Source of the DNA: Bdellovibrio bacteriovorus str. Tiberius | GTDB lineage: Bacteria; Bdellovibrionota; Bdellovibrionia; Bdellovibrionales; Bdellovibrionaceae | Length of the DNA: 64,000 nt | Reading direction: 5' to 3' | Assembly (NCBI RefSeq): GCF_000317895.1 | Contig: NC_019567.1 | Location: forward strand, 3,410,001 to 3,474,000 | Shown here: positions 1 through 64,000 of the stretch, one piece after another | Position numbering within the stretch: the stretch's first letter is position 1 | How the letters are laid out: every line of letters starts with the position of its first letter | Position numbers and translations under genes: made by a program | The notes under the pieces: model-generated | The model's database searches: none | Told to the model about the DNA's origin: nothing | What the model saw: only the letters and a program-made list of their open reading frames with translations

Positions 1-351
1 GAGATCGACGCTGACAATGTTTTTGTTCTGGGATTCAGCCAGGGCACAATCATGGGACTTTCTTTGGCTTTGACGGAGCCTGAGCTGTTCAAGGGCCTTG
101 TCGCGATTTCCGGGCGCACACTGCAGGAAATCTCGGCCCAAGCCCAAAAGCGCACCTATCCCCGTTCACCGAAAGTGCTGCTGATGCATGGACGTCAGGA
201 CAGCAAACTTCCCTATACTCATGGCCTGAACACCGAGGCCGTATTGAAGGCCGCCTCATTTGACTTTCAGTTTGAAAACTATGAAGCAGACCATCACATC
301 ACGCCGCAGATGCTTCAGGACCTGCACCAATGGCTTTTAAAACGCATCTGA
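1..351 (+). CDS. alpha/beta hydrolase, carboxylesterase/phospholipase type (5' end missing)
   Basis: The gene enters from the left edge in frame 1, so its start is outside the window; 116 residues remain. The nucleophile elbow GFSQG is at about residues 13-17, the likely acid Asp lies in HGRQDSKLP, and the likely catalytic His lies in ADHHITPQ just before the C-terminus. Order and spacing fit the Abhydrolase_2 (carboxylesterase/lysophospholipase) family, whose members hydrolyse ester bonds in small acyl esters or lysophospholipids. The substrate cannot be told. No signal peptide can be judged because the N-terminus is missing. Confidence 0.8.
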   Translation, partial: EIDADNVFVLGFSQGTIMGLSLALTEPELFKGLVAISGRTLQEISAQAQKRTYPRSPKVLLMHGRQDSKLPYTHGLNTEAVLKAASFDFQFENYEADHHITPQMLQDLHQWLLKRI

Positions 352-444
352 GCCAGACTGCAATGTTTTGCTGCGCTCCCGGCGGCACATTTTTGCTGCA
401 CATTATGCTAAAGTTGATTATCTCAATGGCTAAGAGGTGAACTT

Positions 445-732
445 ATGATTCAAGCATTCCGTATTTTAGGTTGGCTCGAAGGGGCTTCCTTCCTGATTCT
501 TCTTTTGATCGCTATGCCTGTGAAATACATGGCAGGCAATCCTGCGATGGTGAAAGCCATGGGTCCTATCCACGGTTTCCTATTCATCGGTTACATCCTG
601 ATGGCAAACTTCATTGCCAGCGAACTGAACTGGTCCATGAAACAAAGATTACTTTCCTTCGCAGCGGCCGTGCTTCCCGCAGGCACTTTCTGGTTTGAAC
701 GTAAATATCTCGATAAGAAAGAGACTGTTTAG
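445..732 (+). CDS. DUF3817-type small integral membrane protein
   Basis: A 95-residue protein with an AGAGGT-type ribosome-binding site (AAGAGGTGAACTT) before the ATG. It has about three hydrophobic helices: residues 8-26, 43-62 and 68-84. The pattern of an N-terminal RxLGWLEG, a central MGPIHGFLF and a basic C-terminus matches the DUF3817 family, named YdzA-like in Firmicutes. No biochemical role is established for this family. It stands alone and is closed by the terminator just downstream. Confidence 0.75.
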   Translation: MIQAFRILGWLEGASFLILLLIAMPVKYMAGNPAMVKAMGPIHGFLFIGYILMANFIASELNWSMKQRLLSFAAAVLPAGTFWFERKYLDKKETV

Positions 733-739
733 GAAAAAC

Positions 740-767
740 AAAAAAGGCCCGGAAACGGGCCTTTTTT
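740..767. terminator. bidirectional Rho-independent terminator
   Basis: A-run, GGCCCG stem, GAAA tetraloop, CGGGCC stem, T-run. It sits between the convergent DUF3817 gene and the Calx-beta-like gene and can serve both strands. Confidence 0.9.
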
Positions 768-768
768 A

Positions 769-2454
769 TTAATAGGGACTATAGAATACTTCAGTTTCGC
801 AACTGCCATAGGAAGGATCATCTGACCATTGTGTAAATGTATAGAACCCCTCCCCCATCCAGCCGTCGTAAACAGATATGTATACAGCCTGTGGAATATA
901 CCAATTTGTTTCATCAAAATCCAATGAGGCACCCCAACCGGGGGCTCCATTATTCAAAATAAAATCCCAGCCAGAACTATCAATCTGAACAGTTACGGGG
1001 CCAGATGGTTCGTGCGGCAGGGAAACCTCGTAATAACCTCCATCATATGGCCCCCATATTGGTGGAAGACTTGATAGGCAAACTATCTTCGGCATAGACT
1101 CACTGATCTTTAAGGCGACGCTGGGCAGTGTCTGCCCAGACAGACCCCCACCAGATGCTGTATGCGTAATAGTCGTATTTCTCTCACCATCTACCACTAA
1201 ATTATCCGGAACCTTCACATGCACCACTTGGTTCGCATTCCAATTTTGTTGATCAAAATTCAGCGTCAGGGATTGAGTGCCAGACAACCCATCAAGAGAA
1301 AGTTGAACATCAGACAGAGCTGCCAAGGCTGAAATTGTAACTGTCCCAGTAGGCTCGCTACTCAAACGAACGGAATATGACGTAGAGACAGTATCACCCT
1401 CAGTTACTTCAAGACTTTGCCCGACAATGACAACAGGTGGTGGAGCTACGATCGAAATTGCTATTGTCTTTGTAGAAATATGTTGTCTCAAGTTAACGAC
1501 AACGTCATGAAGAAGGTCTAGTATAAGATTGAGGTCATCGATGTCTGCTTGATATAAAGCGCGATGTGCACTACTTAGTGCTGACTCCTTAGCAATTTCC
1601 TTTTCAATTTTTCTGGTTCCACCATTTTTAATAGCAACTCGCAATGAGGACACTGCAGCTTTATCTGTCCCATACAGCGACGCTGTGAAACTCTTTGTTC
1701 CTATATCAGATATCGATGTTTGCCGCTCATACTTGTACTTAACTTCAGAAGTCTTCACTGCAAAGACACTCTGCGCGTTAAAATTAGCCACAATATCAAA
1801 CTCTTGTTCTTCTGAAATACCTGTTCCCAGTGGATCAATATCTATATCTACCTTCAATAAATCCCCTGCATCAAACGTATCTGCGACCCTTTCAGTGGAT
1901 AATATGAGCGCTTCTGTCATGACCTTGCGAGACTTCAAACTCGCCGCAACATTAATACTTTTCGTGAGAGTACCAACAGAGCTGCGACTTAAAGCTAAGT
2001 CACTTTTCAAATCCGCTTTCTTCTGCCCCAGATTCTGAATTGCTAGGGTTAAACTCGCAGCCTTATCTGGATCGGTCTCAATAGACTTAAGTTCCTTTAA
2101 TTTAACAATTTCTTTATCAACAATAACTATCTGAGATCTCACAGATTCCGCAAAAACTTTATTCTGGGAATATACATGAACCGTCCACAACACGGTTCCA
2201 ACTTGCAGTGACTTTAAAACCCCCGCAAACTCTCTATCACTAAGCTGTATAACCCTCTGAGATTGCGAACCGACCACGCTTTCAACATGATATTCCAAAC
2301 TCTCATGCAACGGAGCTAATGAGATTAGCAATGCCGCATTTTGGCCATCTATATACTGCTGACGATCTGTTCTGATAATACCGATGCTTTGGGCAGAAGC
2401 CGAAATGCCCCAAAACAACATCAAAAATAAGAAAAATCTATTCTTAGAATTCAT
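769..2454 (-). CDS. secreted modular protein, shared N-terminal module plus Calx-beta-like repeats
   Basis: A 561-residue protein with a Sec signal peptide (cleavage near SASAQ, residue 21). Residues 22-100 form a beta-rich domain ending in YSQNK, followed by a heptad-like coiled coil at about 100-165 containing ETDPDKAA. A second beta-type domain lies at about 195-285 and a short helical segment (YQADIDDLNLILDLL) at about 300-320. The C-terminus carries two related repeats: residues 345-450 look like a Calx-beta/cadherin-like unit (SLEVTEGD, NFDQQNW, VKVPDN), and 457-561 is a diverged copy (SLPHEPSG, DFDETNW). The N-terminal architecture is shared with the next two genes upstream. The function is not known; such beta-sandwich repeats are typical of extracellular adhesion or Ca-binding modules. 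It is the last gene of a three-paralog run. Confidence 0.75.
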   Translation of the reverse strand: MNSKNRFFLFLMLFWGISASAQSIGIIRTDRQQYIDGQNAALLISLAPLHESLEYHVESVVGSQSQRVIQLSDREFAGVLKSLQVGTVLWTVHVYSQNKVFAESVRSQIVIVDKEIVKLKELKSIETDPDKAASLTLAIQNLGQKKADLKSDLALSRSSVGTLTKSINVAASLKSRKVMTEALILSTERVADTFDAGDLLKVDIDIDPLGTGISEEQEFDIVANFNAQSVFAVKTSEVKYKYERQTSISDIGTKSFTASLYGTDKAAVSSLRVAIKNGGTRKIEKEIAKESALSSAHRALYQADIDDLNLILDLLHDVVVNLRQHISTKTIAISIVAPPPVVIVGQSLEVTEGDTVSTSYSVRLSSEPTGTVTISALAALSDVQLSLDGLSGTQSLTLNFDQQNWNANQVVHVKVPDNLVVDGERNTTITHTASGGGLSGQTLPSVALKISESMPKIVCLSSLPPIWGPYDGGYYEVSLPHEPSGPVTVQIDSSGWDFILNNGAPGWGASLDFDETNWYIPQAVYISVYDGWMGEGFYTFTQWSDDPSYGSCETEVFYSPY

Positions 2455-2477
2455 TTTTCACCGCTTTACAGTAAGAT

Positions 2478-4553
2478 TTATTTAAAGGTGCCAGGAGTTA
2501 CGACAACAACTGGTGTAGAGGCAGTTCCGCCTATAGTGGAACCATCGCCCAAGCTTCCTTCAACATTAGTACCCCAGCATTTCGAAACTCCGTTTTGCAC
2601 AGCGCACGCATAACCAGGAGCCACCGAAAGACTTGTAACACCAGAGGTGAGACCCACAACTTGCACTGGCACAACTACAAAGCCAGTAGTTTGACCATTG
2701 CCCAAGGTTCCGCCCTGTGCGCTACCCCAACACTTAGCACTTCCGAGATTTGTAATCGCACACAACGATCCTCCACCAAGTGCCACTGACACTACCGGAT
2801 CTATATCTATAGTTACTGGAGTCGGCGAGTTCCCACTGGTAATCGTACTTCCCAACTGCCCAGACTCGGCGCTGCCCCAACATTTTAGTTGATCAAACAT
2901 CAGAGCACAGGCGGACTGATTACCAGCCTCTACATCGCTCGCGTCACTAATACCGGCGACCTTCCGAGGGGCATAGGAAGTCTCGTAACCTCCGTTTCCA
3001 AGTTCTCCTTTTGTATTTCGGCCCCAGCAATAAACACTTCCATTTTTTACGACTGCACATGTAAAAAAGTCACCTGCAGCAACATCAATCACATCCGAGA
3101 GCGGCAGCTCTGCAGGCACAACTATATATTGCTCAGTGGAACCAACTCCCAGCTGACCAAATTGATTATTTCCCCAGCAATATACCGTTCCTTTAGAAAT
3201 AGCGCAGGTATGGGCAGCACCGACTGACAACTTCTCAAATCTACCGGCCACACTGACCTGAACCGGAATATTTCTTCCGTACTGATCTCCCGTACCAAGT
3301 TGTCCCCAAGAGTTTGCCCCCCAACACCACAATTCGCCTCGGAGAATAGCGCAATTATGACTTGAACCTGTTTTAATATCCGTTACCCCATTCAATAGAG
3401 CAGGAGTTGTAGGAGTATTGGTAGATAGAGAAGCCGAAGCGTTCCCAAGCTCTCCATTAGCATTTGCACCCCAGCAATAAACCGCGGATCGATATATACC
3501 GCAGGCAGTATCGTAGCCAGCAGCAACTGTCATAAACTCATCAGGTCGATCAACTACATTGACGAGAGTGATTTCAGTTCCTCCAAGAACAGGCATGTTG
3601 TCAGAAATATTCTGAAACGCTGACCTAATAAGGTTTACGTCATTAAGTTCTCTTTGATAGTAGTCTACAATTGCGGGATCTAAGGCCGAATCCCGAAATC
3701 TAATTAGCTCTGCTATTCTTTGACTGCTAACCAAGTAGGCATTGAGAATAGACTCAGCATGGTGATAGTTAGCATAATAGAAACTGACCGACAAAACCTG
3801 AGGTCCTAATGCCAGCGCTGCACTATTTACCGTAGTCTTAAAGCTACTATCCGTAACCTTGTCGAAGTAAATTCGCTCTCCGCCCAGCCAAGCCTCTACG
3901 CGATTCTTAGTTCGTTCGGAAGTATCCGGAAACACATCAACAAAAATATCGACTTTATCTCCAAATGTAACGTCTCCGGTCGGAGTATCAATGTGCACTT
4001 TGATTGGCTCACTGGCTCTCCGCATTTCTGGTGGGTCACCAATATTCACGTCCAATGTTTTAGTCTCGACCAAGACACGATGACTTTCAATCCTAGCAAG
4101 AAGCTCTGATTTTTGCGTTTCGTACTCGGAAACTGCGACCACAATTGCAGCCTTCTTGTCGGACTCTGTCTCCTGCTCGTATCGTTCATTAAGAGCGAAA
4201 ATCTCTTTCTCAATTCTAATAACGGCAGCTTGTACATCTCGCGCCAGAACCCTATTCTGCAAATAGGCTTTTACTTCCCACACGAAGGATCCAGTCAATG
4301 CGGGACTAGCTATAACCCCCGCATATTCAGTTTCCCCGAATCGAGTAACCTTCAGATTCTCGCCATCAAACTTACTGGTTATGTATATCTCGACCTCAGG
4401 ATCCGTCGGAGTCGTTCGCACAGACGCAATAAGTGCCAGTCTTCCGCCAACAATTGGATTGCCATAGCTATTTAACTCTAGAAACTTCGGCGCATTCGCC
4501 TGCGCATCAAGACAGAAGATAACGAAACAAAAAATAAGAATAAGATTCTTCAT
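2478..4553 (-). CDS. secreted protein with shared N-terminal module and seven-bladed RCC1-type propeller
   Basis: A 691-residue protein with a signal peptide (cleavage near AQANA, residue 20). Residues 21-100 are the shared beta module ending YLQNR, 100-165 the shared coiled coil (ETESDKKAA), about 183-275 a second beta domain, and 295-320 the helix YYQRELNDVNLIRSAF. From about 340 to the end there are seven RCC1 repeats, each recognised by a CWG...G-x-LG signature, which is enough for a complete seven-bladed propeller. Every blade also has a paired Cys (C-A-x7-9-C-W-G), suggesting one disulfide per blade in an exported protein. RCC1 propellers are generic protein-binding platforms; the partner is unknown. 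Its start overlaps the stop of the upstream gene by 4 bp, so the two are probably co-translated. Confidence 0.8.
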   Translation of the reverse strand: MKNLILIFCFVIFCLDAQANAPKFLELNSYGNPIVGGRLALIASVRTTPTDPEVEIYITSKFDGENLKVTRFGETEYAGVIASPALTGSFVWEVKAYLQNRVLARDVQAAVIRIEKEIFALNERYEQETESDKKAAIVVAVSEYETQKSELLARIESHRVLVETKTLDVNIGDPPEMRRASEPIKVHIDTPTGDVTFGDKVDIFVDVFPDTSERTKNRVEAWLGGERIYFDKVTDSSFKTTVNSAALALGPQVLSVSFYYANYHHAESILNAYLVSSQRIAELIRFRDSALDPAIVDYYQRELNDVNLIRSAFQNISDNMPVLGGTEITLVNVVDRPDEFMTVAAGYDTACGIYRSAVYCWGANANGELGNASASLSTNTPTTPALLNGVTDIKTGSSHNCAILRGELWCWGANSWGQLGTGDQYGRNIPVQVSVAGRFEKLSVGAAHTCAISKGTVYCWGNNQFGQLGVGSTEQYIVVPAELPLSDVIDVAAGDFFTCAVVKNGSVYCWGRNTKGELGNGGYETSYAPRKVAGISDASDVEAGNQSACALMFDQLKCWGSAESGQLGSTITSGNSPTPVTIDIDPVVSVALGGGSLCAITNLGSAKCWGSAQGGTLGNGQTTGFVVVPVQVVGLTSGVTSLSVAPGYACAVQNGVSKCWGTNVEGSLGDGSTIGGTASTPVVVVTPGTFK

Positions 4554-6796
4554 GGCGTATCCCCCACGATCTCAATATTACAAAGATACTCAAATGGCAT
4601 TAGGTAACCCCGAACCTTAACAAGAACACGCGCCTGGTACGTTCCGACAGCCAAACCATCAAACGTAGATTTAATGTCAGCCCCTTCAGATCGCACATAG
4701 TCAACATTTCCCACTAAGACTGAGCCTGGCCAACCAACCAAATCCAGGAAGAAATGCCCTGATACGTCATTCATAACATCGACGTCTTCAACCTCGGTAA
4801 ATCCATTCAGATATCCAAGGAAGTCAAAAGGGACCCTCAGGATCTGAGATGGCAACAAAGCACTTTCTTCGTGCTGACCAAAGCCAATCGGAACACTGGT
4901 AGCCATCGGGGCGGGCAACTTATTCGTTCTAAGCAGAAGAGTACGAGGAGCTCCGCTGCTCTCTATTTGCCATTCCAATAACGCTTCAGCCCAATCACCC
5001 GAGACAAATCCTGCGGGATCCACGAAGATATCAAGAAGGTATTCACCGTTGGCTGGCACAACAAGACCGCCAACCGGAAAGTCTACACCAAACACCGTGG
5101 TACTGCCAAAATGAGTTAAAACAGGAGCATTCGTGATCGTAATTGGAGATGAGGTTGTGTTTTTGACAACAATGGAAGTAGCCGAAATTTCGTCAAATGC
5201 GCCAAATATTGGAACATAGGACTTAGCAGATAGAACTTCTAAATCTCTCTCACCCGACCACTGCTCCACAGGAAATTTTGTTAACAGCGAAACGCCCAGA
5301 GCCGTCGTCGGAGCCACTTCAATCTGAAGAATCTTCTTGTGATTGGAAGGTGTTTGCACGACAAACGGAATCTTGAATCCCAAGGTATAGGCACTGTGAT
5401 TCTCAACCGAGAAATCAAATGTCTGACAGGACTTTTTAGCTATGCGTCCCTTTTTTCCACCAGATATAAATACAATCTGGTCGGCACCAAAAATCTGGTA
5501 GCTCATCTCTTGAGGTAAGTTATTACATGCTTTAAAAGTACCGATATAAACACCATTACGATCAACCGCCCCGTTTATCACCGAAGGGAGTAGTGTCAGC
5601 GGGTCTTTTGGCCCCACAGTCACAACAGTTAAAGATGGCGTACTCTGATTCACACCATTTGAAACCACCAAAGAAACAACGTAAGTTCCTGGAGCTGCGG
5701 AACTAAACACTGGTTTTTGAATAGTGCTGTCATTGAATACACCGTCTAAAGTGCCAGCGTCATCCGGCTTTGTAACAATACTCCATAAGTAAGTTACAGG
5801 CGTACCATCTGGGCTATAAGAAGAACTGCCATCCAGCTGGATTGGAGTTTCGGCTGGTGTAGATACAGGAATCCCCGCAAAAGCCACCGGAAAAGCTGAG
5901 CCGCCACCACTCAAGTTATCAATTGCGAAATATGCGTTTTGAAGATTCGCAACAACCGTACTACCACCTTGAATGGATTCGATAGTGATATTCTTTAATC
6001 CCTCTGTCAGGGAAGGAGTCGTAAAGGTGATGGAGGAAGCTGTCACAGAAAGTGATTGCAGTGGAATTTCATTTCCACCAATTACAAGTTTGGTCGTATT
6101 CAGGAGATTCTGACCATGTACCACCACGACTTTGTTACCAGCTGAGTCGCCATAGGCGGGCTCGCAAGAGGTCAAGACTGGCGAATTCACTGGTGGCATC
6201 GCGGGTCCAATTTGATGAGTGCTGACTTTTGTAGAGACTGGTCTTTTCAGAGAGTCCAAAGAGTTTTCTAAGTCTGTCTTAAATACCTGCTTATCTGCTC
6301 GTTGGGATTCCAGGTAGGCCTTTCTCGCTGGATCCGTTTCCCGAACAATCTGTCTGCTCAAAGCATCAATCTCTTGGCGAACCTCAAGGAGTTGCAAACG
6401 GATTGCTTCAGACTGGTGCCTATTCTGCAAGAAAAACTGTGCTTCAAAGTTCAATGACCCAGCAGTCAAAAAAGAACGCTTGTCAGTTGTCCACAAACGT
6501 CCACCCTGATGATACATCTGCACAGGCGCACCGTTTATCTGTGCCACCACAATCGGATCAACTTCAGCCTCTCCTTCAAAGTCTGTAGATAGTTCAACAA
6601 CAAAGTAAACGTTGTCGCCAACAGCAGCTGTCGCAGGCATCATATAGACATCGGTTATGGTATATTGGCGATCCAAATGAATTAATTTTTGTACTACCTT
6701 GGTATAATTACGACTCGGAGAAGCCACAGCAACGCTTCCACCAAGCAAAGACCATAGGGAAATCAAAGACCCCAAAAGGGCCACGCGCCATCTCAT
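4550..6796 (-). CDS. secreted protein with shared N-terminal module, IPT/TIG and PKD domains
   Basis: The ATG at 6796 is chosen because GGAGG lies 7 bp upstream and a signal peptide (LLGSLISLWSLLGG, cleavage near AVASP) follows at once; the open frame continues 20 codons further upstream without a good start. The product is 748 residues. The shared beta module is at about 30-125, ending FFLQNR, and the coiled coil with ETDPARKA at 130-185. An IPT/TIG fold follows at about 208-298 (VVVHGQNL), a PKD domain at about 298-395 (LDGSSSYSPDG, YLWSI), and then about 350 residues of beta-rich sequence that I do not recognise. It is first of the three-paralog run and its stop overlaps the next start by 4 bp. 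It is likely an exported or surface protein; no function can be assigned. Confidence 0.75.
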   Translation of the reverse strand: MRWRVALLGSLISLWSLLGGSVAVASPSRNYTKVVQKLIHLDRQYTITDVYMMPATAAVGDNVYFVVELSTDFEGEAEVDPIVVAQINGAPVQMYHQGGRLWTTDKRSFLTAGSLNFEAQFFLQNRHQSEAIRLQLLEVRQEIDALSRQIVRETDPARKAYLESQRADKQVFKTDLENSLDSLKRPVSTKVSTHQIGPAMPPVNSPVLTSCEPAYGDSAGNKVVVVHGQNLLNTTKLVIGGNEIPLQSLSVTASSITFTTPSLTEGLKNITIESIQGGSTVVANLQNAYFAIDNLSGGGSAFPVAFAGIPVSTPAETPIQLDGSSSYSPDGTPVTYLWSIVTKPDDAGTLDGVFNDSTIQKPVFSSAAPGTYVVSLVVSNGVNQSTPSLTVVTVGPKDPLTLLPSVINGAVDRNGVYIGTFKACNNLPQEMSYQIFGADQIVFISGGKKGRIAKKSCQTFDFSVENHSAYTLGFKIPFVVQTPSNHKKILQIEVAPTTALGVSLLTKFPVEQWSGERDLEVLSAKSYVPIFGAFDEISATSIVVKNTTSSPITITNAPVLTHFGSTTVFGVDFPVGGLVVPANGEYLLDIFVDPAGFVSGDWAEALLEWQIESSGAPRTLLLRTNKLPAPMATSVPIGFGQHEESALLPSQILRVPFDFLGYLNGFTEVEDVDVMNDVSGHFFLDLVGWPGSVLVGNVDYVRSEGADIKSTFDGLAVGTYQARVLVKVRGYLMPFEYLCNIEIVGDTP

Positions 6797-7087
6797 TAAA
6801 TACCTCCATGTAAATAAGATATGCTTTATAACACTGCATCGAGTGCGATAGTTCAAAACAAGATTTTTTGTTTATATATGGCAGCAATAGCTCGACCAAA
6901 GACAACTTGGGGCATTTGCTTTTCTAGACGATTCTTCTTCAGAACTCTATAGAAGAAAATCCCTGCAATAGACTGATGGAAAAGAGCAAGATTCCCTGTC
7001 TTCCATTACCATATCTACAAATACCGGAGGTCAGTTACACACGGCTTGGGGCATCTAACCATTTTACTTCTCTCAAATCGACATCAA

Positions 7088-7474
7088 TCACATAGGTTTT
7101 GTGACAATCGTAGCACTTGATCTAGCAGTTGTTTCAATCCATTCGTGGCCCAAACTTAGAATTCGAAACCCTGTATTATCTGCGATATAGATATAAGAGT
7201 TACCCCATCTATCTCGAAATTCTTCATTTGCAAATTCAGTGCTGATGGAACATTTTCTATTCCCGACTGCTTCTTCTAAAAGACCATAACTAAATATTTT
7301 CTCAGGATATTGACCGCACAATTTCTTATGAAAAAGCACCAAATCTCTAATTTTGTCCATCTCAACGATCGTCTTCATAAGTCTTGGCTTTTCTTTCAAA
7401 GAAAACTCCATTTTACCAATCAAAGTAAATCCAATAACAACCAGCAAAATCGCGACCGAAATATTTCTATTCAT
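7088..7474 (-). CDS. single-TM protein with GspG/pseudopilin-like C-terminal region
   Basis: The ATG at 7474 is preferred over an in-frame TTG at 7522 because an N-terminal membrane segment (VAILLVVIGFTLIG) follows directly; the ribosome-binding site is weak. The product is 128 residues. The C-terminal part has DRWGNSYIYIADNTGFRILS, which resembles the DPWGNPY...YSLG end of type II secretion major pseudopilins, but the classical prepilin cleavage motif (G-F-x3-E) is absent. It begins 25 bp after the stop of the 178-residue gene and is probably in its operon. GspG-like proteins of this kind are sometimes found next to Rhs loci, so a role in protection from or assembly of the Rhs product is possible but unproven. 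Confidence 0.55.
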   Translation of the reverse strand: MNRNISVAILLVVIGFTLIGKMEFSLKEKPRLMKTIVEMDKIRDLVLFHKKLCGQYPEKIFSYGLLEEAVGNRKCSISTEFANEEFRDRWGNSYIYIADNTGFRILSLGHEWIETTARSSATIVTKPM

Positions 7475-7499
7475 AAATGACTTCAAACAAACACTAAAC

Positions 7500-8036
7500 C
7501 TACTCCCAGGGAATATATTCAAGAACCTTCCTACCGGCCGGACTTTTTTTGCAAGGCTTTACAAAAGCTAGGTAGCGGTAGCCGGATTCTCGCAAAGATT
7601 TATATTCTCTCTCAGCAAGATATGCATTAAAGCTATTTAGTTTCAGAAATTCTATTCCAATGCTTTTAAGAGTAAACTTCCCCAAACTTATTAGATCTAT
7701 CAATCGAAAAATCGCTTCCTTCGGTATATCCGCAGGCTCATGCCCAACAACAAATCTCACCGCAGAAGACTCTCTTCCAAGTCTTCTCAAAACTCTGGAC
7801 CAAGTTTCAACACCAACTCCCACGCACCCCATGTCTGTAATCCAGATCTCCAACTGCAGCTGATTCAAGGAAGATGGAACGAACCTTAGGGAGTATGCCA
7901 CCGTGTAGTCCTCTTTGGATGAATCAAAGGGATACTTCACAACATCTAGCTTCACATCTTGAAACATCATTGCGTTGAATTTAGATTGAATTTCAAAACA
8001 TAACTCGTCAGGGTTGAGAACCACTTGAACAGACAT
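7500..8036 (-). CDS. unrecognised protein overlapping the 3' end of the rhs gene (candidate immunity protein)
   Basis: The ATG at 8036 has GGGGG 7 bp upstream; an in-frame GTG at 8048 is the alternative. The product is 178 residues, with no signal peptide and no obvious membrane helix. It is predicted cytoplasmic, with a mixed alpha/beta look (LQLEIWITDMGCVGVGVETW, VRFVVGHEPADIP). I do not recognise the family. The start codon lies 29 bp inside the rhs 3' end in another frame. That arrangement is common for immunity genes coupled to polymorphic toxins, and is the only reason to suggest such a role. Confidence 0.6.
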   Translation of the reverse strand: MSVQVVLNPDELCFEIQSKFNAMMFQDVKLDVVKYPFDSSKEDYTVAYSLRFVPSSLNQLQLEIWITDMGCVGVGVETWSRVLRRLGRESSAVRFVVGHEPADIPKEAIFRLIDLISLGKFTLKSIGIEFLKLNSFNAYLAEREYKSLRESGYRYLAFVKPCKKSPAGRKVLEYIPWE

Positions 8037-8502
8037 ATGAACCCCCACTTGAAACTAGGCCGCCAACTACTCCACTGATTATACCATCGCGAATCGGCTG
8101 GGCGCCCGAACTAAGGCTTACTCCAGGTATGTCAAAATGAATCCGCCCAATACGAAGACTCAAAACATCCCTCACCTTATTCTTATTGCTCCAGCCAAAT
8201 CTTACATAACTTTTATTAAGAAGACCTCCATTACCATAGCCATATTGCACCGCAGTTTTTCCACTTCTACCCAGCAACAATCCCGTCGGCATTAAGGTTG
8301 AAGTTGCTGCCCCAATTAAAGCAGACGAACCAACACTAACCCAGTCGATATTGTTCAGATCCCCGCCATTGGACAGTAGCTGTCCCCCGAGGTCTATCCC
8401 TCCAGACAACAAAAAACCACCCAATGCAGTTACGCACCATGGACAGTTACCCGAAGGATCTATTAAATTTCCAGGACTGTTGTTTACATAACCATATAAA
8501 TT
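8008..8502 (-). pseudogene. 3' fragment of the interrupted rhs gene (C-terminal region)
   Basis: The reading frame, translated through the minus strand from the edge of the insertion element, begins NLYGYVNNSPGNLIDPSG, the standard end of an Rhs core. It then runs about 145 residues to the stop at 8008. This variable tail is Gly-rich with three hydrophobic stretches and ends GGSYVCSSGSQP; a GLLN...VRFGW...RIGRIHFDI section resembles tails seen on other Rhs proteins. Removing the element plus one target copy (1286 bp) joins it in frame to the 5' fragment. No nuclease or deaminase motif was seen, so toxicity is only a possibility. Confidence 0.85.
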
Positions 8503-8506
8503 GAGG
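8503..8506. repeat. target-site duplication GAGG, low-coordinate copy
   Basis: Matches 9789-9792 exactly. Collapsing the two copies restores an uninterrupted Rhs frame (GGGD-L-NLYGYV). Confidence 0.85.
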
Positions 8507-8536
8507 TGGAGTGAACCCCGATTTTTTGGACACGGT

Positions 8537-9430
8537 TTAAAAGTTCACGGACCCTTTGTACTCGACCGGGCTCTTCATGCCAAGTGCTGAGTGCGGAGCA
8601 ATATTGTTATAATCTGCAAACCACTGCGGCAAAAGCTTGAGAACCGTCTCTGCGCTGTCACAGTCAGCCTGATAAACGTAATCCCTTTTGATTGTTTTAA
8701 CGAATGCTTCAGCCATGCCGTTGGATTCTGGGCTGTAGGCTCTGGTGTAACAGCAATTCAGATTTAACTCTTTGCCAAGATCCTTCACGGACTTCGCACG
8801 GTAAATTGACCCTCGATCTGACAACCACTGAATTTCGCGAGGACATCTCAATGACTCACCAAATCTCGCTTCAACAGCTTTAACCATCAATTCCTCTATG
8901 TCGGTAGCTGATAGCGGCTCAGTCCTAGCGACGTAAGCAAATGCTTCGCGATCACAACAATCCAAAGCAAACGCCACGAAAACTTTGTCGCCGTTAAAAC
9001 AGCGGATTTCCATGCCATCTGAACACCAACGCAGATTCGGGAACATAGTCATAACAACTCCCGTATGTGGCCTTTTTGGCTGTGGCATTGTTTGTGGCAA
9101 TGAAAGACCATTCATGCGCATGATTCTTTGAACACGCTTGCGATTGATCTTATTGCGACCATCAAGGGATCTTTGGCGATTCACCATCGTTGTCACCCGG
9201 CGGTAGCCATAGGTGGCTCTAATTGCAATAACGGCTTTGATTTCTTCTAAAATTATTTGATCGTCTGATTTTTGGTAATGGCGAGGCATGCCAATTTCCT
9301 CCTGAGAAACTGGTTCGTAATAAATTGAACTTCGGCTGATTTCGAAAACTTCTGCGATCTGACTTACTTCATACCGATTAAGCGCTTTGACTTCTTTGGC
9401 GGTTGAAGTGCTTTTAATATCGCTTTTTTT
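8537..9430 (-). CDS. IS3-family transposase OrfB (DDE integrase part)
   Basis: This is the rve-type catalytic domain of an IS3 transposase, which cuts and joins the element's ends. An HTH_21-like N-terminal part (IKAVIAIRATYGYRRV) precedes the DDE core. First Asp is in WCSDGMEI, second in WLSDRGSIY, and the Glu lies in ESNGMAEAFVKTIKRDY. The frame is open up to the A8 slip site at 9424-9431 and lies in the -1 phase relative to OrfA, so the active product is probably an OrfAB fusion. An internal ATG at 9289 could give a shorter OrfB. The end at 9430 marks the frame entry after slippage, not a start codon. Confidence 0.88.
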   Translation of the reverse strand, partial: KKSDIKSTSTAKEVKALNRYEVSQIAEVFEISRSSIYYEPVSQEEIGMPRHYQKSDDQIILEEIKAVIAIRATYGYRRVTTMVNRQRSLDGRNKINRKRVQRIMRMNGLSLPQTMPQPKRPHTGVVMTMFPNLRWCSDGMEIRCFNGDKVFVAFALDCCDREAFAYVARTEPLSATDIEELMVKAVEARFGESLRCPREIQWLSDRGSIYRAKSVKDLGKELNLNCCYTRAYSPESNGMAEAFVKTIKRDYVYQADCDSAETVLKLLPQWFADYNNIAPHSALGMKSPVEYKGSVNF

Positions 9431-9741
9431 TGAACGATCTCCAGGCCATCTTTTAAGATGTCATTCTTGATCGTCAAATCGCCAACTTTAGCTTTGAGAT
9501 TCTGATTCTCAGCCTTGAGTTTGTCGTTTTCTTCGATCAACTTTTGAATGTATTCCGCACTGATTGGGGATTCGTCTTTTTTGTGGTTCATTTGCCTCTT
9601 CCAACTATAAAGAGTGATAGCATGAACCCCGTATTTCCTGGCAAGCACTGGGATAGAAATTCCCTGGGAATTGTGCTCTTTGATGATTAATTGCTTCTTT
9701 TCCTGTGTAAATACTTTCCGTCTGTTAGACGTTGTTTCCAT
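9364..9741 (-). CDS. IS3-family transposase OrfA (helix-turn-helix)
   Basis: A 125-residue protein. The N-terminal HTH_Tnp_1 domain (RRKVFTQEKKQLIIKEH, VLARKYGVHAITLYSWKRQ) binds the element's ends, and a leucine-zipper-like coiled coil (LIEENDKLKAENQNLKAKV) drives multimerisation. An AGGGGG ribosome-binding site precedes the ATG. It overlaps orfB in the -1 phase. The run CAA AAA AAA GCG near its C-terminus is a classic slippery heptamer, and no stop lies between it and orfB in the -1 phase. Confidence 0.9.
   Translation of the reverse strand: METTSNRRKVFTQEKKQLIIKEHNSQGISIPVLARKYGVHAITLYSWKRQMNHKKDESPISAEYIQKLIEENDKLKAENQNLKAKVGDLTIKNDILKDGLEIVQKKAILKALQPPKKSKRLIGMK
9424..9431 (-). promoter_or_regulatory. 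programmed -1 frameshift site (A8) in the IS3 transposase
   Basis: On the minus strand this reads CAA-AAA-AAA-GCG in the OrfA frame. Slipping back one base gives a frame open through to the OrfB DDE domain. IS3-family elements are known to make OrfAB this way. I did not confirm a downstream stimulatory hairpin. Confidence 0.7.
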
Positions 9742-9779
9742 AAAGACCCCCTGGGTTGGGTGTCCAAATAAAATCGGGG

Positions 9780-12700
9780 TCAGGAACAGAGGTCACCACC
9801 ACCAAATAAAATTAGATCTTTACTTGTCCAGCGCCCAACCTCAGGGTCATAATCTCTCGAGCCAAATTTTAATAGCCCCGTATTCAAATCATAAATTCCA
9901 CCAGCAAACCCATACGGCTGAAAACCACGATTAGTATCCAGCTCAATGCGACCCCAGACATCATAATCCAACCGCTGCATCACGTAGCCATCAGTTTCTC
10001 GCACCAACAGACGAGGTGATCCTAGATGATCCTTTACATACCTGTACTTCTGACCTTTAAAAATCATGTAATCCGGCGTGTTCGGCCCAAGAGCATGAAC
10101 GTACTCTCGCGAAGTTCTTGCCTTTTCGTCGAAGTCTGCTGCGATTCTCGCGTAGTCTTGATAAATGACACGAGCTAAACCTTTACCGTTTATATAAGTG
10201 GCAACTCTGGAGCCCGCAGCATCTAGCCTATAAGATACAGTAGAGCCGTGAGATAACCTGATAGACTTCAAAGAACCCGAGGAGTTATAGTTAAACTCCT
10301 GAGGGAGCTCAACTCCGCGCTGCCTAGATTTTACTTCACCGGTATCGTAATACTGAAATGTCCTATTTCCGAAAGTAAGAAGACGATCCTGTTGGTCATA
10401 AGTAGCATTCTCAATAAACCTACCTACCTGACTAACAATTCTATTACCGTTAGAGTCATACTGATAGCTCGCGTAGAAAGCTCCATTCTTAGTTACTCCA
10501 ATCAAACGACCAAGGCCATCATAACTATATTCAAAAGAGACTACTTTACCCTGATTATTTTCTGTTTTTCCGCGAATTCTACCGATATTATCGCGCAACA
10601 GCTGATAGCCAAAGAGAGTAACCGGGTTGGGATCTGAGGGGCTTATCTTGTACTGGGCTAGATAAGTACTTAAGCGACCATAACCGTCGTAAGAGTATTG
10701 ATCATAAATACGCCCGAGCTGAGTCTCTAGAACTCTGCCAGTTCCGGCTTGATATGAAATACTTAAATCTCCCACTTTTGTGACTGAATAGTCTTCATTA
10801 TAAGAAATTGAGACTGATGAGGATCCACGAATCCAATCGGCAGCCAATTCACGTCGTTTAGGAAGATAACTTCCATCGTAAGCATAGCTTACTCTTTCAT
10901 AAGAGTTCAGGGTATCCGGCATCTTCGTCTCAACAGCAGTTAAAAGATCACCATCAAAAGAGTAGGAAGTCTCAATCCCATCAAACGACCGAACACGGCT
11001 TATTTGTCCTTTCTCATAATAAAACCGTTGCTGTTCATCACGAGAGACATAAACTTGCGTCAAAAAGCCACTAACCTCATCATAATTGAAACGAACCGGA
11101 GGTCGCTGTGGCGCGATCACTTGGGAAATCTGCCTATCATCATTATATAAGTAACGTGTCGCTACCTGAGAAACTGCTGGCACAGATGGAGGATGATACG
11201 CTGTCATATCCCCAGAAAGATCAAAATTAAATAAATGCGCTGGCCTTCCCGATGGCGACACGCTCAAGAGATCTCCGTCGCTACTATAGGACAACGCTGT
11301 TGTCAGACCTGCGCTGGTCTGTGTAAGAACTCTTCCCGCAGGATCGTAAGTATATTGGACTTCTTCGCCTCGGCCATTCTTGAGCTTATTTAAGAACCCC
11401 TGAGAATTATATGTGTACTCGACCAAATCATGCCCATTTTGAACTATCTTTTTCAAATTTCCGTTCGGATAGTATTCAAACAAAGTGGGATAATCTTGAT
11501 TTAATTGAACGCTCGTAGGTCTTTCGTTGGAATCCAAAAGAATATACGACTTGACTTCCTCAGGGGTCTCGCTGGAAACAGACATATTTACCTTTGAAAA
11601 ATTATTTTTCCAAACCGATGTCCCAATCTGTTCACGTGTTTCCATCGAAGTATAATTGAAAGGATCGGACGTCAGGCCTACATAGGACTTTGAAATAGAG
11701 ATCTCTCGCATCCCACTTTTACGAACGGACGTATATTTTGACATTCTCTGCTCTAAGGCACCAAATCGTTCATCGTTCACAAGATTTGAAAAGCTTACTC
11801 CTCTTGGAGAAGAAAACATTCCAGAGCCATTTGCATTTTCTGTATACACCTCTTCCACACCGTCAGGATGAACTACCTTCCTAACATAGGAGCCGCTTAA
11901 TGGGTTTATTTCAGATTCCATATCGGTTTTTCTACCCATTTGCGTTACCTGACTAACAACAAATTTATTTCCGACCTTCATCTTCCCAAACTGATAGCTG
12001 CCCTTTACTTTCTTAGTATAGGCGATTCTTCCAAGGCCATCATAAACAACCTCAGTGATTCTTCCCATAGGCGTAGTGAACCTTCTTAAAAGATCCGTCC
12101 CTTCATAATACTCGATTGAAGTGGCTTCATTATTCGGATTTCGTATTTCCGTTATATTAAACGCCGCCCCTAAAGTGATTGTCGTTACTTGCCCCCAGGG
12201 CGAAGTAATACTTACAAGTTGATTGCTAGTATTTCTTGTAAGTTGAGTGATATTCCCGAAGGCGTCAGTTATGGAAGTTAAATAGCCCGCCGTATTATAG
12301 CCGAATTGATACTTCACATATCCAGTTAGTGAGCTCTTGGTTGCTAGATGTTTTCCGTCTCCATCAAACATAAAGACTTCACCATCCATAACCACCATTT
12401 CCTGATTCCCTGGCAATACTGAACTCGCCTTCACGAAGCTGCGACCACTGCCTAAAAACAGTCTATCTTGATTTTTGTCATAGTAGTGATGGATGGATAA
12501 GGTCCAAGCCTCTGGGTTAAAAGACTTTTGCCGATTCAAGTTCTGAAACGCCACTTGATAACTAGAAGCAAATTCTGACGAATAGACTAACTTCGCACCC
12601 GTACCAACTATTGCTATCTCTTCCCCGAATGAGAGATTATCGACCCGAATAATCGAACTAGGCTTTTCAATGGGACAATTCTTTGGCCCCTCTAGCGGTG

Positions 12701-13487
12701 CATTTGGATTAGGAACTGGAGCAGGCGGGAGAGCAACCCCTCCTCCAAGATTAGCTCCTTGAAGAGTTACCTTTTTGACTAGAGCTCCGTCTAAATGTCC
12801 AGCGTCTGCAATCGGCCCTAGACGACCAAAACCGTTGTAGTGAAAACTTGTGATAGGACTGGTACAGTTGAGTTCCAGAGTCTCTGTACTCCCTTGTTCC
12901 GGCGCACGATACTCGATTGTTATTTCTGATGTCCCTGCTCCATCGGTAACAGCCCCAACGGTCGGCAAACAGAACCCAGGCGTGCTAAGCTTAACCAAAA
13001 TAGTAAAAGAAGCACTATCATCGATATGCTGCTTTATTGGCCCGCCGGCCGTTCCCCAATCCCGGTATTCGAAAGAATATGCCGTAGGAAAAACGATATC
13101 TAAGATGACATCCGTAAACTGCGTGGTCGTGCTGTTAACATTTACAACGGTGGCCCCTTGCTGATTCTCAATATTTTGACAAGTCTGGGCTGTTAAGTCT
13201 TCATCCTGGATTCCGCTATATAAACTTTTATAGAAAGGCAGCATGAAGGGCTTAAACGTGGTCGGCAGACAACGCCCAACAAAAGCTGTAAGAACATAAT
13301 CCGGATTGTTCATAAATAGGACGTTCTGCTTTTGGTACTTATATAGACTGTCTTCATAGACCGAATTCAAAGTCGGCTCTTCATAGTACTGACTGGCTTC
13401 TAGGTCCCAAGATCGATATTGATCATTTGCCCATAAAACTGAAGGTAAGAGGCATATAACCAGAACAGGCATCACAAATCTAAACAT
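9780..13487 (-). pseudogene. secreted Rhs/YD-repeat protein, 5' fragment interrupted by the IS3 element
   Basis: The ATG at 13487 has TGGAG 8 bp upstream and leads a signal peptide (VLVICLLPSVLWA); GTG at 13496 is an alternative. About 300 N-terminal residues are unrecognised. They are followed by many YD repeats of the type Y-x-Y-D-x-x-G-R/N-L (VKYQFGYNTAGYL, YDPAGRV, YSYDGLGRL), and then the conserved core end (DHLGSPRLLV, YGFAGGIYD, SRDYDPEVGRW). The frame then runs into the element and stops three codons in (L-C-S-stop). The restored protein would have 1397 residues. A Sec signal and no PAAR or VgrG partner argue against type VI delivery; surface display or outer-membrane export is more likely. 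Confidence 0.9.
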
Positions 13488-13686
13488 CACAGTCACTCCA
13501 TTAACTATAATATGTTTATAAACAATTAACTGTGTTCTGCTGTTTGTTTTAAAGTCAAAGTCGATTTAAAGCGACTCACCAAGTTAGGACCTGCTCAAAA
13601 TTTGCACTAAATGAGTTTTAACTAAATGTTGTCAGCAAGATAAAAGGCGAAGTCTTTAATAAAATTAGAAGCCTAGAGCATTTAAC

Positions 13687-13722
13687 AAAAAAAAGAAGCT
13701 ACCCCAATCTGAAGATAGCCTC
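13687..13722 (-). terminator. Rho-independent terminator after the RlmI-like gene
   Basis: On the minus strand: GAGGCTATC, 9-nt loop, GGGTAGCTTC (9 pairs including two G-U), then T8. It ends transcription from 13,760 and separates it from rhs. Confidence 0.75.
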
Positions 13723-13759
13723 CGCAAAACAACATTATAAATTTTTCTTCACATTTACT

Positions 13760-15064
13760 TTAGTGCACGTAGTGAACGTACATCTTGAGATAGAACCCTT
13801 CCGGGAACTGCATCAGCGTTGGGTGATCTGCCGCATGGCCCCCGCGCAGAACGCTGCGAAGTTCGGCGTAGTTTCTCAGTGACGCCTTACGAATCGCATC
13901 GCGGAATTCTTCTTCTTCCAGCAAACCAGAACAAGAGCATGAAGCCACAAAGCCGTTCTTTTTCACCAGACGGAATGCGTGCGTGTTCATCTTAAGGTAA
14001 GCGTGCTTCCCGATAGGGATGTCTTTTTTGGATTTGATAAACGCCGGTGGGTCCGCAATCACGATGTCATAGTGAGTGCTTGGCAAAGCCGCCAAACCTT
14101 CAGACACGTCCATTTCGTGAACGACGACTTCCGCCCCTTCACGTTCGGCATTCTTTTTCGCGAAAGCCAAAGCGGTCTTGGAGATGTCCGCCAAAGACAC
14201 CTCGACCTCAAAGCCCAAAGACTTCAAAGCACGTGTGATCTGCGTGGACCAGTGACCGACATAGCAGCACAGATCCAATACACGGATCTTGCGCGGCTGT
14301 TGGGTTTTGGCCCAGTTCTTAAATAACCCCACTGCCAGGAAGATGTTGTGAGTCTGATCCAGGAAAAAGCCCGTTTTTTGGCCTTCAACCAGATCACAGC
14401 TCATCGTGATCGTGCCGTCATCACCTGCGGCGTTTAGCACGATTTCAACATCACGAAGGTTCATGTCCGGCAGATCCTTGATGAGGCGCGGTTCTTCAAC
14501 CTGCAAGCCCTCAAGCTTGCGCACACCCACGTCATTACGAATCACCACCGCCGTTTGATCCCAGCCAAACTCGGAAAGACCTTGCGCATGAGCTTTTTCA
14601 GCCAAACCTTTGAAGAAGCCTTCGGCATCCTTCAGGGCTTCATTCATTCCCGCCGTCACCAACTGGGCAGCAAAGAGCTGAGCACGTTTGCCGTTTTGTA
14701 CGATCACATAGTAATCCAGAACCAAACCTGGGATGAAATCAGATTCGCCAAACGCCAGGCGGAAGCTGCCACGGAAGCCCGCAGCCTTTCTTACGCGCCA
14801 AGAGTTGAAGATCTTTTCATGAAGGAAGTCAAAACTGGTTGGATCCTTATCCTGACTGTTGAAGCTCAACGCACGGAAAGAAATCAGGGAATGAGGATTG
14901 CCGTAACCGCGGGCCAGAAACTGCCCTTTGGAATCCTGAAGCTCTACCGCCGCACCTGCGGGATGACCCTTAGGGCTTACCAGCAGCTCGTTGGAAAACA
15001 CCCACGGGTGTCCACTGCGAATTCTTTTATCGGCTCCCTGACGAAGACGCCACACTGTCATCAT
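13760..15064 (-). CDS. class I SAM-dependent rRNA methyltransferase, RlmI-like
   Basis: A 434-residue protein. The N-terminal PUA domain (RLRQGADKRIRSGHPWVFSNE) is typical of the RlmI/RlmK group, which methylates 23S rRNA (RlmI makes m5C). A Rossmann methyltransferase domain follows: motif I VLDLCCYVG at about residue 265, motif IV IADPPAFIKSKKD at about 340, and the CSCSG segment carrying the candidate catalytic Cys. The length fits the family. It starts 3 bp after the stop of the phytase-like gene, so it is probably co-transcribed with it. The exact target base cannot be read from sequence alone. Confidence 0.85.
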   Translation of the reverse strand: MMTVWRLRQGADKRIRSGHPWVFSNELLVSPKGHPAGAAVELQDSKGQFLARGYGNPHSLISFRALSFNSQDKDPTSFDFLHEKIFNSWRVRKAAGFRGSFRLAFGESDFIPGLVLDYYVIVQNGKRAQLFAAQLVTAGMNEALKDAEGFFKGLAEKAHAQGLSEFGWDQTAVVIRNDVGVRKLEGLQVEEPRLIKDLPDMNLRDVEIVLNAAGDDGTITMSCDLVEGQKTGFFLDQTHNIFLAVGLFKNWAKTQQPRKIRVLDLCCYVGHWSTQITRALKSLGFEVEVSLADISKTALAFAKKNAEREGAEVVVHEMDVSEGLAALPSTHYDIVIADPPAFIKSKKDIPIGKHAYLKMNTHAFRLVKKNGFVASCSCSGLLEEEEFRDAIRKASLRNYAELRSVLRGGHAADHPTLMQFPEGFYLKMYVHYVH

Positions 15065-15067
15065 AAA

Positions 15068-16171
15068 CTATTCACCCTCAACTGCGAAAACAACCAACTC
15101 GGTGATTTCTTTTTTTGAAAAATTATTATCACTCATTATCAGCAAACTGCGCCGGCCATCCGGAAGTTTCGGCCCCCAGGCCAAAGCTTCAAAGTTCTGC
15201 ACACGTTTGTCGCCACGGTTTTTACCAAGATCAGATTCAAAATCCACCAGCTTTGTTTTTTCAACACCCGTGAACTTCGCACCTTCCAACTTACTCACAC
15301 CCGAAACGTCCGTGCCCTTGGCAAGATCCACCAGATACAAAGTAATCGTATTGGCCCAGATCTTTTTCGGCAGCAGGCGCACTCCGCGTTCTAGCACAAT
15401 CAGTTTGGTTTCACTGACGACCAGAATTTCCGAAGCCCCGCGGAAGACTTCTTTTCCCCCGTGCCCGTCTTTCAACGGATCCAGGCGATAGGCGTATTCC
15501 GCCACCGGCTGATAGCCTTTTTCAGGCTTGTCTTCGTACTTGAGAATTCGCAGCCAGTCGCCTTTTTCCTCTTCTCCGGCGACATAATCCTGGAAAAGGG
15601 AAGTTTCTACACTCGCAAACAGCACCTTCCCGTCCACGGAACTTGAGAGTCCCTCAAACGAAAGGTTGTTCTGCACGCCCTGCTTTTGCTGGCCAATGGG
15701 TTCAGGTAAAAACTTGGCCGGAACGGACAGGTCGGACTTCCACACCCCTTGCGGGTTTATACGGAAGATCCGGGGCATTTCGCGGGGTTTGGAATCGTTG
15801 CTGCCTTCAGAGGAAACCAAGAAATCCCCGGACGGCAACAGCGCCAGCCCTTCAGGATCCAAAATCGCGGCCCGCTCCCCGGTTTTGGGAAGGCCCGAAA
15901 TAAAACTGACGGATTTGGGGTTTAAAGAAACAGACTTCCCCGAAATCTTCAGGTCAAAACCGTAAAAGCGGGGCTCCCCGAACTTTCCACGATCATCAGA
16001 AAGCGCCCACAGAGTGTCGCCACTGAAGGCCATGCCGGAAAGACCACCGATGGTGGTCTTTTTGAACTCAGTTCCGGTCTTGATCGCGGTTTCACCGAAA
16101 TATTCCAAACTCAAAGCCCGTGCTTTGAGCGAAAACAGCAAAACCAGGCAAATTCCGGTTCCTCGAAGCAT
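15068..16171 (-). CDS. secreted phytase-like esterase (esterase-like activity of phytase family)
   Basis: A 367-residue protein with a signal peptide (cleavage near ARALS, residue 19). The body has the beta-propeller-like pattern of the Phytase-like domain: GLSGMAFSGDTLWALSDDRG near the N-terminus, DPEGLALLPSGDFLVSSE at about residue 105, SFEGLSSSVDGKVLFASVE at about 170, and NFEALAWGPKLPDG near the C-terminus. Members are periplasmic or extracellular and are credited with ester hydrolysis, but true phytase activity is mostly untested. It sits 1 bp after the Rieske gene and 3 bp before the RlmI-like gene. Confidence 0.75.
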   Translation of the reverse strand: MLRGTGICLVLLFSLKARALSLEYFGETAIKTGTEFKKTTIGGLSGMAFSGDTLWALSDDRGKFGEPRFYGFDLKISGKSVSLNPKSVSFISGLPKTGERAAILDPEGLALLPSGDFLVSSEGSNDSKPREMPRIFRINPQGVWKSDLSVPAKFLPEPIGQQKQGVQNNLSFEGLSSSVDGKVLFASVETSLFQDYVAGEEEKGDWLRILKYEDKPEKGYQPVAEYAYRLDPLKDGHGGKEVFRGASEILVVSETKLIVLERGVRLLPKKIWANTITLYLVDLAKGTDVSGVSKLEGAKFTGVEKTKLVDFESDLGKNRGDKRVQNFEALAWGPKLPDGRRSLLIMSDNNFSKKEITELVVFAVEGE

Positions 16172-16172
16172 C

Positions 16173-17213
16173 TTAACTTCTCCAGCGAAGCTCAGTTTCT
16201 TTCACAGGGTGATTGAATTCACGTTTGCCCTCAAGGTGGTCATGGTACTCGGTTTTCAAAGCATAGTACCACTTGGCTTGAGTGTCGGCGTCCTTGATCA
16301 GCATCAGACTTGGATCATAACGTAGACCATCTTGCTGTTTGGTTACCGCATCCATGTCCTGACCCAGGAACTTTTTAGAGAATTGATGAATCGCCGGCTT
16401 CAAAAGCGTCAACCAAGGGATGTCCCAGTACGCCAATTGAGTCACACGCGTGTTGTTTTCATCCACCGGAGTCAGCGCCGTGTAAGAATAGAAATTACGA
16501 GGCCCGACTTCGATATGCTCGACACGCACGCAAGGAAGCGTGAAGGTGATCTCGGTCGTCGGAGTGCCGCCAAGGATCTTATAAGCCTTGGAATTTTTCG
16601 AAGGCTGGTGACGAACCATCTGGAAGCCATAGTTCACCGGAGCAAATTTCTTTTTCTTTTCCAGCATGGTTTTTTCAGAACGCCAGAACCAGCTTTTGTG
16701 CACGTAAGGACCATGCGCCGGGTCCATCAGACCGATCACCGCGTGATCGACGTGACATGGGAAGTTCACCACGTAAGTCAAATTCGGTTTCACATCCGCC
16801 GGGAACGCTTTCATCACCGGGATCGCTGGCGCTTTGGAAACATCATAGTCCTTGTCACCCACAAAGACCCAGATCAGGCCTTGAGCTTCGTGAACAGGAT
16901 AAGAGCGCACTTTGATTTTATTCGGATTCAGTTCCTGATCCGGGCACAGTGAAGGAATCTCAGTACACATGCCGGTGCCGTCAAACTTCCAGCCGTGATA
17001 AGGGCATTCGATCTGATCATTTACCACACGGCCATAGCTCAGAGGAATTCCTCGGTGGGGACAGATATCACGCATCGCCGACACTTTGCCTTTGGAGTCA
17101 CGATAGAACACGATGGGCTCACCCAAGATCTTGCGGGCCGTGGCTTTATTCACCGCCAGCTCTGCACTTGGAAGTCCCACATACCAAACATTTTTCAAAA
17201 ATCCGCTGTACAT
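16173..17213 (-). CDS. Rieske [2Fe-2S] aromatic-ring-hydroxylating oxygenase, alpha-subunit type
   Basis: A 346-residue protein. The Rieske cluster motif CPHRG...CPYHGW supplies the Cys-His and Cys-His ligands at about residues 47-70. The catalytic domain has DHAVIGLMDPAHGPYVH, matching the D-x2-H-x4-H mononuclear iron site of PaO/oxygenase-type enzymes. Such enzymes add oxygen to aromatic or macrocyclic substrates using electrons from a separate reductase; none is encoded next door. The substrate is unknown. It lies between folD and the phytase-like gene on the same strand with short gaps, so the four genes may form one transcript. Confidence 0.85.
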   Translation of the reverse strand: MYSGFLKNVWYVGLPSAELAVNKATARKILGEPIVFYRDSKGKVSAMRDICPHRGIPLSYGRVVNDQIECPYHGWKFDGTGMCTEIPSLCPDQELNPNKIKVRSYPVHEAQGLIWVFVGDKDYDVSKAPAIPVMKAFPADVKPNLTYVVNFPCHVDHAVIGLMDPAHGPYVHKSWFWRSEKTMLEKKKKFAPVNYGFQMVRHQPSKNSKAYKILGGTPTTEITFTLPCVRVEHIEVGPRNFYSYTALTPVDENNTRVTQLAYWDIPWLTLLKPAIHQFSKKFLGQDMDAVTKQQDGLRYDPSLMLIKDADTQAKWYYALKTEYHDHLEGKREFNHPVKETELRWRS

Positions 17214-17226
17214 AAAATCCTCTGAA

Positions 17227-18093
17227 CTAGAATTGAGGGTCGCGGGCGCGTTGTTCCGCCAACTGGCAGGTGTTCTTCAAAAGCATGGCAATGGTCATCG
17301 GACCCACCCCACCGGGAACCGGAGTCGCTGCCTTCGCCCAGCCATCAAGCTCTTCAAAGCGAACATCTCCACAGAGTTTTCCGCCCTGACCTGAGCCATG
17401 CATACCCACATCAATCACGATCGCATCTTTTTTAAAATCTTCTTTACCCAAGAGTCGGGCCTTGCCAGCCGCGACGACAACCAAATCCGCCTGCTTTGTG
17501 AGCTCTGACATATTGGAAGTTTTGGAGTGGCACAATGTGACTGTGGCGTTGGCTTCAGTCAAGAGCAGAGCCATGGGTTTCCCCACAATATTGCTGCGAC
17601 CAACGACCACGGCCCTTTTTCCCTCCACCGGGATTCGATAATGCTTCAGAATCTCCATCACTCCCGCCGGAGTGCACGGGCTGACCAGAGGTTTTCCGGC
17701 AAAGAAATAACCCAAGGATTCGTAAGTTAGACCATCAGCATCTTTTTCGGCGGAAACAAGCTTCAGAACCTCGTCCGCGCTGAGATGTTTTGGCAACGGG
17801 AACTGAACCAGAATGCCGTCCACGCCATTGTCGTTGTTCAGCTTGCTTAGAATCTGATTCAACTCGCTTTGTGTGGTTTCGGCCGGCAGAGTGTGAATTG
17901 TGGAAGTCATCCCGATTTTTTCGCAGGCGATCTTTTTGTTTTTAACGTAAACGTGGCTCGCCTTATCGTCGCCGACAATGACGACCGACAGATGAGGAGC
18001 CCGGCCGTAAGTTTCTTTAAACTTCGCCACTCGGGGAACAAGGGACGCACGCACCTCTTTCGCGACTTCTTTTCCGTCAAGAATCAGCACCAT
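17227..18093 (-). CDS. folD: bifunctional methylenetetrahydrofolate dehydrogenase/cyclohydrolase
   Basis: FolD interconverts 5,10-methylene-, methenyl- and 10-formyl-tetrahydrofolate, supplying one-carbon units for purines and fMet-tRNA. The 288 residues match the family length. Signatures are YVKNKKIACEKIGM (with the catalytic Lys), DGILVQFPLPKHL, the NADP-binding GRSNIVGKPMALLL and the C-terminal PVPGGVGPMTIAML. GGGGAGG lies only 2 bp before the ATG but 5 bp before the following GTG, so translation may start at 18090. It is divergent from the 95-residue gene at 18,281. Confidence 0.97.
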   Translation of the reverse strand: MVLILDGKEVAKEVRASLVPRVAKFKETYGRAPHLSVVIVGDDKASHVYVKNKKIACEKIGMTSTIHTLPAETTQSELNQILSKLNNDNGVDGILVQFPLPKHLSADEVLKLVSAEKDADGLTYESLGYFFAGKPLVSPCTPAGVMEILKHYRIPVEGKRAVVVGRSNIVGKPMALLLTEANATVTLCHSKTSNMSELTKQADLVVVAAGKARLLGKEDFKKDAIVIDVGMHGSGQGGKLCGDVRFEELDGWAKAATPVPGGVGPMTIAMLLKNTCQLAEQRARDPQF

Positions 18094-18280
18094 GACCTCC
18101 CCTGTTTTTTGAGCCTTAAATTTGCGTCATTTCTTAACAAAATTCAATACTTATTCCAACTTCGTCCCATTCCGCCAAGGCCTTCTTGCGGGACCTTTTC
18201 ACCCCTGCGAACCCTGTTTTTGCTTGATTCCTAAACCCCTATCAAGGTACAAACCCTTTAAAAGATTAGGGGATTTTCGA

Positions 18281-18568
18281 ATGGCTGAAAAAGTTAAGCT
18301 CTCAAAAGATGGTAGTTCTATTGACTTCGTTCAATCTGACAGCCTTCCTACGTCCCTGAAGAAGTTCCGTCAAAGCCCGGAAATCGAAGGTTTCTACCGC
18401 TTTATCTTCGAAAACGACCTGCAAAAAGAAGCTTACGACATTTTGGATCGCATTATTATCCAGCGTAAGGCTAAAAAAGCCGGCGCGAAAAAAGAAGCTG
18501 CTGCTGCTGCCAAAGAAGAAAAGGCCGCTGCAAAAAAAGCCGAAATTTCAAAGGCTAAAAAGAAGTAG
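18281..18568 (+). CDS. small basic protein with Lys/Ala-rich tail
   Basis: The ATG at 18281 follows AGGGGATTTTCGA; the longer open frame upstream has no ribosome-binding site. The product is 95 residues. The first 65 look folded (SLKKFRQSPEIEGFYRFIFE, AYDILDRIIIQRKAKK). The last 30 are almost only Lys, Ala and Glu, like the tails of histone H1-like or nucleoid proteins. The function is unknown; nucleic-acid binding is a guess from charge. It is a single-gene unit with a strong terminator downstream. Confidence 0.75.
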   Translation: MAEKVKLSKDGSSIDFVQSDSLPTSLKKFRQSPEIEGFYRFIFENDLQKEAYDILDRIIIQRKAKKAGAKKEAAAAAKEEKAAAKKAEISKAKKK

Positions 18569-18574
18569 TTCTCC

Positions 18575-18603
18575 AAAAGTCCGGACCTCCGGACTTTTTT
18601 TTT
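18575..18603 (+). terminator. Rho-independent terminator
   Basis: AAAAGTCCGG, ACCT loop, CCGGACTTTTTTTTT. It closes the 95-residue gene before the Flp locus. Confidence 0.92.
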
Positions 18604-18665
18604 GCTTTAATCGCATCCCGCCCCTGTCCGATCTTTGCTTCCACCTCCTAACCACTGGAGGATTC

Positions 18666-18935
18666 ATGAAAGCTCAAACCATCATCAAAAACAAAAAAGG
18701 CCAGGGACTTGTTGAGTACCTGATCATTGTGGCAATCGTTGCTGTCGGCAGCATTTCCGTTATCAAAGTTGTCGGCGCCAACATCGACGTGCAGTTCGCC
18801 AACGTGGCGCAGGCCCTGGGCGGAACGGACAGCCGCAAGAAAGAAGCCCACAAAGTCACGGACACTATGTACAAGAAACGCGACTTCAGCGATTTCTTCG
18901 AGGGTTCCGTTAACTCCAAATCAGACAGCAAATAG
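18666..18935 (+). CDS. flp: Flp-type (class IVb) pilin
   Basis: An 89-residue prepilin of the Tad/Flp system, which builds thin adhesive pili. KGQGLVEYLIIVAIVAVGS combines the prepilin peptidase site and Glu-Tyr of Flp pilins with the single N-terminal helix. The C-terminal 45 residues are charged (SRKKEAHKVTD, YKKRDF), longer than minimal Flp pilins. CTGGAGG precedes the ATG. It heads a run of small membrane-anchored genes spaced 2-11 bp or overlapping. No prepilin peptidase (CpaA/TadV) is present in the window, so processing must rely on one elsewhere. Confidence 0.85.
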   Translation: MKAQTIIKNKKGQGLVEYLIIVAIVAVGSISVIKVVGANIDVQFANVAQALGGTDSRKKEAHKVTDTMYKKRDFSDFFEGSVNSKSDSK

Positions 18936-18937
18936 TC

Positions 18938-19267
18938 ATGAAAATCCTGAATCAAAAAGGACAAGCTTTGTTAGAGGCGGCCTTCGTGCTGCCGCTGCTG
19001 CTAGCCACCGGCACAGCGCTGGCTTTTCTATTCTATCGCACGCTGGTTTTCTATTATGCCGACCACCAACTGCATGAAGCCCTGATCTGTGCGGAATCCG
19101 TTCAAGTTTCCACATGTAAAACCCATCTGGAAAGGAATCTGCAAAAGCTGATGCTTAAAAACACCCGTTTGAATGTCCGCCTGAACAAATCCCTTTCCGG
19201 CAGCACAGGGCGCATCGAGATTGCGCTGCAACCGGAAATCCAGATTTCTAAAGAACTGCGCCTGTAA
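18938..19267 (+). CDS. TadE-like minor pseudopilin
   Basis: A 109-residue protein. KGQALLEAAFVLPLLLATG has the TadE/TadG-type N-terminus (KGQ-x-LLE followed by a hydrophobic helix), which is cleaved by the prepilin peptidase in studied Tad systems. The rest is a small periplasmic domain with two Cys (CAESVQVSTCK). It starts 2 bp after the flp stop, so translational coupling is likely. It is too short for TadG; TadE or TadF are the closest families. Confidence 0.7.
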   Translation: MKILNQKGQALLEAAFVLPLLLATGTALAFLFYRTLVFYYADHQLHEALICAESVQVSTCKTHLERNLQKLMLKNTRLNVRLNKSLSGSTGRIEIALQPEIQISKELRL

Positions 19268-19278
19268 GAAGGCCGCAT

Positions 19279-20013
19279 ATGCGCAACCAGCAGGGCTTTG
19301 CCGCTATTCTAATTCTGGCGTTACTGCCGATCCTGGTGTCCGGACTGTTTCTGGTTGCGGCCATGATGGGATTTCTGCAATTGGATCTGGCGATGAAACA
19401 CACCTGCCGCAGCGAAGGCTTGCAGGGACAGGAAAAGGTCCGTCCCCATCTGGAAAAACTGCTGTCGTTGAATTCCAAAGCCGTAAAATTAAAAGCCCAA
19501 TTGATTTCTGCACAGGCCAAAGCCAAAGCAGCAGAGGCCGCCGGAAATATCCCTGTAGCAACTGCTGCTGAATTAGAGGTCTTGAGAATTGAAGGACTGC
19601 GACTAGCTCTGGACGCACAACAAAAGCAACTGATCCAACAAAGCAACCTGCAGCTTCAGCGCAGCCACAGTTCCACCCGCACCCGGCTTTACCGTGCCCA
19701 CAGGGAAAACCAGACACGTCTGAATTTCCTGACGATCAAAACCCAGATTGAAAATGAGCCCATTCCGCGCCTGGCGGTCCGTCCGGACTTCCCGGACACG
19801 GCGCCGACATACAGCCCTGAACCTGACTTTGAAGTTCGTCAGGCTTTGGCGCAACGCTGGCAGTACCGGATCGCGCTGCGCCCGCCTCTTTCTAATTTTC
19901 TGAAGGCGGATTTCGGCTTTGAAAAAGCCTGCGCCGTCACTTTGACCAAAGGACCCTTGCGATGGAAAACCCAAATAACAAAGGGCAGATACTCATTGAA
20001 GTCTGTCTGGTGA
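19279..20013 (+). CDS. Tad-locus membrane-anchored protein with coiled coil
   Basis: A 244-residue protein. The N-terminus QQGFAAILILALLPILVSG looks like a TadG-type anchor (G-F-A then a hydrophobic helix). A long Ala/Lys/Gln-rich predicted coiled coil spans about residues 60-125, followed by a Pro-rich segment (FPDTAPTYSPEPD). I do not recognise the periplasmic part. Its last 52 bp overlap the next gene, so they are probably co-expressed. A pseudopilin or assembly role is inferred from position only. Confidence 0.6.
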   Translation: MRNQQGFAAILILALLPILVSGLFLVAAMMGFLQLDLAMKHTCRSEGLQGQEKVRPHLEKLLSLNSKAVKLKAQLISAQAKAKAAEAAGNIPVATAAELEVLRIEGLRLALDAQQKQLIQQSNLQLQRSHSSTRTRLYRAHRENQTRLNFLTIKTQIENEPIPRLAVRPDFPDTAPTYSPEPDFEVRQALAQRWQYRIALRPPLSNFLKADFGFEKACAVTLTKGPLRWKTQITKGRYSLKSVW

Positions 20014-20144
20014 TGGCCTTGGTGCTGCTGATTTTCTTCGCGGCCTTTTCCCATCTTTCAAAGCTAAAAACAGCACAACAACGCCACCAATTCACAAAAG
20101 AGAAGTCTTATGTTTCAAAAGACCGTTTCAAATCTAAAAAGTAA
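19962..20144 (+). CDS. short TadE/pseudopilin-like peptide
   Basis: A 60-residue protein. KGQILIEVCLVMALVLLIFFAAF repeats the KGQ-x-L-x-E plus hydrophobic helix pattern of the flp and TadE-like genes. After the helix only 30 mostly basic residues remain. It overlaps the previous gene by 52 bp and the next by 35 bp, an unusually nested layout that suggests coupled translation. It could be a minor pilin or a diverged TadE. Confidence 0.6.
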   Translation: MENPNNKGQILIEVCLVMALVLLIFFAAFSHLSKLKTAQQRHQFTKEKSYVSKDRFKSKK

Positions 20145-20592
20145 CTGGCCACTGGCGGGTTTTCTGATCATCGGCCTGATAGCCTTTATCAGCAGCCCTT
20201 CCAAATCAGACCAAGATCCGCTGGAAACCGTGGCGGCCCCCGCGTCGGTTGACACCTACATCCCCGCAGGCCACGTGCTGGTGCCAATTGAAATTGCCAA
20301 TGCCGAATCGCTTGCATCACTTGTGGGTGACATGGGTGGCGTCGTCGATCTTTACCTTGCCAGCAACGACACTCAAAAAGGCGGTCTTAAAGTTGGCAGC
20401 AAGTTGAAACTGCTGCGCGCCCCGCTCAATCCGCAGCAGTATGCCGTTCTGGTGAAAGACAGTGAAAGTCCCAGATTGCTAAGCTTTAGCGGTCCCTTCA
20501 TTGCCGTCGTTCAAAACCCTGAAGCTCGCGGTAATAGTGTCACCCCCGCTTCCTCTCCACGCAAAGCCGTGCGCATCGACTATCAAAACTAG
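20110..20592 (+). CDS. CpaB/RcpC-like Flp pilus assembly protein
   Basis: A 160-residue protein with an N-terminal membrane anchor (LAGFLIIGLIAFIS). VDTYIPAGHVLVPIEIANAE followed by a globular section (LYLASNDTQKGGLKVG) resembles the SAF-like fold of CpaB/RcpC, periplasmic proteins that work with the secretin. It is shorter than typical CpaB (about 250 residues), so the assignment is tentative. It overlaps the 60-residue pseudopilin gene and ends 8 bp before the next gene. Confidence 0.55.
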   Translation: MFQKTVSNLKSNWPLAGFLIIGLIAFISSPSKSDQDPLETVAAPASVDTYIPAGHVLVPIEIANAESLASLVGDMGGVVDLYLASNDTQKGGLKVGSKLKLLRAPLNPQQYAVLVKDSESPRLLSFSGPFIAVVQNPEARGNSVTPASSPRKAVRIDYQN

Positions 20593-20600
20593 GAGTTCCA

Positions 20601-21476
20601 ATGAAAACCCCAATTGCAATTCTATTATTTCTATTGGCGACGGCTGCGCAGGCTCAGGTACTGATTCAGGCACCTTCGGCATCCCCCGCTGAATTCAAAA
20701 AATATTTGCAGGAAAACCCTTCCGCACGATCCTACAGCGATGTGCAAACTGAAAAGTTGCAACAGGCCCCCCAACAAGAACAGCAGCTGTTTCAGCTGGC
20801 AGATCTTTCCCCAAGTGAAATTCCGCAAGGACTTGAAACCCTCAATCGACTGAATCAGCAGTCTGCTCTGTCATCTTTAAGTCTGCAGTTTTTGCAGGAT
20901 CTGACTTCGAAATGGCAAAGTGGAAAGCTCTCTCCACAAGCACAAAGCTCCGTGCGCAATCTGCACTGCAAATTCAGCCTGTTGCAGGACGAATCCAGCC
21001 TCACCATCTGCGCAGTTGAAACAGTGTCTTTGGAAAATCTAAGAAAGCTCAATCCGTGGATGAAGGCTTTGGCGGTGGAAAGTCAGCCGATCCCGCTGGA
21101 AGAAAGCAGTCGGTTAAAGATCGTGACCGAGGCCCCATATCACTTCACGCTGATTTCTGATTCCCATGCCAGCATCAGTTTCTATGGAACCTTTGCGCAG
21201 CTATTGCAACAGACCAACCATCCGCAAGCCTTGGTCGAAGGCGGCTGTGGCGGCTTCCAGTCCCAGATTGACGACATCAATCTGTCCCTGCAAGCGCGCG
21301 TGTTTTTCACCGCCAGTTGTGTGCAGGCAACAAATCAAGCCGATGAAGAAACAGAAAAAAGCTGGGTGCAAAGAAATAAAAAGTGGCTGATCCCGACCGC
21401 CGCGATTTTAGTAGGCGGCGGCATCTATGCATTGAAAGACAAAAAGGTCATCATCGACAAGCCGTCGTTTAAATAA
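20601..21476 (+). CDS. exported Tad-locus protein of unknown function with C-terminal anchor
   Basis: A 291-residue protein with an AGGAG ribosome-binding site. A signal peptide (AILLFLLATAAQA, cleavage near residue 19) is followed by a Gln/Leu/Ser-rich helical region. A compact middle part holds at least four Cys (NLHCKFSL, LTICAVE, GGCGGF, ASCVQA), probably as disulfides. A C-terminal hydrophobic helix (WLIPTAAILVGGGIYAL) ends in a basic tail. No family recognised. It is the last gene of the left Tad cluster and its end overlaps the convergent amidohydrolase by 8 bp. Confidence 0.6.
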   Translation: MKTPIAILLFLLATAAQAQVLIQAPSASPAEFKKYLQENPSARSYSDVQTEKLQQAPQQEQQLFQLADLSPSEIPQGLETLNRLNQQSALSSLSLQFLQDLTSKWQSGKLSPQAQSSVRNLHCKFSLLQDESSLTICAVETVSLENLRKLNPWMKALAVESQPIPLEESSRLKIVTEAPYHFTLISDSHASISFYGTFAQLLQQTNHPQALVEGGCGGFQSQIDDINLSLQARVFFTASCVQATNQADEETEKSWVQRNKKWLIPTAAILVGGGIYALKDKKVIIDKPSFK

Positions 21477-22737
21477 TCCTCTTGCCGTTAAAGACGACTT
21501 CTTTCACCACACCGTCTTCAATCACCGAATGACAGTCCGGTGCAAAAGTTTTATCCGGGTGCGCATGCACCACCGTAATGTCGCCATTAAATTTGCGAAT
21601 GCGCGCCTGAGGACTTTCCTCCAACGCCAGATAGTTGCGCCAGAAAGAAGAAGGCTCCACCGGGCTGTCACAACCAAAAGAAATCGGGATCTGCGCCAGG
21701 CGCAAGGCTTCCCATGGGAAGACATACGGGTAAAGCTCTCTCAGTTTTTCCATCAGCCACACACGGTCGCTCAGCCAGTGACAAGGCTGCATATGACAGC
21801 GCACATGCAAAGGCTTCATCATCTGAATGGTCTCCGGGCGCAGAATTTGCGCGTGTTCCAGATTCAAGCGGCCCACGGCCCCTTGCGCTGAAATTTTGCG
21901 GGCGGCCTGCACGATGTGATGAGCAGCCTCATCCCCGATTGTGTGAACTGAAAACTCCAAGCCTGCGGCCCAGGTGCGTTTCATCATTGTTTCGATATCC
22001 GCAATATCCCACAGAATGCGCCCCTGATTGCCAGAGCGCTCGCCGTTGTAAGGACGACTGAGCAAAGCCGTCTCAGATCCCAATGAACCATCATAGAAAA
22101 CCTTGATGCCTTTGGAGCGAAGCAAGGGACGATCCTGTTTTTTCGCGGCCAGTGCCGCAGTCAGCATCGAATCAAAGTCATTCATGTCGTGGGAGGTGAA
22201 ATTTTCCTCGATCGCCAAAGTCAGGTCTCCGGCATCGGCGACCTCACACAGCATATTCCACAGGGATTCAGTGCAGCTCAGGTCGCGCACGTGAGTAAAT
22301 CCAGCGGCATTGAAGGTGCGGCAGGCTTGCAGAATATTGGCTCGTTGCTGGGATTTAGAGAATGACGGCAAGTGATCCCAGGCGCGCAGATGGTCTTTTT
22401 CGGTCAGAATGCCCGTGGCGGAATCCAAGTCCATTTCTTTAAGGGCTGCGGAATTCAACCAGCTGCTGTGTCCGTCCATGCGGGCAAAGTAAACCGGAAT
22501 ATCCGGAAAGACTTTATCCAGAAGATCCTTGTGCGGCTGTTCGTGCACCGGCCACTGGCGTTCGTCCCAGCCAAACCCCACCAGCCAGTGCTGACGATAG
22601 TATCCCGGCTTGGTGCGATCCAGATTCTGCAAATCCTGCAGGGATCTGATCGATTCAAAACGAAGCCCCGAAGCGAATTCGCCCGTTGCGATAAAGTGCG
22701 TGTGACTGTCGTAAAGACGCGGGATTTTAAAAAGCAT
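21469..22737 (-). CDS. metal-dependent amidohydrolase, YtcJ-like
   Basis: A 422-residue amidohydrolase-superfamily protein. YDSHTHF at residues 9-15 supplies the H-x-H metal ligands, DGSLGSETALLSRPY at about 215 is the conserved YtcJ-type segment, HTIGDEAAH at about 268 gives another His, and FGCDSPVEPSS at about 360 the catalytic Asp. No signal peptide, so cytoplasmic. YtcJ-like enzymes hydrolyse N-acyl or N-formyl compounds; the substrate here is unknown. The start ATG immediately follows a strong hairpin that contains its AGAGGG ribosome-binding site. Confidence 0.8.
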   Translation of the reverse strand: MLFKIPRLYDSHTHFIATGEFASGLRFESIRSLQDLQNLDRTKPGYYRQHWLVGFGWDERQWPVHEQPHKDLLDKVFPDIPVYFARMDGHSSWLNSAALKEMDLDSATGILTEKDHLRAWDHLPSFSKSQQRANILQACRTFNAAGFTHVRDLSCTESLWNMLCEVADAGDLTLAIEENFTSHDMNDFDSMLTAALAAKKQDRPLLRSKGIKVFYDGSLGSETALLSRPYNGERSGNQGRILWDIADIETMMKRTWAAGLEFSVHTIGDEAAHHIVQAARKISAQGAVGRLNLEHAQILRPETIQMMKPLHVRCHMQPCHWLSDRVWLMEKLRELYPYVFPWEALRLAQIPISFGCDSPVEPSSFWRNYLALEESPQARIRKFNGDITVVHAHPDKTFAPDCHSVIEDGVVKEVVFNGKRII

Positions 22738-22765
22738 AAGGCCCTCTGTTTTAGCAGAAGGCCTT
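22738..22765 (-). terminator. terminator-like hairpin overlapping the ribosome-binding site of the amidohydrolase gene
   Basis: On the minus strand: AAGGCCTTCTG, CTAAAA loop, CAGAGGGCCTT (11 pairs with one G-U), then ATGCTTTTTAAA. The T-run is inside the first codons of the next gene, and AGAGGG is buried in the stem. It lies 27 bp after the stop of the Gly/Met-rich gene. Confidence 0.75.
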
Positions 22766-22792
22766 AATTAATTTAACTGTTTAATTTGCTAT

Positions 22793-24985
22793 TTAGCGTG
22801 CAGAAGGGATTGGAGCCGGGCCTGTTGTCCCGCCGCCTGTACCCGGAACCGGAATTGGCTGAGGACCACCGATGCCACCACCAATTGGTGTTGGACCACC
22901 GATGCCTGTGCCGATGCCAATACCACCACCGATACCGATAGAGCCACCCACGCCGCCTACACCGTATTGAACCTGCTGGATTCTATACAACAATCCATAA
23001 AGTTCCTGTTGCAAGCTGGATACAACCTGCTGTCTTTGAACCTGCTGTTGCATGTAAGACTGCTGTTGTTGGATATACTGTTGATACTGCTGCATTTGCA
23101 TCTGCATCATCTGCTGCTGCATCTGCATCATGCCAAGGCTTCCCGCCATGCCACCGGCCATGCCGCCCATACCAGCCATACCGCCGGCCATTGCGCCCAT
23201 GCCCATCATGCCACCAGGATATGCGCCCATCATTCCGGCCATACCACCCATGCCGCCCATCAAAGCGCCAGGGTAAGCACCCATCATGCCGCCAGCCATA
23301 CCGCCGACCATCGCACCTGGATACGCGCCCATCATACCGGCCATACCGCCAGCCATCGCGCCCATACCCATCATACCGCCTGGATAAGCTCCCATCATGC
23401 CAGCCATACCGCCCATCATGGCACCTGGGTATGCACCCATGATACCACCGCCGATACCGCCAACCATTGCGCCAGGATATGCGCCCATCATGCCGGCCAT
23501 GCCGCCCATCATAGAGCCAGGGTAAGCACCCATCATACCGCCACCCATCATAGCACCTGGGTAAGCTCCGATAATTCCACTAGCCAATGCGCCCATGCCC
23601 ATCATGCCACCCGGATACGCGCCCATCATGCCGGCCATACCGCCTGCCATCGCGCCCATACCCATCATGCCACCTGGATAAGCTCCCATCATTCCGGCCA
23701 TACCACCCATCATAGAACCAGGGTAAGCACCCATCATGCCGCCGGCCATACCGCCGATCATGGCACCCATGCCGCCGTATGGACCACCCATGCCCCATGG
23801 ACCGGCCATACCCCAAGGACCCATCCCTGGCATATAGATACCGCCACCCATGCCGCCCATACCAAGGCCGGCCATCGCATATGGGTTACCCCACATGCCA
23901 TTACCGTTCATGCCGCCGTAAGGACCCATCATACCGTAAGCACCACCGTTATTGCCGGCACAACCAAATGCACCTGCACCGATACCACCACCGATAGAAC
24001 CATAGATACCACTGCCGCCACCGACCATCTGGCCGATACCAGTACCGATCGCGCCCAAACCGTAACCGTAACCCGTGGAAGCCCAAGGGTCTGTCGGCCA
24101 ACCGATGTTGGAGTTCGCGTCAGCAATCATTTGATTTGTTTTGTAACCAGCAAGGATGGACAAACCACCCAATGCAACGTTCCCGATCACAGAACCCCAG
24201 TTGGTTTCTGGTTTCTGATACTGGTAACCGGAACCGGAAGCGATACAGTCAACGCACACGCCACCTTCCGAGATCTCACGACGACGTTCACGCTGTTCAT
24301 CAGCGTAATCTTCTTTCGCGATCTTGATGTCTTCTTTTCTGTTGTCGATCAGGTTTTTCAAAGCATCAATTTCACGAGTGACTTTGTTTCTTTGAGAGTA
24401 ACCCTTCTTGTAATCAGAAAGACCTTTTTTACAATCTTCAGTCGTTGCACGACCTTTTTCACTTTGACGGAATTTTGGAGTGGAACAAACCGTGCCGGAA
24501 ACAGAACCGTTTTTATTCGGATCACAAACGCGCGCCCATTCCTGGATGCTGAAGCCGTGAACTTCACGAGTGCCGCCAGCCTGAACGGAAGCATCACCTT
24601 CCTGCCCCTGCGCGATAAACTCATCACTCGCGCCCATGCCTTTGTACTCTTTACAGCTGACGTTGTTCTCGATGTGCTCGAACATCAGCTCTGAATAGTC
24701 TTCAGAAACCACGTCTTCAACATCTTTACGGGAACGAGTCAGGGATCTGTCGATCTTCTTCAATTCAGATTGTTTTGCACGAAGCTGCTTTTGTGCTTCG
24801 CTGATTTCAGCCTGAGCTTCTTTGATTTCATCTAGATAGCTGGAGGAACCGGCACCAGCAGAGTAATCATACGGGCAGGCTTGCATCCCACCGTACATAC
24901 CTGTGCCCCACATTTGGGCTTGGGCACCAGCTGCATAGCTCATCACCAAGGTGAAAAGAGCTGCAATGCGCATCCAAAACTTCAT
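22793..24985 (-). CDS. exported Gly/Met-rich repeat protein
   Basis: A 730-residue protein with AGGAGA before the ATG and a signal peptide (cleavage near AQAQM, residue 24). Residues 45-85 are a predicted coiled coil (EIKEAQAEISEAQKQLRAKQ), and about 100-240 a Cys-containing domain with a second charged helix. From about 300 the protein is Gly/Met-rich low complexity with eleven GAYPG units inside GMMGAYPG-x-MM blocks. It then has a Gln/Met-rich stretch (MMQMQMQQYQQYIQQQQ) and a Gly/Pro/Ile tail. No family recognised. It lies between the two Tad clusters but is transcribed oppositely. The GAYPG array may form a repetitive fibrous or matrix-like surface structure; this is inference only. Confidence 0.75.
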   Translation of the reverse strand: MKFWMRIAALFTLVMSYAAGAQAQMWGTGMYGGMQACPYDYSAGAGSSSYLDEIKEAQAEISEAQKQLRAKQSELKKIDRSLTRSRKDVEDVVSEDYSELMFEHIENNVSCKEYKGMGASDEFIAQGQEGDASVQAGGTREVHGFSIQEWARVCDPNKNGSVSGTVCSTPKFRQSEKGRATTEDCKKGLSDYKKGYSQRNKVTREIDALKNLIDNRKEDIKIAKEDYADEQRERRREISEGGVCVDCIASGSGYQYQKPETNWGSVIGNVALGGLSILAGYKTNQMIADANSNIGWPTDPWASTGYGYGLGAIGTGIGQMVGGGSGIYGSIGGGIGAGAFGCAGNNGGAYGMMGPYGGMNGNGMWGNPYAMAGLGMGGMGGGIYMPGMGPWGMAGPWGMGGPYGGMGAMIGGMAGGMMGAYPGSMMGGMAGMMGAYPGGMMGMGAMAGGMAGMMGAYPGGMMGMGALASGIIGAYPGAMMGGGMMGAYPGSMMGGMAGMMGAYPGAMVGGIGGGIMGAYPGAMMGGMAGMMGAYPGGMMGMGAMAGGMAGMMGAYPGAMVGGMAGGMMGAYPGALMGGMGGMAGMMGAYPGGMMGMGAMAGGMAGMGGMAGGMAGSLGMMQMQQQMMQMQMQQYQQYIQQQQSYMQQQVQRQQVVSSLQQELYGLLYRIQQVQYGVGGVGGSIGIGGGIGIGTGIGGPTPIGGGIGGPQPIPVPGTGGGTTGPAPIPSAR
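23140..23790 (-). repeat. degenerate tandem repeat encoding GMMGAYPG-x-MM blocks
   Basis: Eleven imperfect copies at irregular spacing (about 36-75 bp) that include CCCATCAT and GGATA(T/C)GCGCCCAT on the plus strand. Low complexity keeps the opposite strand open as a long spurious ORF. Copy number may vary by slippage or recombination. Confidence 0.8.
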
Positions 24986-25156
24986 ACACGATCTCCTGAA
25001 AAGGAATAAAAAAACTTCTATCGTTCCACTCTTCGTCAGAATAGCGCTTCAACTTGATGCATTCCCGGTCTAAATGTTGAAAGATTATGAATCTAGACTG
25101 TCGACCAGCATATTTCTCACATTTAGCAGGACTCGACCCGGACGGTACGATGGACC

Positions 25157-25190
25157 AGCTGGAAATCCTTTGCACTGGCTATTTCCAGCT
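25157..25190 (+). promoter_or_regulatory. perfect 10-bp inverted repeat in the leader of the receiver-kinase gene
   Basis: AGCTGGAAAT at 25157-25166 and ATTTCCAGCT at 25181-25190 with a 14-nt spacer, ending 15 bp before the ATG at 25206. There is no T-run, so it is not a terminator. It may be an operator or an RNA stem near the start. Confidence 0.6.
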
Positions 25191-25205
25191 CCTACACTAC
25201 CTCAT

Positions 25206-26312
25206 ATGATTAAAAGCACAATTTTGTGTGTCGACGATGAAGTGGATAATGTTGACGCCCTGGAACGCCTCTTCCGAAAGAAATACAACGTCTTAAAGGC
25301 CACCTCGGGCAAAGAGGCACTGGCGGTGCTGGACGAACATCCGGGCCCCGTAGCTTTGATCATCACCGATCAGCGCATGCCGGAAATGACCGGCGTGGAA
25401 TTCCTGGAAAAAACTCTGGCGTCTCATCCTGAGACTGTGCGAATTTTACTGACCGGTTACACCGATCTGGAGTCCGTGATCAGTGCCGTGAATAAAGGTC
25501 AGATCTTCCGCTATCTGACCAAGCCCTGGGACCCGGTGGATCTGACCAATACTGTGGAACACGCGATCGACCGCTATGTTCTGGGCCAGGAATTGAAAAC
25601 AAAAAACACGGAACTGGCGCGTGCCTTGGAAGAACTTAAAAGCCTGGACGTCGCCAAATCCAATTTCATGATTCTGATCAACCATGAACTGAAAACCCCG
25701 CTGACTTCGATCTTAAGTTTTTCTTCCCTGCTGGCGGAATCCAAACTGAACGACGAAGACAAGCTGATGGTGAACCGTATCACCCGCAGTGCCGAGCGCC
25801 TGAAAACCCTGGTGGAAGATGTTCTGCTGGTGGTGCGCGCGGAAACCAATCAACTTAAAATAGACATGCAGCAGGTGGCCTTCACCCAATTTGACGAAGC
25901 CATCAGTAAAGAGGTGCAGGATCTGCTGAATAAAAAGCAGCAGAAGCTGGTCAGCAAGCTGGAACCATTGGCCGTTTCAGCCGACGTTCGCCTGATCAAA
26001 CAAGTCATGCTGCGACTGATTCATAATGCCGCAAAATTCGGAACCGACGGCAGCGAGATTCACCTGGAAAGCCTGAAAAGCGGGAACAATCTGCGTTTTG
26101 TCGTTTCCAATATCGGCCCTCACCTGCCCACGTCTGTAGTGGACAAAATCATGAAGCCCTTCTTTATTGACGAGGACGTCATGCACCACTCCACCGGAAC
26201 AGGCTTGGGTCTGACCATCTGCCAGTCTATTTTAAAGTCACACCAGTCCCACCTGCAGTTTAAAAACACGGCTCAGGGTGTGATGGTGTTCTTTGAACTG
26301 CCACTGGCCTAG
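25206..26312 (+). CDS. response-regulator receiver fused to histidine kinase (REC-HisKA-HATPase)
   Basis: The ATG at 25206 begins MIKSTILCVDDE; the open frame upstream is unrelated. The product is 368 residues. REC covers residues 1-120, with the phosphoacceptor Asp in ITDQRMP and switch Lys in LTKPW. A coiled-coil linker leads to the HisKA box (INHELKTPLTS, His about 165), and the HATPase has an N box (LIHNAAKFG) and G2 box (GTGLGLTIC). The G1 box reads VVSNIGPHL, so the usual Asp is Asn. There is no membrane sensor; it is a soluble hybrid that may take phosphate from another kinase. The following gene is the Flp secretin, so control of pilus genes is possible. Confidence 0.85.
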   Translation: MIKSTILCVDDEVDNVDALERLFRKKYNVLKATSGKEALAVLDEHPGPVALIITDQRMPEMTGVEFLEKTLASHPETVRILLTGYTDLESVISAVNKGQIFRYLTKPWDPVDLTNTVEHAIDRYVLGQELKTKNTELARALEELKSLDVAKSNFMILINHELKTPLTSILSFSSLLAESKLNDEDKLMVNRITRSAERLKTLVEDVLLVVRAETNQLKIDMQQVAFTQFDEAISKEVQDLLNKKQQKLVSKLEPLAVSADVRLIKQVMLRLIHNAAKFGTDGSEIHLESLKSGNNLRFVVSNIGPHLPTSVVDKIMKPFFIDEDVMHHSTGTGLGLTICQSILKSHQSHLQFKNTAQGVMVFFELPLA

Positions 26313-26387
26313 GGTGTCCGGCTCGCGGCCCTGACCCCGCACTATCCTGCCGACAACTCTGCACGGGCTTTGCTTTAAAACCCGCTC

Positions 26388-27689
26388 ATGAAAACTTTAC
26401 TGTTTTTCCTGATGCTTATTTCTTTTCCTGCTTATTCCCAAACCGCGCTGGTGTTGGGACTGGGTGAACAAAAATCCGTGCCTTTACAGGGACAGGATCG
26501 AGTATGGATTCAAGACCGCGAAATCCTGACCGCCGAAGGCCAGGGTGGCAAACTGAATCTGGTCGGCCGCCGCGAAGGCGTCACCACAGTCAAAGTGGGA
26601 TCGGCCCTTTACAGCGTGCAGGTTTTGCATCCGTCCAAGAAAGATTCTTTTCAGGATCTGACAACTTACCTGAAATCGCGCGTGGGTTTGCGGGCGTCGT
26701 TAAACGAAGGTGATCTTTTAATCGAAGGCCAGTTGTATCGTCTACAGGACTGGATTCATCTGGCGGACTATATGCGCGCGCGAAATCTAAGCTATCAAAT
26801 GCGGGCACGGATGACCGCTTCTTTACAGCAACAAGCTCAGGAACATTTCAGCGACTTGTTTTACAAATCCCATCTGCCGCCCCAGACATTGATCTTTGAA
26901 CCCGCTTTGGAAGTCCGAGTCAGCGGCACCGATCAGACCTTCCGAAAATACAGCAAGCTTCTGACATCCTTCGGAGTCAGCCTGCTAAAGGACGAAACCA
27001 GTTTGGACGTTGCACCGACCATCAAGGTGCAAATCACCGTGGCTGAAATCAAAAAAGACTTTTCCCTGAAGTACGGCCTACGCCCACCCGCGGGTTATTC
27101 CGCGAAGCTTATGCCCGACGGAGTTTGGGAAAGAGATGAACTTCCTTTCAACCTGACCGCCCTTGAAGCTCAAGGCCAGGGTAAAATTCTGGCAAGCCCG
27201 AACATCCTTTGCCGCAGTGGCAAAGAGGCCGAGTTCCTGGCCGGCGGCGAATTCCCGATCAAGATCATGAACTATAAAATGCAGGACATCGTGTGGAAGC
27301 GCTACGGGATCTTACTGCGCGTAAAACCCAAAGCGGACGCCGCCGGACGCATGAGCATCTCGATTGAAACCGAAGTTTCCACCGTCGATGATTCGCGCAA
27401 GGTCGATGACGTGCCGGGAATTTTGACCAACCGGGTTTCCAGTCATTTTGATCTGACCAGACCGCAGACCATTGCGCTGTCCGGCTTATTAAAAAGCGAA
27501 GACGGAAAAAGTTCCGAGGGCCTTCCCCTGCTTTCACGCCTTCCTGTTGTGGGCGCGCTGTTTGCCAGCAAGGACTTCAAAGAAAATCGTTCCGAACTTG
27601 TCATCTTCGTGCGTCCCTCCATTTTACGGGAAGGTGAAGAAAACCCTGCTCCCCAGCACCTAAACACCCTGCAGGGCCGTCGCCTATGA
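26388..27689 (+). CDS. cpaC: Flp pilus outer-membrane secretin, CpaC/RcpA type
   Basis: A 433-residue protein with a signal peptide (cleavage near AYSQT, residue 18). An N-terminal pilus-formation domain (LGLGEQKSVPLQGQDRVW, residues 25-90) precedes a BON-like segment. The secretin domain follows at about 230-415 (LTALEAQGQGKILASPNI, EFLAGGEFPI, LFASKDFKENRSELVIFV). The family forms the ring through which Flp pili cross the outer membrane. Its stop overlaps the start of the CpaF gene by 4 bp. The length is typical of CpaC/RcpA and shorter than type II secretins. Confidence 0.88.
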   Translation: MKTLLFFLMLISFPAYSQTALVLGLGEQKSVPLQGQDRVWIQDREILTAEGQGGKLNLVGRREGVTTVKVGSALYSVQVLHPSKKDSFQDLTTYLKSRVGLRASLNEGDLLIEGQLYRLQDWIHLADYMRARNLSYQMRARMTASLQQQAQEHFSDLFYKSHLPPQTLIFEPALEVRVSGTDQTFRKYSKLLTSFGVSLLKDETSLDVAPTIKVQITVAEIKKDFSLKYGLRPPAGYSAKLMPDGVWERDELPFNLTALEAQGQGKILASPNILCRSGKEAEFLAGGEFPIKIMNYKMQDIVWKRYGILLRVKPKADAAGRMSISIETEVSTVDDSRKVDDVPGILTNRVSSHFDLTRPQTIALSGLLKSEDGKSSEGLPLLSRLPVVGALFASKDFKENRSELVIFVRPSILREGEENPAPQHLNTLQGRRL

Positions 27690-28795
27690 TCAGCGAAGCC
27701 AAACATATCTATGACCGCATTCACGATGACATTCTGAAACTTCCTTTGAATGAGTTTTTACTCAGCTCAGAAGAACAGCACAAATTGCGCTCTCAGCGCA
27801 TTGAGCAAATCCTGGATCTGCACACCGCCTCAGTCACGGCCGAAGCCCGCTTGCGGGTGCAAAATGAAATGCATGCGTGGGGGCCGATTGAAAGCCTGCT
27901 AAACGATGAAAGTATCACAGAGATTCTGATCAACGGGCCTTCCGCGATCTGGCTTGAACGTGCGGGCCATTTGCAAAAGCATCCGGATTATTTTTTCTCT
28001 GACACCAGCTATCGCAATTTCCTGGATCGCCTCAGCCACGCAGCTCATGCCCATATCACCACGGAATTTCCCTGCGCCGACGGACGATTTGGCGACTTTC
28101 GTTTAAGCCTGATTGGCGCAGAACTGACACAGACTCATCCTCACGTGACTTTGCGCCGTCATCCCAAAAACCCGTGGAGCTTTTCCCGATTGGCCGAACA
28201 TCAGTGGTGCCCGCCTGATTGCCTGCCGTTTTTTGAAGACATCGTAAAGCGGCGGAAAAATTTTCTGGTGGTGGGCCCTACCGGCTCTGGCAAAACCTCG
28301 GTGCTGAATTCATTTTTGAATCTGATGCCGGAAAACGAGCGGATGGTCGTCATCGAAGACACATCCGAAATTTCCCTTCCCAACAAAGCCAGCTTAAAAC
28401 TTTTAACCCGCGAAGATCCGCAAGGGGTTTTGCCTTCTGTGGACCAGGCGCAACTGGTGCGAAGGTCACTGCGTCTGCGGCCCGATCGCATGGTCATGGG
28501 TGAAGTGCGTGGCGCAGAGGCCAAGGACTTTTTAATGGCCTTAGCGACAGGTCACAGCGGCAGCTTTGGCACTTTGCATGCGCAGGATGCGGGTCAGGCA
28601 TTGATACGTCTTGAGATGCTGATTCAGATGGGGGCTCCGCAATGGAGTCTTTCCGCCATTCGCAGACTGATTCAAATGTCTTTGGATTATGTGATCGTGG
28701 CTGAAAGAAAGGCCGATGGATCCCGCCGCATGAAAGGCGTCTATCGCATCACTTCATTGGAAGAAACCGGGTTTCTGCTGGAGCAGGAAAAGTAA
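27686..28795 (+). CDS. cpaF: Tad pilus assembly ATPase, CpaF/TadA type
   Basis: A 369-residue hexameric ATPase that powers Flp pilus extension and retraction. An N-terminal segment with WGPIESLLNDESITEILING (about residues 70-90) is characteristic of CpaF. It is followed by Walker A VGPTGSGKTS at about 195, the Asp box VIEDTSEI at about 222, Walker B VMGEVRGAEAKDF at about 270, and the His-box segment GSFGTLHA. It overlaps the secretin gene. TadB/TadC platform genes do not follow, which is unusual for a Tad operon. Confidence 0.92.
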   Translation: MISEAKHIYDRIHDDILKLPLNEFLLSSEEQHKLRSQRIEQILDLHTASVTAEARLRVQNEMHAWGPIESLLNDESITEILINGPSAIWLERAGHLQKHPDYFFSDTSYRNFLDRLSHAAHAHITTEFPCADGRFGDFRLSLIGAELTQTHPHVTLRRHPKNPWSFSRLAEHQWCPPDCLPFFEDIVKRRKNFLVVGPTGSGKTSVLNSFLNLMPENERMVVIEDTSEISLPNKASLKLLTREDPQGVLPSVDQAQLVRRSLRLRPDRMVMGEVRGAEAKDFLMALATGHSGSFGTLHAQDAGQALIRLEMLIQMGAPQWSLSAIRRLIQMSLDYVIVAERKADGSRRMKGVYRITSLEETGFLLEQEK

Positions 28796-28829
28796 AAACC
28801 CGGAAAGCGAGGGGCGCCGTCCGGGTTTT
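28795..28829. terminator. terminator hairpin between convergent cpaF and 148-residue gene
   Basis: AAAACCCGGA and TCCGGGTTTT (10-bp stem) with a 15-nt loop. The plus-strand T-run is short and the minus-strand one is T5, so it may work in both directions. Confidence 0.65.
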
Positions 28830-28834
28830 CAAAT

Positions 28835-29281
28835 TTAAGCTACTACTTTGGTACTATCAGTCTGCGGTTTCAGGGGCGCTTGCTCCTGTGCGCGCAGATC
28901 TTTTTCAACAAAGAACAATCCTTCATTCTCGGTTGCTTTGGTGAAGGTTTCTTCCGACTTCGTCTGGTCGCCTTCGCGTGCCACCGATTTCGGATTATTG
29001 AAGAACTTCTGATTCAGGTCTTCAATCACCTTCAACTTGTTCGTTTCACCCGCCGGTCTTTTATATACGGGAGAGGCCTCCGGCTGCAGTTGTTGTTCAG
29101 GAAGGTTTCCGGTTGCCCGCATTTCTTCCATTTGTTTGCTCAACGTGATGCGATCACCCAGAGAGTTCTTCCCCATCGGTCGCCCCAGGGCCAAAGCTCC
29201 GGGACGGGCTGGCTGGGATGCCGAAGTGTCTATCGCTCGAGTCCTTGCCGTTGCTGGCAGGATTCCGCTGATTTTTTCCAT
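28835..29281 (-). CDS. hypothetical protein, probably mostly disordered
   Basis: A 148-residue protein with GGAGG 6 bp before the ATG. The composition is rich in Thr, Lys, Glu, Gln and Pro, with no signal peptide, no membrane segment and no family I recognise. The central segment NKLKVIEDLNQKFFNN may be helical. The start region CACACACGGAGGTGTG can fold so that GGAGG sits partly in the loop of a 5-bp stem, which could modulate translation. Confidence 0.55.
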   Translation of the reverse strand: MEKISGILPATARTRAIDTSASQPARPGALALGRPMGKNSLGDRITLSKQMEEMRATGNLPEQQLQPEASPVYKRPAGETNKLKVIEDLNQKFFNNPKSVAREGDQTKSEETFTKATENEGLFFVEKDLRAQEQAPLKPQTDSTKVVA

Positions 29282-29388
29282 CTCACACCTCCGTGTGTGT
29301 ATCTATGAAGTCCATCCTGGTCTTCACTTGATAGAAAACGTATCGGAATCGAACGTATAAACTTGAGACGGAATTGGAAGATCTGGAC

Positions 29389-30159
29389 CTAAGACCAGCT
29401 GATAAACTGCCATGGACTTGCCGGGTGCCCCAGCAGCTTTTCACAGATGGCTTTCACGCGAGGATCATCCGACCCTGACCAGAACGTGCGCCCGATCAGG
29501 AAGCTCTGGGAAAAATCCATCCAGTTGGAAAAACGGCCTTCAATTAACGGAGCCAGCTTCAGGATCTCGGACCAGGCCTGAATGTCTGAAAGGTGCCCGG
29601 CCACGAAGCTCAGTCGCACCAGATGAACATAGCGGGAAGCATCCCAGGCCAGGATGCCGGGTTCTTTCAGATATTTATTCGTGCGCTGAACCCACAAAGC
29701 AAGCTTGCTGTAATCTGCGTCGCTCATTTGAAGCTCCTGCCCTTCTTCCAGATCAAAACGGAAGATCTGACGAAACTTTTCCATGGAAACAGCATCAATG
29801 CTGCCATCAGAAGGCAAAGCGGATCTTAGAACATTGAATTTCGTGCGGTGACCCTGCGTGCGGATATTTTCTAAAGTTTTCTGGCAGGTTTCACGGTCAG
29901 CCACGCCCCAGAACTCTTCCAGAATCGCCAGACAATCCAGCTTGATGTCCGGGCCATAGTTCATATCCAGGCGGAAGAAATACTCACCGATTTCATCCAT
30001 GACCTGTTCGCGGATTTCGGGCGAAAGCTCTTTGCCTTCTTCCAAATCAGACCCGACAACTTGAAACAGCTCATCAAGAACTTGATTTTCCTCGATAAAC
30101 GGCGCACCCAAAGACATCAATTTTTTTTCAAGATCTGTTTCTGGCAAAATGCGCTGCAT
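29389..30159 (-). CDS. DUF1266 domain protein
   Basis: The ATG at 30159 has AAAGGGG 6 bp upstream; a GTG at 30174 is also in frame. The product is 256 residues. The C-terminal half contains ILAWDASRYVHLVRLSFVAG followed by a Trp-rich section (IQAWSEILKLA, FSQSFLIGRTFWSG), the signature of DUF1266. Family members are cytoplasmic and have no established role; some sit in polymorphic-toxin or type VI neighbourhoods, which is not the case here. The N-terminal half is acidic and helical. Confidence 0.75.
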   Translation of the reverse strand: MQRILPETDLEKKLMSLGAPFIEENQVLDELFQVVGSDLEEGKELSPEIREQVMDEIGEYFFRLDMNYGPDIKLDCLAILEEFWGVADRETCQKTLENIRTQGHRTKFNVLRSALPSDGSIDAVSMEKFRQIFRFDLEEGQELQMSDADYSKLALWVQRTNKYLKEPGILAWDASRYVHLVRLSFVAGHLSDIQAWSEILKLAPLIEGRFSNWMDFSQSFLIGRTFWSGSDDPRVKAICEKLLGHPASPWQFISWS

Positions 30160-30232
30160 GGAAACCCCTTTCACCGGCCTTCCTCAATTCAAATACGTTT
30201 CAATTGCTTTTTCAATGTGTTAGTTTCTTCGC

Positions 30233-30895
30233 ATGTTAAAGAAGCTCCTGCTTGCCGCTGCGGCATTATTTTTTATTCTTGCTGGCTCTTTGATGTTGTT
30301 GATGGGTTACGTCTTCAATAACCCCGGAACTGTCTTTAACGCCTTCAATTCCGTCGCGGACCGTTTTCTGCAAGGTCAGACTCATGAAGAAAACGAGGAA
30401 TTTTTCCTGCAGGGTATGGACGAGATTTTGATCTCTTCCCGCCGTGTGGATGTTGAACTGCGCACCTACAATGGCAGCACCCTGAAAGTGCGCCTGTCCG
30501 GCAAAGTGCCCCGCTTTGAAGAAGGCCGCTACATCCTGCAAACCGCCGAAAAAACCCGCCTGCATCTTGAATTTCAGGAACCACTGGCCAGCCATTGGAT
30601 TCAGATGAACGTGAACGGTCAGGAACTGAGCAAGACCACCGACTCGCACCTAAAAGCTGAAGTTTACGTACCCGAGACTTTCAAAAAACAGATTCGCATT
30701 GAAACTCGCGAAGGACATGTGACCCTGCGCCTGCCACCAGCGGCACTATACGAACTGGATCTGCAATCGGTGTCTGGCCCCATTGATAATTCTTTGAAGC
30801 AGGAACCGGTGGCCGGGGTTGAGTCGGCAGAAGTCGGTCGCATTCAGGTGCAGACGATCGAAGGCCCGATCACTGTTGAATCCGCACTGGAATAA
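30233..30895 (+). CDS. membrane-anchored DUF4097-like beta-helix protein
   Basis: A 220-residue protein with an N-terminal membrane anchor or uncleaved signal (LLLAAAALFFILAGSLMLLMG). From about residue 60 the protein is a run of short beta strands (ISSRRVDVELRTYNGSTLKV, IRIETREGHVTLRLP, IQVQTIEGPITVE) like the DUF4097/putative adhesin family, a parallel beta-helix type fold. The role is unknown; a periplasmic location is likely. It is a single-gene unit with a strong terminator. Confidence 0.65.
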   Translation: MLKKLLLAAAALFFILAGSLMLLMGYVFNNPGTVFNAFNSVADRFLQGQTHEENEEFFLQGMDEILISSRRVDVELRTYNGSTLKVRLSGKVPRFEEGRYILQTAEKTRLHLEFQEPLASHWIQMNVNGQELSKTTDSHLKAEVYVPETFKKQIRIETREGHVTLRLPPAALYELDLQSVSGPIDNSLKQEPVAGVESAEVGRIQVQTIEGPITVESALE

Positions 30896-30916
30896 ATTGA
30901 AATCATTTTAGAAATA

Positions 30917-30954
30917 AAAAAAGCCCGGAATGTTTCCATCCCGGGCTTTTTTGT
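30917..30954. terminator. bidirectional Rho-independent terminator
   Basis: AAAAAAGCCCGG...CCGGGCTTTTTT between the convergent DUF4097-like gene and aspS. Confidence 0.92.
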
Positions 30955-30964
30955 TTTTTATCTT

Positions 30965-32779
30965 TTAGCTCTTCTTCAGATCTTCCAGATGCTTTTCAGC
31001 CAGTGTGCTTAGACGAACACCGACTTCCGCCAGCTGATCGCGGTTCACCTCGCTTGGGCAGTCAGACATCAAGTCTGTTGCCTTCGCAGTTTTCGGGAAC
31101 GCAATCACTTCACGGATCGCATCTGTTTCACACAGAAGCATCACAAGACGGTCCATACCCCAGGCGATACCACCGTGCGGAGGAGTTCCGTATTTCAAAG
31201 CCTCCAGGAAGAAGCCGAACTTGTGTTGGGTTTCCTCTTCGCTCATGCCCAACAGACGGAACATCGCCTGCTGAATTTCGTTGCGATAGATACGGATACT
31301 TCCGCCACCCATTTCGTAACCGTTGCACACAAGGTCGTAGGCTTTCGCCAGCATCTTGCCGTAAGCAGCTTCATTGTTATTAACCAGATCCTGCGCGAAC
31401 TCATCCTTTGGAGATGTGAACGGATGGTGACGAGCCACCCAGCGCTTTTCGTCCGGAGAGTACTCAAGCAATGGGAAGTCCACCACCCAAAGGAATTTGT
31501 ATTTGCTGTTGTCGATCAGATTCAACTCACGGCCCAGGTGCAAACGCAACGTGGACAATGCCGCACAAGCGGTGTCGTAATCATCCGCAACAACCAAAGC
31601 ACAGTCACCGGCTTCACCGCCGCAGGCTTTGAACATTTCAGCCAGTTTTTCAGGGCTGAAGAATTTGGAAACAGAAGAAGACAGCGTGCCGTCCGCTTCT
31701 AATTTGATCCACACAAGACCTTTTGCGCCCGCGCGTTTCGCCATGTCAGTCAGTTTATCCAGCTGACCACGGGAATAGCTGCCGCCTTTCGGAGCTGCGA
31801 TACCACGAACGATCCCGCCACGAGCCAGAACATCGTCAAAGACCTTAAAACCTGAACCCGTCACGATGGATTTAAGATCCTTGATCTCAACCCCGAAACG
31901 CGTGTCCGGTTTATCGATACCGTATCTGTCCATCGCTTCCTGGTAAGTCATGCGCGGGATTGCGCCCACGTCGATGCCCTTGATCTCTTTCCAGATCGTG
32001 CGCAGAAGCTTTTCGTTCATCTCCATGATGTCTTCCTGATCGATGTAGGACATTTCCATATCGATCTGGGAGAATTCCGGCTGACGGTCTGCACGCAAAT
32101 CTTCGTCACGGAAGCAGCGGGCGATCTGGAAGTATCTGTCGTAACCGGAGATCATCAAAAGCTGCTTCAACGTCTGCGGAGACTGAGGCAGCGCATAGAA
32201 ATGACCCGGATTGACACGGGAAGGAACAAGATAGTCACGCGCGCCTTCCGGAGTGGACTTGTAAAGAATCGGAGTTTCAACTTCCAGAAAACCGTTGTCC
32301 GAAAGGAAACGACGAACCAGCTGGGCTACTTTATGACGAGTGATCAGATGGCTGGACAGACGCGAGCTGCGCAGATCCAGGTAACGGTATTTCAAACGCA
32401 GCATTTCGTTCACATTCGTGTCGCTGACCTGGAATGGCGGGACCGCGGATTCATTCAGAATTTCGCAGCGGATCGCTTCAACTTCAACTTCACCGGTTTT
32501 GATTTTCGCATTCTTCATGCCGTCTGGACGTGCACGAACCACACCCTCAACCGCCAGAACAAATTCACCGCGCAGATTTTTTGAGGAAGCGGTCTCGGCT
32601 TTATTTGGATCCAAAACAACCTGAACGATGCCTTCACGGTCGCGCAAATCGATGAATACCAAGCTGCCATGGTCACGTCGCACATCGACCCAACCCATCA
32701 ATACAACTTTTTGACCTGCCTGGGAAACGCCCAGACTTCCGCAATAATGTGTTCTTTTTAGCTCTTTAACAAACTTCAT
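30965..32779 (-). CDS. aspS: aspartyl-tRNA synthetase
   Basis: A 604-residue class IIb synthetase that charges tRNA-Asp, and tRNA-Asn if non-discriminating. The ATG at 32779 ([14 protein letters not shown]) is the family start; the frame runs 41 codons further upstream without homology. An OB-fold anticodon domain ([20 protein letters not shown]) is followed by motif 1, motif 2 ([18 protein letters not shown]), the bacterial GAD insertion at about residues 310-430, and motif 3 ([13 protein letters not shown]). The length and GAD domain mark it as the bacterial type. Whether it is discriminating cannot be decided here. Confidence 0.97.
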
Positions 32780-32953
32780 ATGTCTACCTTGTTCGTGGGC
32801 CCCAGATTTACATATTGTGCCATTGCAGTCAAAAACCATATTCTTATACTCTCCATAACAGAACCTTAAGAGAGTCCCCCAGACCCAGCCATTCTGCTTC
32901 ATTTACCAAGCATTTCCCCCTATAATTTCAAAACAGAAATAAGGAGATATCCG

Positions 32954-33259
32954 ATGCCTAAGTTTACGATTGATCACTCTAGTAGCCATTCCGCGGAAGA
33001 AGCCTACAAGAAGATCAAAGAATTCCTCTCGAATGATCAGGATATTCGACGCTTTGACCCAAAAATTCAGTGCTCTTTTGATGACGGCACCAAGTGCGCC
33101 AACCTCAAGGGATCCCAGTTTAAAGCGGATATGACCGTGGCTACGGCTGGCGCAGGGAGCAAAGTCTCTGTCACCGTGGATCTGCCATTGATGCTGACCC
33201 CCTTCAAAGGTAAAGTCACCGAGACTCTGCAAAGGAAACTGGCTAAATACCTTGGCTAG
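32954..33259 (+). CDS. polyhydroxyalkanoic-acid system family protein (PHA_gran_rgn type)
   Basis: A 101-residue protein with AAGGAGATATCCG before the ATG. It has a compact alpha/beta pattern (SSSHSAEEAYKKIKEFLS, VSVTVDLPLMLTPFKGKVTE) and ends in KYLG. This matches the small PHA_gran_rgn family, named for genes near PHA granule loci but without a proven biochemical role. No PHA synthase or phasin is seen nearby. It ends 8 bp before rpoH and is probably co-transcribed with it. Confidence 0.7.
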   Translation: MPKFTIDHSSSHSAEEAYKKIKEFLSNDQDIRRFDPKIQCSFDDGTKCANLKGSQFKADMTVATAGAGSKVSVTVDLPLMLTPFKGKVTETLQRKLAKYLG

Positions 33260-33267
33260 TTGAGCTT

Positions 33268-34389
33268 ATGGCGAAAACGAAAGCAAAAAGCCCCTCCACC
33301 CCTAAGACCAAGTCCCCGTCCAAGACGGCTTCTGCCAAGAAGCCCGCGGGCAAGGCTGCGTCTGGGAAGAACACAAAGCCCGCCCCCACTGAATCAAAAA
33401 CAGTTGTGGCCGAGCTGGTGGAAGACGCTCACAGCGACGAACTTCGCTCGCATGAAGAGGCCGAAAAAGCCTACGCCGTCCCAAGTGTCGAGGACGACCT
33501 TCCTGAAGTGGAGGAAGACACCAAAACTCTTGCTGTCGCCGACACCTCCAAGGCCATTACTTCCGCTGATCCTTTGGTGATGTATCTGAACGAGATCCGT
33601 CGCTACAAAGTTCTGACCCGCGAAGAAGAAATGGCCCTGGCCAAAAAATACTTTGAAAGCAAAGACCCTGAAGCGGCCCAGGCCCTGGTGAAAGCCAACC
33701 TGCGTTTCGTGGTGAAAGTCGCTGCTGAATATTCCAAATTCGGTTCAAAAATGATCGACTTGATCCAAGAGGGCAACGTCGGTCTGATGCACGCCGTGCG
33801 CGAGTTCAACCCGTACAAAGGCGCCCGTCTGATCACCTATGCGGTGTGGTGGATTCGCGGTTATATCCAGGAATTCCTGATGCGTCAGTATTCTTTGGTG
33901 CGCATCGGAACCACTCAGAACCAGCGCAAACTGTTCTATCAGCTGCAAAAAGAAAAAGAAGCACTGGATGCCATGGGCATTGAACCCAATATCGGATTGA
34001 TCAGCAGCCGCCTGGGTATTCCCGAAGACGAAGTGCGCGACATGACCATGCGTATGTCCGGTCGCGATGTCAGTCTGGATCGTCCGGTGGACGATGATTC
34101 CGGCACCACTCTGGGGGATTTGCAGCGCGGTCCTTCCGACCAGCCACTGGATGAAGCCATGGCCCACAGTGAACAGCTGGAAATTCTGAAACAAAAGATT
34201 GAAGAAATCCGTCCGGAACTTTCTGAGCGGGAAAAGATCATTCTGGATGAACGTATTCTGAATGACGATCCGCTGACCCTGCAGGAGATCGGCGAAAAGC
34301 ACGGCATCACCCGCGAGGCCGTCCGTCAGATGGAGGCCCGCCTGATGAAAAAAATCAAAGCCAAGATGGAAGAAGACGCCTCAGAGTAG
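33268..34389 (+). CDS. rpoH: heat-shock sigma factor RpoH (sigma-32) with long N-terminal extension
   Basis: A 373-residue sigma-70 family protein. Region 2 contains the core-binding and -10 recognition part (KANLRFVVKVAAEY, YAVWWIRGYIQEFLM). The RpoH box (NQRKLFYQLQKEKEAL) after region 2 distinguishes RpoH from other sigma factors. Region 4.2 (LTLQEIGEKHGITREAVRQME) binds the -35 element. About 100 residues precede region 1.2/2, rich in Lys, Ala, Ser, Pro and then acidic; Escherichia RpoH (about 284 residues) lacks this. The 3' end forms part of a terminator hairpin. Confidence 0.9.
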   Translation: MAKTKAKSPSTPKTKSPSKTASAKKPAGKAASGKNTKPAPTESKTVVAELVEDAHSDELRSHEEAEKAYAVPSVEDDLPEVEEDTKTLAVADTSKAITSADPLVMYLNEIRRYKVLTREEEMALAKKYFESKDPEAAQALVKANLRFVVKVAAEYSKFGSKMIDLIQEGNVGLMHAVREFNPYKGARLITYAVWWIRGYIQEFLMRQYSLVRIGTTQNQRKLFYQLQKEKEALDAMGIEPNIGLISSRLGIPEDEVRDMTMRMSGRDVSLDRPVDDDSGTTLGDLQRGPSDQPLDEAMAHSEQLEILKQKIEEIRPELSEREKIILDERILNDDPLTLQEIGEKHGITREAVRQMEARLMKKIKAKMEEDASE

Positions 34390-34404
34390 GCGTCTTTGTC
34401 TTTT
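34372..34404 (+). terminator. terminator overlapping the rpoH stop codon
   Basis: AAGACGCC (34373-34380), 8-nt loop, GGCGTCTT (34389-34396), then TGTCTTTT. The stem covers the last codons and the stop. Confidence 0.65.
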
Positions 34405-34834
34405 AGTAGTTCAAGACACCGCGCCCACGCAAATTCAGTACGACGTCTTCCTGAGGAGTCAGCTCAATTTCCAGTTCCGCGCGATGCTGTCCCAAACGAC
34501 GAGGTTCAAAGAACACACGAATACGGCACTGCTGGCCTCTGAAAAGAATCTGAGGGCAGTTTTCAGCGTAATCAAAAGAATTGTCGCCGCTCATATCAAA
34601 ATCATTAATGTACATGGGAAGTCCGCTGTTGTTGCGCAGATAAAATGTTGCCCGTTTATCCTGGAACAAACGTGTGCGCCCGAAATTGTAATAGTAATCC
34701 CGGTCCAGCGTTGTCGTGTCGTCCGTCACATTGATCACGTACACTTCATTGATATCGCTTTCGTTGAAATCCTCGTATGCCAAAACGGGTGAAGCGAGGA
34801 GTAGACCCAGAAAAAGACCTGTTAAGATTTTCAT
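34403..34834 (-). CDS. secreted protein with ASPM/SPD-2/Hydin-like domain
   Basis: The ATG at 34834 has AAGGAGG 5 bp upstream. The product is 143 residues with a signal peptide (LTGLFLGLLLASPVLA, cleavage near residue 20). The mature protein is one immunoglobulin-like beta domain (ATFYLRNNSGLPMYINDFDM, CPQILFRGQQCRIRVFFEPR, VLNLRGRGVLNY) of the choice-of-anchor-D/ASH type. It has two Cys, likely paired. Such domains are usually periplasmic or surface-exposed; partner unknown. Confidence 0.75.
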   Translation of the reverse strand: MKILTGLFLGLLLASPVLAYEDFNESDINEVYVINVTDDTTTLDRDYYYNFGRTRLFQDKRATFYLRNNSGLPMYINDFDMSGDNSFDYAENCPQILFRGQQCRIRVFFEPRRLGQHRAELEIELTPQEDVVLNLRGRGVLNY

Positions 34835-35004
34835 AAGCACCTCCTTAAAATCCATTTCATTCCCATCGCGATGATGGCGCAAAATGAATTTCTTCGATGG
34901 TGGGAATTTCATAGAAGGGCGCGTCTGCTGTCATTAACCACAGGTCATCCCGCCCCGCTTGAACGGGCACTTTGCCCCGATTAATGAACTGTTGGAAGGG
35001 AAAA

Positions 35005-35040
35005 TAAAAAAGGGACCTTCCGTTTTAAGGAAGGCCCCTT
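35005..35040 (-). terminator. Rho-independent terminator of the 54-residue gene
   Basis: Minus strand: AAGGGGCCTTCC, 7-nt loop, GGAAGGTCCCTT, T5-6. A 12-pair stem with one G-U. Confidence 0.9.
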
Positions 35041-35066
35041 CTCGCTCGAAGACAAAAGGAGAACGG

Positions 35067-35231
35067 CTATCTGCTGTTTCTTCTGTCGGATCTATCTTGT
35101 TGAGGTCTTTGGGATGTTTGAGAACCTCTCTCGGAAGAACGCTCTCTCTCCAAACGGCTGCTTTCTTCTCTTTGAGATCTGTCTTTGTTCAAATCACCCT
35201 GTTGTGGCCTGTTTGTTCTTTCTGTTCCCAC
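35067..35231 (-). CDS. 54-residue Arg/Ser/Gln/Glu-rich protein
   Basis: A GTG start at 35231 has AAGGAGG 5 bp upstream; the ATG at 35264 lies above that ribosome-binding site and is not favoured. The product has almost no hydrophobic residues (RTNRPQQGDLNKDRSQREES, then further Arg/Ser/Glu/Gln to the end) and is surely disordered. It has no signal peptide. A palindrome 22 bp upstream, a perfect ribosome-binding site and a strong terminator make it a complete transcription unit. No family recognised; RNA or nucleic-acid association is a guess from the Arg content. It lies between rpoH and fliA. Confidence 0.6.
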   Translation of the reverse strand: MGTERTNRPQQGDLNKDRSQREESSRLERERSSERGSQTSQRPQQDRSDRRNSR

Positions 35232-35252
35232 GGTTTCCTCCTTGTGGTTTTC

Positions 35253-35270
35253 ATAAGCATTCATGCTTAT
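35253..35270. promoter_or_regulatory. perfect palindrome (operator-like) upstream of the 54-residue gene
   Basis: ATAAGCAT-TC-ATGCTTAT: 8-bp arms with a 2-bp centre. It lies 22 bp before the GTG start. Confidence 0.55.
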
Positions 35271-35319
35271 AAAGAACCCTTAAGCAAAGACCCTGCCACT
35301 TTGTGATATGCCCGATAAC

Positions 35320-35351
35320 AAAAAACTCCCGGGATTTCTCTCCGGGAGTCT
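35320..35351 (-). terminator. Rho-independent terminator at the end of the flagellar operon
   Basis: Minus strand: GACTCCCGG, loop, CCCGGGAGT, T6. It follows the fliA stop by about 30 bp. Confidence 0.9.
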
Positions 35352-35382
35352 CAAATTTTTTCTTATTCTCGTTTGCTGACTA

Positions 35383-36207
35383 TCAGGCGATTTCGAGTTC
35401 GCCAGCGCCGATGGTTGCTGCCAGTTTCGCACGCAGACGGGCGACGGCTTGAGCATGCAATTGGGACACGCGGGATTCTGTCACGCGCAGAACCTGACCG
35501 ATCTCTTTCAAGTTCAGATCTTCGTAGTAATACAAAGACAGAACCAGGCGCTGACGCTCTGGCAATTCTTCAATCGCCTGCGCCACAACTTCTTTGATGT
35601 TTTTAACATTCAATTGATTGAACGGGCTGTTGGTGCGGGAACCTTCAAGAATATCCATGATGGATTTCTTGTCGGTATTGCTGAAGCTTGTCGCCTGATC
35701 GATTGGCAACAAACTGACCGGGCGAACCTGATTCACCAGATCGTGGAATTCATCAATATTTACATTCAGTGCCTTAGCCACTTCTTCGTCGGAGGGAGTA
35801 CGACCAAGATCAGCTTCCAGTTGCACCATGGTTTTATCCAAAAGCTTGGCTTTGTCACGGATAGAGCGGGGAACCCAGTCCTGTGCACGAAGTTCATCCA
35901 GGATTGCTCCACGGATGCGGAATTCAGCATAGGTTTTGAATTTATTGTCACGAGTGGAGTCGTACTTTTCAATCGCATCCATCAAACCGATGACACCTGC
36001 AGAAATAAGGTCATCCAGCTCGATATTGGAGGGAAGTCGTACCGCAATCTTCTGAGCGATGAACTTAATCAACGGAGCGTACTCTCTGATAAGGTCATCT
36101 TTTTGCGTCGGAGCGAGCTTGCGTGGCTCTTCCTTGTACTTCTTCAACAATGCCGCATTTTTCCCCATATTTTCCCTCTTGAAGTCTATGTTATCAAACA
36201 GGTCCAT
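35383..36207 (-). CDS. fliA: flagellar sigma factor FliA (sigma-28)
   Basis: FliA directs RNA polymerase to late flagellar and chemotaxis genes. Length 274 or 261 residues; the ATG at 36168 has AAGAGGG 6 bp upstream, better than the ATG at 36207. Region 2 (LDDLISAGVIGLMDAIEKYD, AEFRIRGAILDELRAQDWVPRS) is close to FliA/WhiG, region 3 follows at about 130-175, and region 4 is LNLKEIGQVLRVTESRVSQLHAQAV. It is the last gene of the operon, after flhF and flhG, a common order in polar flagellates. Late genes in the window (fliC, the chemoreceptor) are its likely targets. Confidence 0.95.
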   Translation of the reverse strand: MDLFDNIDFKRENMGKNAALLKKYKEEPRKLAPTQKDDLIREYAPLIKFIAQKIAVRLPSNIELDDLISAGVIGLMDAIEKYDSTRDNKFKTYAEFRIRGAILDELRAQDWVPRSIRDKAKLLDKTMVQLEADLGRTPSDEEVAKALNVNIDEFHDLVNQVRPVSLLPIDQATSFSNTDKKSIMDILEGSRTNSPFNQLNVKNIKEVVAQAIEELPERQRLVLSLYYYEDLNLKEIGQVLRVTESRVSQLHAQAVARLRAKLAATIGAGELEIA

Positions 36208-36247
36208 GCCCTAAAAGTCCAATTCTCACATAACTGTGGAGTTGGAC

Positions 36248-37078
36248 CTAAGCGCTCCCCACGACCTGATCCCAGAACATCTGCATGCCACCGGTGCTCT
36301 CGATTTGTTTGGAGGATTTCTCCACCTGATTACAAATTTGACGAATCGCCTTGGAAGATTCAGCACTGATATCGTGTCTCACAATGAGACGTTGCATTTG
36401 GTTTGCTTTTCGCAAAACCACATCATTGGGAACTGAGCCCCAATAATCCAGACCAATGTAGAGGAACTTGTTCACCACATCGTTGAAGCGCTGGTAAAGA
36501 CCCAGACCTTCCTGTTCATCTCGCACTTGATTGCAAATAATAGAGAAGTGATTCACCTTGTACTGCTTGTGCAGAACCTTGATCAGCGCATAAGCATCCG
36601 CAAAACTTGCCGGATCCGGAGTGATCACCACAGATACCGTCTGAGCCGCCGAGTTCAGGAACAAAACGTTTTCAGCAATCCCCGGGGCGGTATCAATCAG
36701 CAGATAGTCAAAACCCAGAGGCAAAGCACTGACGGCTTCCACCATGGCTCTTCTTTCGAAATGATTCAGATGATTGAATTCAACCACCCCACTGCCACCT
36801 GGAATCAGGAAGACGTCCTTGGACACTTCCATCAGGATGTCGCGCATTTCCTTGCGACCGGCGATAATGTCATGCATGTTTCCGGAAGGACGAACACCGA
36901 ACAAAATGTCCACGTTCGCCATCCCCAGGTCCCCGTCCAGGATCAGCACTTTCTTCCCTTTTTGAGCCAAAGACAAAGCCAGGTTCGCCACCAGAGTGGT
37001 CTTCCCCACCCCGCCTTTGCCGGAAGTGATGCTGATCGTGCGTGTGCGCTGCATATCAAAAGCGTTCATATTTCTCAT
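36248..37078 (-). CDS. flhG: flagellar number regulator FlhG (MinD-like ATPase)
   Basis: A 276-residue ParA/MinD-family ATPase that limits the number of polar flagella, acting with FlhF. The deviant Walker A SGKGGVGKTTLVANLA is at about residues 19-34, switch 1 contains DGDLGMANVDILFG, and Walker B is DYLLIDTAPG at about 135. It overlaps flhF by 4 bp (ATGA), so translation is coupled. No long MinD-type membrane-targeting helix is obvious at the C-terminus. Confidence 0.93.
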   Translation of the reverse strand: MRNMNAFDMQRTRTISITSGKGGVGKTTLVANLALSLAQKGKKVLILDGDLGMANVDILFGVRPSGNMHDIIAGRKEMRDILMEVSKDVFLIPGGSGVVEFNHLNHFERRAMVEAVSALPLGFDYLLIDTAPGIAENVLFLNSAAQTVSVVITPDPASFADAYALIKVLHKQYKVNHFSIICNQVRDEQEGLGLYQRFNDVVNKFLYIGLDYWGSVPNDVVLRKANQMQRLIVRHDISAESSKAIRQICNQVEKSSKQIESTGGMQMFWDQVVGSA

Positions 37079-38508
37079 ACAGCTTCAGAGTCCTGTTGTT
37101 TGAATTTAGTGATTCTGAAAATCAGATCCAAAAGACGCTCTTTGGTTGCGAACTCGAAGTCCTCTGGCACACGCGGACCGATACCGAAGGAATGCAATGG
37201 CACATCAAAGCGTTTCATAAAGTTGTAAATAGTCCCGTGCTGGGTGGATTCATCCAAAGACGTGAAGATCACATCTTTATAACCCAGAACAGAATATCTG
37301 CGGCCCAGCTCAGTCGCATCGCTGTCTTTGGCGTTGGTTGACAACGTCAGATGAATATTTGGATTCAATGCCGCCGGAGGAAGTAGGCTTTTCAGCATAT
37401 GAATCTCGTCGTTGCTTTTCAGGCTCAGGCCCGTGTAATCCACAAGCACACAATCCACATTCGCCAGATAGCGCATCAGATTCGTCCAGTCATTCTGGGT
37501 GCGAATCACCGAGAATGGCACATTCAGAATCTGCGCATAGATCTTCATCTGATCAGCCGCGCCCACTTTGAAAGTGTCTGTTGTGAACAGAGCAATCTTT
37601 TTGCCTTCACGAACCACCATCTGGCTGGCCATTTTGATCAAAGCAGAAGTCTTGCCGCTGCCCGCTGGGCCCACAAAGCAGTGGATCTTCCCTTGAGTCG
37701 GATTCTGGGCAATCTTGGTGTTATCCAAAACATGGCGGGCCACATAGGCTTCAACCAAAGATTTATTTTTCAATTTCAAAGCCGGAAGAGTCTCCTGAGC
37801 TGTAGTCAGGATCTCTGCCGCGATTTCCGGAGCCATGCCCGCTTTCGTCAGCTTTTCAAAAACGAAACTCAGGTCATAGTTGATGCCATAGTCTGCACCC
37901 GGGTGAGAACCCGTGAACGTCTGAGGCATCTGCTGGAACTGCGTGATCACCTGTTTCAGGCTGGCGATTTCATTTTTCAATGCAATCACTTCCGGGCTTT
38001 CCGCTGCAACCACCGGTCTTGCCACTGGTGCCGCTTTTACTGGCGCCGGAGCTGGGGCAGCCGCCTTGCGTGGAGCCGAGTTACCACTGCGGGAGAAAAT
38101 TTCATCCTGCTCCTGGAAGGCATTCAAAGCTCTTTGAGCGGCGTTGCGAACCCGTGTTTCGGATTCATCTTCAATGTCGATATAACGACGCTGAGTGATC
38201 GGAGTTGGTGCCGTGTTCTTTTGCACATGCTTTTCCACCATTTTGTGGATCAGCTCTTTCTGCTGGCGGGCTGTGCTGTTCTGGAAACGGGCACGATCCT
38301 GCTCGCGCAGGCGAGATTCAGCAAACTTCTTTTTCTGCAGGGTTTCCTCAGAGACTGCTGCGGTGATTTCCACGCTGCCTTCCCCGACAAGACCGAAGCT
38401 CTTGTTGTTGTCACGAGCCGACAGAATGATGGCATCAGGACCCAGCTGGGTCTTGACCATCTCGAGGGCTTCTTTCATGGTACGCGCTTCAAATTTCTTA
38501 ACCTGCAT
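37075..38508 (-). CDS. flhF: flagellar placement GTPase FlhF
   Basis: A 477-residue SRP-type GTPase that places the flagellum at the pole. The N-terminal B domain starts with VKKFEARTMKEALEMVKTQL and leads into a variable Ala/Pro-rich section. The NG domain has P-loop CFVGPAGSGKTSAL at about residue 280 and G3-like DCVLVDYTGL, with the usual DTAG altered to DYTG. Its start overlaps flhA by 11 bp and its stop overlaps flhG by 4 bp. Confidence 0.93.
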   Translation of the reverse strand: MQVKKFEARTMKEALEMVKTQLGPDAIILSARDNNKSFGLVGEGSVEITAAVSEETLQKKKFAESRLREQDRARFQNSTARQQKELIHKMVEKHVQKNTAPTPITQRRYIDIEDESETRVRNAAQRALNAFQEQDEIFSRSGNSAPRKAAAPAPAPVKAAPVARPVVAAESPEVIALKNEIASLKQVITQFQQMPQTFTGSHPGADYGINYDLSFVFEKLTKAGMAPEIAAEILTTAQETLPALKLKNKSLVEAYVARHVLDNTKIAQNPTQGKIHCFVGPAGSGKTSALIKMASQMVVREGKKIALFTTDTFKVGAADQMKIYAQILNVPFSVIRTQNDWTNLMRYLANVDCVLVDYTGLSLKSNDEIHMLKSLLPPAALNPNIHLTLSTNAKDSDATELGRRYSVLGYKDVIFTSLDESTQHGTIYNFMKRFDVPLHSFGIGPRVPEDFEFATKERLLDLIFRITKFKQQDSEAV

Positions 38509-40597
38509 GGCTCATCTCCACGAGTGCAACCGATTTCACATCCGCATCCGAAGACAACTCATTGTGTGAAAGCACCACAAGCTGCGGGATAAAACGGGAA
38601 GTTAACTTATACAAATGACGGCGCGATGTCGGGCTGGTCAGCAGGATCGGCTGACCGGCCACTTCCGGATGGTGTTCCACCGTCCGCGCGATTTCGTTGA
38701 TCAGACGATGGGCCGTCGTTGGATCCATAACCAGCTGAACCCCCTGCTCTGTCTGCAACAGGGAATTGGCAATCAGCTCTTCAATGTGCGGGTGCAATGT
38801 CATCACCGGGATATTGCCCATATCCGTGGTGTACTTCGCAGTGATACCGCGAGCCAGACCACGACGAACCTGTTCAGTCAGAACCTCGATGTCCTTAGTG
38901 CGAGGCGCATCGTCGGCCAAAGTTTCAAAGATTGTCAGAAGATCACGGATGGAAACCTGTTCTTTCAACAGGTTCTGCAACACGCGAACCACAGATCCCA
39001 GTGGCAGAAGATCCGGCACCAGCTCTTCAACCACTTTTGGATGAGACTTCTTGAAGTTCTCAATAAGAGTGGACGCTTCCTGACGACCCAGAAGTTCATG
39101 CGCATGAGTACGGATAATCTCGGTAAGGTGAGTGGCCATAACCGTCGGCAGATCCACCACGGTGTAACCGGCAACTTCAGCGTCTTCTTTACGCACAGGC
39201 GATATCCACAAAGCATCCAGGCCAAACGCCGGTTCTTTGGTTGGAATCCCCTCGATACGCTCGGCCACATTGCCCGGATCCATTGCCAGAAGTGCTTCCG
39301 GACGAAGGGTGCCACCACCCACGCGGTTGCCCTTGATCATCAGGCGGTATTCGCCCGGGGCCAACTGCAGGTTGTCGCGGATGTGGATACTTGGAACCAC
39401 AATCCCCAGATCCAAAGCAAACTGCTTGCGGATACTGACGATACGCTCCAGCAGGTCACCGCTGTGATCGGACTCAACAATATTGATAAGGCCATAACCC
39501 ACTTCCAGCTCGACCATGTCCAGCGGAAGCATCGTTTCGATATTTTCTTTTTTCGGAGCAGTCAGCGCCGCTTCGGATTGTTTCTTGGCGACTTCAGCCT
39601 GTTCGGCGCGGGCTTTTTTGATAACCCAGGAAGTTCCGCACAACAAACCACCCATCAGCAGGAACGGCAATGTCGGCAGCCCCGGCACCAGACCCATAAG
39701 AACCAGAACCGCGCCCGAAATCATCACAGCACGAGGCTTCACAAACAACTGACCTGTGACCTCTTCACCAACGTCTTTGTCAGAGTTGGAAGTACGAGTC
39801 ACGATGATACCGGCCGCGGTGGAGATCACAAGCGCCGGAATCTGGGACAACAGACCATCACCGATAGTCAGCATGGTGTAGTATTTGGCAGCCGTTCCGA
39901 CATCCAGACCTTTTTGGATCACACCAATACCCAAACCACCGATCACGTTGATCAGGGTGATGATGATACCGGCAATGGCATCACCACGGACGAACTTGGA
40001 GGCACCATCCATCGCTCCATAGAAGTCCGCTTCACCTTCCACCTGCTTACGGCGTTTGCGCGCTTCGGCTTCGGTGATGTGACCGGAGTTCAACTCTGCA
40101 TCGATGGACATCTGTTTACCAGGCATTGCATCCAAGGTGAATCGGGCTGCAACTTCCGCCACGCGCCCGGAACCCTTGGTGATAACCATGAAGTTGATGA
40201 TCATCAGAATCAGGAACATCACAAAACCGATGACGTAGTTACCACCAACCACAAAGTTGGCGAAAGACGCGATCACGTGACCTGCCGCCTGTTCACCTTC
40301 GTGACCGTGGGTCAGGATCAAACGGGTGGTCGCCACGTTCAGGGCCAGACGGAACAAAGTCGTCATCAGAAGCAATGACGGGAAGGATGTGAAATCCAGA
40401 GCGCGATCGGTATAGATACTTACCAGCAGGATCAGGATGCTGATCGCCAACGAGAAAGTCAGTGCCAGATCCAGCATCATCGGCGGAAGCGGGATGATCA
40501 TCACGGCCAATACGGCAAGCAAGCCCACGGCAATGAACAAGTCCGTGTTCTTGGTGATCTTGTCAAATCGTTTTAAGAACTGAAACAACTGATCCAT
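38498..40597 (-). CDS. flhA: flagellar export gate protein FlhA
   Basis: A 699-residue major export-gate subunit. About eight transmembrane helices lie in residues 20-310, including the conserved cytoplasmic FHIPEP-like loop region with FTLDAMPGKQMSIDAELNSG. A large cytoplasmic domain follows that docks export chaperones (VRKEDAEVAGYTVVDLPTVM, RRHLYKLTSRFIPQLVVLSHNE). The length is normal. The start abuts the flhB stop with a 1-bp overlap. Confidence 0.97.
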   Translation of the reverse strand: MDQLFQFLKRFDKITKNTDLFIAVGLLAVLAVMIIPLPPMMLDLALTFSLAISILILLVSIYTDRALDFTSFPSLLLMTTLFRLALNVATTRLILTHGHEGEQAAGHVIASFANFVVGGNYVIGFVMFLILMIINFMVITKGSGRVAEVAARFTLDAMPGKQMSIDAELNSGHITEAEARKRRKQVEGEADFYGAMDGASKFVRGDAIAGIIITLINVIGGLGIGVIQKGLDVGTAAKYYTMLTIGDGLLSQIPALVISTAAGIIVTRTSNSDKDVGEEVTGQLFVKPRAVMISGAVLVLMGLVPGLPTLPFLLMGGLLCGTSWVIKKARAEQAEVAKKQSEAALTAPKKENIETMLPLDMVELEVGYGLINIVESDHSGDLLERIVSIRKQFALDLGIVVPSIHIRDNLQLAPGEYRLMIKGNRVGGGTLRPEALLAMDPGNVAERIEGIPTKEPAFGLDALWISPVRKEDAEVAGYTVVDLPTVMATHLTEIIRTHAHELLGRQEASTLIENFKKSHPKVVEELVPDLLPLGSVVRVLQNLLKEQVSIRDLLTIFETLADDAPRTKDIEVLTEQVRRGLARGITAKYTTDMGNIPVMTLHPHIEELIANSLLQTEQGVQLVMDPTTAHRLINEIARTVEHHPEVAGQPILLTSPTSRRHLYKLTSRFIPQLVVLSHNELSSDADVKSVALVEMSHAG

Positions 40598-41658
40598 TAT
40601 CTTTTCTTCCTACGCAAACGGTAAACGTATGAAAGCACTTCAGCCACAGCCACGAAGAGCTCCCGGGGAATAACCTGTCCAATTTTCAAAGTCTTGAAGA
40701 TCGTGCGCGCCAGTGGTTTGTTTTCCACGATCGGCACATTGTTTTCGCGCGCGATTTCCTTGATCTTTTCCGCCACGTGATCCGCACCCATCGCCACGAT
40801 TTGCGGTGCCGGCAGATTGTCCGAATACTTCAGAACCACTGCAATGTGGGTCGGATTGGTGATGACGACGTCCGCCTTCGGAATCTCGGACATCATGCGC
40901 TTGCTCGCCATTTCGCGCTGAATGCGGCGAATGCGCGACTTGATCATCGGATCACCCTCGCGCTGCTTGTGTTCTTCCTTGACCTCTTGCTTGGTCATCA
41001 TCATTTTCTTTTCAAGATCAAATCGCTGATAGAAATAGTCAGCACCGGCAATCACCAGCATCACGGCACCGACACCACCCAGAAGCTTCACCACGATCAC
41101 ACCAATGTAGGCGATGATCTGATCGATGGAATAAGTCAGCATGTATGGCACCTGCGTGACTTCACTGCGCAGCAGGAAGTAAAGCACCATGGCCACGGCA
41201 CCCATTTTCAAAATGGACTTCAAAGCTTCGACCAGGGCACGCATGCTGAAAACACGCTTGAAGCCCTCAACCGGATTTACTTTTTCAAAATTAGGGGAAA
41301 CAGCGTCTTCGACCTGCAGAAAGCCGATTTGCACAATTGAAGAGGCGGCGCCGATGATACCGGCAAACAAAAGAACCGGTGCAATCAGGATCATGGCTTT
41401 CACACCGCAGTACTGGGCCGCTTCGGTAAAGTTACCTTCACGCACCATTTTCACCATGTCGTCGCCGAAAGAGTGCTGGAAAACCTCGTACATTTCCTTG
41501 AAGAAAAAACGGCCCAAAGCATACACGCCACCAGCCGCCGCAAGTAACATTACTGCGGACGCCAGCTCCTTTGTATGTGCAACGTTCCCTCGTTTGCGAA
41601 ACTCTTCCCGTCTCGCGTCCGTTGCTTCTTCGGACTTTTCGCCGTTATCTTCAGCCAT
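40597..41658 (-). CDS. flhB: flagellar export switch protein FlhB
   Basis: A 353-residue protein with four transmembrane helices in the first 210 residues and a cytoplasmic autocleavage domain with the NPTH motif (VITNPTHIAVVLKY) at about residue 265. FlhB controls the switch from rod/hook to filament export. The N-terminal EKSEEATDARREEFRKRGNV is the usual cytoplasmic start. It sits between fliR and flhA. Confidence 0.96.
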   Translation of the reverse strand: MAEDNGEKSEEATDARREEFRKRGNVAHTKELASAVMLLAAAGGVYALGRFFFKEMYEVFQHSFGDDMVKMVREGNFTEAAQYCGVKAMILIAPVLLFAGIIGAASSIVQIGFLQVEDAVSPNFEKVNPVEGFKRVFSMRALVEALKSILKMGAVAMVLYFLLRSEVTQVPYMLTYSIDQIIAYIGVIVVKLLGGVGAVMLVIAGADYFYQRFDLEKKMMMTKQEVKEEHKQREGDPMIKSRIRRIQREMASKRMMSEIPKADVVITNPTHIAVVLKYSDNLPAPQIVAMGADHVAEKIKEIARENNVPIVENKPLARTIFKTLKIGQVIPRELFVAVAEVLSYVYRLRRKKR

Positions 41659-41690
41659 CTCGTTCCTTCCTAGAACTTAAAAGCCTTACC

Positions 41691-42470
41691 CTATAAGTGT
41701 TTCATCACATCAAACAGTTTGCTAGCTGTGATTTCAACAACCCCATTCATTTCCATAATCAAAAGCGGAAGGCAGATAAACACCACTGCCATACCCAGCA
41801 TGATCGTCACCGGCATACTTGTTACCAGGACGTTGATCTGGGGGACCGCTCTTCCCAGAATACCCATTGCCAGATTGGCAATCAGGATCGCCACCAGTAC
41901 CGGGGCACACATCTTGATCGCCATTACAAATGCAACTTGTCCGAATACGGCGATTTCCGCAAACGGACCAAAATTCAAAGCCAAAGAACTGACCGGCACA
42001 AGCTCATAGCTTTGCGCGATCGCACTGATCAGCATGTGATGGCCATTGATGGCCAAAAACACCAAAGTCGCCATGGCAGAATAGAACTGCTCGATCACCC
42101 CACCCTGGGAACCCATCATCGGGTTATAAAGCTGAGCCGCGCTCAGACCCACGCTCATGGAAACCAGGTCCCCTGTCATACTGACCACAAAGAAGAACAA
42201 CCGGGTTAAAAAACCAAGAGCCAATCCGACAATCAATTCGCGGACTGCCAAGCCAATGATTTCATTGGAAATTACGAGATAGTCGACGTTGCCGACTTTG
42301 ACCACCGGGTAAAGCACCATACTCAATACCAGAGAAAGCAGGATCTTAACCGGCGTATTCACCAACGGAGAGCCAAAAACCGCGGAAGAGATCACATACG
42401 CCAGCATGCGCAGCAGAACCAGCGCAAACAGCAGAATCTGAGCCTCGGTCATCGCACTCCAGTTCAGCAC
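41691..42470 (-). CDS. fliR: flagellar export protein FliR
   Basis: A 259-residue inner-membrane protein with about six hydrophobic helices. SVGLSAAQLYNPMMGSQGGV is a recognisable FliR segment. With FliP and FliQ it forms the export-gate core. Its start shares one base with the fliQ stop. Confidence 0.94.
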   Translation of the reverse strand: MLNWSAMTEAQILLFALVLLRMLAYVISSAVFGSPLVNTPVKILLSLVLSMVLYPVVKVGNVDYLVISNEIIGLAVRELIVGLALGFLTRLFFFVVSMTGDLVSMSVGLSAAQLYNPMMGSQGGVIEQFYSAMATLVFLAINGHHMLISAIAQSYELVPVSSLALNFGPFAEIAVFGQVAFVMAIKMCAPVLVAILIANLAMGILGRAVPQINVLVTSMPVTIMLGMAVVFICLPLLIMEMNGVVEITASKLFDVMKHL

Positions 42471-42742
42471 TATTCCCTCACCATCACGGCAATATTTTCA
42501 AAAAGATTCACAGTGTAAGAGCTCATTACGTCCATCATCCATGGCCCGGCCAGAACGAACACCGCCGCCACCACAATCATCTTTGGAATGAAGGTCAACG
42601 TCGCCTCATTGATCTGAGTCAGAGCCTGGAAGATACTGACTGCCAAACCCACGACCAGCGTGCTGATCAAAAGTGGCGCCGCCAGCATGGCTGTCGTGCG
42701 AAGAGCGTCTTGTCCCAGTCTGATTACCAATTCATCTGTCAT
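42470..42742 (-). CDS. fliQ: flagellar export protein FliQ
   Basis: A 90-residue protein with two transmembrane helices (AMLAAPLLISTLVVGLAVSI, IVVAAVFVLAGPWMMDVM). It carries QALTQINEATLTFIPKM, the conserved FliQ loop. It lies between fliP and fliR as usual. Confidence 0.95.
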   Translation of the reverse strand: MTDELVIRLGQDALRTTAMLAAPLLISTLVVGLAVSIFQALTQINEATLTFIPKMIVVAAVFVLAGPWMMDVMSSYTVNLFENIAVMVRE

Positions 42743-42750
42743 TATTCACC

Positions 42751-43509
42751 TCACCCGAAACTCTTGACCATGGAACCGATGAGCAAACCCCATCCATCCA
42801 CCAGGACAAAAAGCATGATCTTAAAGGGCAACGAAATCACAACTGGAGGAAGCATCATCATACCCATCGCCATCAAAACGCTGGCAGCGACGATGTCGAT
42901 CACCAGGAATGGCAGGAAGATGATAAAGCCGATCTGGAAGGCCGTTTTCAATTCGGACACCACAAAGGCCGGAACCAGAACCATTGTCGGAACATCGGCA
43001 CGGGTTTTTGGTTTTTCAACTTTGGAAAGTTTAATGAACAATGCCAGATCCGAATCACGGGTCTGATTGAACATGAACTTGCGCAAAGGCGCGAAAGTTC
43101 TTTCAATCGCCTGATCCTGGGAAATCGTGCCAGCCATATATGGCTGGATGCCGTTGGTGTTCATTTCGTTGAACGCCGGCTGCATCACGAAGAAAGTCAA
43201 AAACAAAGCCAGTCCGACCAGAAGCTGATTCGGTGGCATCTGCTGCACACCCATCGCCTGACGCAGGAAGGACAGCACAATAATAATACGGGTGAAACCG
43301 GTCATCATGATCAGGATCGCCGGTGCCAAAGTCAGCACCGTCATAACCATGATCAACTTCACCGCGTTCACAACCTCATTTGGGTTGTCGGTTGTCTTGA
43401 AACCCAGGTTCATTGTTGGCAATGTCACTTGGGCAAACGCACTGGAACCGAAGAAGAATACCAGAGGCAAAAGAAGCAGACTCCAAAGAGCCCATTTATT
43501 TCTGATCAC
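42751..43509 (-). CDS. fliP: flagellar export protein FliP
   Basis: A 252-residue protein with a cleavable signal peptide (LLLPLVFFFGSSAFA), which is normal for FliP. Family signatures are FTRIIIVLSFLRQAMGVQQM and the C-terminal MLPPVVISLPFKIMLFVLVD. It makes the core pore with FliQ and FliR. It overlaps fliO by 4 bp. Confidence 0.96.
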   Translation of the reverse strand: MIRNKWALWSLLLLPLVFFFGSSAFAQVTLPTMNLGFKTTDNPNEVVNAVKLIMVMTVLTLAPAILIMMTGFTRIIIVLSFLRQAMGVQQMPPNQLLVGLALFLTFFVMQPAFNEMNTNGIQPYMAGTISQDQAIERTFAPLRKFMFNQTRDSDLALFIKLSKVEKPKTRADVPTMVLVPAFVVSELKTAFQIGFIIFLPFLVIDIVAASVLMAMGMMMLPPVVISLPFKIMLFVLVDGWGLLIGSMVKSFG

Positions 43510-44204
43510 TGAAAAGACCTCATGCCTTTAAGACGTTTGGAAACGATATCCTTGATTCCACTGATCGCAAATTCCTCGTCCAGATCCAGATCCTTGGCGC
43601 TGCGTTTGCGCGAAGGCGGAGTTTCCTCTTCAGCCGCCGTGTCGTCGAAGTCCACATTTTTGGAATTGGACTGACCCAGAACTTTGCCGAAGCTTTGTGG
43701 CGCTTCTTCAGGCACTTCGTCATCCAGAAGGGACAGGGACTTGATCATGGAGATATTATGATCCGTCACACCGATCAGGATGGACTCGCCCGCCACGCGC
43801 ACGATTGCCAGACTTTTCTTCGGACCCAGGTAGTGCTGCTGCAAAACCTTGATCTGCGTCTGATGTTTCATCGCTTTGGGAACTTTATACTTGCGCAGGA
43901 AGAAGAACGCGCCCGTACCCACAACACCCAGCATGGACAGGGTGAAAAGAATACGGAAAAGTCCGCCGCCTTCAGAGGCTGCTTTCTTATTGGATTCCAG
44001 ATTCAGAAGAATCTCGGATTCTTTGCGGTTGTCATTTTTAGTGACATCCTTTGACTCTGTCTTTGGCAGATCATTTGGCTCTGCTGTCGCGGCCGCGGAA
44101 AGCTCCTGGGATTCAGACGCTGCCGCCGTTGGCGTGGACGCCTGCTCCGCATGGGCAGAAACTGAAACTACAAAGATCAAAGAAAGCAACCAACGCATCT
44201 TCAT
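43506..44204 (-). CDS. fliO: flagellar protein FliO
   Basis: A 232-residue protein with a signal peptide (LLSLIFVVSVSAHA), a Ser/Ala/Glu-rich periplasmic spacer, one transmembrane helix (FRILFTLSMLGVVGTGAFFF) and a cytoplasmic FliO domain (IKVLQQHYLGPKKSLAIVRV, ILIGVTDHNISMI). FliO assists assembly of the FliP ring. The extended N-terminal periplasmic part is longer than in enteric bacteria. Confidence 0.9.
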   Translation of the reverse strand: MKMRWLLSLIFVVSVSAHAEQASTPTAAASESQELSAAATAEPNDLPKTESKDVTKNDNRKESEILLNLESNKKAASEGGGLFRILFTLSMLGVVGTGAFFFLRKYKVPKAMKHQTQIKVLQQHYLGPKKSLAIVRVAGESILIGVTDHNISMIKSLSLLDDEVPEEAPQSFGKVLGQSNSKNVDFDDTAAEEETPPSRKRSAKDLDLDEEFAISGIKDIVSKRLKGMRSFQ

Positions 44205-44209
44205 ACCTC

Positions 44210-44578
44210 TTATCTGAGCTGCTCTACGCGCTCAGCAGGTGAAATAATATCCGTCAAACACACGCCGAACTTTTCGTTCACCACCACGGCTTCGCCGCGG
44301 GCGATCAACTTGTCATTCACGTAAACTTCCATCGGCTCACCCGCCAGCTTGCTCAGCTCGATCACGGAACCCTGAGTCAGGTTCAGCAGTTCGTTCACCG
44401 GCATTTTGGTACGGCCCAATTCCACTGACACTTTCAAAGGGATGTCGAGGATCAGGCTCAGGTTTCTGTCTTTATGTGTTGGCATCTCGCTGGAAGCTTT
44501 TCTTCCGCTGGATTCAGCCATACCGGCAGCTTCCGCCACCAGCTGATCCGCCAGATTATCCAATGTATCGTCGCTCAT
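44210..44578 (-). CDS. fliN: flagellar motor switch protein FliN
   Basis: A 122-residue protein with a SpoA domain in the C-terminal 75 residues (LILDIPLKVSVELGRTKMPV, VYVNDKLIARGEAVVVNEKF). It forms the lower C-ring with FliM. It follows the fliM stop by 8 bp. Confidence 0.95.
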   Translation of the reverse strand: MSDDTLDNLADQLVAEAAGMAESSGRKASSEMPTHKDRNLSLILDIPLKVSVELGRTKMPVNELLNLTQGSVIELSKLAGEPMEVYVNDKLIARGEAVVVNEKFGVCLTDIISPAERVEQLR

Positions 44579-44586
44579 TCATCCCC

Positions 44587-45588
44587 CTACTTTTCCACCG
44601 GTCTGGTCACTTGCACAGCCACGGTTCCATGATGTATTCCGTAATAACCTTTAAACTTTCTGACACCTTCGACCGCCACGTCGAATTCACCCGAAGCATC
44701 CTGATCCAGCGGAATCACATCGCCGACTTTCAGGTTCATGAGATCTTTCAGCTTGATCTCGGTTTCGCCCAGGTTCACTTTGATCTCCATGTCTGTTTCC
44801 AGAAGCTGTTCCTGGATGATCGCAGTCCAAAGCTTTTTGTCTGTCTGATCGGTTTCAACCTGGAAACCGGTCTGCAGTTTTTGTTTGATCGGCTCGATGG
44901 TCGCGTAAGGAATCACGATAGAGATCGTGCCCGTCGCGTTTTCAAGCTCCACGTCAAACGTGGAGGCAATAACCACGTCCGTCGGAGGCACGATACCCAC
45001 GAACTGCGGGTTCACCTCGGTACGAACAAAAGAACAGCCGATCTTTTCAATGGAGGCCCACGCCATTTCCATATCGTTGATCGCCAGACCCACCACCTTT
45101 TGGACAATGGAAAGCTCAATTGGGGTGAAGTCCTTGCCGTCGATTTTTGTATAAGGACGGTCAGCACCGCCAAAGAAACTGTCAACCAGTGCGTAAGCCA
45201 GCTTGCTTTCGATCACGAACAGTGCGGAACCACGCAGGTTTCCGAAACGCAGCACCGACATGCACGTCGGCATTGGCAATGTATTGATGAACTCCCCGAA
45301 TTTCAGGAATTCAGTGGAAGTCAGTGTGATGGAAGCGATTTTACGCAAAGCAGATGACAAAGAAACGCGGAAGGCACGCATGAATTTCTCGTAGATAACT
45401 TCCAGTTGAGGAAGGCGGCCACGAATAATACGGTCCTGGCTGGTAAGGTCATAAGAAACGATCTTGCGCTCGTCGACTTTACCGACGTTCTGCGCTTCGG
45501 GCTTGGACGCCTCTGGCGAGCCCACGTCCCCGTCAGAGACCGCGGCTAACAGAGCATCCACTTCACTTTGTGAAAGAACCTGATTCAT
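44587..45588 (-). CDS. fliM: flagellar motor switch protein FliM
   Basis: A 333-residue protein. The N-terminal LSQSEVDALL is the CheY-P binding helix. The middle domain includes SKLAYALVDSFFGG and the C-terminal SpoA domain includes VGDVIPLDQDASGEFDVAVE. It mediates direction switching in the C-ring. The start is 9 bp after the fliL stop. Confidence 0.96.
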   Translation of the reverse strand: MNQVLSQSEVDALLAAVSDGDVGSPEASKPEAQNVGKVDERKIVSYDLTSQDRIIRGRLPQLEVIYEKFMRAFRVSLSSALRKIASITLTSTEFLKFGEFINTLPMPTCMSVLRFGNLRGSALFVIESKLAYALVDSFFGGADRPYTKIDGKDFTPIELSIVQKVVGLAINDMEMAWASIEKIGCSFVRTEVNPQFVGIVPPTDVVIASTFDVELENATGTISIVIPYATIEPIKQKLQTGFQVETDQTDKKLWTAIIQEQLLETDMEIKVNLGETEIKLKDLMNLKVGDVIPLDQDASGEFDVAVEGVRKFKGYYGIHHGTVAVQVTRPVEK

Positions 45589-45597
45589 AGTCCTGCC

Positions 45598-46161
45598 TTA
45601 GTTATAAATAAACTCGGTGAAGAACACGTTGGAAATCTTTCCCTGAACCAGGAAAGAGTTGATGGTGTCCTTGATTTCACTGCGAAGACTGTCTTTGCCT
45701 TCCCTGGAGGAAACATCCTCATAGGTCTTGCTGGATAGAATAATAATAATGATGTCGCGGATCTGGGCTTTGCGCTTTTCCAGCTCTTCCATGACGTGGC
45801 TGCCGGTCACTTCCAGCTCCATGTTCACTTTTGCGACTTTACGGCCTTTAGAGCCCGCCAGATTCACAATAAAGGTTTCCAGAGGAACGACTTTACCGAT
45901 GACCTCTTTTTCTTCAGTGGCCTCTTTGTGCTGAGCTTCTGCTTCGCCTTTGATCACTTGTTCAATTTTAGATTCTGCCGCTTCTTTCTTGCGGTTGGAA
46001 TAGAGCATGAATCCAACACCTGCAACGACGAGCATATTAACGACCGCCAAGGCAATAAGTAGAATAGGCTTTTGTCCAGATCCCCCGCTCGGAGCTGACG
46101 ATACATCCGATGCTGCCGCTTTTTCTTCAGCCACTTCATCCTCCATGATGAATGACCACAT
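45598..46161 (-). CDS. fliL: flagellar basal-body-associated protein FliL
   Basis: The ATG at 46161 has TAGGA 7 bp upstream; a nearby ATG at 46146 lacks one, and the open frame to 46308 starts with TTG and carries no known domain. The product is 187 residues: a short cytoplasmic segment, one transmembrane helix (ILLIALAVVNMLVVAGVGFM), and a periplasmic FliL domain (VPLETFIVNLAGSKGRKVAK, LRSEIKDTINSFLVQGKISN). FliL surrounds the stators. First gene of the operon. Confidence 0.92.
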   Translation of the reverse strand: MWSFIMEDEVAEEKAAASDVSSAPSGGSGQKPILLIALAVVNMLVVAGVGFMLYSNRKKEAAESKIEQVIKGEAEAQHKEATEEKEVIGKVVPLETFIVNLAGSKGRKVAKVNMELEVTGSHVMEELEKRKAQIRDIIIIILSSKTYEDVSSREGKDSLRSEIKDTINSFLVQGKISNVFFTEFIYN

Positions 46162-46246
46162 AGTGGTCCTATCAAGATTGAAAGCAACACGGATGCCAAC
46201 AGGACCTTCGCCGAGGGCCAGTGACTGCGGGACAACATATTTGAAT

Positions 46247-46350
46247 TGGGGCAATTTTTGCCCCTGTGGTGAATGTTTGCCGGGTAGTAATTCTATGACA
46301 GGCGCCAAAGTTTTGGCGCGAAAATTTGACTATTTCGCCAAACAGGCGCC
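46247..46350. promoter_or_regulatory. cluster of inverted and direct repeats between fliL and csbD-like gene
   Basis: A 7-bp perfect hairpin GGGGCAA-TTT-TTGCCCC at 46248-46264. An 8-bp inverted repeat GCGCCAAA-GT-TTTGGCGC lies at 46302-46319. ACAGGCGCC is repeated at 46298 and 46342. This is the divergent promoter region of the flagellar operon and the CsbD-like genes; which one uses the repeats is unknown. Confidence 0.5.
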
Positions 46351-46385
46351 CCATAAAGGTAGCAACTATGACTAAGGAGGTTCTT

Positions 46386-46667
46386 ATGAACAAGGATATC
46401 TTCCAAGGCAAAATCAAGGAAATATCGGGCGAGCTTCGCAAAAAATGGGGAGCCCTGACCGATGATGACATTCAAAAAACCAAAGGCAACATGGAAGCCT
46501 TAAGCGGATTGGTTCAGCAGAAAATCGGACTTTCCAAAGAAGAAGCGTCAAAACAAGTTTCTGAGTTCATGACCAACATGGACAGAAAGTTCGAAGGCAA
46601 AGCCGAATCAGCTTCCGACAAGGTGAATTCAAAAATCGACGACATCAAAAACAAGCTGTCTCACTAA
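46386..46667 (+). CDS. CsbD family stress protein (first of a pair)
   Basis: The ATG at 46386 has AAGGAGG 5 bp upstream. The product is 93 residues. IFQGKIKEISGELRKKWGAL is the CsbD opening (KGKxKExxGxxxxxWGxLT). The middle QQKIGLSKEEASKQV and tail IDDIKNKLSH are shared with the next gene. CsbD-like proteins are small, soluble and induced by general stress; their mechanism is unknown. Divergent from the flagellar operon. Confidence 0.8.
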   Translation: MNKDIFQGKIKEISGELRKKWGALTDDDIQKTKGNMEALSGLVQQKIGLSKEEASKQVSEFMTNMDRKFEGKAESASDKVNSKIDDIKNKLSH

Positions 46668-46699
46668 GCCCCCGACTGTGGTCGAGGGAAGGAGAAGTT

Positions 46700-46996
46700 A
46701 TGGACAAGCAGGTATTTGAAAACAAATTTGGCGATTTCTCTAACGCCTTGAAACAGAAGTTCGCCGGTCTGAACCTGACCGACGAAGAAATAAAAAAAGC
46801 GATGAAAAATCCCGATGAACTGATCACCCTGGTTTCTGCAAAAACAGGAATCTCCAGAGAAGAAGCTGATAAGCGTGTGCATCAGGCCATGAGCACCGTG
46901 GGCATTGATGACACTCAAGTCAAAGGCTTCATGGAAAAGTGGGGCGACAAGGTCGGTGATAAGATAGCTGAAATCAAAAACAAATTCAGCCATTGA
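46700..46996 (+). CDS. CsbD-like protein (second of a pair)
   Basis: A 98-residue protein with GGAGAAG before the ATG. It is diverged from the previous gene, with similar layout: VFENKFGDFSNALKQKFAGL, then SAKTGISREEADKRV, and the shared end IAEIKNKFSH. It looks like a tandem duplicate, 32 bp downstream and closed by a terminator. Confidence 0.7.
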   Translation: MDKQVFENKFGDFSNALKQKFAGLNLTDEEIKKAMKNPDELITLVSAKTGISREEADKRVHQAMSTVGIDDTQVKGFMEKWGDKVGDKIAEIKNKFSH

Positions 46997-47001
46997 CGAA
47001 T

Positions 47002-47030
47002 AAAAAAGGGAGGCACCACCTCCCTTTTTT
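47002..47030. terminator. bidirectional Rho-independent terminator
   Basis: AAAAAAGGGAGG, short loop, CCTCCCTTTTTT between the CsbD-like pair and the convergent GIY-YIG-like gene. Confidence 0.92.
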
Positions 47031-47032
47031 AT

Positions 47033-47533
47033 TTATCTGACTTTCAGCTTTCCAGTGCGTTGATTCATTGTGCTGTTGAGCACCACTCGCAACACGAAAG
47101 ATTCCAAATGATGTCTGAGTTCACTTGAATCAGGAGTGACTTTGTAAACGGAAAAATAGGTGACCATTTCCTTGAACTTGGGCTGTCGATACGTGGCCTT
47201 GTTAGACGCCAGAGCCCACAGCTGTTTTGGTGCAGCTCTATTCAGGGTTTGGTTCATCTCTACTTTAAGACGACTTGCTTTACCGAAATACAAAAGCTTT
47301 TTGGAGGAATCATAAAGAGCATACAGACCAGAGTCATTGGGAACGCTCTTGGCGCTTGCTAAGGGCGCCAGCTCAAACAAGGGGTCAATGTGTTCATTCC
47401 CGAAGTATTTTTCCAGATACTTTTTAAGTGTCTTTTCACTAACGGCACTTTTCCCGTTGAGATAGTTTGCAAGACCCGAGGATTTAATAATGAGCTTCAC
47501 GCTCCAGGCGCGCTTGTGAAATTGGTTTAGCAC
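47033..47533 (-). CDS. GIY-YIG nuclease-fold-like protein
   Basis: Up to 166 residues. The central DSGLYALYDSSKKLLYFGKA resembles the GIY...YIG core (GLY...LYFGK), and a later Glu in RHHLESFVLR fits the metal-binding position. The N-terminal 60 residues are basic and helical (SEKTLKKYLEKYFGNEHIDP). GIY-YIG proteins are nicking endonucleases or structural relatives. The start is uncertain: GTG at 47533 or 47500, neither with a good ribosome-binding site. Confidence 0.6.
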   Translation of the reverse strand: MLNQFHKRAWSVKLIIKSSGLANYLNGKSAVSEKTLKKYLEKYFGNEHIDPLFELAPLASAKSVPNDSGLYALYDSSKKLLYFGKASRLKVEMNQTLNRAAPKQLWALASNKATYRQPKFKEMVTYFSVYKVTPDSSELRHHLESFVLRVVLNSTMNQRTGKLKVR

Positions 47534-47546
47534 CCCTTAGGTAATC

Positions 47547-47655
47547 TGAAATGCCCTCCAGGCCTCTCTCTTCGGTAAAAAATAGCCGATTGTTTACACC
47601 CCCCGTTAATAAAAACTGTGGCTCCCCCATCACGGGGACTTGAAATGCCCGCCAG
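47547..47655. repeat. 15-bp direct repeat flanking a promoter region
   Basis: TGAAATGCCCTCCAG at 47547-47561 and TGAAATGCCCGCCAG at 47641-47655, one mismatch. Both lie upstream of the gene at 47,695. Confidence 0.45.
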
Positions 47656-47694
47656 TCTGGTGGTATCTAGTGGATCACTTTTAAGGAGATACCC

Positions 47695-48234
47695 ATGGCT
47701 CGTCTGATCTTTTCTGTCCTATCCATGATCCTGGCTTCTGGCGCGGCTCACGCTGACATCACTTTGAACAAGGTTATTGATGGCTCTGTTGCTTATTGTG
47801 ATTCTTCCCGTGGCACCCCGGAAGCAAAAGCCAAAGTTGTTCAGTTGTCCCTGATCAACGCTTCTTCCAGCGATGAAGAACAACAAACCACCCTCCGCGT
47901 GGCTATGGTGAAATGCCAAAACTCCCAGTGGGTTCTTGATTCTGCTCCGACTCGTGAATCCTATGTTGCACCTAACGGCGCCAACGTTGAAATCACTTAC
48001 AGCAACTATGAAATGCTTCTGGTGAACAAGCATTCTGAAGTTCTGCTGCAGACCGACCTTGAACACTTGAATCAAGGTGGCGTACAGGAGCAATCCGTGT
48101 CCTTCTTTAAAACCAGAGAAGTACCTCAGGACGTTGACGTTCTGATCCGCACCCGTAAGCACGTGAAAGCTGACAACGGTGTTGAATACTCTGAAACTGT
48201 GACCTTCGGTTCTTTCCGTATCCGTTTGAATTAA
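47695..48234 (+). CDS. exported hypothetical protein
   Basis: A 179-residue protein with AAGGAGATACCC before the ATG. The signal peptide (LIFSVLSMILASGAAHA) is cleaved near residue 20. The mature part is beta-rich (VVQLSLINASSSDEEQQTTL, SVSFFKTREVPQDVDVLIRT) with two Cys (YCDSS, KCQNS), probably a disulfide. No family recognised; periplasmic or secreted. Confidence 0.7.
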   Translation: MARLIFSVLSMILASGAAHADITLNKVIDGSVAYCDSSRGTPEAKAKVVQLSLINASSSDEEQQTTLRVAMVKCQNSQWVLDSAPTRESYVAPNGANVEITYSNYEMLLVNKHSEVLLQTDLEHLNQGGVQEQSVSFFKTREVPQDVDVLIRTRKHVKADNGVEYSETVTFGSFRIRLN

Positions 48235-48340
48235 ACGGCTTTTGAGCGCCCTTTTTGTGTTTTATACCTGTCAAAAATCCTGACAGTTTCTTTCCTGAAA
48301 AGGGCGTACTATAAGGTCTCTTATTTACAAGGGGACCTTG

Positions 48341-49126
48341 ATGAAAAATGCCTTGCCATACATTCTGGGGACAGCGCTTTTCTGCACTGCCTTTTCTGCC
48401 TCTGCAGCCCAGCAGGACAACATCAATCGTAAAATCATTTCTCAGGGAGTGCCTGCCGATGCGGTCAATCGCCTGAGCAAATTCATGTATGAAAACCGCG
48501 GCCGCAGCTTCCAGCAGGACACCTACACCTGTGAAGGCAAAGACCCGGCCAGTGTGCGCCCTTGCGAAGAAGTCAAACGCAACCGCAGCAGCAAGTACGT
48601 CACCCTGAACAGCCCACAGTATGTGGTCATCGTGGATTATTCTGCGCCGTCCACCGAAAGACGTTTTTATTTTATCAACCTTCGCAACGGCGCGGTTGAG
48701 AAATACTACACCTCTCACGGCATTGGCAGTGGTGATGGCAACTATGCTTATCGCTTTAGTAACACCAAAGATTCCCGCCAGACGTCACTGGGAATTTATC
48801 TGACCGGAGAAGTGTATACCGGATCTTACGGAAAAACCCTGCGCATGTACGGCCTGCAAAGATCCAACGATCAGGCTTACAACCGCGATATCGTTGTGCA
48901 TGGAGCCTGGTATGTCGGCGAGGATTTCATTAATATGATCAATAAAAAAACCGGACAGCCTTACGGCCGCCTGGGTTTAAGCTGGGGTTGCCCGGCGTTG
49001 TCTTTGTCGATGGCGGAAAAGCTGATTCCGCTGTTGAAGGGTGGCAGCGTGATCTATCACTACCACCCAGCGTTGGTGGATGAGGCCCAGTCGGGCCGTC
49101 TGGTTTCCACCAAGAAAAAGAATTAG
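48341..49126 (+). CDS. murein L,D-transpeptidase catalytic domain protein (YkuD_2 type)
   Basis: The ATG at 48341 follows GGGGACC. The product is 261 residues with a signal peptide (ILGTALFCTAFSASA, cleavage near residue 23). The catalytic region contains HGIGSGDGN, RDIVVHGAWYV (conserved His) and LGLSWGCPALS, with the nucleophilic Cys in SWGCPA. Such enzymes make or edit 3-3 or other cross-links in peptidoglycan. In Bdellovibrio, L,D-transpeptidases remodel host and own wall during predation, so this is a candidate predation enzyme, but growth housekeeping is equally possible. Confidence 0.85.
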   Translation: MKNALPYILGTALFCTAFSASAAQQDNINRKIISQGVPADAVNRLSKFMYENRGRSFQQDTYTCEGKDPASVRPCEEVKRNRSSKYVTLNSPQYVVIVDYSAPSTERRFYFINLRNGAVEKYYTSHGIGSGDGNYAYRFSNTKDSRQTSLGIYLTGEVYTGSYGKTLRMYGLQRSNDQAYNRDIVVHGAWYVGEDFINMINKKTGQPYGRLGLSWGCPALSLSMAEKLIPLLKGGSVIYHYHPALVDEAQSGRLVSTKKKN

Positions 49127-49974
49127 TCTGTGCCCTCGCTCAGGCGAGGCACAAGGACCTTTTGAATCTCTGTGACCATATCGGCATTTCCCGCCACGAT
49201 CGAATTCTTATAGGGCGTGTAGGCTTCACCGCGGTAAGTCTGCACGACGCCACCAGCTTCCTCGACAAGAAGAATTCCTGCAGCTGCATCCCATGGTTGA
49301 ATATTGCGTTCCCAATAACCATCAAAAACACCGCGCGCCACTTGCGCCAGATCATAAGCCGCAGCGCCAGGACGGCGAACACCACGGCATTTGCGAACCA
49401 TGTCGTCAAAGATTCTCAGCTGTTCAGAAATCACGTGTTCATGCTCTGACACAAAACCCGTGGCCAGCAGGCCTTTCTTCAGTTCGGTGTTCTTGCTGAC
49501 TCGCAAAGGCTTGCCGTTGACGAATGCACCCTGCCCGCGAATCGCGGTGTATGTTTCATTCAACATCGGTACATCAATCACGGCGAGCTGAATTTGACCG
49601 TCGATTTCCAAACCCAAGCTGATGCAGAAAATCGGAAAACGATGAACATAGTTTGTGGTCCCATCCAGTGGATCCAAGATCCAGCGCCCATTTGCGCCTG
49701 CCTTGCTCCACGCGACCTTTGTCCCGGTTCCGTGAGATGCGGCGAAGGTTTCCTCGCCCAGGAACTCGATTTCCGGAAAATTTTTCCTAAGATGCTCTGC
49801 AATGACTCTTTCTGATTCTTTGTCGGCTTCGCTGACAAGGCCCGCTTGGAACTTTTCCTCGACGTGCTCTAAGTTACCGAAATAATTGAGAAGCACCTGT
49901 CGGCCCAGGTTCACAGCTTCAATAGCTTGACCTAAGACCTGCTTCCAATCCCTTGATTTTACGCTGTTTTCCAC
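49123..49974 (-). CDS. inositol monophosphatase family enzyme (SuhB-like)
   Basis: A 283-residue Mg-dependent phosphatase. Metal-site motifs are FLGEET, WILDPLDGTTNYVHRFP at about residue 93, and WDAAAGILLVEEAGG at about 228. Soluble, no signal peptide. The substrate may be inositol-1-phosphate or a related sugar phosphate; the related SuhB also acts in rRNA transcription in enterics. It converges with the L,D-transpeptidase gene, with a 4-bp overlap of stops. Confidence 0.87.
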   Translation of the reverse strand: MENSVKSRDWKQVLGQAIEAVNLGRQVLLNYFGNLEHVEEKFQAGLVSEADKESERVIAEHLRKNFPEIEFLGEETFAASHGTGTKVAWSKAGANGRWILDPLDGTTNYVHRFPIFCISLGLEIDGQIQLAVIDVPMLNETYTAIRGQGAFVNGKPLRVSKNTELKKGLLATGFVSEHEHVISEQLRIFDDMVRKCRGVRRPGAAAYDLAQVARGVFDGYWERNIQPWDAAAGILLVEEAGGVVQTYRGEAYTPYKNSIVAGNADMVTEIQKVLVPRLSEGTD

Positions 49975-50107
49975 GCTTTCCCCTTCGGGCAGGACCCTTG
50001 GATGATTGACCAGTTCAGAGGATTAACGCTAACATGTTTGCAGGGCCAAAGGAAGGGCCCGAAACTTAAGCATTCAAGCGGGTTTAAAAATTATGAGGAT
50101 TGAAAAA

Positions 50108-50917
50108 ATGAGTTCTAAAACGGATGTGATGGTGAAACTAGCTTTAGTTTTCTTTATTTCTTTGCTGTCTTTCTCTATCGGTACATTTGTAGGCAAGAAG
50201 TACAGTGACAACCAACATCAGCTGGCTGCTTTGGAACCTCAAAAATCCTCTCACACCCAAGAGCGTGAAGTGGCTTCTGTTTCTGAACACGGGACCTCAG
50301 AAGGCAAAGTGGGCGCGATGACTGATGAAGAGATCGCGAAACTTGCTGAAGAATTCGTGGCGGATGAAACGACTCCTGTAACAACTGAAAACGAAGCAAC
50401 ACCAGCTCACGGTGAACACGCGGCTCCTGCCAGTCACCACGGTGAAATCGCTGAAACAAAAGTTGAATCCAAAGAACCTAAAGTTGAGACTCACAAACCG
50501 AACCCAACCAAAGGTGACAAAACTCCTGTAACCCAGCACAACGAACCATCTGAAGCTGCGAAAAACGTAGCGGCAGGCAAAGCTCCAACAACTTTGGAAG
50601 CAGCAGAAAAGAAAGTAACGGCGAAAGAAGACCGTCTGCCTTCTTCCCTTCCTAAAGATGTGGCTCAGTTCGCAGTGGGCAAATTCACTGTGCAAGTGGC
50701 GTCTTATGCTGATGAAGCAGAAGCTCAGAAAATGGCTTCTGACCTGAAAAACAAAGGTTATAGCGCGTTCTATATCCCGGCAAATATCAAAGGCAAAACC
50801 TGGTTCCGCGTAAGTGTTGGCCAGTTTGCGACTCAGAAAGAAGCTCAAGCTTACCGCACAGAGCTTGTGACTAAAGCGAAAGTCGGCTCTGCGATCGTTC
50901 AAAAGATCACTGAGTAA
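50108..50917 (+). CDS. membrane-anchored SPOR domain protein
   Basis: The ATG at 50108 has GAGG upstream; the ATG at 50093 has none. The product is 269 residues. An N-terminal transmembrane helix (VKLALVFFISLLSFSIGTFV) leads to a long disordered Lys/Glu/Thr/Pro/His-rich linker (residues 45-185). The C-terminal SPOR domain (KFTVQVASYADEAEAQKMAS, WFRVSVGQFATQKEAQAYRT) binds denuded glycan strands at division sites or spore/envelope sites. Likely a division- or envelope-associated factor, like FtsN or DedD in layout. Confidence 0.88.
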   Translation: MSSKTDVMVKLALVFFISLLSFSIGTFVGKKYSDNQHQLAALEPQKSSHTQEREVASVSEHGTSEGKVGAMTDEEIAKLAEEFVADETTPVTTENEATPAHGEHAAPASHHGEIAETKVESKEPKVETHKPNPTKGDKTPVTQHNEPSEAAKNVAAGKAPTTLEAAEKKVTAKEDRLPSSLPKDVAQFAVGKFTVQVASYADEAEAQKMASDLKNKGYSAFYIPANIKGKTWFRVSVGQFATQKEAQAYRTELVTKAKVGSAIVQKITE

Positions 50918-50949
50918 TTGTTCACCCGCTTTTAATTAAATTCCTAAGG

Positions 50950-50977
50950 AAGCCTCGTTCGAAAGAACGGGGCTTTT
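50950..50977. terminator. bidirectional Rho-independent terminator
   Basis: AAGCCTCGTTC, GAAA tetraloop, GAACGGGGCTT, T7. Lies between the SPOR gene and the convergent outer-membrane-like gene. Confidence 0.9.
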
Positions 50978-50978
50978 T

Positions 50979-51578
50979 TTATAGCGGAACCACCAGGCCC
51001 GCACGCAGAACAGCACCCAAAGTCGGATTCGGATCAAAATCAGACCCCAGCAATGCCCGGCCTTCCATCCCCACGGTCACACCATACTGACTGGTGCTTA
51101 AGATAAACAGCTCAAGCCCTGCAGACAATCCACCCATCACCTTCATTCCGGTTTTATCAGAACGACTGTCGGTCATGAATCGGGTGATGACTTCTTCCTC
51201 GTAACCACCAACGCCGGCACCGAAATAAATCACTCCGCGCATGCCGCCTTCTTTGCCGCTTAAGACATTGTACCGGCCCCACAGGGTCATATCCTGATGA
51301 CGGCGCTCGATGCTGGAGGTGCTGTTGCCGGTGGTGTCCGTGAAGCTTGCGTATTCCACCAGAAGGCTGTAGCGATTGCGATGATAGCCGATGGAAAAGT
51401 TCCGTGGCTGACGGGCTTCCAGATCACCGGAATTGCCGCGCTCATAGCGCATTTCATAGCCAAACGGATAAGCCGCCAGCAAGGACACCGGCGCCTCCGT
51501 GGGCGTCTTCATTCGCGACTCTTGGGCAAAAGCACTTACGGACAACAAGAATAACAACAATCCCGCGACGAATTTCAT
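50979..51578 (-). CDS. small outer-membrane beta-barrel-like protein
   Basis: A 199-residue protein with a signal peptide (GLLLFLLSVSAFA, cleavage near residue 19). Alternating aromatic and polar strands (NFSIGYHRNRYSLLVEYASF, GVIYFGAGVGGYEEEVITRF) end in VLRAGLVVPL, which lacks the terminal Phe preferred by the BAM machine. It lies directly after the metalloprotease-like lipoprotein gene, sharing an abutting boundary. Function unknown. Confidence 0.65.
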   Translation of the reverse strand: MKFVAGLLLFLLSVSAFAQESRMKTPTEAPVSLLAAYPFGYEMRYERGNSGDLEARQPRNFSIGYHRNRYSLLVEYASFTDTTGNSTSSIERRHQDMTLWGRYNVLSGKEGGMRGVIYFGAGVGGYEEEVITRFMTDSRSDKTGMKVMGGLSAGLELFILSTSQYGVTVGMEGRALLGSDFDPNPTLGAVLRAGLVVPL

Positions 51579-52916
51579 TTACTTCACTTCCCGTGCTTCA
51601 GGATTTTCGGCCGTCGCTGATTTAATCACCCAGCCAGTTTCTTCCACACAGGAATAAACCATCGGAGTTTCTGCAGAAGTTTCCAGAACCTCAGCCAGGA
51701 ATTCGCATTCTTTCTTTTTCATTTCGCCCAGTTCTTTAACCAGGCTTTGAACGAACTGATCATGCGTATAGTAAGTGTCTTTCTTTTCAGCCAGATCGAC
51801 CTTCAAAGACGGCAGCATCTTGATAACCAGCTTTGCCACTTCTTTGCGGGCGGCAAGATCTTCAAGGCCGCGTTCTTTGGAATAGATGTCCGTGAACTTT
51901 TTCAGCACGCGGGAAAACTGCGTTCCCACCGTGTAAGCATAACCCGTGACATAGTCGCGGAACTTCGTGCGTTCACCGGAAGCATGGAACAGCTCCAGGT
52001 TATTACGCACGACTGTTTTATTCGGAAGCTCATAGATACCAAACAGATCACTGACCTCAAGGGAACGAACGCGTTTCTGGCTTGGCAGGGACTGAGCGAT
52101 GAAATCAGGATTCCCGGTGTACATCCAGCCCCAGAAATCAGCCAGGCCTTCATTCAGACCGCGCATCATCGCCAAACGGTGGAATTTCAAAAGAGTTGCT
52201 TCATCCAATTCATCACCGATCAGCACCGGCTTTTCGCGACGACCACGACCGGACAAGTCTTCTTGTACGATACTGGCGTCATCCATAAAGGAATCGCGGC
52301 TGTGTACACCGGCATCGTCATCGACGACGTCCTTCAAAACCAGTTTAAAGAACAGAGAATGGAAATGCTCATGCGCCAGAATCCCGCCGTTGATTGCGAT
52401 TGCCAGACCGTCTTGCGTGTAAGGCACCACCAGCATGGAATCGGTGGCTCCGTCATAAAATGCGTTATTGGCTCCGGAAGAACCTTTCACTCTGACACCC
52501 ACGCCCACATCACGCGGCCACTGATTCACACCACCAGCGCCCAGCTCTTCATCAAGCAGCGCCAGTTTCTGTGTGTGAGCATAAATGGTGACCAGTTGCT
52601 GGGTCATTTCGTTGGCCGGGATAAAATCACCGGATTTATTTTTGATAAAGCGAGCCACGGCAGGACGGCCGTGCAGGGAGTTATTGGTAATGCGCGGGCT
52701 GAGGAAAAAACGAACGAATTTACCGGTGACGGTCTGAAGGTCTTCAATTCCAAGCAGCTCTACCGTCTGCAGGGAATAACCCGCCTTGGAATTGCTTTGT
52801 GGTGCCAGTACGCGGACATTGCCGGACTGATCAGCACTCTCAGACTGCGGGGCACAAGCGCCCAAGGCGCCTGCGACTAGAATTGCTGCTGTGATCCGGC
52901 TAAAAACGCGCTTCAC
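51579..52916 (-). CDS. lipoprotein with zinc-metalloprotease (HExxH) motif
   Basis: A GTG start at 52916 has AGAGGA 5 bp upstream and leads a lipoprotein signal (ITAAILVAGALGAC, lipobox L-G-A-C). The product is 445 residues. AHEHFHSLFFK at about 180 is an HExxH zinc motif, and NEGLADFWGWMYTG about 80 residues later fits a gluzincin-type third ligand (Glu in NEGxxD). I do not recognise the whole family. It may be a membrane-anchored periplasmic or surface peptidase. The small barrel-like gene follows immediately. Confidence 0.7.
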   Translation of the reverse strand: MKRVFSRITAAILVAGALGACAPQSESADQSGNVRVLAPQSNSKAGYSLQTVELLGIEDLQTVTGKFVRFFLSPRITNNSLHGRPAVARFIKNKSGDFIPANEMTQQLVTIYAHTQKLALLDEELGAGGVNQWPRDVGVGVRVKGSSGANNAFYDGATDSMLVVPYTQDGLAIAINGGILAHEHFHSLFFKLVLKDVVDDDAGVHSRDSFMDDASIVQEDLSGRGRREKPVLIGDELDEATLLKFHRLAMMRGLNEGLADFWGWMYTGNPDFIAQSLPSQKRVRSLEVSDLFGIYELPNKTVVRNNLELFHASGERTKFRDYVTGYAYTVGTQFSRVLKKFTDIYSKERGLEDLAARKEVAKLVIKMLPSLKVDLAEKKDTYYTHDQFVQSLVKELGEMKKKECEFLAEVLETSAETPMVYSCVEETGWVIKSATAENPEAREVK

Positions 52917-53089
52917 AAAGTCCTCTCTAAGTTCTATAAACGGAGGGGTTCTCTCGCTCACTTGACTTATTGCGTTATAGTTATAGTGGAAAATGGCGAA
53001 AACCTCAATGAAAACTTAGGGATAGACAAACTTTGTCAGTCTCACCAGAAGTTCGACAGCCCCTGCAAACGCACATTAAGGAAGCCGCC

Positions 53090-55378
53090 ATGGATGTACT
53101 TGATTTTGTTACGAAAAATCTGAACCCCGCGCAGAAGGATGCCGTCGAAACCCTGGAAGGGCCTTTGCTTATCCTTGCCGGCGCCGGATCTGGCAAAACC
53201 CGCGTCCTTACCCACCGCATGGCCAATATGATCGGCCAAGGGGTCGCGGCTTCCGATGAAATCCTGTGTGTGACCTTTACCAATAAGGCCGCCAAAGAGA
53301 TGGAACATCGTATTTACAAGATCCTGGCGGACATGGGTGCCATTGTTCACACCCAGCTTTGGATCAATACCTTCCACAGCTTCTGTGTTCGCGTTCTGCG
53401 CCAGCACATCACACTTCTGGATTACAAGCCCTTCTTCGGAATCTATGATTCTTCCGATCAGCTAAGCCAGATCAAGAAAGTCATGACCGCTCTGGATATC
53501 AACGACAAGATGTATCCGGCAAAAAACTTCCAAAGCCGTATCAGCAGCGCCAAGATGATGGGCCTTTCCCCGGAAGGTTTGGAAAAGTCCTCGAAACGTC
53601 TGATGGATCAAAAGACTGTTGAAGTTTACAAAGCCTATGAGCGCGAAATGAAAAAGGCCAACAGCCTTGATTTCGATGATCTGCTTTTGAAAACCTATGA
53701 TCTGTTCCGCATGTACCCTGATGTTCTGCAGATGTATCAGAAAAAATTCCGCTACATCATGGTGGACGAGTATCAGGATACCAATCACATTCAGTATCTG
53801 CTGGTGCAGATGCTGGCTTCCGCTCACCGCAACCTGTGCGTGGTGGGTGACGAGGATCAGTCCATCTACAGCTGGCGCGGAGCCGACATCAAAAACATCC
53901 TGGATTTTGAAAAAGACTTCCGCGACGCGAAGGTGATCAAGCTTGAGGAAAATTACCGATCCAGCGCCAACATCGTAAATGGCGCCACGGCCGTGATCAA
54001 AAACAATTCCCAGCGCAAAGACAAAACCCTGTTCACCTCCAATGAACCCGGCGATCTGATTCACGTGCGTGAGGAAAAGAACGAATACGAAGAAGGCCGC
54101 TTCGTTGCAAAGACCATCCAGTCGATGATCAACGAAGGCGAAGGCTCGCACAACGACTATGCGATCTTCTATCGCACCAATGCCCAGTCGCGTGTTCTGG
54201 AAGAACAGCTGCGCACCATGGGTATTCCGTATCGCTTGGTTGGCGGCGTGCGCTTCTATGAGCGTATGGAGATCAAGGACATGATTTCCTACATGAAGCT
54301 GTCCATCAACCCTGCAGATGATATCGCCCTGAAGCGCATCATCAATGTTCCAGCACGCGGTATCGGAAAAACCACGATTGAAAAAATCGAAGAATACGCA
54401 GCTCACAAAAACCTGAGCATGTTCGAAGCAGCTGAAAAATCCTGCGACGAGCGTCTGTTCAATGCCGGCACCACCGGCAAGATCCGCCGCTTTGTTGATC
54501 TGATGAAAGACCTTCAGCAAAATGCCCAGCATTTGAAACTGCTGGAATTCTTTGCTGTGGTTCTGGATCGCACCGAATATCTGGCAGCTTTGAAAAAAGA
54601 TGAATCCCCGGAATCCCAGGCGCGCATCGAAAACTTGGAGGAACTGGACAACGCCATTGCCCAGTTCGTGCAAGAGCGTGGTGAAGAATCGACATTGATC
54701 AGCTTCCTGGAAGAAATGGCTCTGGTGAACGACGTGGATTCTTTGAATCAGGAACAGAACTCGGTCACCATGATGACTCTGCACATCTCCAAGGGTCTTG
54801 AATATCCTTACGTGTTTGTTGTGGGTCTTGAGGAAAATCTTTTCCCAAGTGCTCGCAGTGCGGAAAGTGACAGCGAAGAAGATGTCGAGGAAGAACGCCG
54901 TCTGGCTTACGTGGGCATGACCCGCGCTCGCCAGAAACTGTGGTTGACCTACGCGAAAATGAGACGCGTGTGGGGCCAGGAGCAATTCAATCCGCCTTCC
55001 CGATTCATCAAGGAAATCCCGCAGAACCTGATCGACTTTAAAACATCGGCCGAAGCGCCGCGCTTTATGGCCCGCTATGGTTCCAGCTCTTATGACTCTG
55101 ACTTTGGCGGCACGCCGAAATGGGGCGCCACCAGCTCTGACCGCAATCGTGCGCGCACGCAGAGTTACGATGATGCTCAAGACTTCCCGGATTACGACAA
55201 TGAAGGGAGCGGATCTGCGCCATTCTCTAAAGGTATGCGCGTAAGACACCCGACATTTGGGGTCGGCACTGTGTACGCAACCGAAGGCACCGGCGAAAAC
55301 TTCAAGGTCAGCGTGATGTTCACGGATAAAACTGTGAAGAAATTCGTGGTGAAGTACGCCCGCTTGGAGCGCGTGTAG
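53090..55378 (+). CDS. UvrD/PcrA-family ATP-dependent DNA helicase
   Basis: The ATG at 53090 has AAGGA upstream; the TTG at 53033 is less likely. The product is 762 residues, the size of PcrA/UvrD. Motif I is ILAGAGSGKTRVLTHR, motif II YIMVDEYQDTN, motif III GDEDQSIYSWRGADI, motif IV about YRTNAQSRVLEEQL, motif V LHISKGLEYPYVFVVGLEE, and motif VI RLAYVGMTRARQKLWL. The C-terminus ends in a Tudor-like segment (MRVRHPTFGVGTVYATEGTG). It unwinds DNA in repair and in displacing RecA or RNA polymerase. Confidence 0.94.
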   Translation: MDVLDFVTKNLNPAQKDAVETLEGPLLILAGAGSGKTRVLTHRMANMIGQGVAASDEILCVTFTNKAAKEMEHRIYKILADMGAIVHTQLWINTFHSFCVRVLRQHITLLDYKPFFGIYDSSDQLSQIKKVMTALDINDKMYPAKNFQSRISSAKMMGLSPEGLEKSSKRLMDQKTVEVYKAYEREMKKANSLDFDDLLLKTYDLFRMYPDVLQMYQKKFRYIMVDEYQDTNHIQYLLVQMLASAHRNLCVVGDEDQSIYSWRGADIKNILDFEKDFRDAKVIKLEENYRSSANIVNGATAVIKNNSQRKDKTLFTSNEPGDLIHVREEKNEYEEGRFVAKTIQSMINEGEGSHNDYAIFYRTNAQSRVLEEQLRTMGIPYRLVGGVRFYERMEIKDMISYMKLSINPADDIALKRIINVPARGIGKTTIEKIEEYAAHKNLSMFEAAEKSCDERLFNAGTTGKIRRFVDLMKDLQQNAQHLKLLEFFAVVLDRTEYLAALKKDESPESQARIENLEELDNAIAQFVQERGEESTLISFLEEMALVNDVDSLNQEQNSVTMMTLHISKGLEYPYVFVVGLEENLFPSARSAESDSEEDVEEERRLAYVGMTRARQKLWLTYAKMRRVWGQEQFNPPSRFIKEIPQNLIDFKTSAEAPRFMARYGSSSYDSDFGGTPKWGATSSDRNRARTQSYDDAQDFPDYDNEGSGSAPFSKGMRVRHPTFGVGTVYATEGTGENFKVSVMFTDKTVKKFVVKYARLERV

Positions 55379-55448
55379 TCATATTTTTTTTGTTGCCAAA
55401 ATGAGGATAACTGACAAACTTCTTCGGGTTACTAACAAGGAGTAATTA

Positions 55449-55946
55449 ATGAAAAAGTTGATCGTTGTCCTTTGTGTTCTGTCCTCTTCTGTTTCCTTCG
55501 CAGCTAGAAATGTTGCTTCCAACGGCGGCAACAAAACTGCCAGCATCAATCTGGGTATGACCAGTTCTGCATTGAACATCGGTGGTCGTATGGAATTTGA
55601 CGATGCCCAAGGCGCGCTGGGTGCTTACGTGTTCATGCAAACTGAAAAGAAAGACGCTGGCATCCCTCAGGTATTGAGCTTTGGTGCACACTCTTTCGTA
55701 AGACTTGTTGAAGCTTCCAACGTGACTGCGTTCCTGGCTCCAGGCGTGGGCATCTCCATGATCAAAATGGATGGCGCTGATGACAAGACTGTTGTTGGTC
55801 CAAGCTTCCGCTACGGTGCTCAGTACAAACTTGCTAACGGCGCTGGCGCTATCGGCATTGAGCGCTTCGAAGTATGGAACTGGTTCGACGAAGACACGGC
55901 GTCTTCTGTGGATTTCACTTCCGCAGTTTATTCTTTCAACTTCTAG
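55449..55946 (+). CDS. exported small beta-barrel-like protein
   Basis: A 165-residue protein with AAGGAG before the ATG. The signal peptide (LIVVLCVLSSSVSFA) is cleaved near residue 18. Short repeated strands (KTASINLGMTSSALNIGGRM, GALGAYVFMQTE, SSVDFTSAVYSFNF) ending in Phe are consistent with a small outer-membrane barrel. No family recognised. Confidence 0.65.
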   Translation: MKKLIVVLCVLSSSVSFAARNVASNGGNKTASINLGMTSSALNIGGRMEFDDAQGALGAYVFMQTEKKDAGIPQVLSFGAHSFVRLVEASNVTAFLAPGVGISMIKMDGADDKTVVGPSFRYGAQYKLANGAGAIGIERFEVWNWFDEDTASSVDFTSAVYSFNF

Positions 55947-55971
55947 TTTTAAGAGCTGACAGCACGTTGAT

Positions 55972-55998
55972 AAAGCCCGGCACCGTCCGGGCTTTTTT
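55972..55998 (+). terminator. Rho-independent terminator
   Basis: AAAGCCCGG, short loop, CCGGGCTTT with a T-run, after the small exported protein. The 290-bp stretch up to the chemoreceptor otherwise holds only a candidate promoter. Confidence 0.9.
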
Positions 55999-56161
55999 TA
56001 TTCAACTAAACATGCCAGGCTGTCGTCCAAAAGGATGATTCCAGCCACGAAACACATTTGGCCCCCGAATATTTACGCGAATATCATTCGTAGTAAGGCC
56101 ATTTTCTCACCCAAACGTCAGATCGAAAATTTCAAAAACACCTCTTCTTTCATCTTTTTAC

Positions 56162-56188
56162 TCAACTTTGGTTGATTGCCGCCGATTA
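56162..56188 (+). promoter_or_regulatory. candidate sigma-28 promoter of the chemoreceptor gene
   Basis: TCAA (consensus TAAA), exactly 15 nt, GCCGATTA (consensus GCCGATAA). It lies about 50 bp before the ATG at 56237. Confidence 0.45.
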
Positions 56189-56236
56189 AATTTCTGTCAT
56201 CAAATTTTTTTTACAGAGTTTTATGTGAGGTCGTTG

Positions 56237-57682
56237 ATGAAATCCTGGAGTTTGAAAGCAAAGTTAACGGTGATGGGTCTTTCGGTAGCCCTGCTTTCCG
56301 CAACCAGCGGCGCGCTGGGATTTTACTTCCTGAACAAAGTCAGTGGTGAGTACAGCATCGTCGCACAGGAAAACCTGCCCTCCTTAAAAGAACTAGCCGA
56401 CCTTCGCGCCACCATACGCGAATTGCGCATCCATGTTCGCAGCATCGGCCTTGCGGGCAACACCCAGGAAGATGTGAATCACTATGTTGAAAAAGCCAAA
56501 GAGCAAGTCGTCCTTTTTGAAAAGCATATTGATGCCTATGAAAAGATCGACCCTTCTGCCAAAGAACGCAAAAGCTATAAAGAGTTCATCGCAGGGTGGA
56601 CTGAGTTCAAAAACTTCGGCGGCGAGATTCTGGCTTTAAGTGCGCACTACAAAGAGAACGAAGACAAAGTTGTCGCATTGATTCGCGATGTATGTCCCAC
56701 AAAAGCACAAAAAGTCTACGAACCCCTGCTGAATGAAACAACCTATCAGGTGCAGTACGCGGATCAGTCCGCGCATGAGGCAGTGAACGCCGAAGAACAA
56801 GCGCGCTTCTGGGTGACTGTCTTTGCTGCTATTTCAATTGTCCTGGCGGGACTGGTGTCGTTCTTTGCTTCCTCGTCTGTTGCCAAGACGGTCAAACAAA
56901 TCTGCGACGCTCTGGCCGACAATTCCCAGGAAGTGCATAAAGCCGCCAGCTATCTTTCCGAAGCCAGCGTGACCGTTCAAAATGGTGCTAGCAAAGCTTC
57001 CTCCATGCTGGAAGCCAGCACCGCCTCGATCAGTCAGATTGAAGCCATCGTTAAAATCAGCAGCGACCGCGCCCGTCAGGCCAAGGTGGCTTCTGAAGAC
57101 TCCCGAACTTCTGCTGAAGACGGCTCGGGCGCGATCAAACAACTGATGAACTCAATGACCAAGATCAGTGACAGTTCCAGAAAAATGCAGGACATCATCA
57201 ATATCATTGAAGACATTTCCTTCCAGACAAATCTGCTGGCCCTGAATGCCGCCGTGGAAGCCGCCCGCGCCGGAGAAGCCGGTCGTGGGTTTGCCGTGGT
57301 GGCTGAAGCAGTTCGTTCCTTGGCACAAAGAAGTTCCGTGTCAGCGAAAGAGATCTCTGAATTGATCTCTCAAAGTGCCAGCTACATTAATGAAGGTGTT
57401 GCCAAGGCCGGCCAAAGCCAGGATGTTCTGACTCGCATCCATAAAGACATTGAAAAGGTGTCGTCTTATAATCAGGACATTGCTTCGTCCAGTGAAGAAC
57501 AGCGCGTGGGCATCCAGCAGGTTTCCGGGGCCCTGGTCAGTCTGGACACGACATCGCAAAGCAACACCAAGGCTTCAGAACAGGTTTCTTCCATTGCAAA
57601 AGAACTGAATGAAAAAACCGAGGCCGTGGATTCCCTGATTTCGGATCTGCGTGGATTGATCGAAGGCCGCAAGGCCTCTTAA
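56237..57682 (+). CDS. methyl-accepting chemotaxis protein
   Basis: The ATG at 56237 has TGAGGT 6 bp upstream; earlier codons have no support. The product is 481 residues. TM1 is [20 protein letters not shown]; the periplasmic part is helical (a 4HB_MCP-like sensor); TM2 is [20 protein letters not shown]. The signalling tip is [20 protein letters not shown]. No HAMP domain is obvious after TM2. The ligand is unknown. Its likely sigma-28 promoter ties it to the flagellar regulon. Confidence 0.92.
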
Positions 57683-57686
57683 GAGC

Positions 57687-57715
57687 AAAAAAAAAGGGGC
57701 CCGGGAATGGGCCCC
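57687..57715 (-). terminator. Rho-independent terminator of the flagellin gene
   Basis: Minus strand: GGGGCCC, 6-nt loop, GGGCCCC, T9. It lies 15 bp after the flagellin stop and has the T-run on the minus strand only. Confidence 0.85.
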
Positions 57716-57730
57716 CTCACGGAGTGCTTG

Positions 57731-58564
57731 CTAACCGATCAGCTTTAACGCCAACTGGTTTGCTTGATTTGCCTGAGCCAGAATCGAAGTTCCTGCCTGC
57801 AGTAAAATATTATTTCTGACCATTTCACTGGATGCTGTTGCAACATCAGTATCACGGATACGGCTGTTGGCCGCGGACAGGTTTTCCTGAGTCACACCCA
57901 GGTTGTCCACTGTCGAAGTCAGACGATTCTGCAAAGCCCCCAGATAAGCCCGGGTGCCGCTGACATTCGTCTGCGCATCGTCCAGTCGTTTCAGTGCTGT
58001 CTGTGCCCCTTCTTTCGAAGAGAAATCCAGCCCCTCCAGACCCAAAGCATCCAGCGTCGCCGCGTGCTCGCCCGCATTAAAACTGATGCGATCCGCGAAA
58101 TCGTCGTTGCCGATGCCCACCTGGAAATCAAACTTCGGCGCCGAGCCATCCAGCAACTTCGTCGTACCCCACGTCGTGGACTTGGCAATACGCTGCATTT
58201 CGCTGGTCAGCTGAGTCACCTCTTTATTAAGCATGCCGCGCTCGGTTTCCCCGACTGTGTCGGAAGCACCCTGGATTGCCAGTTCGCGCAGGCGCACGAT
58301 GATATTACCGACTTCGTTCAGACCGCCTTCTGCCGTCTGGATCATTGAAATACCATCGTTGGCATTTCTTTGAGCCTGGGCTGCAGAACGAATCTGGGCC
58401 TTCAACCCTTCTGATATCGCCAAACCCGCAGCATCATCTGCCGCTTTGTTGATTCGACTGCCCGAAGCGAGTTTGGCCATAGAATCATTTACGATTCTTT
58501 GCGAACCCGCCAGATTTCTTTGGGCATTCAGGGCTGCAATATTGGTTGTTACTCTCATTCCCAT
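57731..58564 (-). CDS. fliC: flagellin
   Basis: A 277-residue flagellin. The conserved N-terminal D0/D1 helix (RVTTNIAALNAQRNLAGSQR, SRINKAADDAAGLAISEGLK) and C-terminal D0/D1 helix (RIRDTDVATASSEMVRNNIL, AGTSILAQANQANQLALKLI) are intact; the middle is short. No signal peptide, as flagellins leave by the flagellar export apparatus. GAGG precedes the ATG. Bdellovibrio has several flagellin paralogs; which one this is cannot be decided here. A short leader reading frame lies just upstream. Confidence 0.97.
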   Translation of the reverse strand: MGMRVTTNIAALNAQRNLAGSQRIVNDSMAKLASGSRINKAADDAAGLAISEGLKAQIRSAAQAQRNANDGISMIQTAEGGLNEVGNIIVRLRELAIQGASDTVGETERGMLNKEVTQLTSEMQRIAKSTTWGTTKLLDGSAPKFDFQVGIGNDDFADRISFNAGEHAATLDALGLEGLDFSSKEGAQTALKRLDDAQTNVSGTRAYLGALQNRLTSTVDNLGVTQENLSAANSRIRDTDVATASSEMVRNNILLQAGTSILAQANQANQLALKLIG

Positions 58565-58575
58565 TTATTTCCTCG

Positions 58576-58593
58576 CTACTTCGTCATAACCAT
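58576..58593 (-). promoter_or_regulatory. possible 5-residue leader peptide (MVMTK) ahead of the flagellin gene
   Basis: AAGGAGG at 58601-58607, a 7-nt gap, ATG GTT ATG ACG AAG TAG, then 11 nt to the flagellin ATG. The leader has the better ribosome-binding site. It may couple or regulate flagellin translation. Confidence 0.4.
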
Positions 58594-58822
58594 GGCTTAG
58601 CCTCCTTGAATAGTGGACCGCCTACATCCGAGTTTGCGGTTGTGTCTGCTGAACTATTCGGGTGATTCTGATGGTACTTCACAAGACTATGGATTGAATT
58701 TTCACCGGACATTAACAACTGGCCAAAACGCAACTGTACTGACGGCTAAGAAAATCCACGAAAACTTGTTTTCTTTAAGCCAAAAATCGATCACGCTGTC
58801 TCATAGCGAGAAGGAGCTCTTA

Positions 58823-60016
58823 ATGAAAACATCCCTGATGACCCTGCTGGTTTCGCTGCTGATGATCGGCTGCACCAGCGCCCCGAAAAAGAATGAATCG
58901 GCTAAAACCGCCGGGGATTTCGTAAGTACTTTCATTCAAAAACACAACATACCTGGTGCTTCTGTCGCAATCCTTAAAGACGGCGAGATCATTCACACTG
59001 CCAATTATGGCTTGGCGGATGTCGAAAACAAAACAGCGCCCACCGACACCACTTTATGGCGCATTGCCAGCGCCAGCAAACCCATCACGGCCATCGCCAT
59101 GTTCAAAGTACTGGAAGATTCCGGTGTCGATCTGGAAAAAGCTCTGAACAAACCTGTCTTCGGCCCGCGTGGTTATCTGCCAAAGTACCGCCAGATCCGC
59201 GATCACCGCGTTTACAAAATCACCCTGCGTGATTTGCTTCAGCATTCCGGCGGTTGGGATCTGAGCGTCAGCGGTGACCCGCAATATGAAGTCTACACCA
59301 TTGCAAAAAAAATGAAGACCGCGGTTCCGGCAAGTGCTGAGACTGTGATTTCTTATGTTTTGAAATATCAGAAGCTGGATGTGGCTCCGGGGAAAGAATT
59401 CCACTATTCCAATCTGGGCTTCAACATTCTGGCTCGTATTATCGAGTCCCTGTCTAAAATGCCTTACGAACAGTATGTGCAGCAGAAAGTCCTGCAACCG
59501 CTGGGCATCACCGATATGAAGATTGCCGGGAACACGTTGCAAGACCTTCTGCCAAACGAAGCGCGCTATTATGATGATCCCCGCTCTGCACCCAACAAGT
59601 CTGTTTTCGACAATAAAACCATGGGACCGCAGTCCTACAATGGTTATGTCTTCCATACCATGGATGGGCACGGTGGTTGGCTGGCGACACCATCAGATCT
59701 GGTGAAGATTGCCAATGCCGTAACCCCTTGGAACAAAGGTGTACAAATTCTAAAACCTGAAACTGTCGCGGTGATGACAGCACCCGTGACCACCATCGGA
59801 AATCCGAATGCGTGCTTGGGCTGGGTGTGCATGGAAGGCGGGAAAAACATCGGACACGCCGGGGCTTTGGAAACCGGAACGCTTTCCTATTTCACCCGTC
59901 ACGGTGATGGTTATGCCTGGGCTGTGACTTTCAACCGTCTGCCAGTGCAGAAGCTGGAAGAAATCGGCCTTCTGGGCAAAGAGCTTTTGGATGGCGTGAA
60001 CGGAAAACTAAAGTAA
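58823..60016 (+). CDS. serine hydrolase of the class C beta-lactamase/transpeptidase fold (lipoprotein)
   Basis: The ATG at 58823 has AAGGAG 6 bp upstream; the frame upstream is unrelated. The product is 397 residues with a lipoprotein signal (LLVSLLMIGC). Motifs are SASK in RIASASKPITA (nucleophile Ser), YSN in FHYSNLGFN, and HAG in IGHAGALETG, the class C-like S-x-x-K, Y-x-N, K/H-x-G set. It could be an esterase, a D-aminopeptidase or a penicillin-binding protein. Divergent from the flagellin gene. Confidence 0.85.
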   Translation: MKTSLMTLLVSLLMIGCTSAPKKNESAKTAGDFVSTFIQKHNIPGASVAILKDGEIIHTANYGLADVENKTAPTDTTLWRIASASKPITAIAMFKVLEDSGVDLEKALNKPVFGPRGYLPKYRQIRDHRVYKITLRDLLQHSGGWDLSVSGDPQYEVYTIAKKMKTAVPASAETVISYVLKYQKLDVAPGKEFHYSNLGFNILARIIESLSKMPYEQYVQQKVLQPLGITDMKIAGNTLQDLLPNEARYYDDPRSAPNKSVFDNKTMGPQSYNGYVFHTMDGHGGWLATPSDLVKIANAVTPWNKGVQILKPETVAVMTAPVTTIGNPNACLGWVCMEGGKNIGHAGALETGTLSYFTRHGDGYAWAVTFNRLPVQKLEEIGLLGKELLDGVNGKLK

Positions 60017-61198
60017 GTTCTTGCTGTTTTTCAGGTGAGCCCACTCGGCCTCGTACATCGAGGCATCGGGCTTGCGAATCTTTTCCGGTGCAGGGCTGAC
60101 GTATTCAGCCTTCACCCCGTCCCAACCGACATAGTGACGAGTACGGCCTTCCTGGCCGACTTCAAAGTTCGGTACCAGATAAGTTTTCCCCCCGCCATTG
60201 GGAATATCCAAAGACAGATTCGGCATCGCAAGACCGGACAGGTGACCCCACAGCTCTTTTTGAATTTCCAGTGAATCTTCCACAGATGTGCGCAAGTGAT
60301 CAGTACCCAATGAAGGGTCGCACTGGAACATGTAGTAAGGCTTCACACGCAGGAACAACAGGCGGCGGTTCAAGGCCTGCACCAATGCCGGATGATTGTT
60401 GATGCCGTTTAATAGCACCATCTGATTCATCACCGGCACACCGTTGTCCACCAGTCTTTCCAAAGCCTCCACAGCTTCGGCTGTCAGCTCGTCCGGATGG
60501 TTAAAGTGCGACATCAAAAACACCGGTTTGTGCTTTTTCAGAATCTGCACAAGCTCTTCAGTCACGCGCATCGGGCACACCACCGGCATGCGGGAACCGA
60601 TACGGATGATCTCGACATGCTCGATCGCACGCAAGTCCCCCAGCACCCGGTCCAGTTGCTTGTCACTGACCGTCAGCGGATCGCCGCCGGACAGAATCAC
60701 TTCACGAATCCCGGTGTGGGACTTGATATAGGCCAGAGCCTGTTCGTATTCTTCGTTGCGGATGAAGGCCTGCTCTTGCCCGGTGAAATGTTTGCGGGTG
60801 CAGAAGCGGCAGTAAACACTGCAGATGTCTGTGATCAGGAACAACACACGATCTGAATAGCGGTGGATCAAGCGAGGGGCTGCCTTGTTCTGACGTTCCC
60901 CCAAAGGATCGAGCATCTGCTGATCACCTTCTTCGATTTCATAGCGATGAGGCATCAGGATCTGGCGGATGGACTGGCCCGCAGCACCTTGTGCAAGGCT
61001 TGCGTAGTACGGCGTTGTGCGCACGTTGAAAAGTTCTTTCCCACCCACGAACGCCGCTTTTTCATCCGCACTTAATTCAAAATGCTGGGCGAAATCGTCT
61101 TGTGACTTGAGGGAATGACGAAGCTGCCAGGTCCAATTATTCCAATCGGATTCGGCGACATGTTCAGGCCTTTTGCTTCGCGGGAAATGAAACTTCAT
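60008..61198 (-). CDS. KamA-family lysine 2,3-aminomutase-like radical SAM protein
   Basis: The ATG at 61198 begins MKFHFPRSKRP; a GTG at 61243 is also in frame, and neither has a clear ribosome-binding site. About 396 residues. The radical SAM cluster motif CSVYCRFCTRK (C-x3-C-x2-C) is at about residue 118, followed by VILSGGDPL and the C-terminal DIPNGGGKT. KamA uses PLP and SAM to move the lysine amino group; EpmB relatives act on lysine for EF-P modification. No epmA or other lysine-degradation gene is adjacent. Its end overlaps the convergent lipoprotein gene by 9 bp. Confidence 0.87.
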   Translation of the reverse strand: MKFHFPRSKRPEHVAESDWNNWTWQLRHSLKSQDDFAQHFELSADEKAAFVGGKELFNVRTTPYYASLAQGAAGQSIRQILMPHRYEIEEGDQQMLDPLGERQNKAAPRLIHRYSDRVLFLITDICSVYCRFCTRKHFTGQEQAFIRNEEYEQALAYIKSHTGIREVILSGGDPLTVSDKQLDRVLGDLRAIEHVEIIRIGSRMPVVCPMRVTEELVQILKKHKPVFLMSHFNHPDELTAEAVEALERLVDNGVPVMNQMVLLNGINNHPALVQALNRRLLFLRVKPYYMFQCDPSLGTDHLRTSVEDSLEIQKELWGHLSGLAMPNLSLDIPNGGGKTYLVPNFEVGQEGRTRHYVGWDGVKAEYVSPAPEKIRKPDASMYEAEWAHLKNSKNLL

Positions 61199-61304
61199 GG
61201 CAGTCTTATAGCCTAAAAGTGACCGAAAGGGGCGCTTTTTCACGCTTTGCCTTTCGCCCCCTTAAACAGCGCTAAGCTATTGAAATTCGGTATTTTTTGA
61301 GGGT

Positions 61305-61317
61305 TCTCGCATCGAGA
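61305..61317 (+). other. short hairpin in the 290-bp leader region upstream of 61,489
   Basis: TCTCG-CAT-CGAGA stem-loop. The surrounding 61,199-61,488 region has further partial repeats (GGGCC...GGCCC at about 61,394-61,423) but no gene or recognised riboswitch. Confidence 0.3.
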
Positions 61318-61488
61318 CACCAGAAGTTCTACAACCTCTAGGGGCCGTGCAATGAATCTCAACATGAGAACTCTTAGCTATTTCCTGTGTTTAGGGCCGA
61401 TGGCACGAACCTCGGGTTTTGGCCCGGCCTTCGCTTTACATAAGTGTAGATAAAAGGGACTGGATGTTCCCTTCATATAGGAGGACTT

Positions 61489-62880
61489 ATGAAATTCACT
61501 TACCCGCAAAAGAAATGGGTTCTGACATCAGCTCTGCTGGCTGTCTTGGGATTCAATGTATCGTTCAACACTCATAATGACGGAATTGCTTCCGCAGACT
61601 TCGCTTCCACAAGCGGCGATCTGACTGAAAGCAAGGTTTACACCGCTGAAGGTGTGATGCCCGTTAAATACATTGATAACGGTGATGAAGAAGTCCTGGC
61701 TTTGGTTCCAAAAAGAACAACTGAAGGCAAAGTCTGCGAAGGCAAGTGTGGTTACGACACCATCGTCCTGAGCGCAAAAAACAAATCTGATATCGATGCC
61801 CTGAATGTGGAGCTGATGAAAAAATTGGCTGAACAGCCAGCTGCACCTAAAAAGAAAGTGGCTAAAAAAGAAGAAGTGGCGGAAGCGGATGCTGAGGCTA
61901 CGGGTGAAGAAGTTGTTGAAAAGAAGGCTGTAGACCACTTCGAGAAGCTGCGTAAAGAGTGCAAGCGCCATAAAGAGATTGCAGACGCTCTTTCCTGCCT
62001 AGCTCCAGGATTCACAGACATATTGAATGACGAAAAGAAAGATGTAACTTCGTCCGAAGCATCCAAGTTCTTCTCCGAAGCAATTCAGCCGCTTTTGGTT
62101 GAACAGCTTACCACTATCAGATCCTCACTTAACCTGCAGGACCGAGTAAAAGCAGGTCTGATTTCCTATGACGACAACATCTCATTCCAATGGGCCAAAG
62201 AAGATGCAGACACTCTGAAAGAGAAGACTCTACTTCTAACAAGAAATTTACTTGCTGAAATACCAAGAAAGCATGAAATGGTTCGCTCAAAGCTATTGTC
62301 TGCGCAGTCAAACCTGTTGAAATACGAAGCCGAGCAAGCAGCAGCACTAACTGCACTGTCTCTGAAAACTACAAATCAACAAGAATTCGCATATTTGACC
62401 ACCGAAGCTGAAATTCGCAAAGGCGAAACTAGCGCATTGGCTTCTATCCTTGAGAGAAACAGTCTTGTTGGTATTCAATCAGCGAGTTCAATTGGCAACA
62501 TCACCGAAATGCAGAAAGCATCTTATAGAACTTTCTTAACTGAATCCTACCTCGCTCTTTTGAACGCCTTCGCCGGAAAAACGACTGGTACCGTTAAAGA
62601 CCCAGGTATCGACCTGTCCGGTAGACTTCAAAACCCGGGTCGCGGCACCATCGGCACTATTCAGAGCCAGGTTCCAACTACTTCCATCGGAACTTTGCCA
62701 ACCACGCCAGGGACAATTCCATCAGGAGTTTCCTCCAGAACAGGTGGTACGGCGCTGAGCACTCAGACGCAAACGCAACTGAATGTTCACCCAAACAGCA
62801 GCGGTGTGACTTTCGGAACCCCACGCGATGCGACGGCCGAAGCTTTGCAGCAAAGAGCACTGATCCGCGGTCGTCAATAA
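61489..62880 (+). CDS. large exported hypothetical protein
   Basis: A 463-residue protein with AGGAGG 4 bp before the ATG. An N-terminal hydrophobic stretch (VLTSALLAVLGFNVSF) serves as signal or anchor. There is a compact part with two Cys (CEGKCGYD), a Lys/Glu/Ala-rich linker (KKKVAKKEEVAEADAEATG), a helical central domain (about 160-370) and a Gly/Thr/Ser/Pro-rich tail. No family recognised. It appears to head a unit with the following lipoprotein gene. Confidence 0.65.
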   Translation: MKFTYPQKKWVLTSALLAVLGFNVSFNTHNDGIASADFASTSGDLTESKVYTAEGVMPVKYIDNGDEEVLALVPKRTTEGKVCEGKCGYDTIVLSAKNKSDIDALNVELMKKLAEQPAAPKKKVAKKEEVAEADAEATGEEVVEKKAVDHFEKLRKECKRHKEIADALSCLAPGFTDILNDEKKDVTSSEASKFFSEAIQPLLVEQLTTIRSSLNLQDRVKAGLISYDDNISFQWAKEDADTLKEKTLLLTRNLLAEIPRKHEMVRSKLLSAQSNLLKYEAEQAAALTALSLKTTNQQEFAYLTTEAEIRKGETSALASILERNSLVGIQSASSIGNITEMQKASYRTFLTESYLALLNAFAGKTTGTVKDPGIDLSGRLQNPGRGTIGTIQSQVPTTSIGTLPTTPGTIPSGVSSRTGGTALSTQTQTQLNVHPNSSGVTFGTPRDATAEALQQRALIRGRQ

Positions 62881-62902
62881 AAGCTAACTGATTCAATCCT
62901 CC

Positions 62903-62925
62903 CAAGGGTCCACGAAGGACCCTTG
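62903..62925 (+). other. 9-bp perfect hairpin between 61,489 and 62,951 genes
   Basis: CAAGGGTCC, 5-nt loop, GGACCCTTG, without a T-run. Possibly a processing or attenuation element rather than a terminator. Confidence 0.45.
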
Positions 62926-62950
62926 TCCTATTGAGAAAGGAGAACAAAAC

Positions 62951-64000
62951 ATGAAAAAAGTCATTCTTGCGCAAACAATCATAATGACTGTTTTGATGGG
63001 TTGTTCTTTCTCGAAAGATCAAAACAAACCAGCCGCGCCGTCTGAAACGCCGTTGGCCCAGTCAGCCAAAACCCCTGAGAACGCCTTCCAAAAACTTATT
63101 CTTGAAGCTGAACTTCATGACCTGAAGGACGCCATTCAAACCAAGTCCCAAGCCGATCTAAATCAGAATTTTCCAGATGGCAGCACGCCATTGGAAAATG
63201 CAGCCTTGCGTGGTGACGTTGAAGTCATCCGGCACCTGGCTCAGTTGGGCGCCTCACCATTCGTGGCCAATACCACAACCAAGAAGTCTTTGTATCAGGA
63301 AGTCGGCACTCTAAAATTAGAACAAAAGAAACCAAGCTCCTTAGAGCTGTTTAAGTACCACGCTCTCAGGGCGGGCATATCACGGTCCAAATCGCAAATT
63401 CGAAGTCTTCTTAAGAGCAGGTCCTTTGAAGAGCTGCTGACTTTTGTCATCACCAATCAGACTCCGGCCTCCGAGGTGATACCCGCAATCACGCGTGGAT
63501 ATCGCGACCATGAAATTCCTTTGGCCATAATAGAAAAGCTTATTAAAGCTCCCTCCATGCAAAATGACGAGCTATTTGAAAGGCTGGTCAAAGATGCTTC
63601 TTATATTCTGCTTGACGAGCTTGATACCCAGCTAAATAAGGCTCTTCCGCACTTCGCTTTGGCAGAGTTTATATCTGGCAAAATGCCGAATAAATTCCAT
63701 GGATATTGGCACTATAGCGATAAAGAAGACCGCACCTACTTTGTAAATCCATCGCTTTTGCTCTGGTGGCGAAATATCAAGTATCCAGCCAGACACGAGA
63801 ACTTCAGCACTTATCTGCAAAAAATCACACGTTTTCCGGAGGCACTGGCCACAATCTATTGCCCGGGAAAGTGTAAAACTATCGACGAAGCAAAATTCTC
63901 GATTACTATCGATGAACTCCGCAACGACGAAAACTTTTGGGGCAACACCATCCTCAATGATTCATTGGCAGAGGCCAGCGGAGACTTCTGGAACCCGGAG
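62951..64000 (+). CDS. ankyrin-repeat lipoprotein (3' end outside the window)
   Basis: The frame is open from the ATG at 62951 (AAGGAG upstream) to the window edge, 350 codons. The lipoprotein signal is TIIMTVLMGC (lipobox L-M-G-C). An ankyrin-type unit is seen at about residues 75-105 (DGSTPLENAALRGDVEVIRH, LAQLGASPF). The rest is helical and unrecognised. The gene continues beyond the window, so its full size and C-terminal domains are unknown. Confidence 0.75.
   Translation, partial: MKKVILAQTIIMTVLMGCSFSKDQNKPAAPSETPLAQSAKTPENAFQKLILEAELHDLKDAIQTKSQADLNQNFPDGSTPLENAALRGDVEVIRHLAQLGASPFVANTTTKKSLYQEVGTLKLEQKKPSSLELFKYHALRAGISRSKSQIRSLLKSRSFEELLTFVITNQTPASEVIPAITRGYRDHEIPLAIIEKLIKAPSMQNDELFERLVKDASYILLDELDTQLNKALPHFALAEFISGKMPNKFHGYWHYSDKEDRTYFVNPSLLLWWRNIKYPARHENFSTYLQKITRFPEALATIYCPGKCKTIDEAKFSITIDELRNDENFWGNTILNDSLAEASGDFWNPE

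Follow-up and report, generated by a model that had tools for sequence, protein, structure and literature searches.

Hydrophilins and other small stress-induced disordered proteins, such as those of the GsiB type, are very hydrophilic and disorder-prone, and the hydrophilin rule asks for a glycine content above 6%. Within Bdellovibrio, the disordered regulatory protein Bd0108 (PMC4267844) offers a precedent for small disordered regulators. At the nucleic acid level, sigma-54 promoters, which are switched on with an AAA+ enhancer-binding protein (bEBP), follow the consensus TGGCACG-N4-TTGCW (PMC3538637), and several bacterial mRNAs are stabilised by 5' stem-loops (PMC7509114).

The mini-gene described here lies in a 64-kb window, i.e., the whole stretch of DNA that was analysed, and can be compared with each of these systems. 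Its most probable reading is that of a unit switched by sigma-54 and a bEBP, producing a 5'-hairpin-stabilised mRNA for a disordered, hydrophilic and positively charged protein. Comparison across genomes demonstrates, at the sequence level, a conserved unit with its start codon, coding selection, sigma-54-type motif, covarying hairpin and terminator (Table 1). The complete and independent miniature transcription unit that had originally been predicted is thus found again, with a conserved architecture, in eleven copies. Judged against the libraries and the open-access literature searched, it is apparently undescribed.

Table 1. Features of the mini-gene and of its upstream neighbour, in window coordinates.
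Feature	Coordinates	Strand	Remarks
fliA, upstream neighbour in the window clade only	35383..36207	(-)	Sigma70 r2/r3/r4; context, outside the unit
fliA terminator, separating fliA from the mini-gene	35321..35352	(-)	inverted repeat CTCCCGG..CCGGGAG, then T run
Sigma-54 type -24/-12 element TGGCAGGGTCTTTGC	35284..35298	(-)	exact TGGCA-N6-TTGC; C of -12 at 35284
5'-terminal mRNA hairpin (predicted)	35251..35272	(-)	folds from predicted +1; exact arms 35253-35270
Shine-Dalgarno AAGGAGG	35237..35243	(-)	GTG start codon 5 nt further on
CDS of 54-aa R/S/Q/E-rich protein MGTERTNRPQQGDLNKDRSQREESSRLERERSSERGSQTSQRPQQDRSDRRNSR	35067..35231	(-)	GTG start 35231, stop 35067, by translation
Intrinsic terminator of the mini-gene	35007..35043	(-)	15-pair stem by scan + T run, dG -24.3 kcal/mol, z -4.7

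Homologues are present in 11 of the 24 Bdellovibrio species genomes. A six-frame search of 60 relatives reveals the protein almost unchanged in G023 and G005 and more diverged in G015, in each case just after fliA; orthologues are 94-98% identical in two species, about 76-80% in another. A weak match of this search in G019 (E 0.02) corresponds to a copy with the full architecture at a locus other than fliA. Searches with three successively trained covariance models (R1-R3), built on the stretch from the promoter to codon 9, add G004, G009, G010, G011, G021 and G022. At first detection, the E-values are 1.6e-8 for G004, 3.7e-7 for G010, 1.7e-5 for G022, 2.6e-5 for G021 (7.3e-4 with the protein profile), 0.0016 for G009 and 0.008 for G011; final-model E-values are not independent, since later members join the training set. 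Each of these additions is backed by synteny, an intact frame and a terminator. Outside the genus, only weak matches are obtained and none is accepted as a member. One of them, at L119 1501-1574 in G067 (another genus of the family; E 0.28), contains TGGGACAGTTTTTGCTTT then AAAGGAGG, followed by a GTG-started, hydrophilic, Arg/Ser-rich frame, and may be a distant analogue of the mini-gene. A phage origin was also considered and set aside, the phage records giving no DNA match.

The motif points to the use of sigma-54 at the mini-gene promoter. TGGCA-N6-T[TCG]GC precedes all eleven family members, with a variable spacer sequence and a constant GG/GC spacing, and rpoN is encoded in the window genome G000 (PF04552, E 1.4e-65). 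This genome contains 72 exact copies of the motif vs. 27 of the reversed control, which is imperfect as its CpG content differs. Like sigma-54/bEBP promoters, the mini-gene thus has the element, an rpoN gene in the genome and, beside its clpB-locus copies, a bEBP gene; it differs from them in that four distant copies have TCGC or TGGC at -12 (TTGC in the seven others) and in that no upstream activator site is recognised. In most clpB-locus genomes, the promoter begins a few bases past the clpB stop codon, so that any activator site there would be within coding DNA. When placed 12 nt past the C of the -12 element, the predicted +1 (about 35272) lies 0-3 nt from the base of the hairpin in all eleven copies. 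As promoter and hairpin are recognised separately and their positions agree, each supports the other. A sigma-70 promoter scan finds no promoter for the unit, and an inverted 12-mer common to the upstream regions of some promoters was discarded, not being conserved. Elsewhere in the window genome (L147 1501-1564; G000:C1:678952), a TGGCAAGGCCTTTGC element lies ahead of a gene for a small, secreted-looking protein (MRVLLALLATGFMIM...), which is a further candidate sigma-54 target.

The inverted repeat at the predicted 5' end had originally been described as a perfect 18-bp palindrome and proposed as a regulator site. It consists of ATAAGCAT-TC-ATGCTTAT, that is, of 8-bp arms around a non-palindromic 2-nt centre, and comparable arms are found 12 times in the window vs. 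about 3 times in shuffled sequence, a count that terminators inflate. Taken by itself, the repeat is therefore only mildly unusual, and it is its conservation and covariation that carry the weight. Covariation was computed for the inner seven pairs and for an eleven-pair version. With the inner seven pairs of the 9 distinct hairpins, 96.8% of cells are paired and 4 of 7 pairs are changed on both sides. The covariation score is 0.48 vs. 0.265+-0.056 for shuffled alignments, slid controls are all lower, and none of 500 shuffles reaches it, although this count is not a probability because the hairpin sequences are related by descent.

The possibility that the repeat is a DNA operator, bound by a dimeric regulator at the promoter start point, was favoured as long as only the five close members were available: these have the same inner arms (ATAAGC/GCTTAT) around a 6-nt centre that varies, and the repeat does overlap the predicted +1. 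It was dropped once the distant members showed compensatory changes, the arms varying there in a paired fashion (U-A to C-G in 3 sequences, A-U to G-C), together with G-U changes, whose tolerance is an RNA trait. Moreover, the stem is lengthened to 11-13 pairs by clade-specific sequences, and the pattern of hairpin plus Shine-Dalgarno, searched in 197 genomes, is confined to five family members, so that nothing suggests a regulon with this site in common. We thus regard an operator as unlikely, and the compensatory and G-U changes, along with the location at the predicted +1, lead us to read the repeat as an mRNA 5' hairpin.

As for the role of this hairpin, an RNA thermometer or any other sequestration of the Shine-Dalgarno was rejected, since the latter is outside the stem in all members. 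As the hairpin leaves the Shine-Dalgarno uncovered, stabilisation of the 5' end would be the most natural role, by analogy with the stem-loops of the ompA type. Like these, the mini-gene hairpin starts at most about 3 nt from the predicted 5' end, with a strong Shine-Dalgarno beyond the stem; it differs from them in its unrelated sequence and in being tied to a start of sigma-54 type.

The mini-gene is almost certainly a real protein gene. Translation from the GTG confirms the predicted frame, with 13 Arg among 54 residues and a net charge of +4, preceded at 5 nt by AAGGAGG, and a strong GGAG-type Shine-Dalgarno is present in all eleven members. The start codon is GTG in the window, ATG in G015 and TTG in G019 at the equivalent position, and in G015 an in-frame stop upstream of this position closes the longer frame. 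This alternation and this stop fix the start at 35231. The original warning that annotation might place it at 35264 was justified. The ATG at that position falls within the hairpin, at 9 nt from the predicted 5' end, and the G015 stop also excludes it. The frame, whose disruption in close relatives would have spoken against the gene, is intact in them. With a dN/dS of 0.08-0.26 within the fliA-locus group and of 0.11-0.23 within three clpB-locus species, the protein is, on these ratios, under purifying selection. A terminator had been predicted with 12 pairs; its presence is confirmed, but its stem is longer than that (Table 1), and each of the eleven members has a hairpin and a T run after its stop codon.

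The unit could alternatively act as a purely regulatory or dual-function small RNA, the peptide being secondary. Sigma-54-driven small RNAs are known in other bacteria, and the transcript would be short, highly structured (z -3.4 for the whole unit) and independently terminated. Low dN/dS ratios, a strong Shine-Dalgarno, length changes that keep the frame, the use of three start codons at a single position and a peptide N-terminus conserved amid synonymous change all speak for translation instead, and no Rfam covariance model matches at gathering score anywhere in the window. We give this alternative little credence, although the mRNA may have some regulatory function in addition.

The position of the mini-gene next to fliA and rpoH, to which interest had been attached, is not general. 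fliA itself is 93-100% identical across the genus, in all but one genome. The mini-gene follows it in 4 of 24 genomes, while 20 have fliA without it there. In seven of the eleven species, clpB immediately precedes the mini-gene, after which come a DUF1328 gene and the gene of a bEBP (PF00158 and HTH_8 domains) that is a candidate activator. Downstream in the window, a gene for a signal-peptide-like protein with a match to a HYDIN-type Ig domain (34403-34912, (-) strand) is placed between the mini-gene and a convergent gene for an rpoH-type sigma factor.

An attack-phase flagellar role, the peptide being a partner of FliA such as an anti-sigma factor or a FliA-regulated product, could be evoked from the four species with the fliA arrangement and from the FliA-type motif found in two-thirds of HD100 attack-phase promoters (PMC3627812). 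It is nevertheless highly improbable. The terminator of fliA intervenes, and is also found after the fliA stop codon in G023 and G005; most genomes have the gene arrangements given above, at clpB or without the mini-gene; and the unit has no FliA-type promoter (TTAAG-N16-CCGATA), the only candidate being a CCGATA on the opposite strand, neither conserved nor accompanied by a matching -35. The unit also has no entry in the HD100 attack-phase small RNA table (PMC3627812). This absence, which tells against the sigma-54 reading as well, is weak evidence as the table is restricted to attack-phase-specific intergenic RNAs and would omit annotated ORFs. G005 shares its coordinates with HD100, its c-di-GMP-I riboswitch lying within the merRNA coordinates of that study. 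Finally, a spurious, chance frame is scarcely credible: low complexity, the lack of a family match and absence from most of the genus could suggest one, but eleven copies share an identical five-part architecture and coding selection.

At the clpB locus, the DUF1328 gene has its own TGGCA[TC]-N6-TTGC promoter in 5 of 7 cases (L160, L161, L155, L156, L186), which suggests that the bEBP is the centre of a small sigma-54 regulon; in G004, the element differs at one base. Surroundings made of clpB, DUF1328 and bEBP genes, with this second sigma-54 promoter, suggest a stress or envelope regulon. DUF1328 proteins (PF07043) are small membrane proteins; they adjoin the mini-gene and apparently share its promoter type, but are not homologous to its product. 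The bEBPs of the clpB locus form their own clade; their nearest homologue in the window genome falls into the sister group, and its gene is located elsewhere. In the window clade, this homologue and the DUF1328 gene are both unlinked to the mini-gene and have no visible sigma-54 promoter. The bEBP homologue of the window genome (L169) adjoins DUF883-like (ElaB/YqjD type) and holin-like genes (3052-3321 and 2436-3023, both (-)), which, named by eye, are again of stress or envelope type. Because most copies reside among stress genes, we favour a stress- or state-specific role over a flagellar function.

The protein itself has a single well-conserved part, the N-terminus MGT[ED][RK]xNRP (more broadly, of M-G-[TN]-[ED]-[RK]-x-N type). 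Beyond it, mainly composition is common to the family, with Ser, Arg, Asn, Gln and acidic residues and almost no hydrophobic ones, which supports the predicted charged and probably disordered character. Every tabulated member has a Kyte-Doolittle mean of -2.0 to -2.6 and a net charge of +3 to +5. No Pfam or NCBIfam profile matches it. Its high hydrophilicity, its propensity for disorder and its stress-type neighbours (clpB, DUF1328) are reminiscent of hydrophilins, but it is rich in Arg, Ser and Asn and has no apparent sequence relation to them. Its hydrophilicity is high on the Kyte-Doolittle scale, and glycine amounts to 3.4-9.2% across the family and to 5.6% in the window protein, which is thus below the hydrophilin threshold and is not filed as a hydrophilin. 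Bd0108 differs from it in locus and in function, and no relation is claimed.

In the sigma-54/bEBP reading, RNA polymerase with sigma-54 and the bEBP would switch the mini-gene on, giving a transcript of about 270 nt (35272 to about 35002) that begins at the base of the stem-loop. The latter would shield the 5' end from decay of the RppH/RNase E type, making the message long-lived as in the ompA analogy, and the strong Shine-Dalgarno would drive GTG-start translation of the 54-aa, net +4, strongly hydrophilic disordered protein. This protein could be an abundant hydrophilin-like protectant or a polyionic binding peptide. Composition and neighbours make such a stress- or state-specific function the most likely one, albeit with clearly less than even confidence. 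Still more tentatively, the bEBP, the DUF1328 protein and the disordered Arg/Ser-rich peptide, with its mRNA kept long-lived by the 5' hairpin, might form a genus-specific sigma-54/bEBP stress module, in which the polycationic peptide remodels or protects RNA, ribosomes or the chromosome between prey, in a dormant or stressed state.

No sigma-54 target in Bdellovibrio was found in the literature searched. The mini-gene is a compact, genus-conserved candidate, for which promoter, start point and mRNA structure are defined, and it comes with a candidate activator (the bEBP) and a candidate co-target (the DUF1328 gene). It also represents a family of small proteins that diverge in sequence but retain their composition, N-terminus and gene architecture; homology-based annotation may overlook such proteins or pick the wrong start codon. 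Small proteins are also under-represented according to a proteome study (PMC12546842). A second small protein, disordered and of 60 aa, is encoded at L014 1468-1650 (-) (G000:C1:1968475-1968642) and at L017 in G023. It is rich in Gln, Gly and Arg (MGDNNQRPNQGSQQNQ...), has the CACAAGGAGG site of the mini-gene without a sigma-54 element or hairpin, and lies beside genes of response-regulator-like and PAS-like type (named by eye). This Gln-rich group may be paralogous to the mini-gene family.
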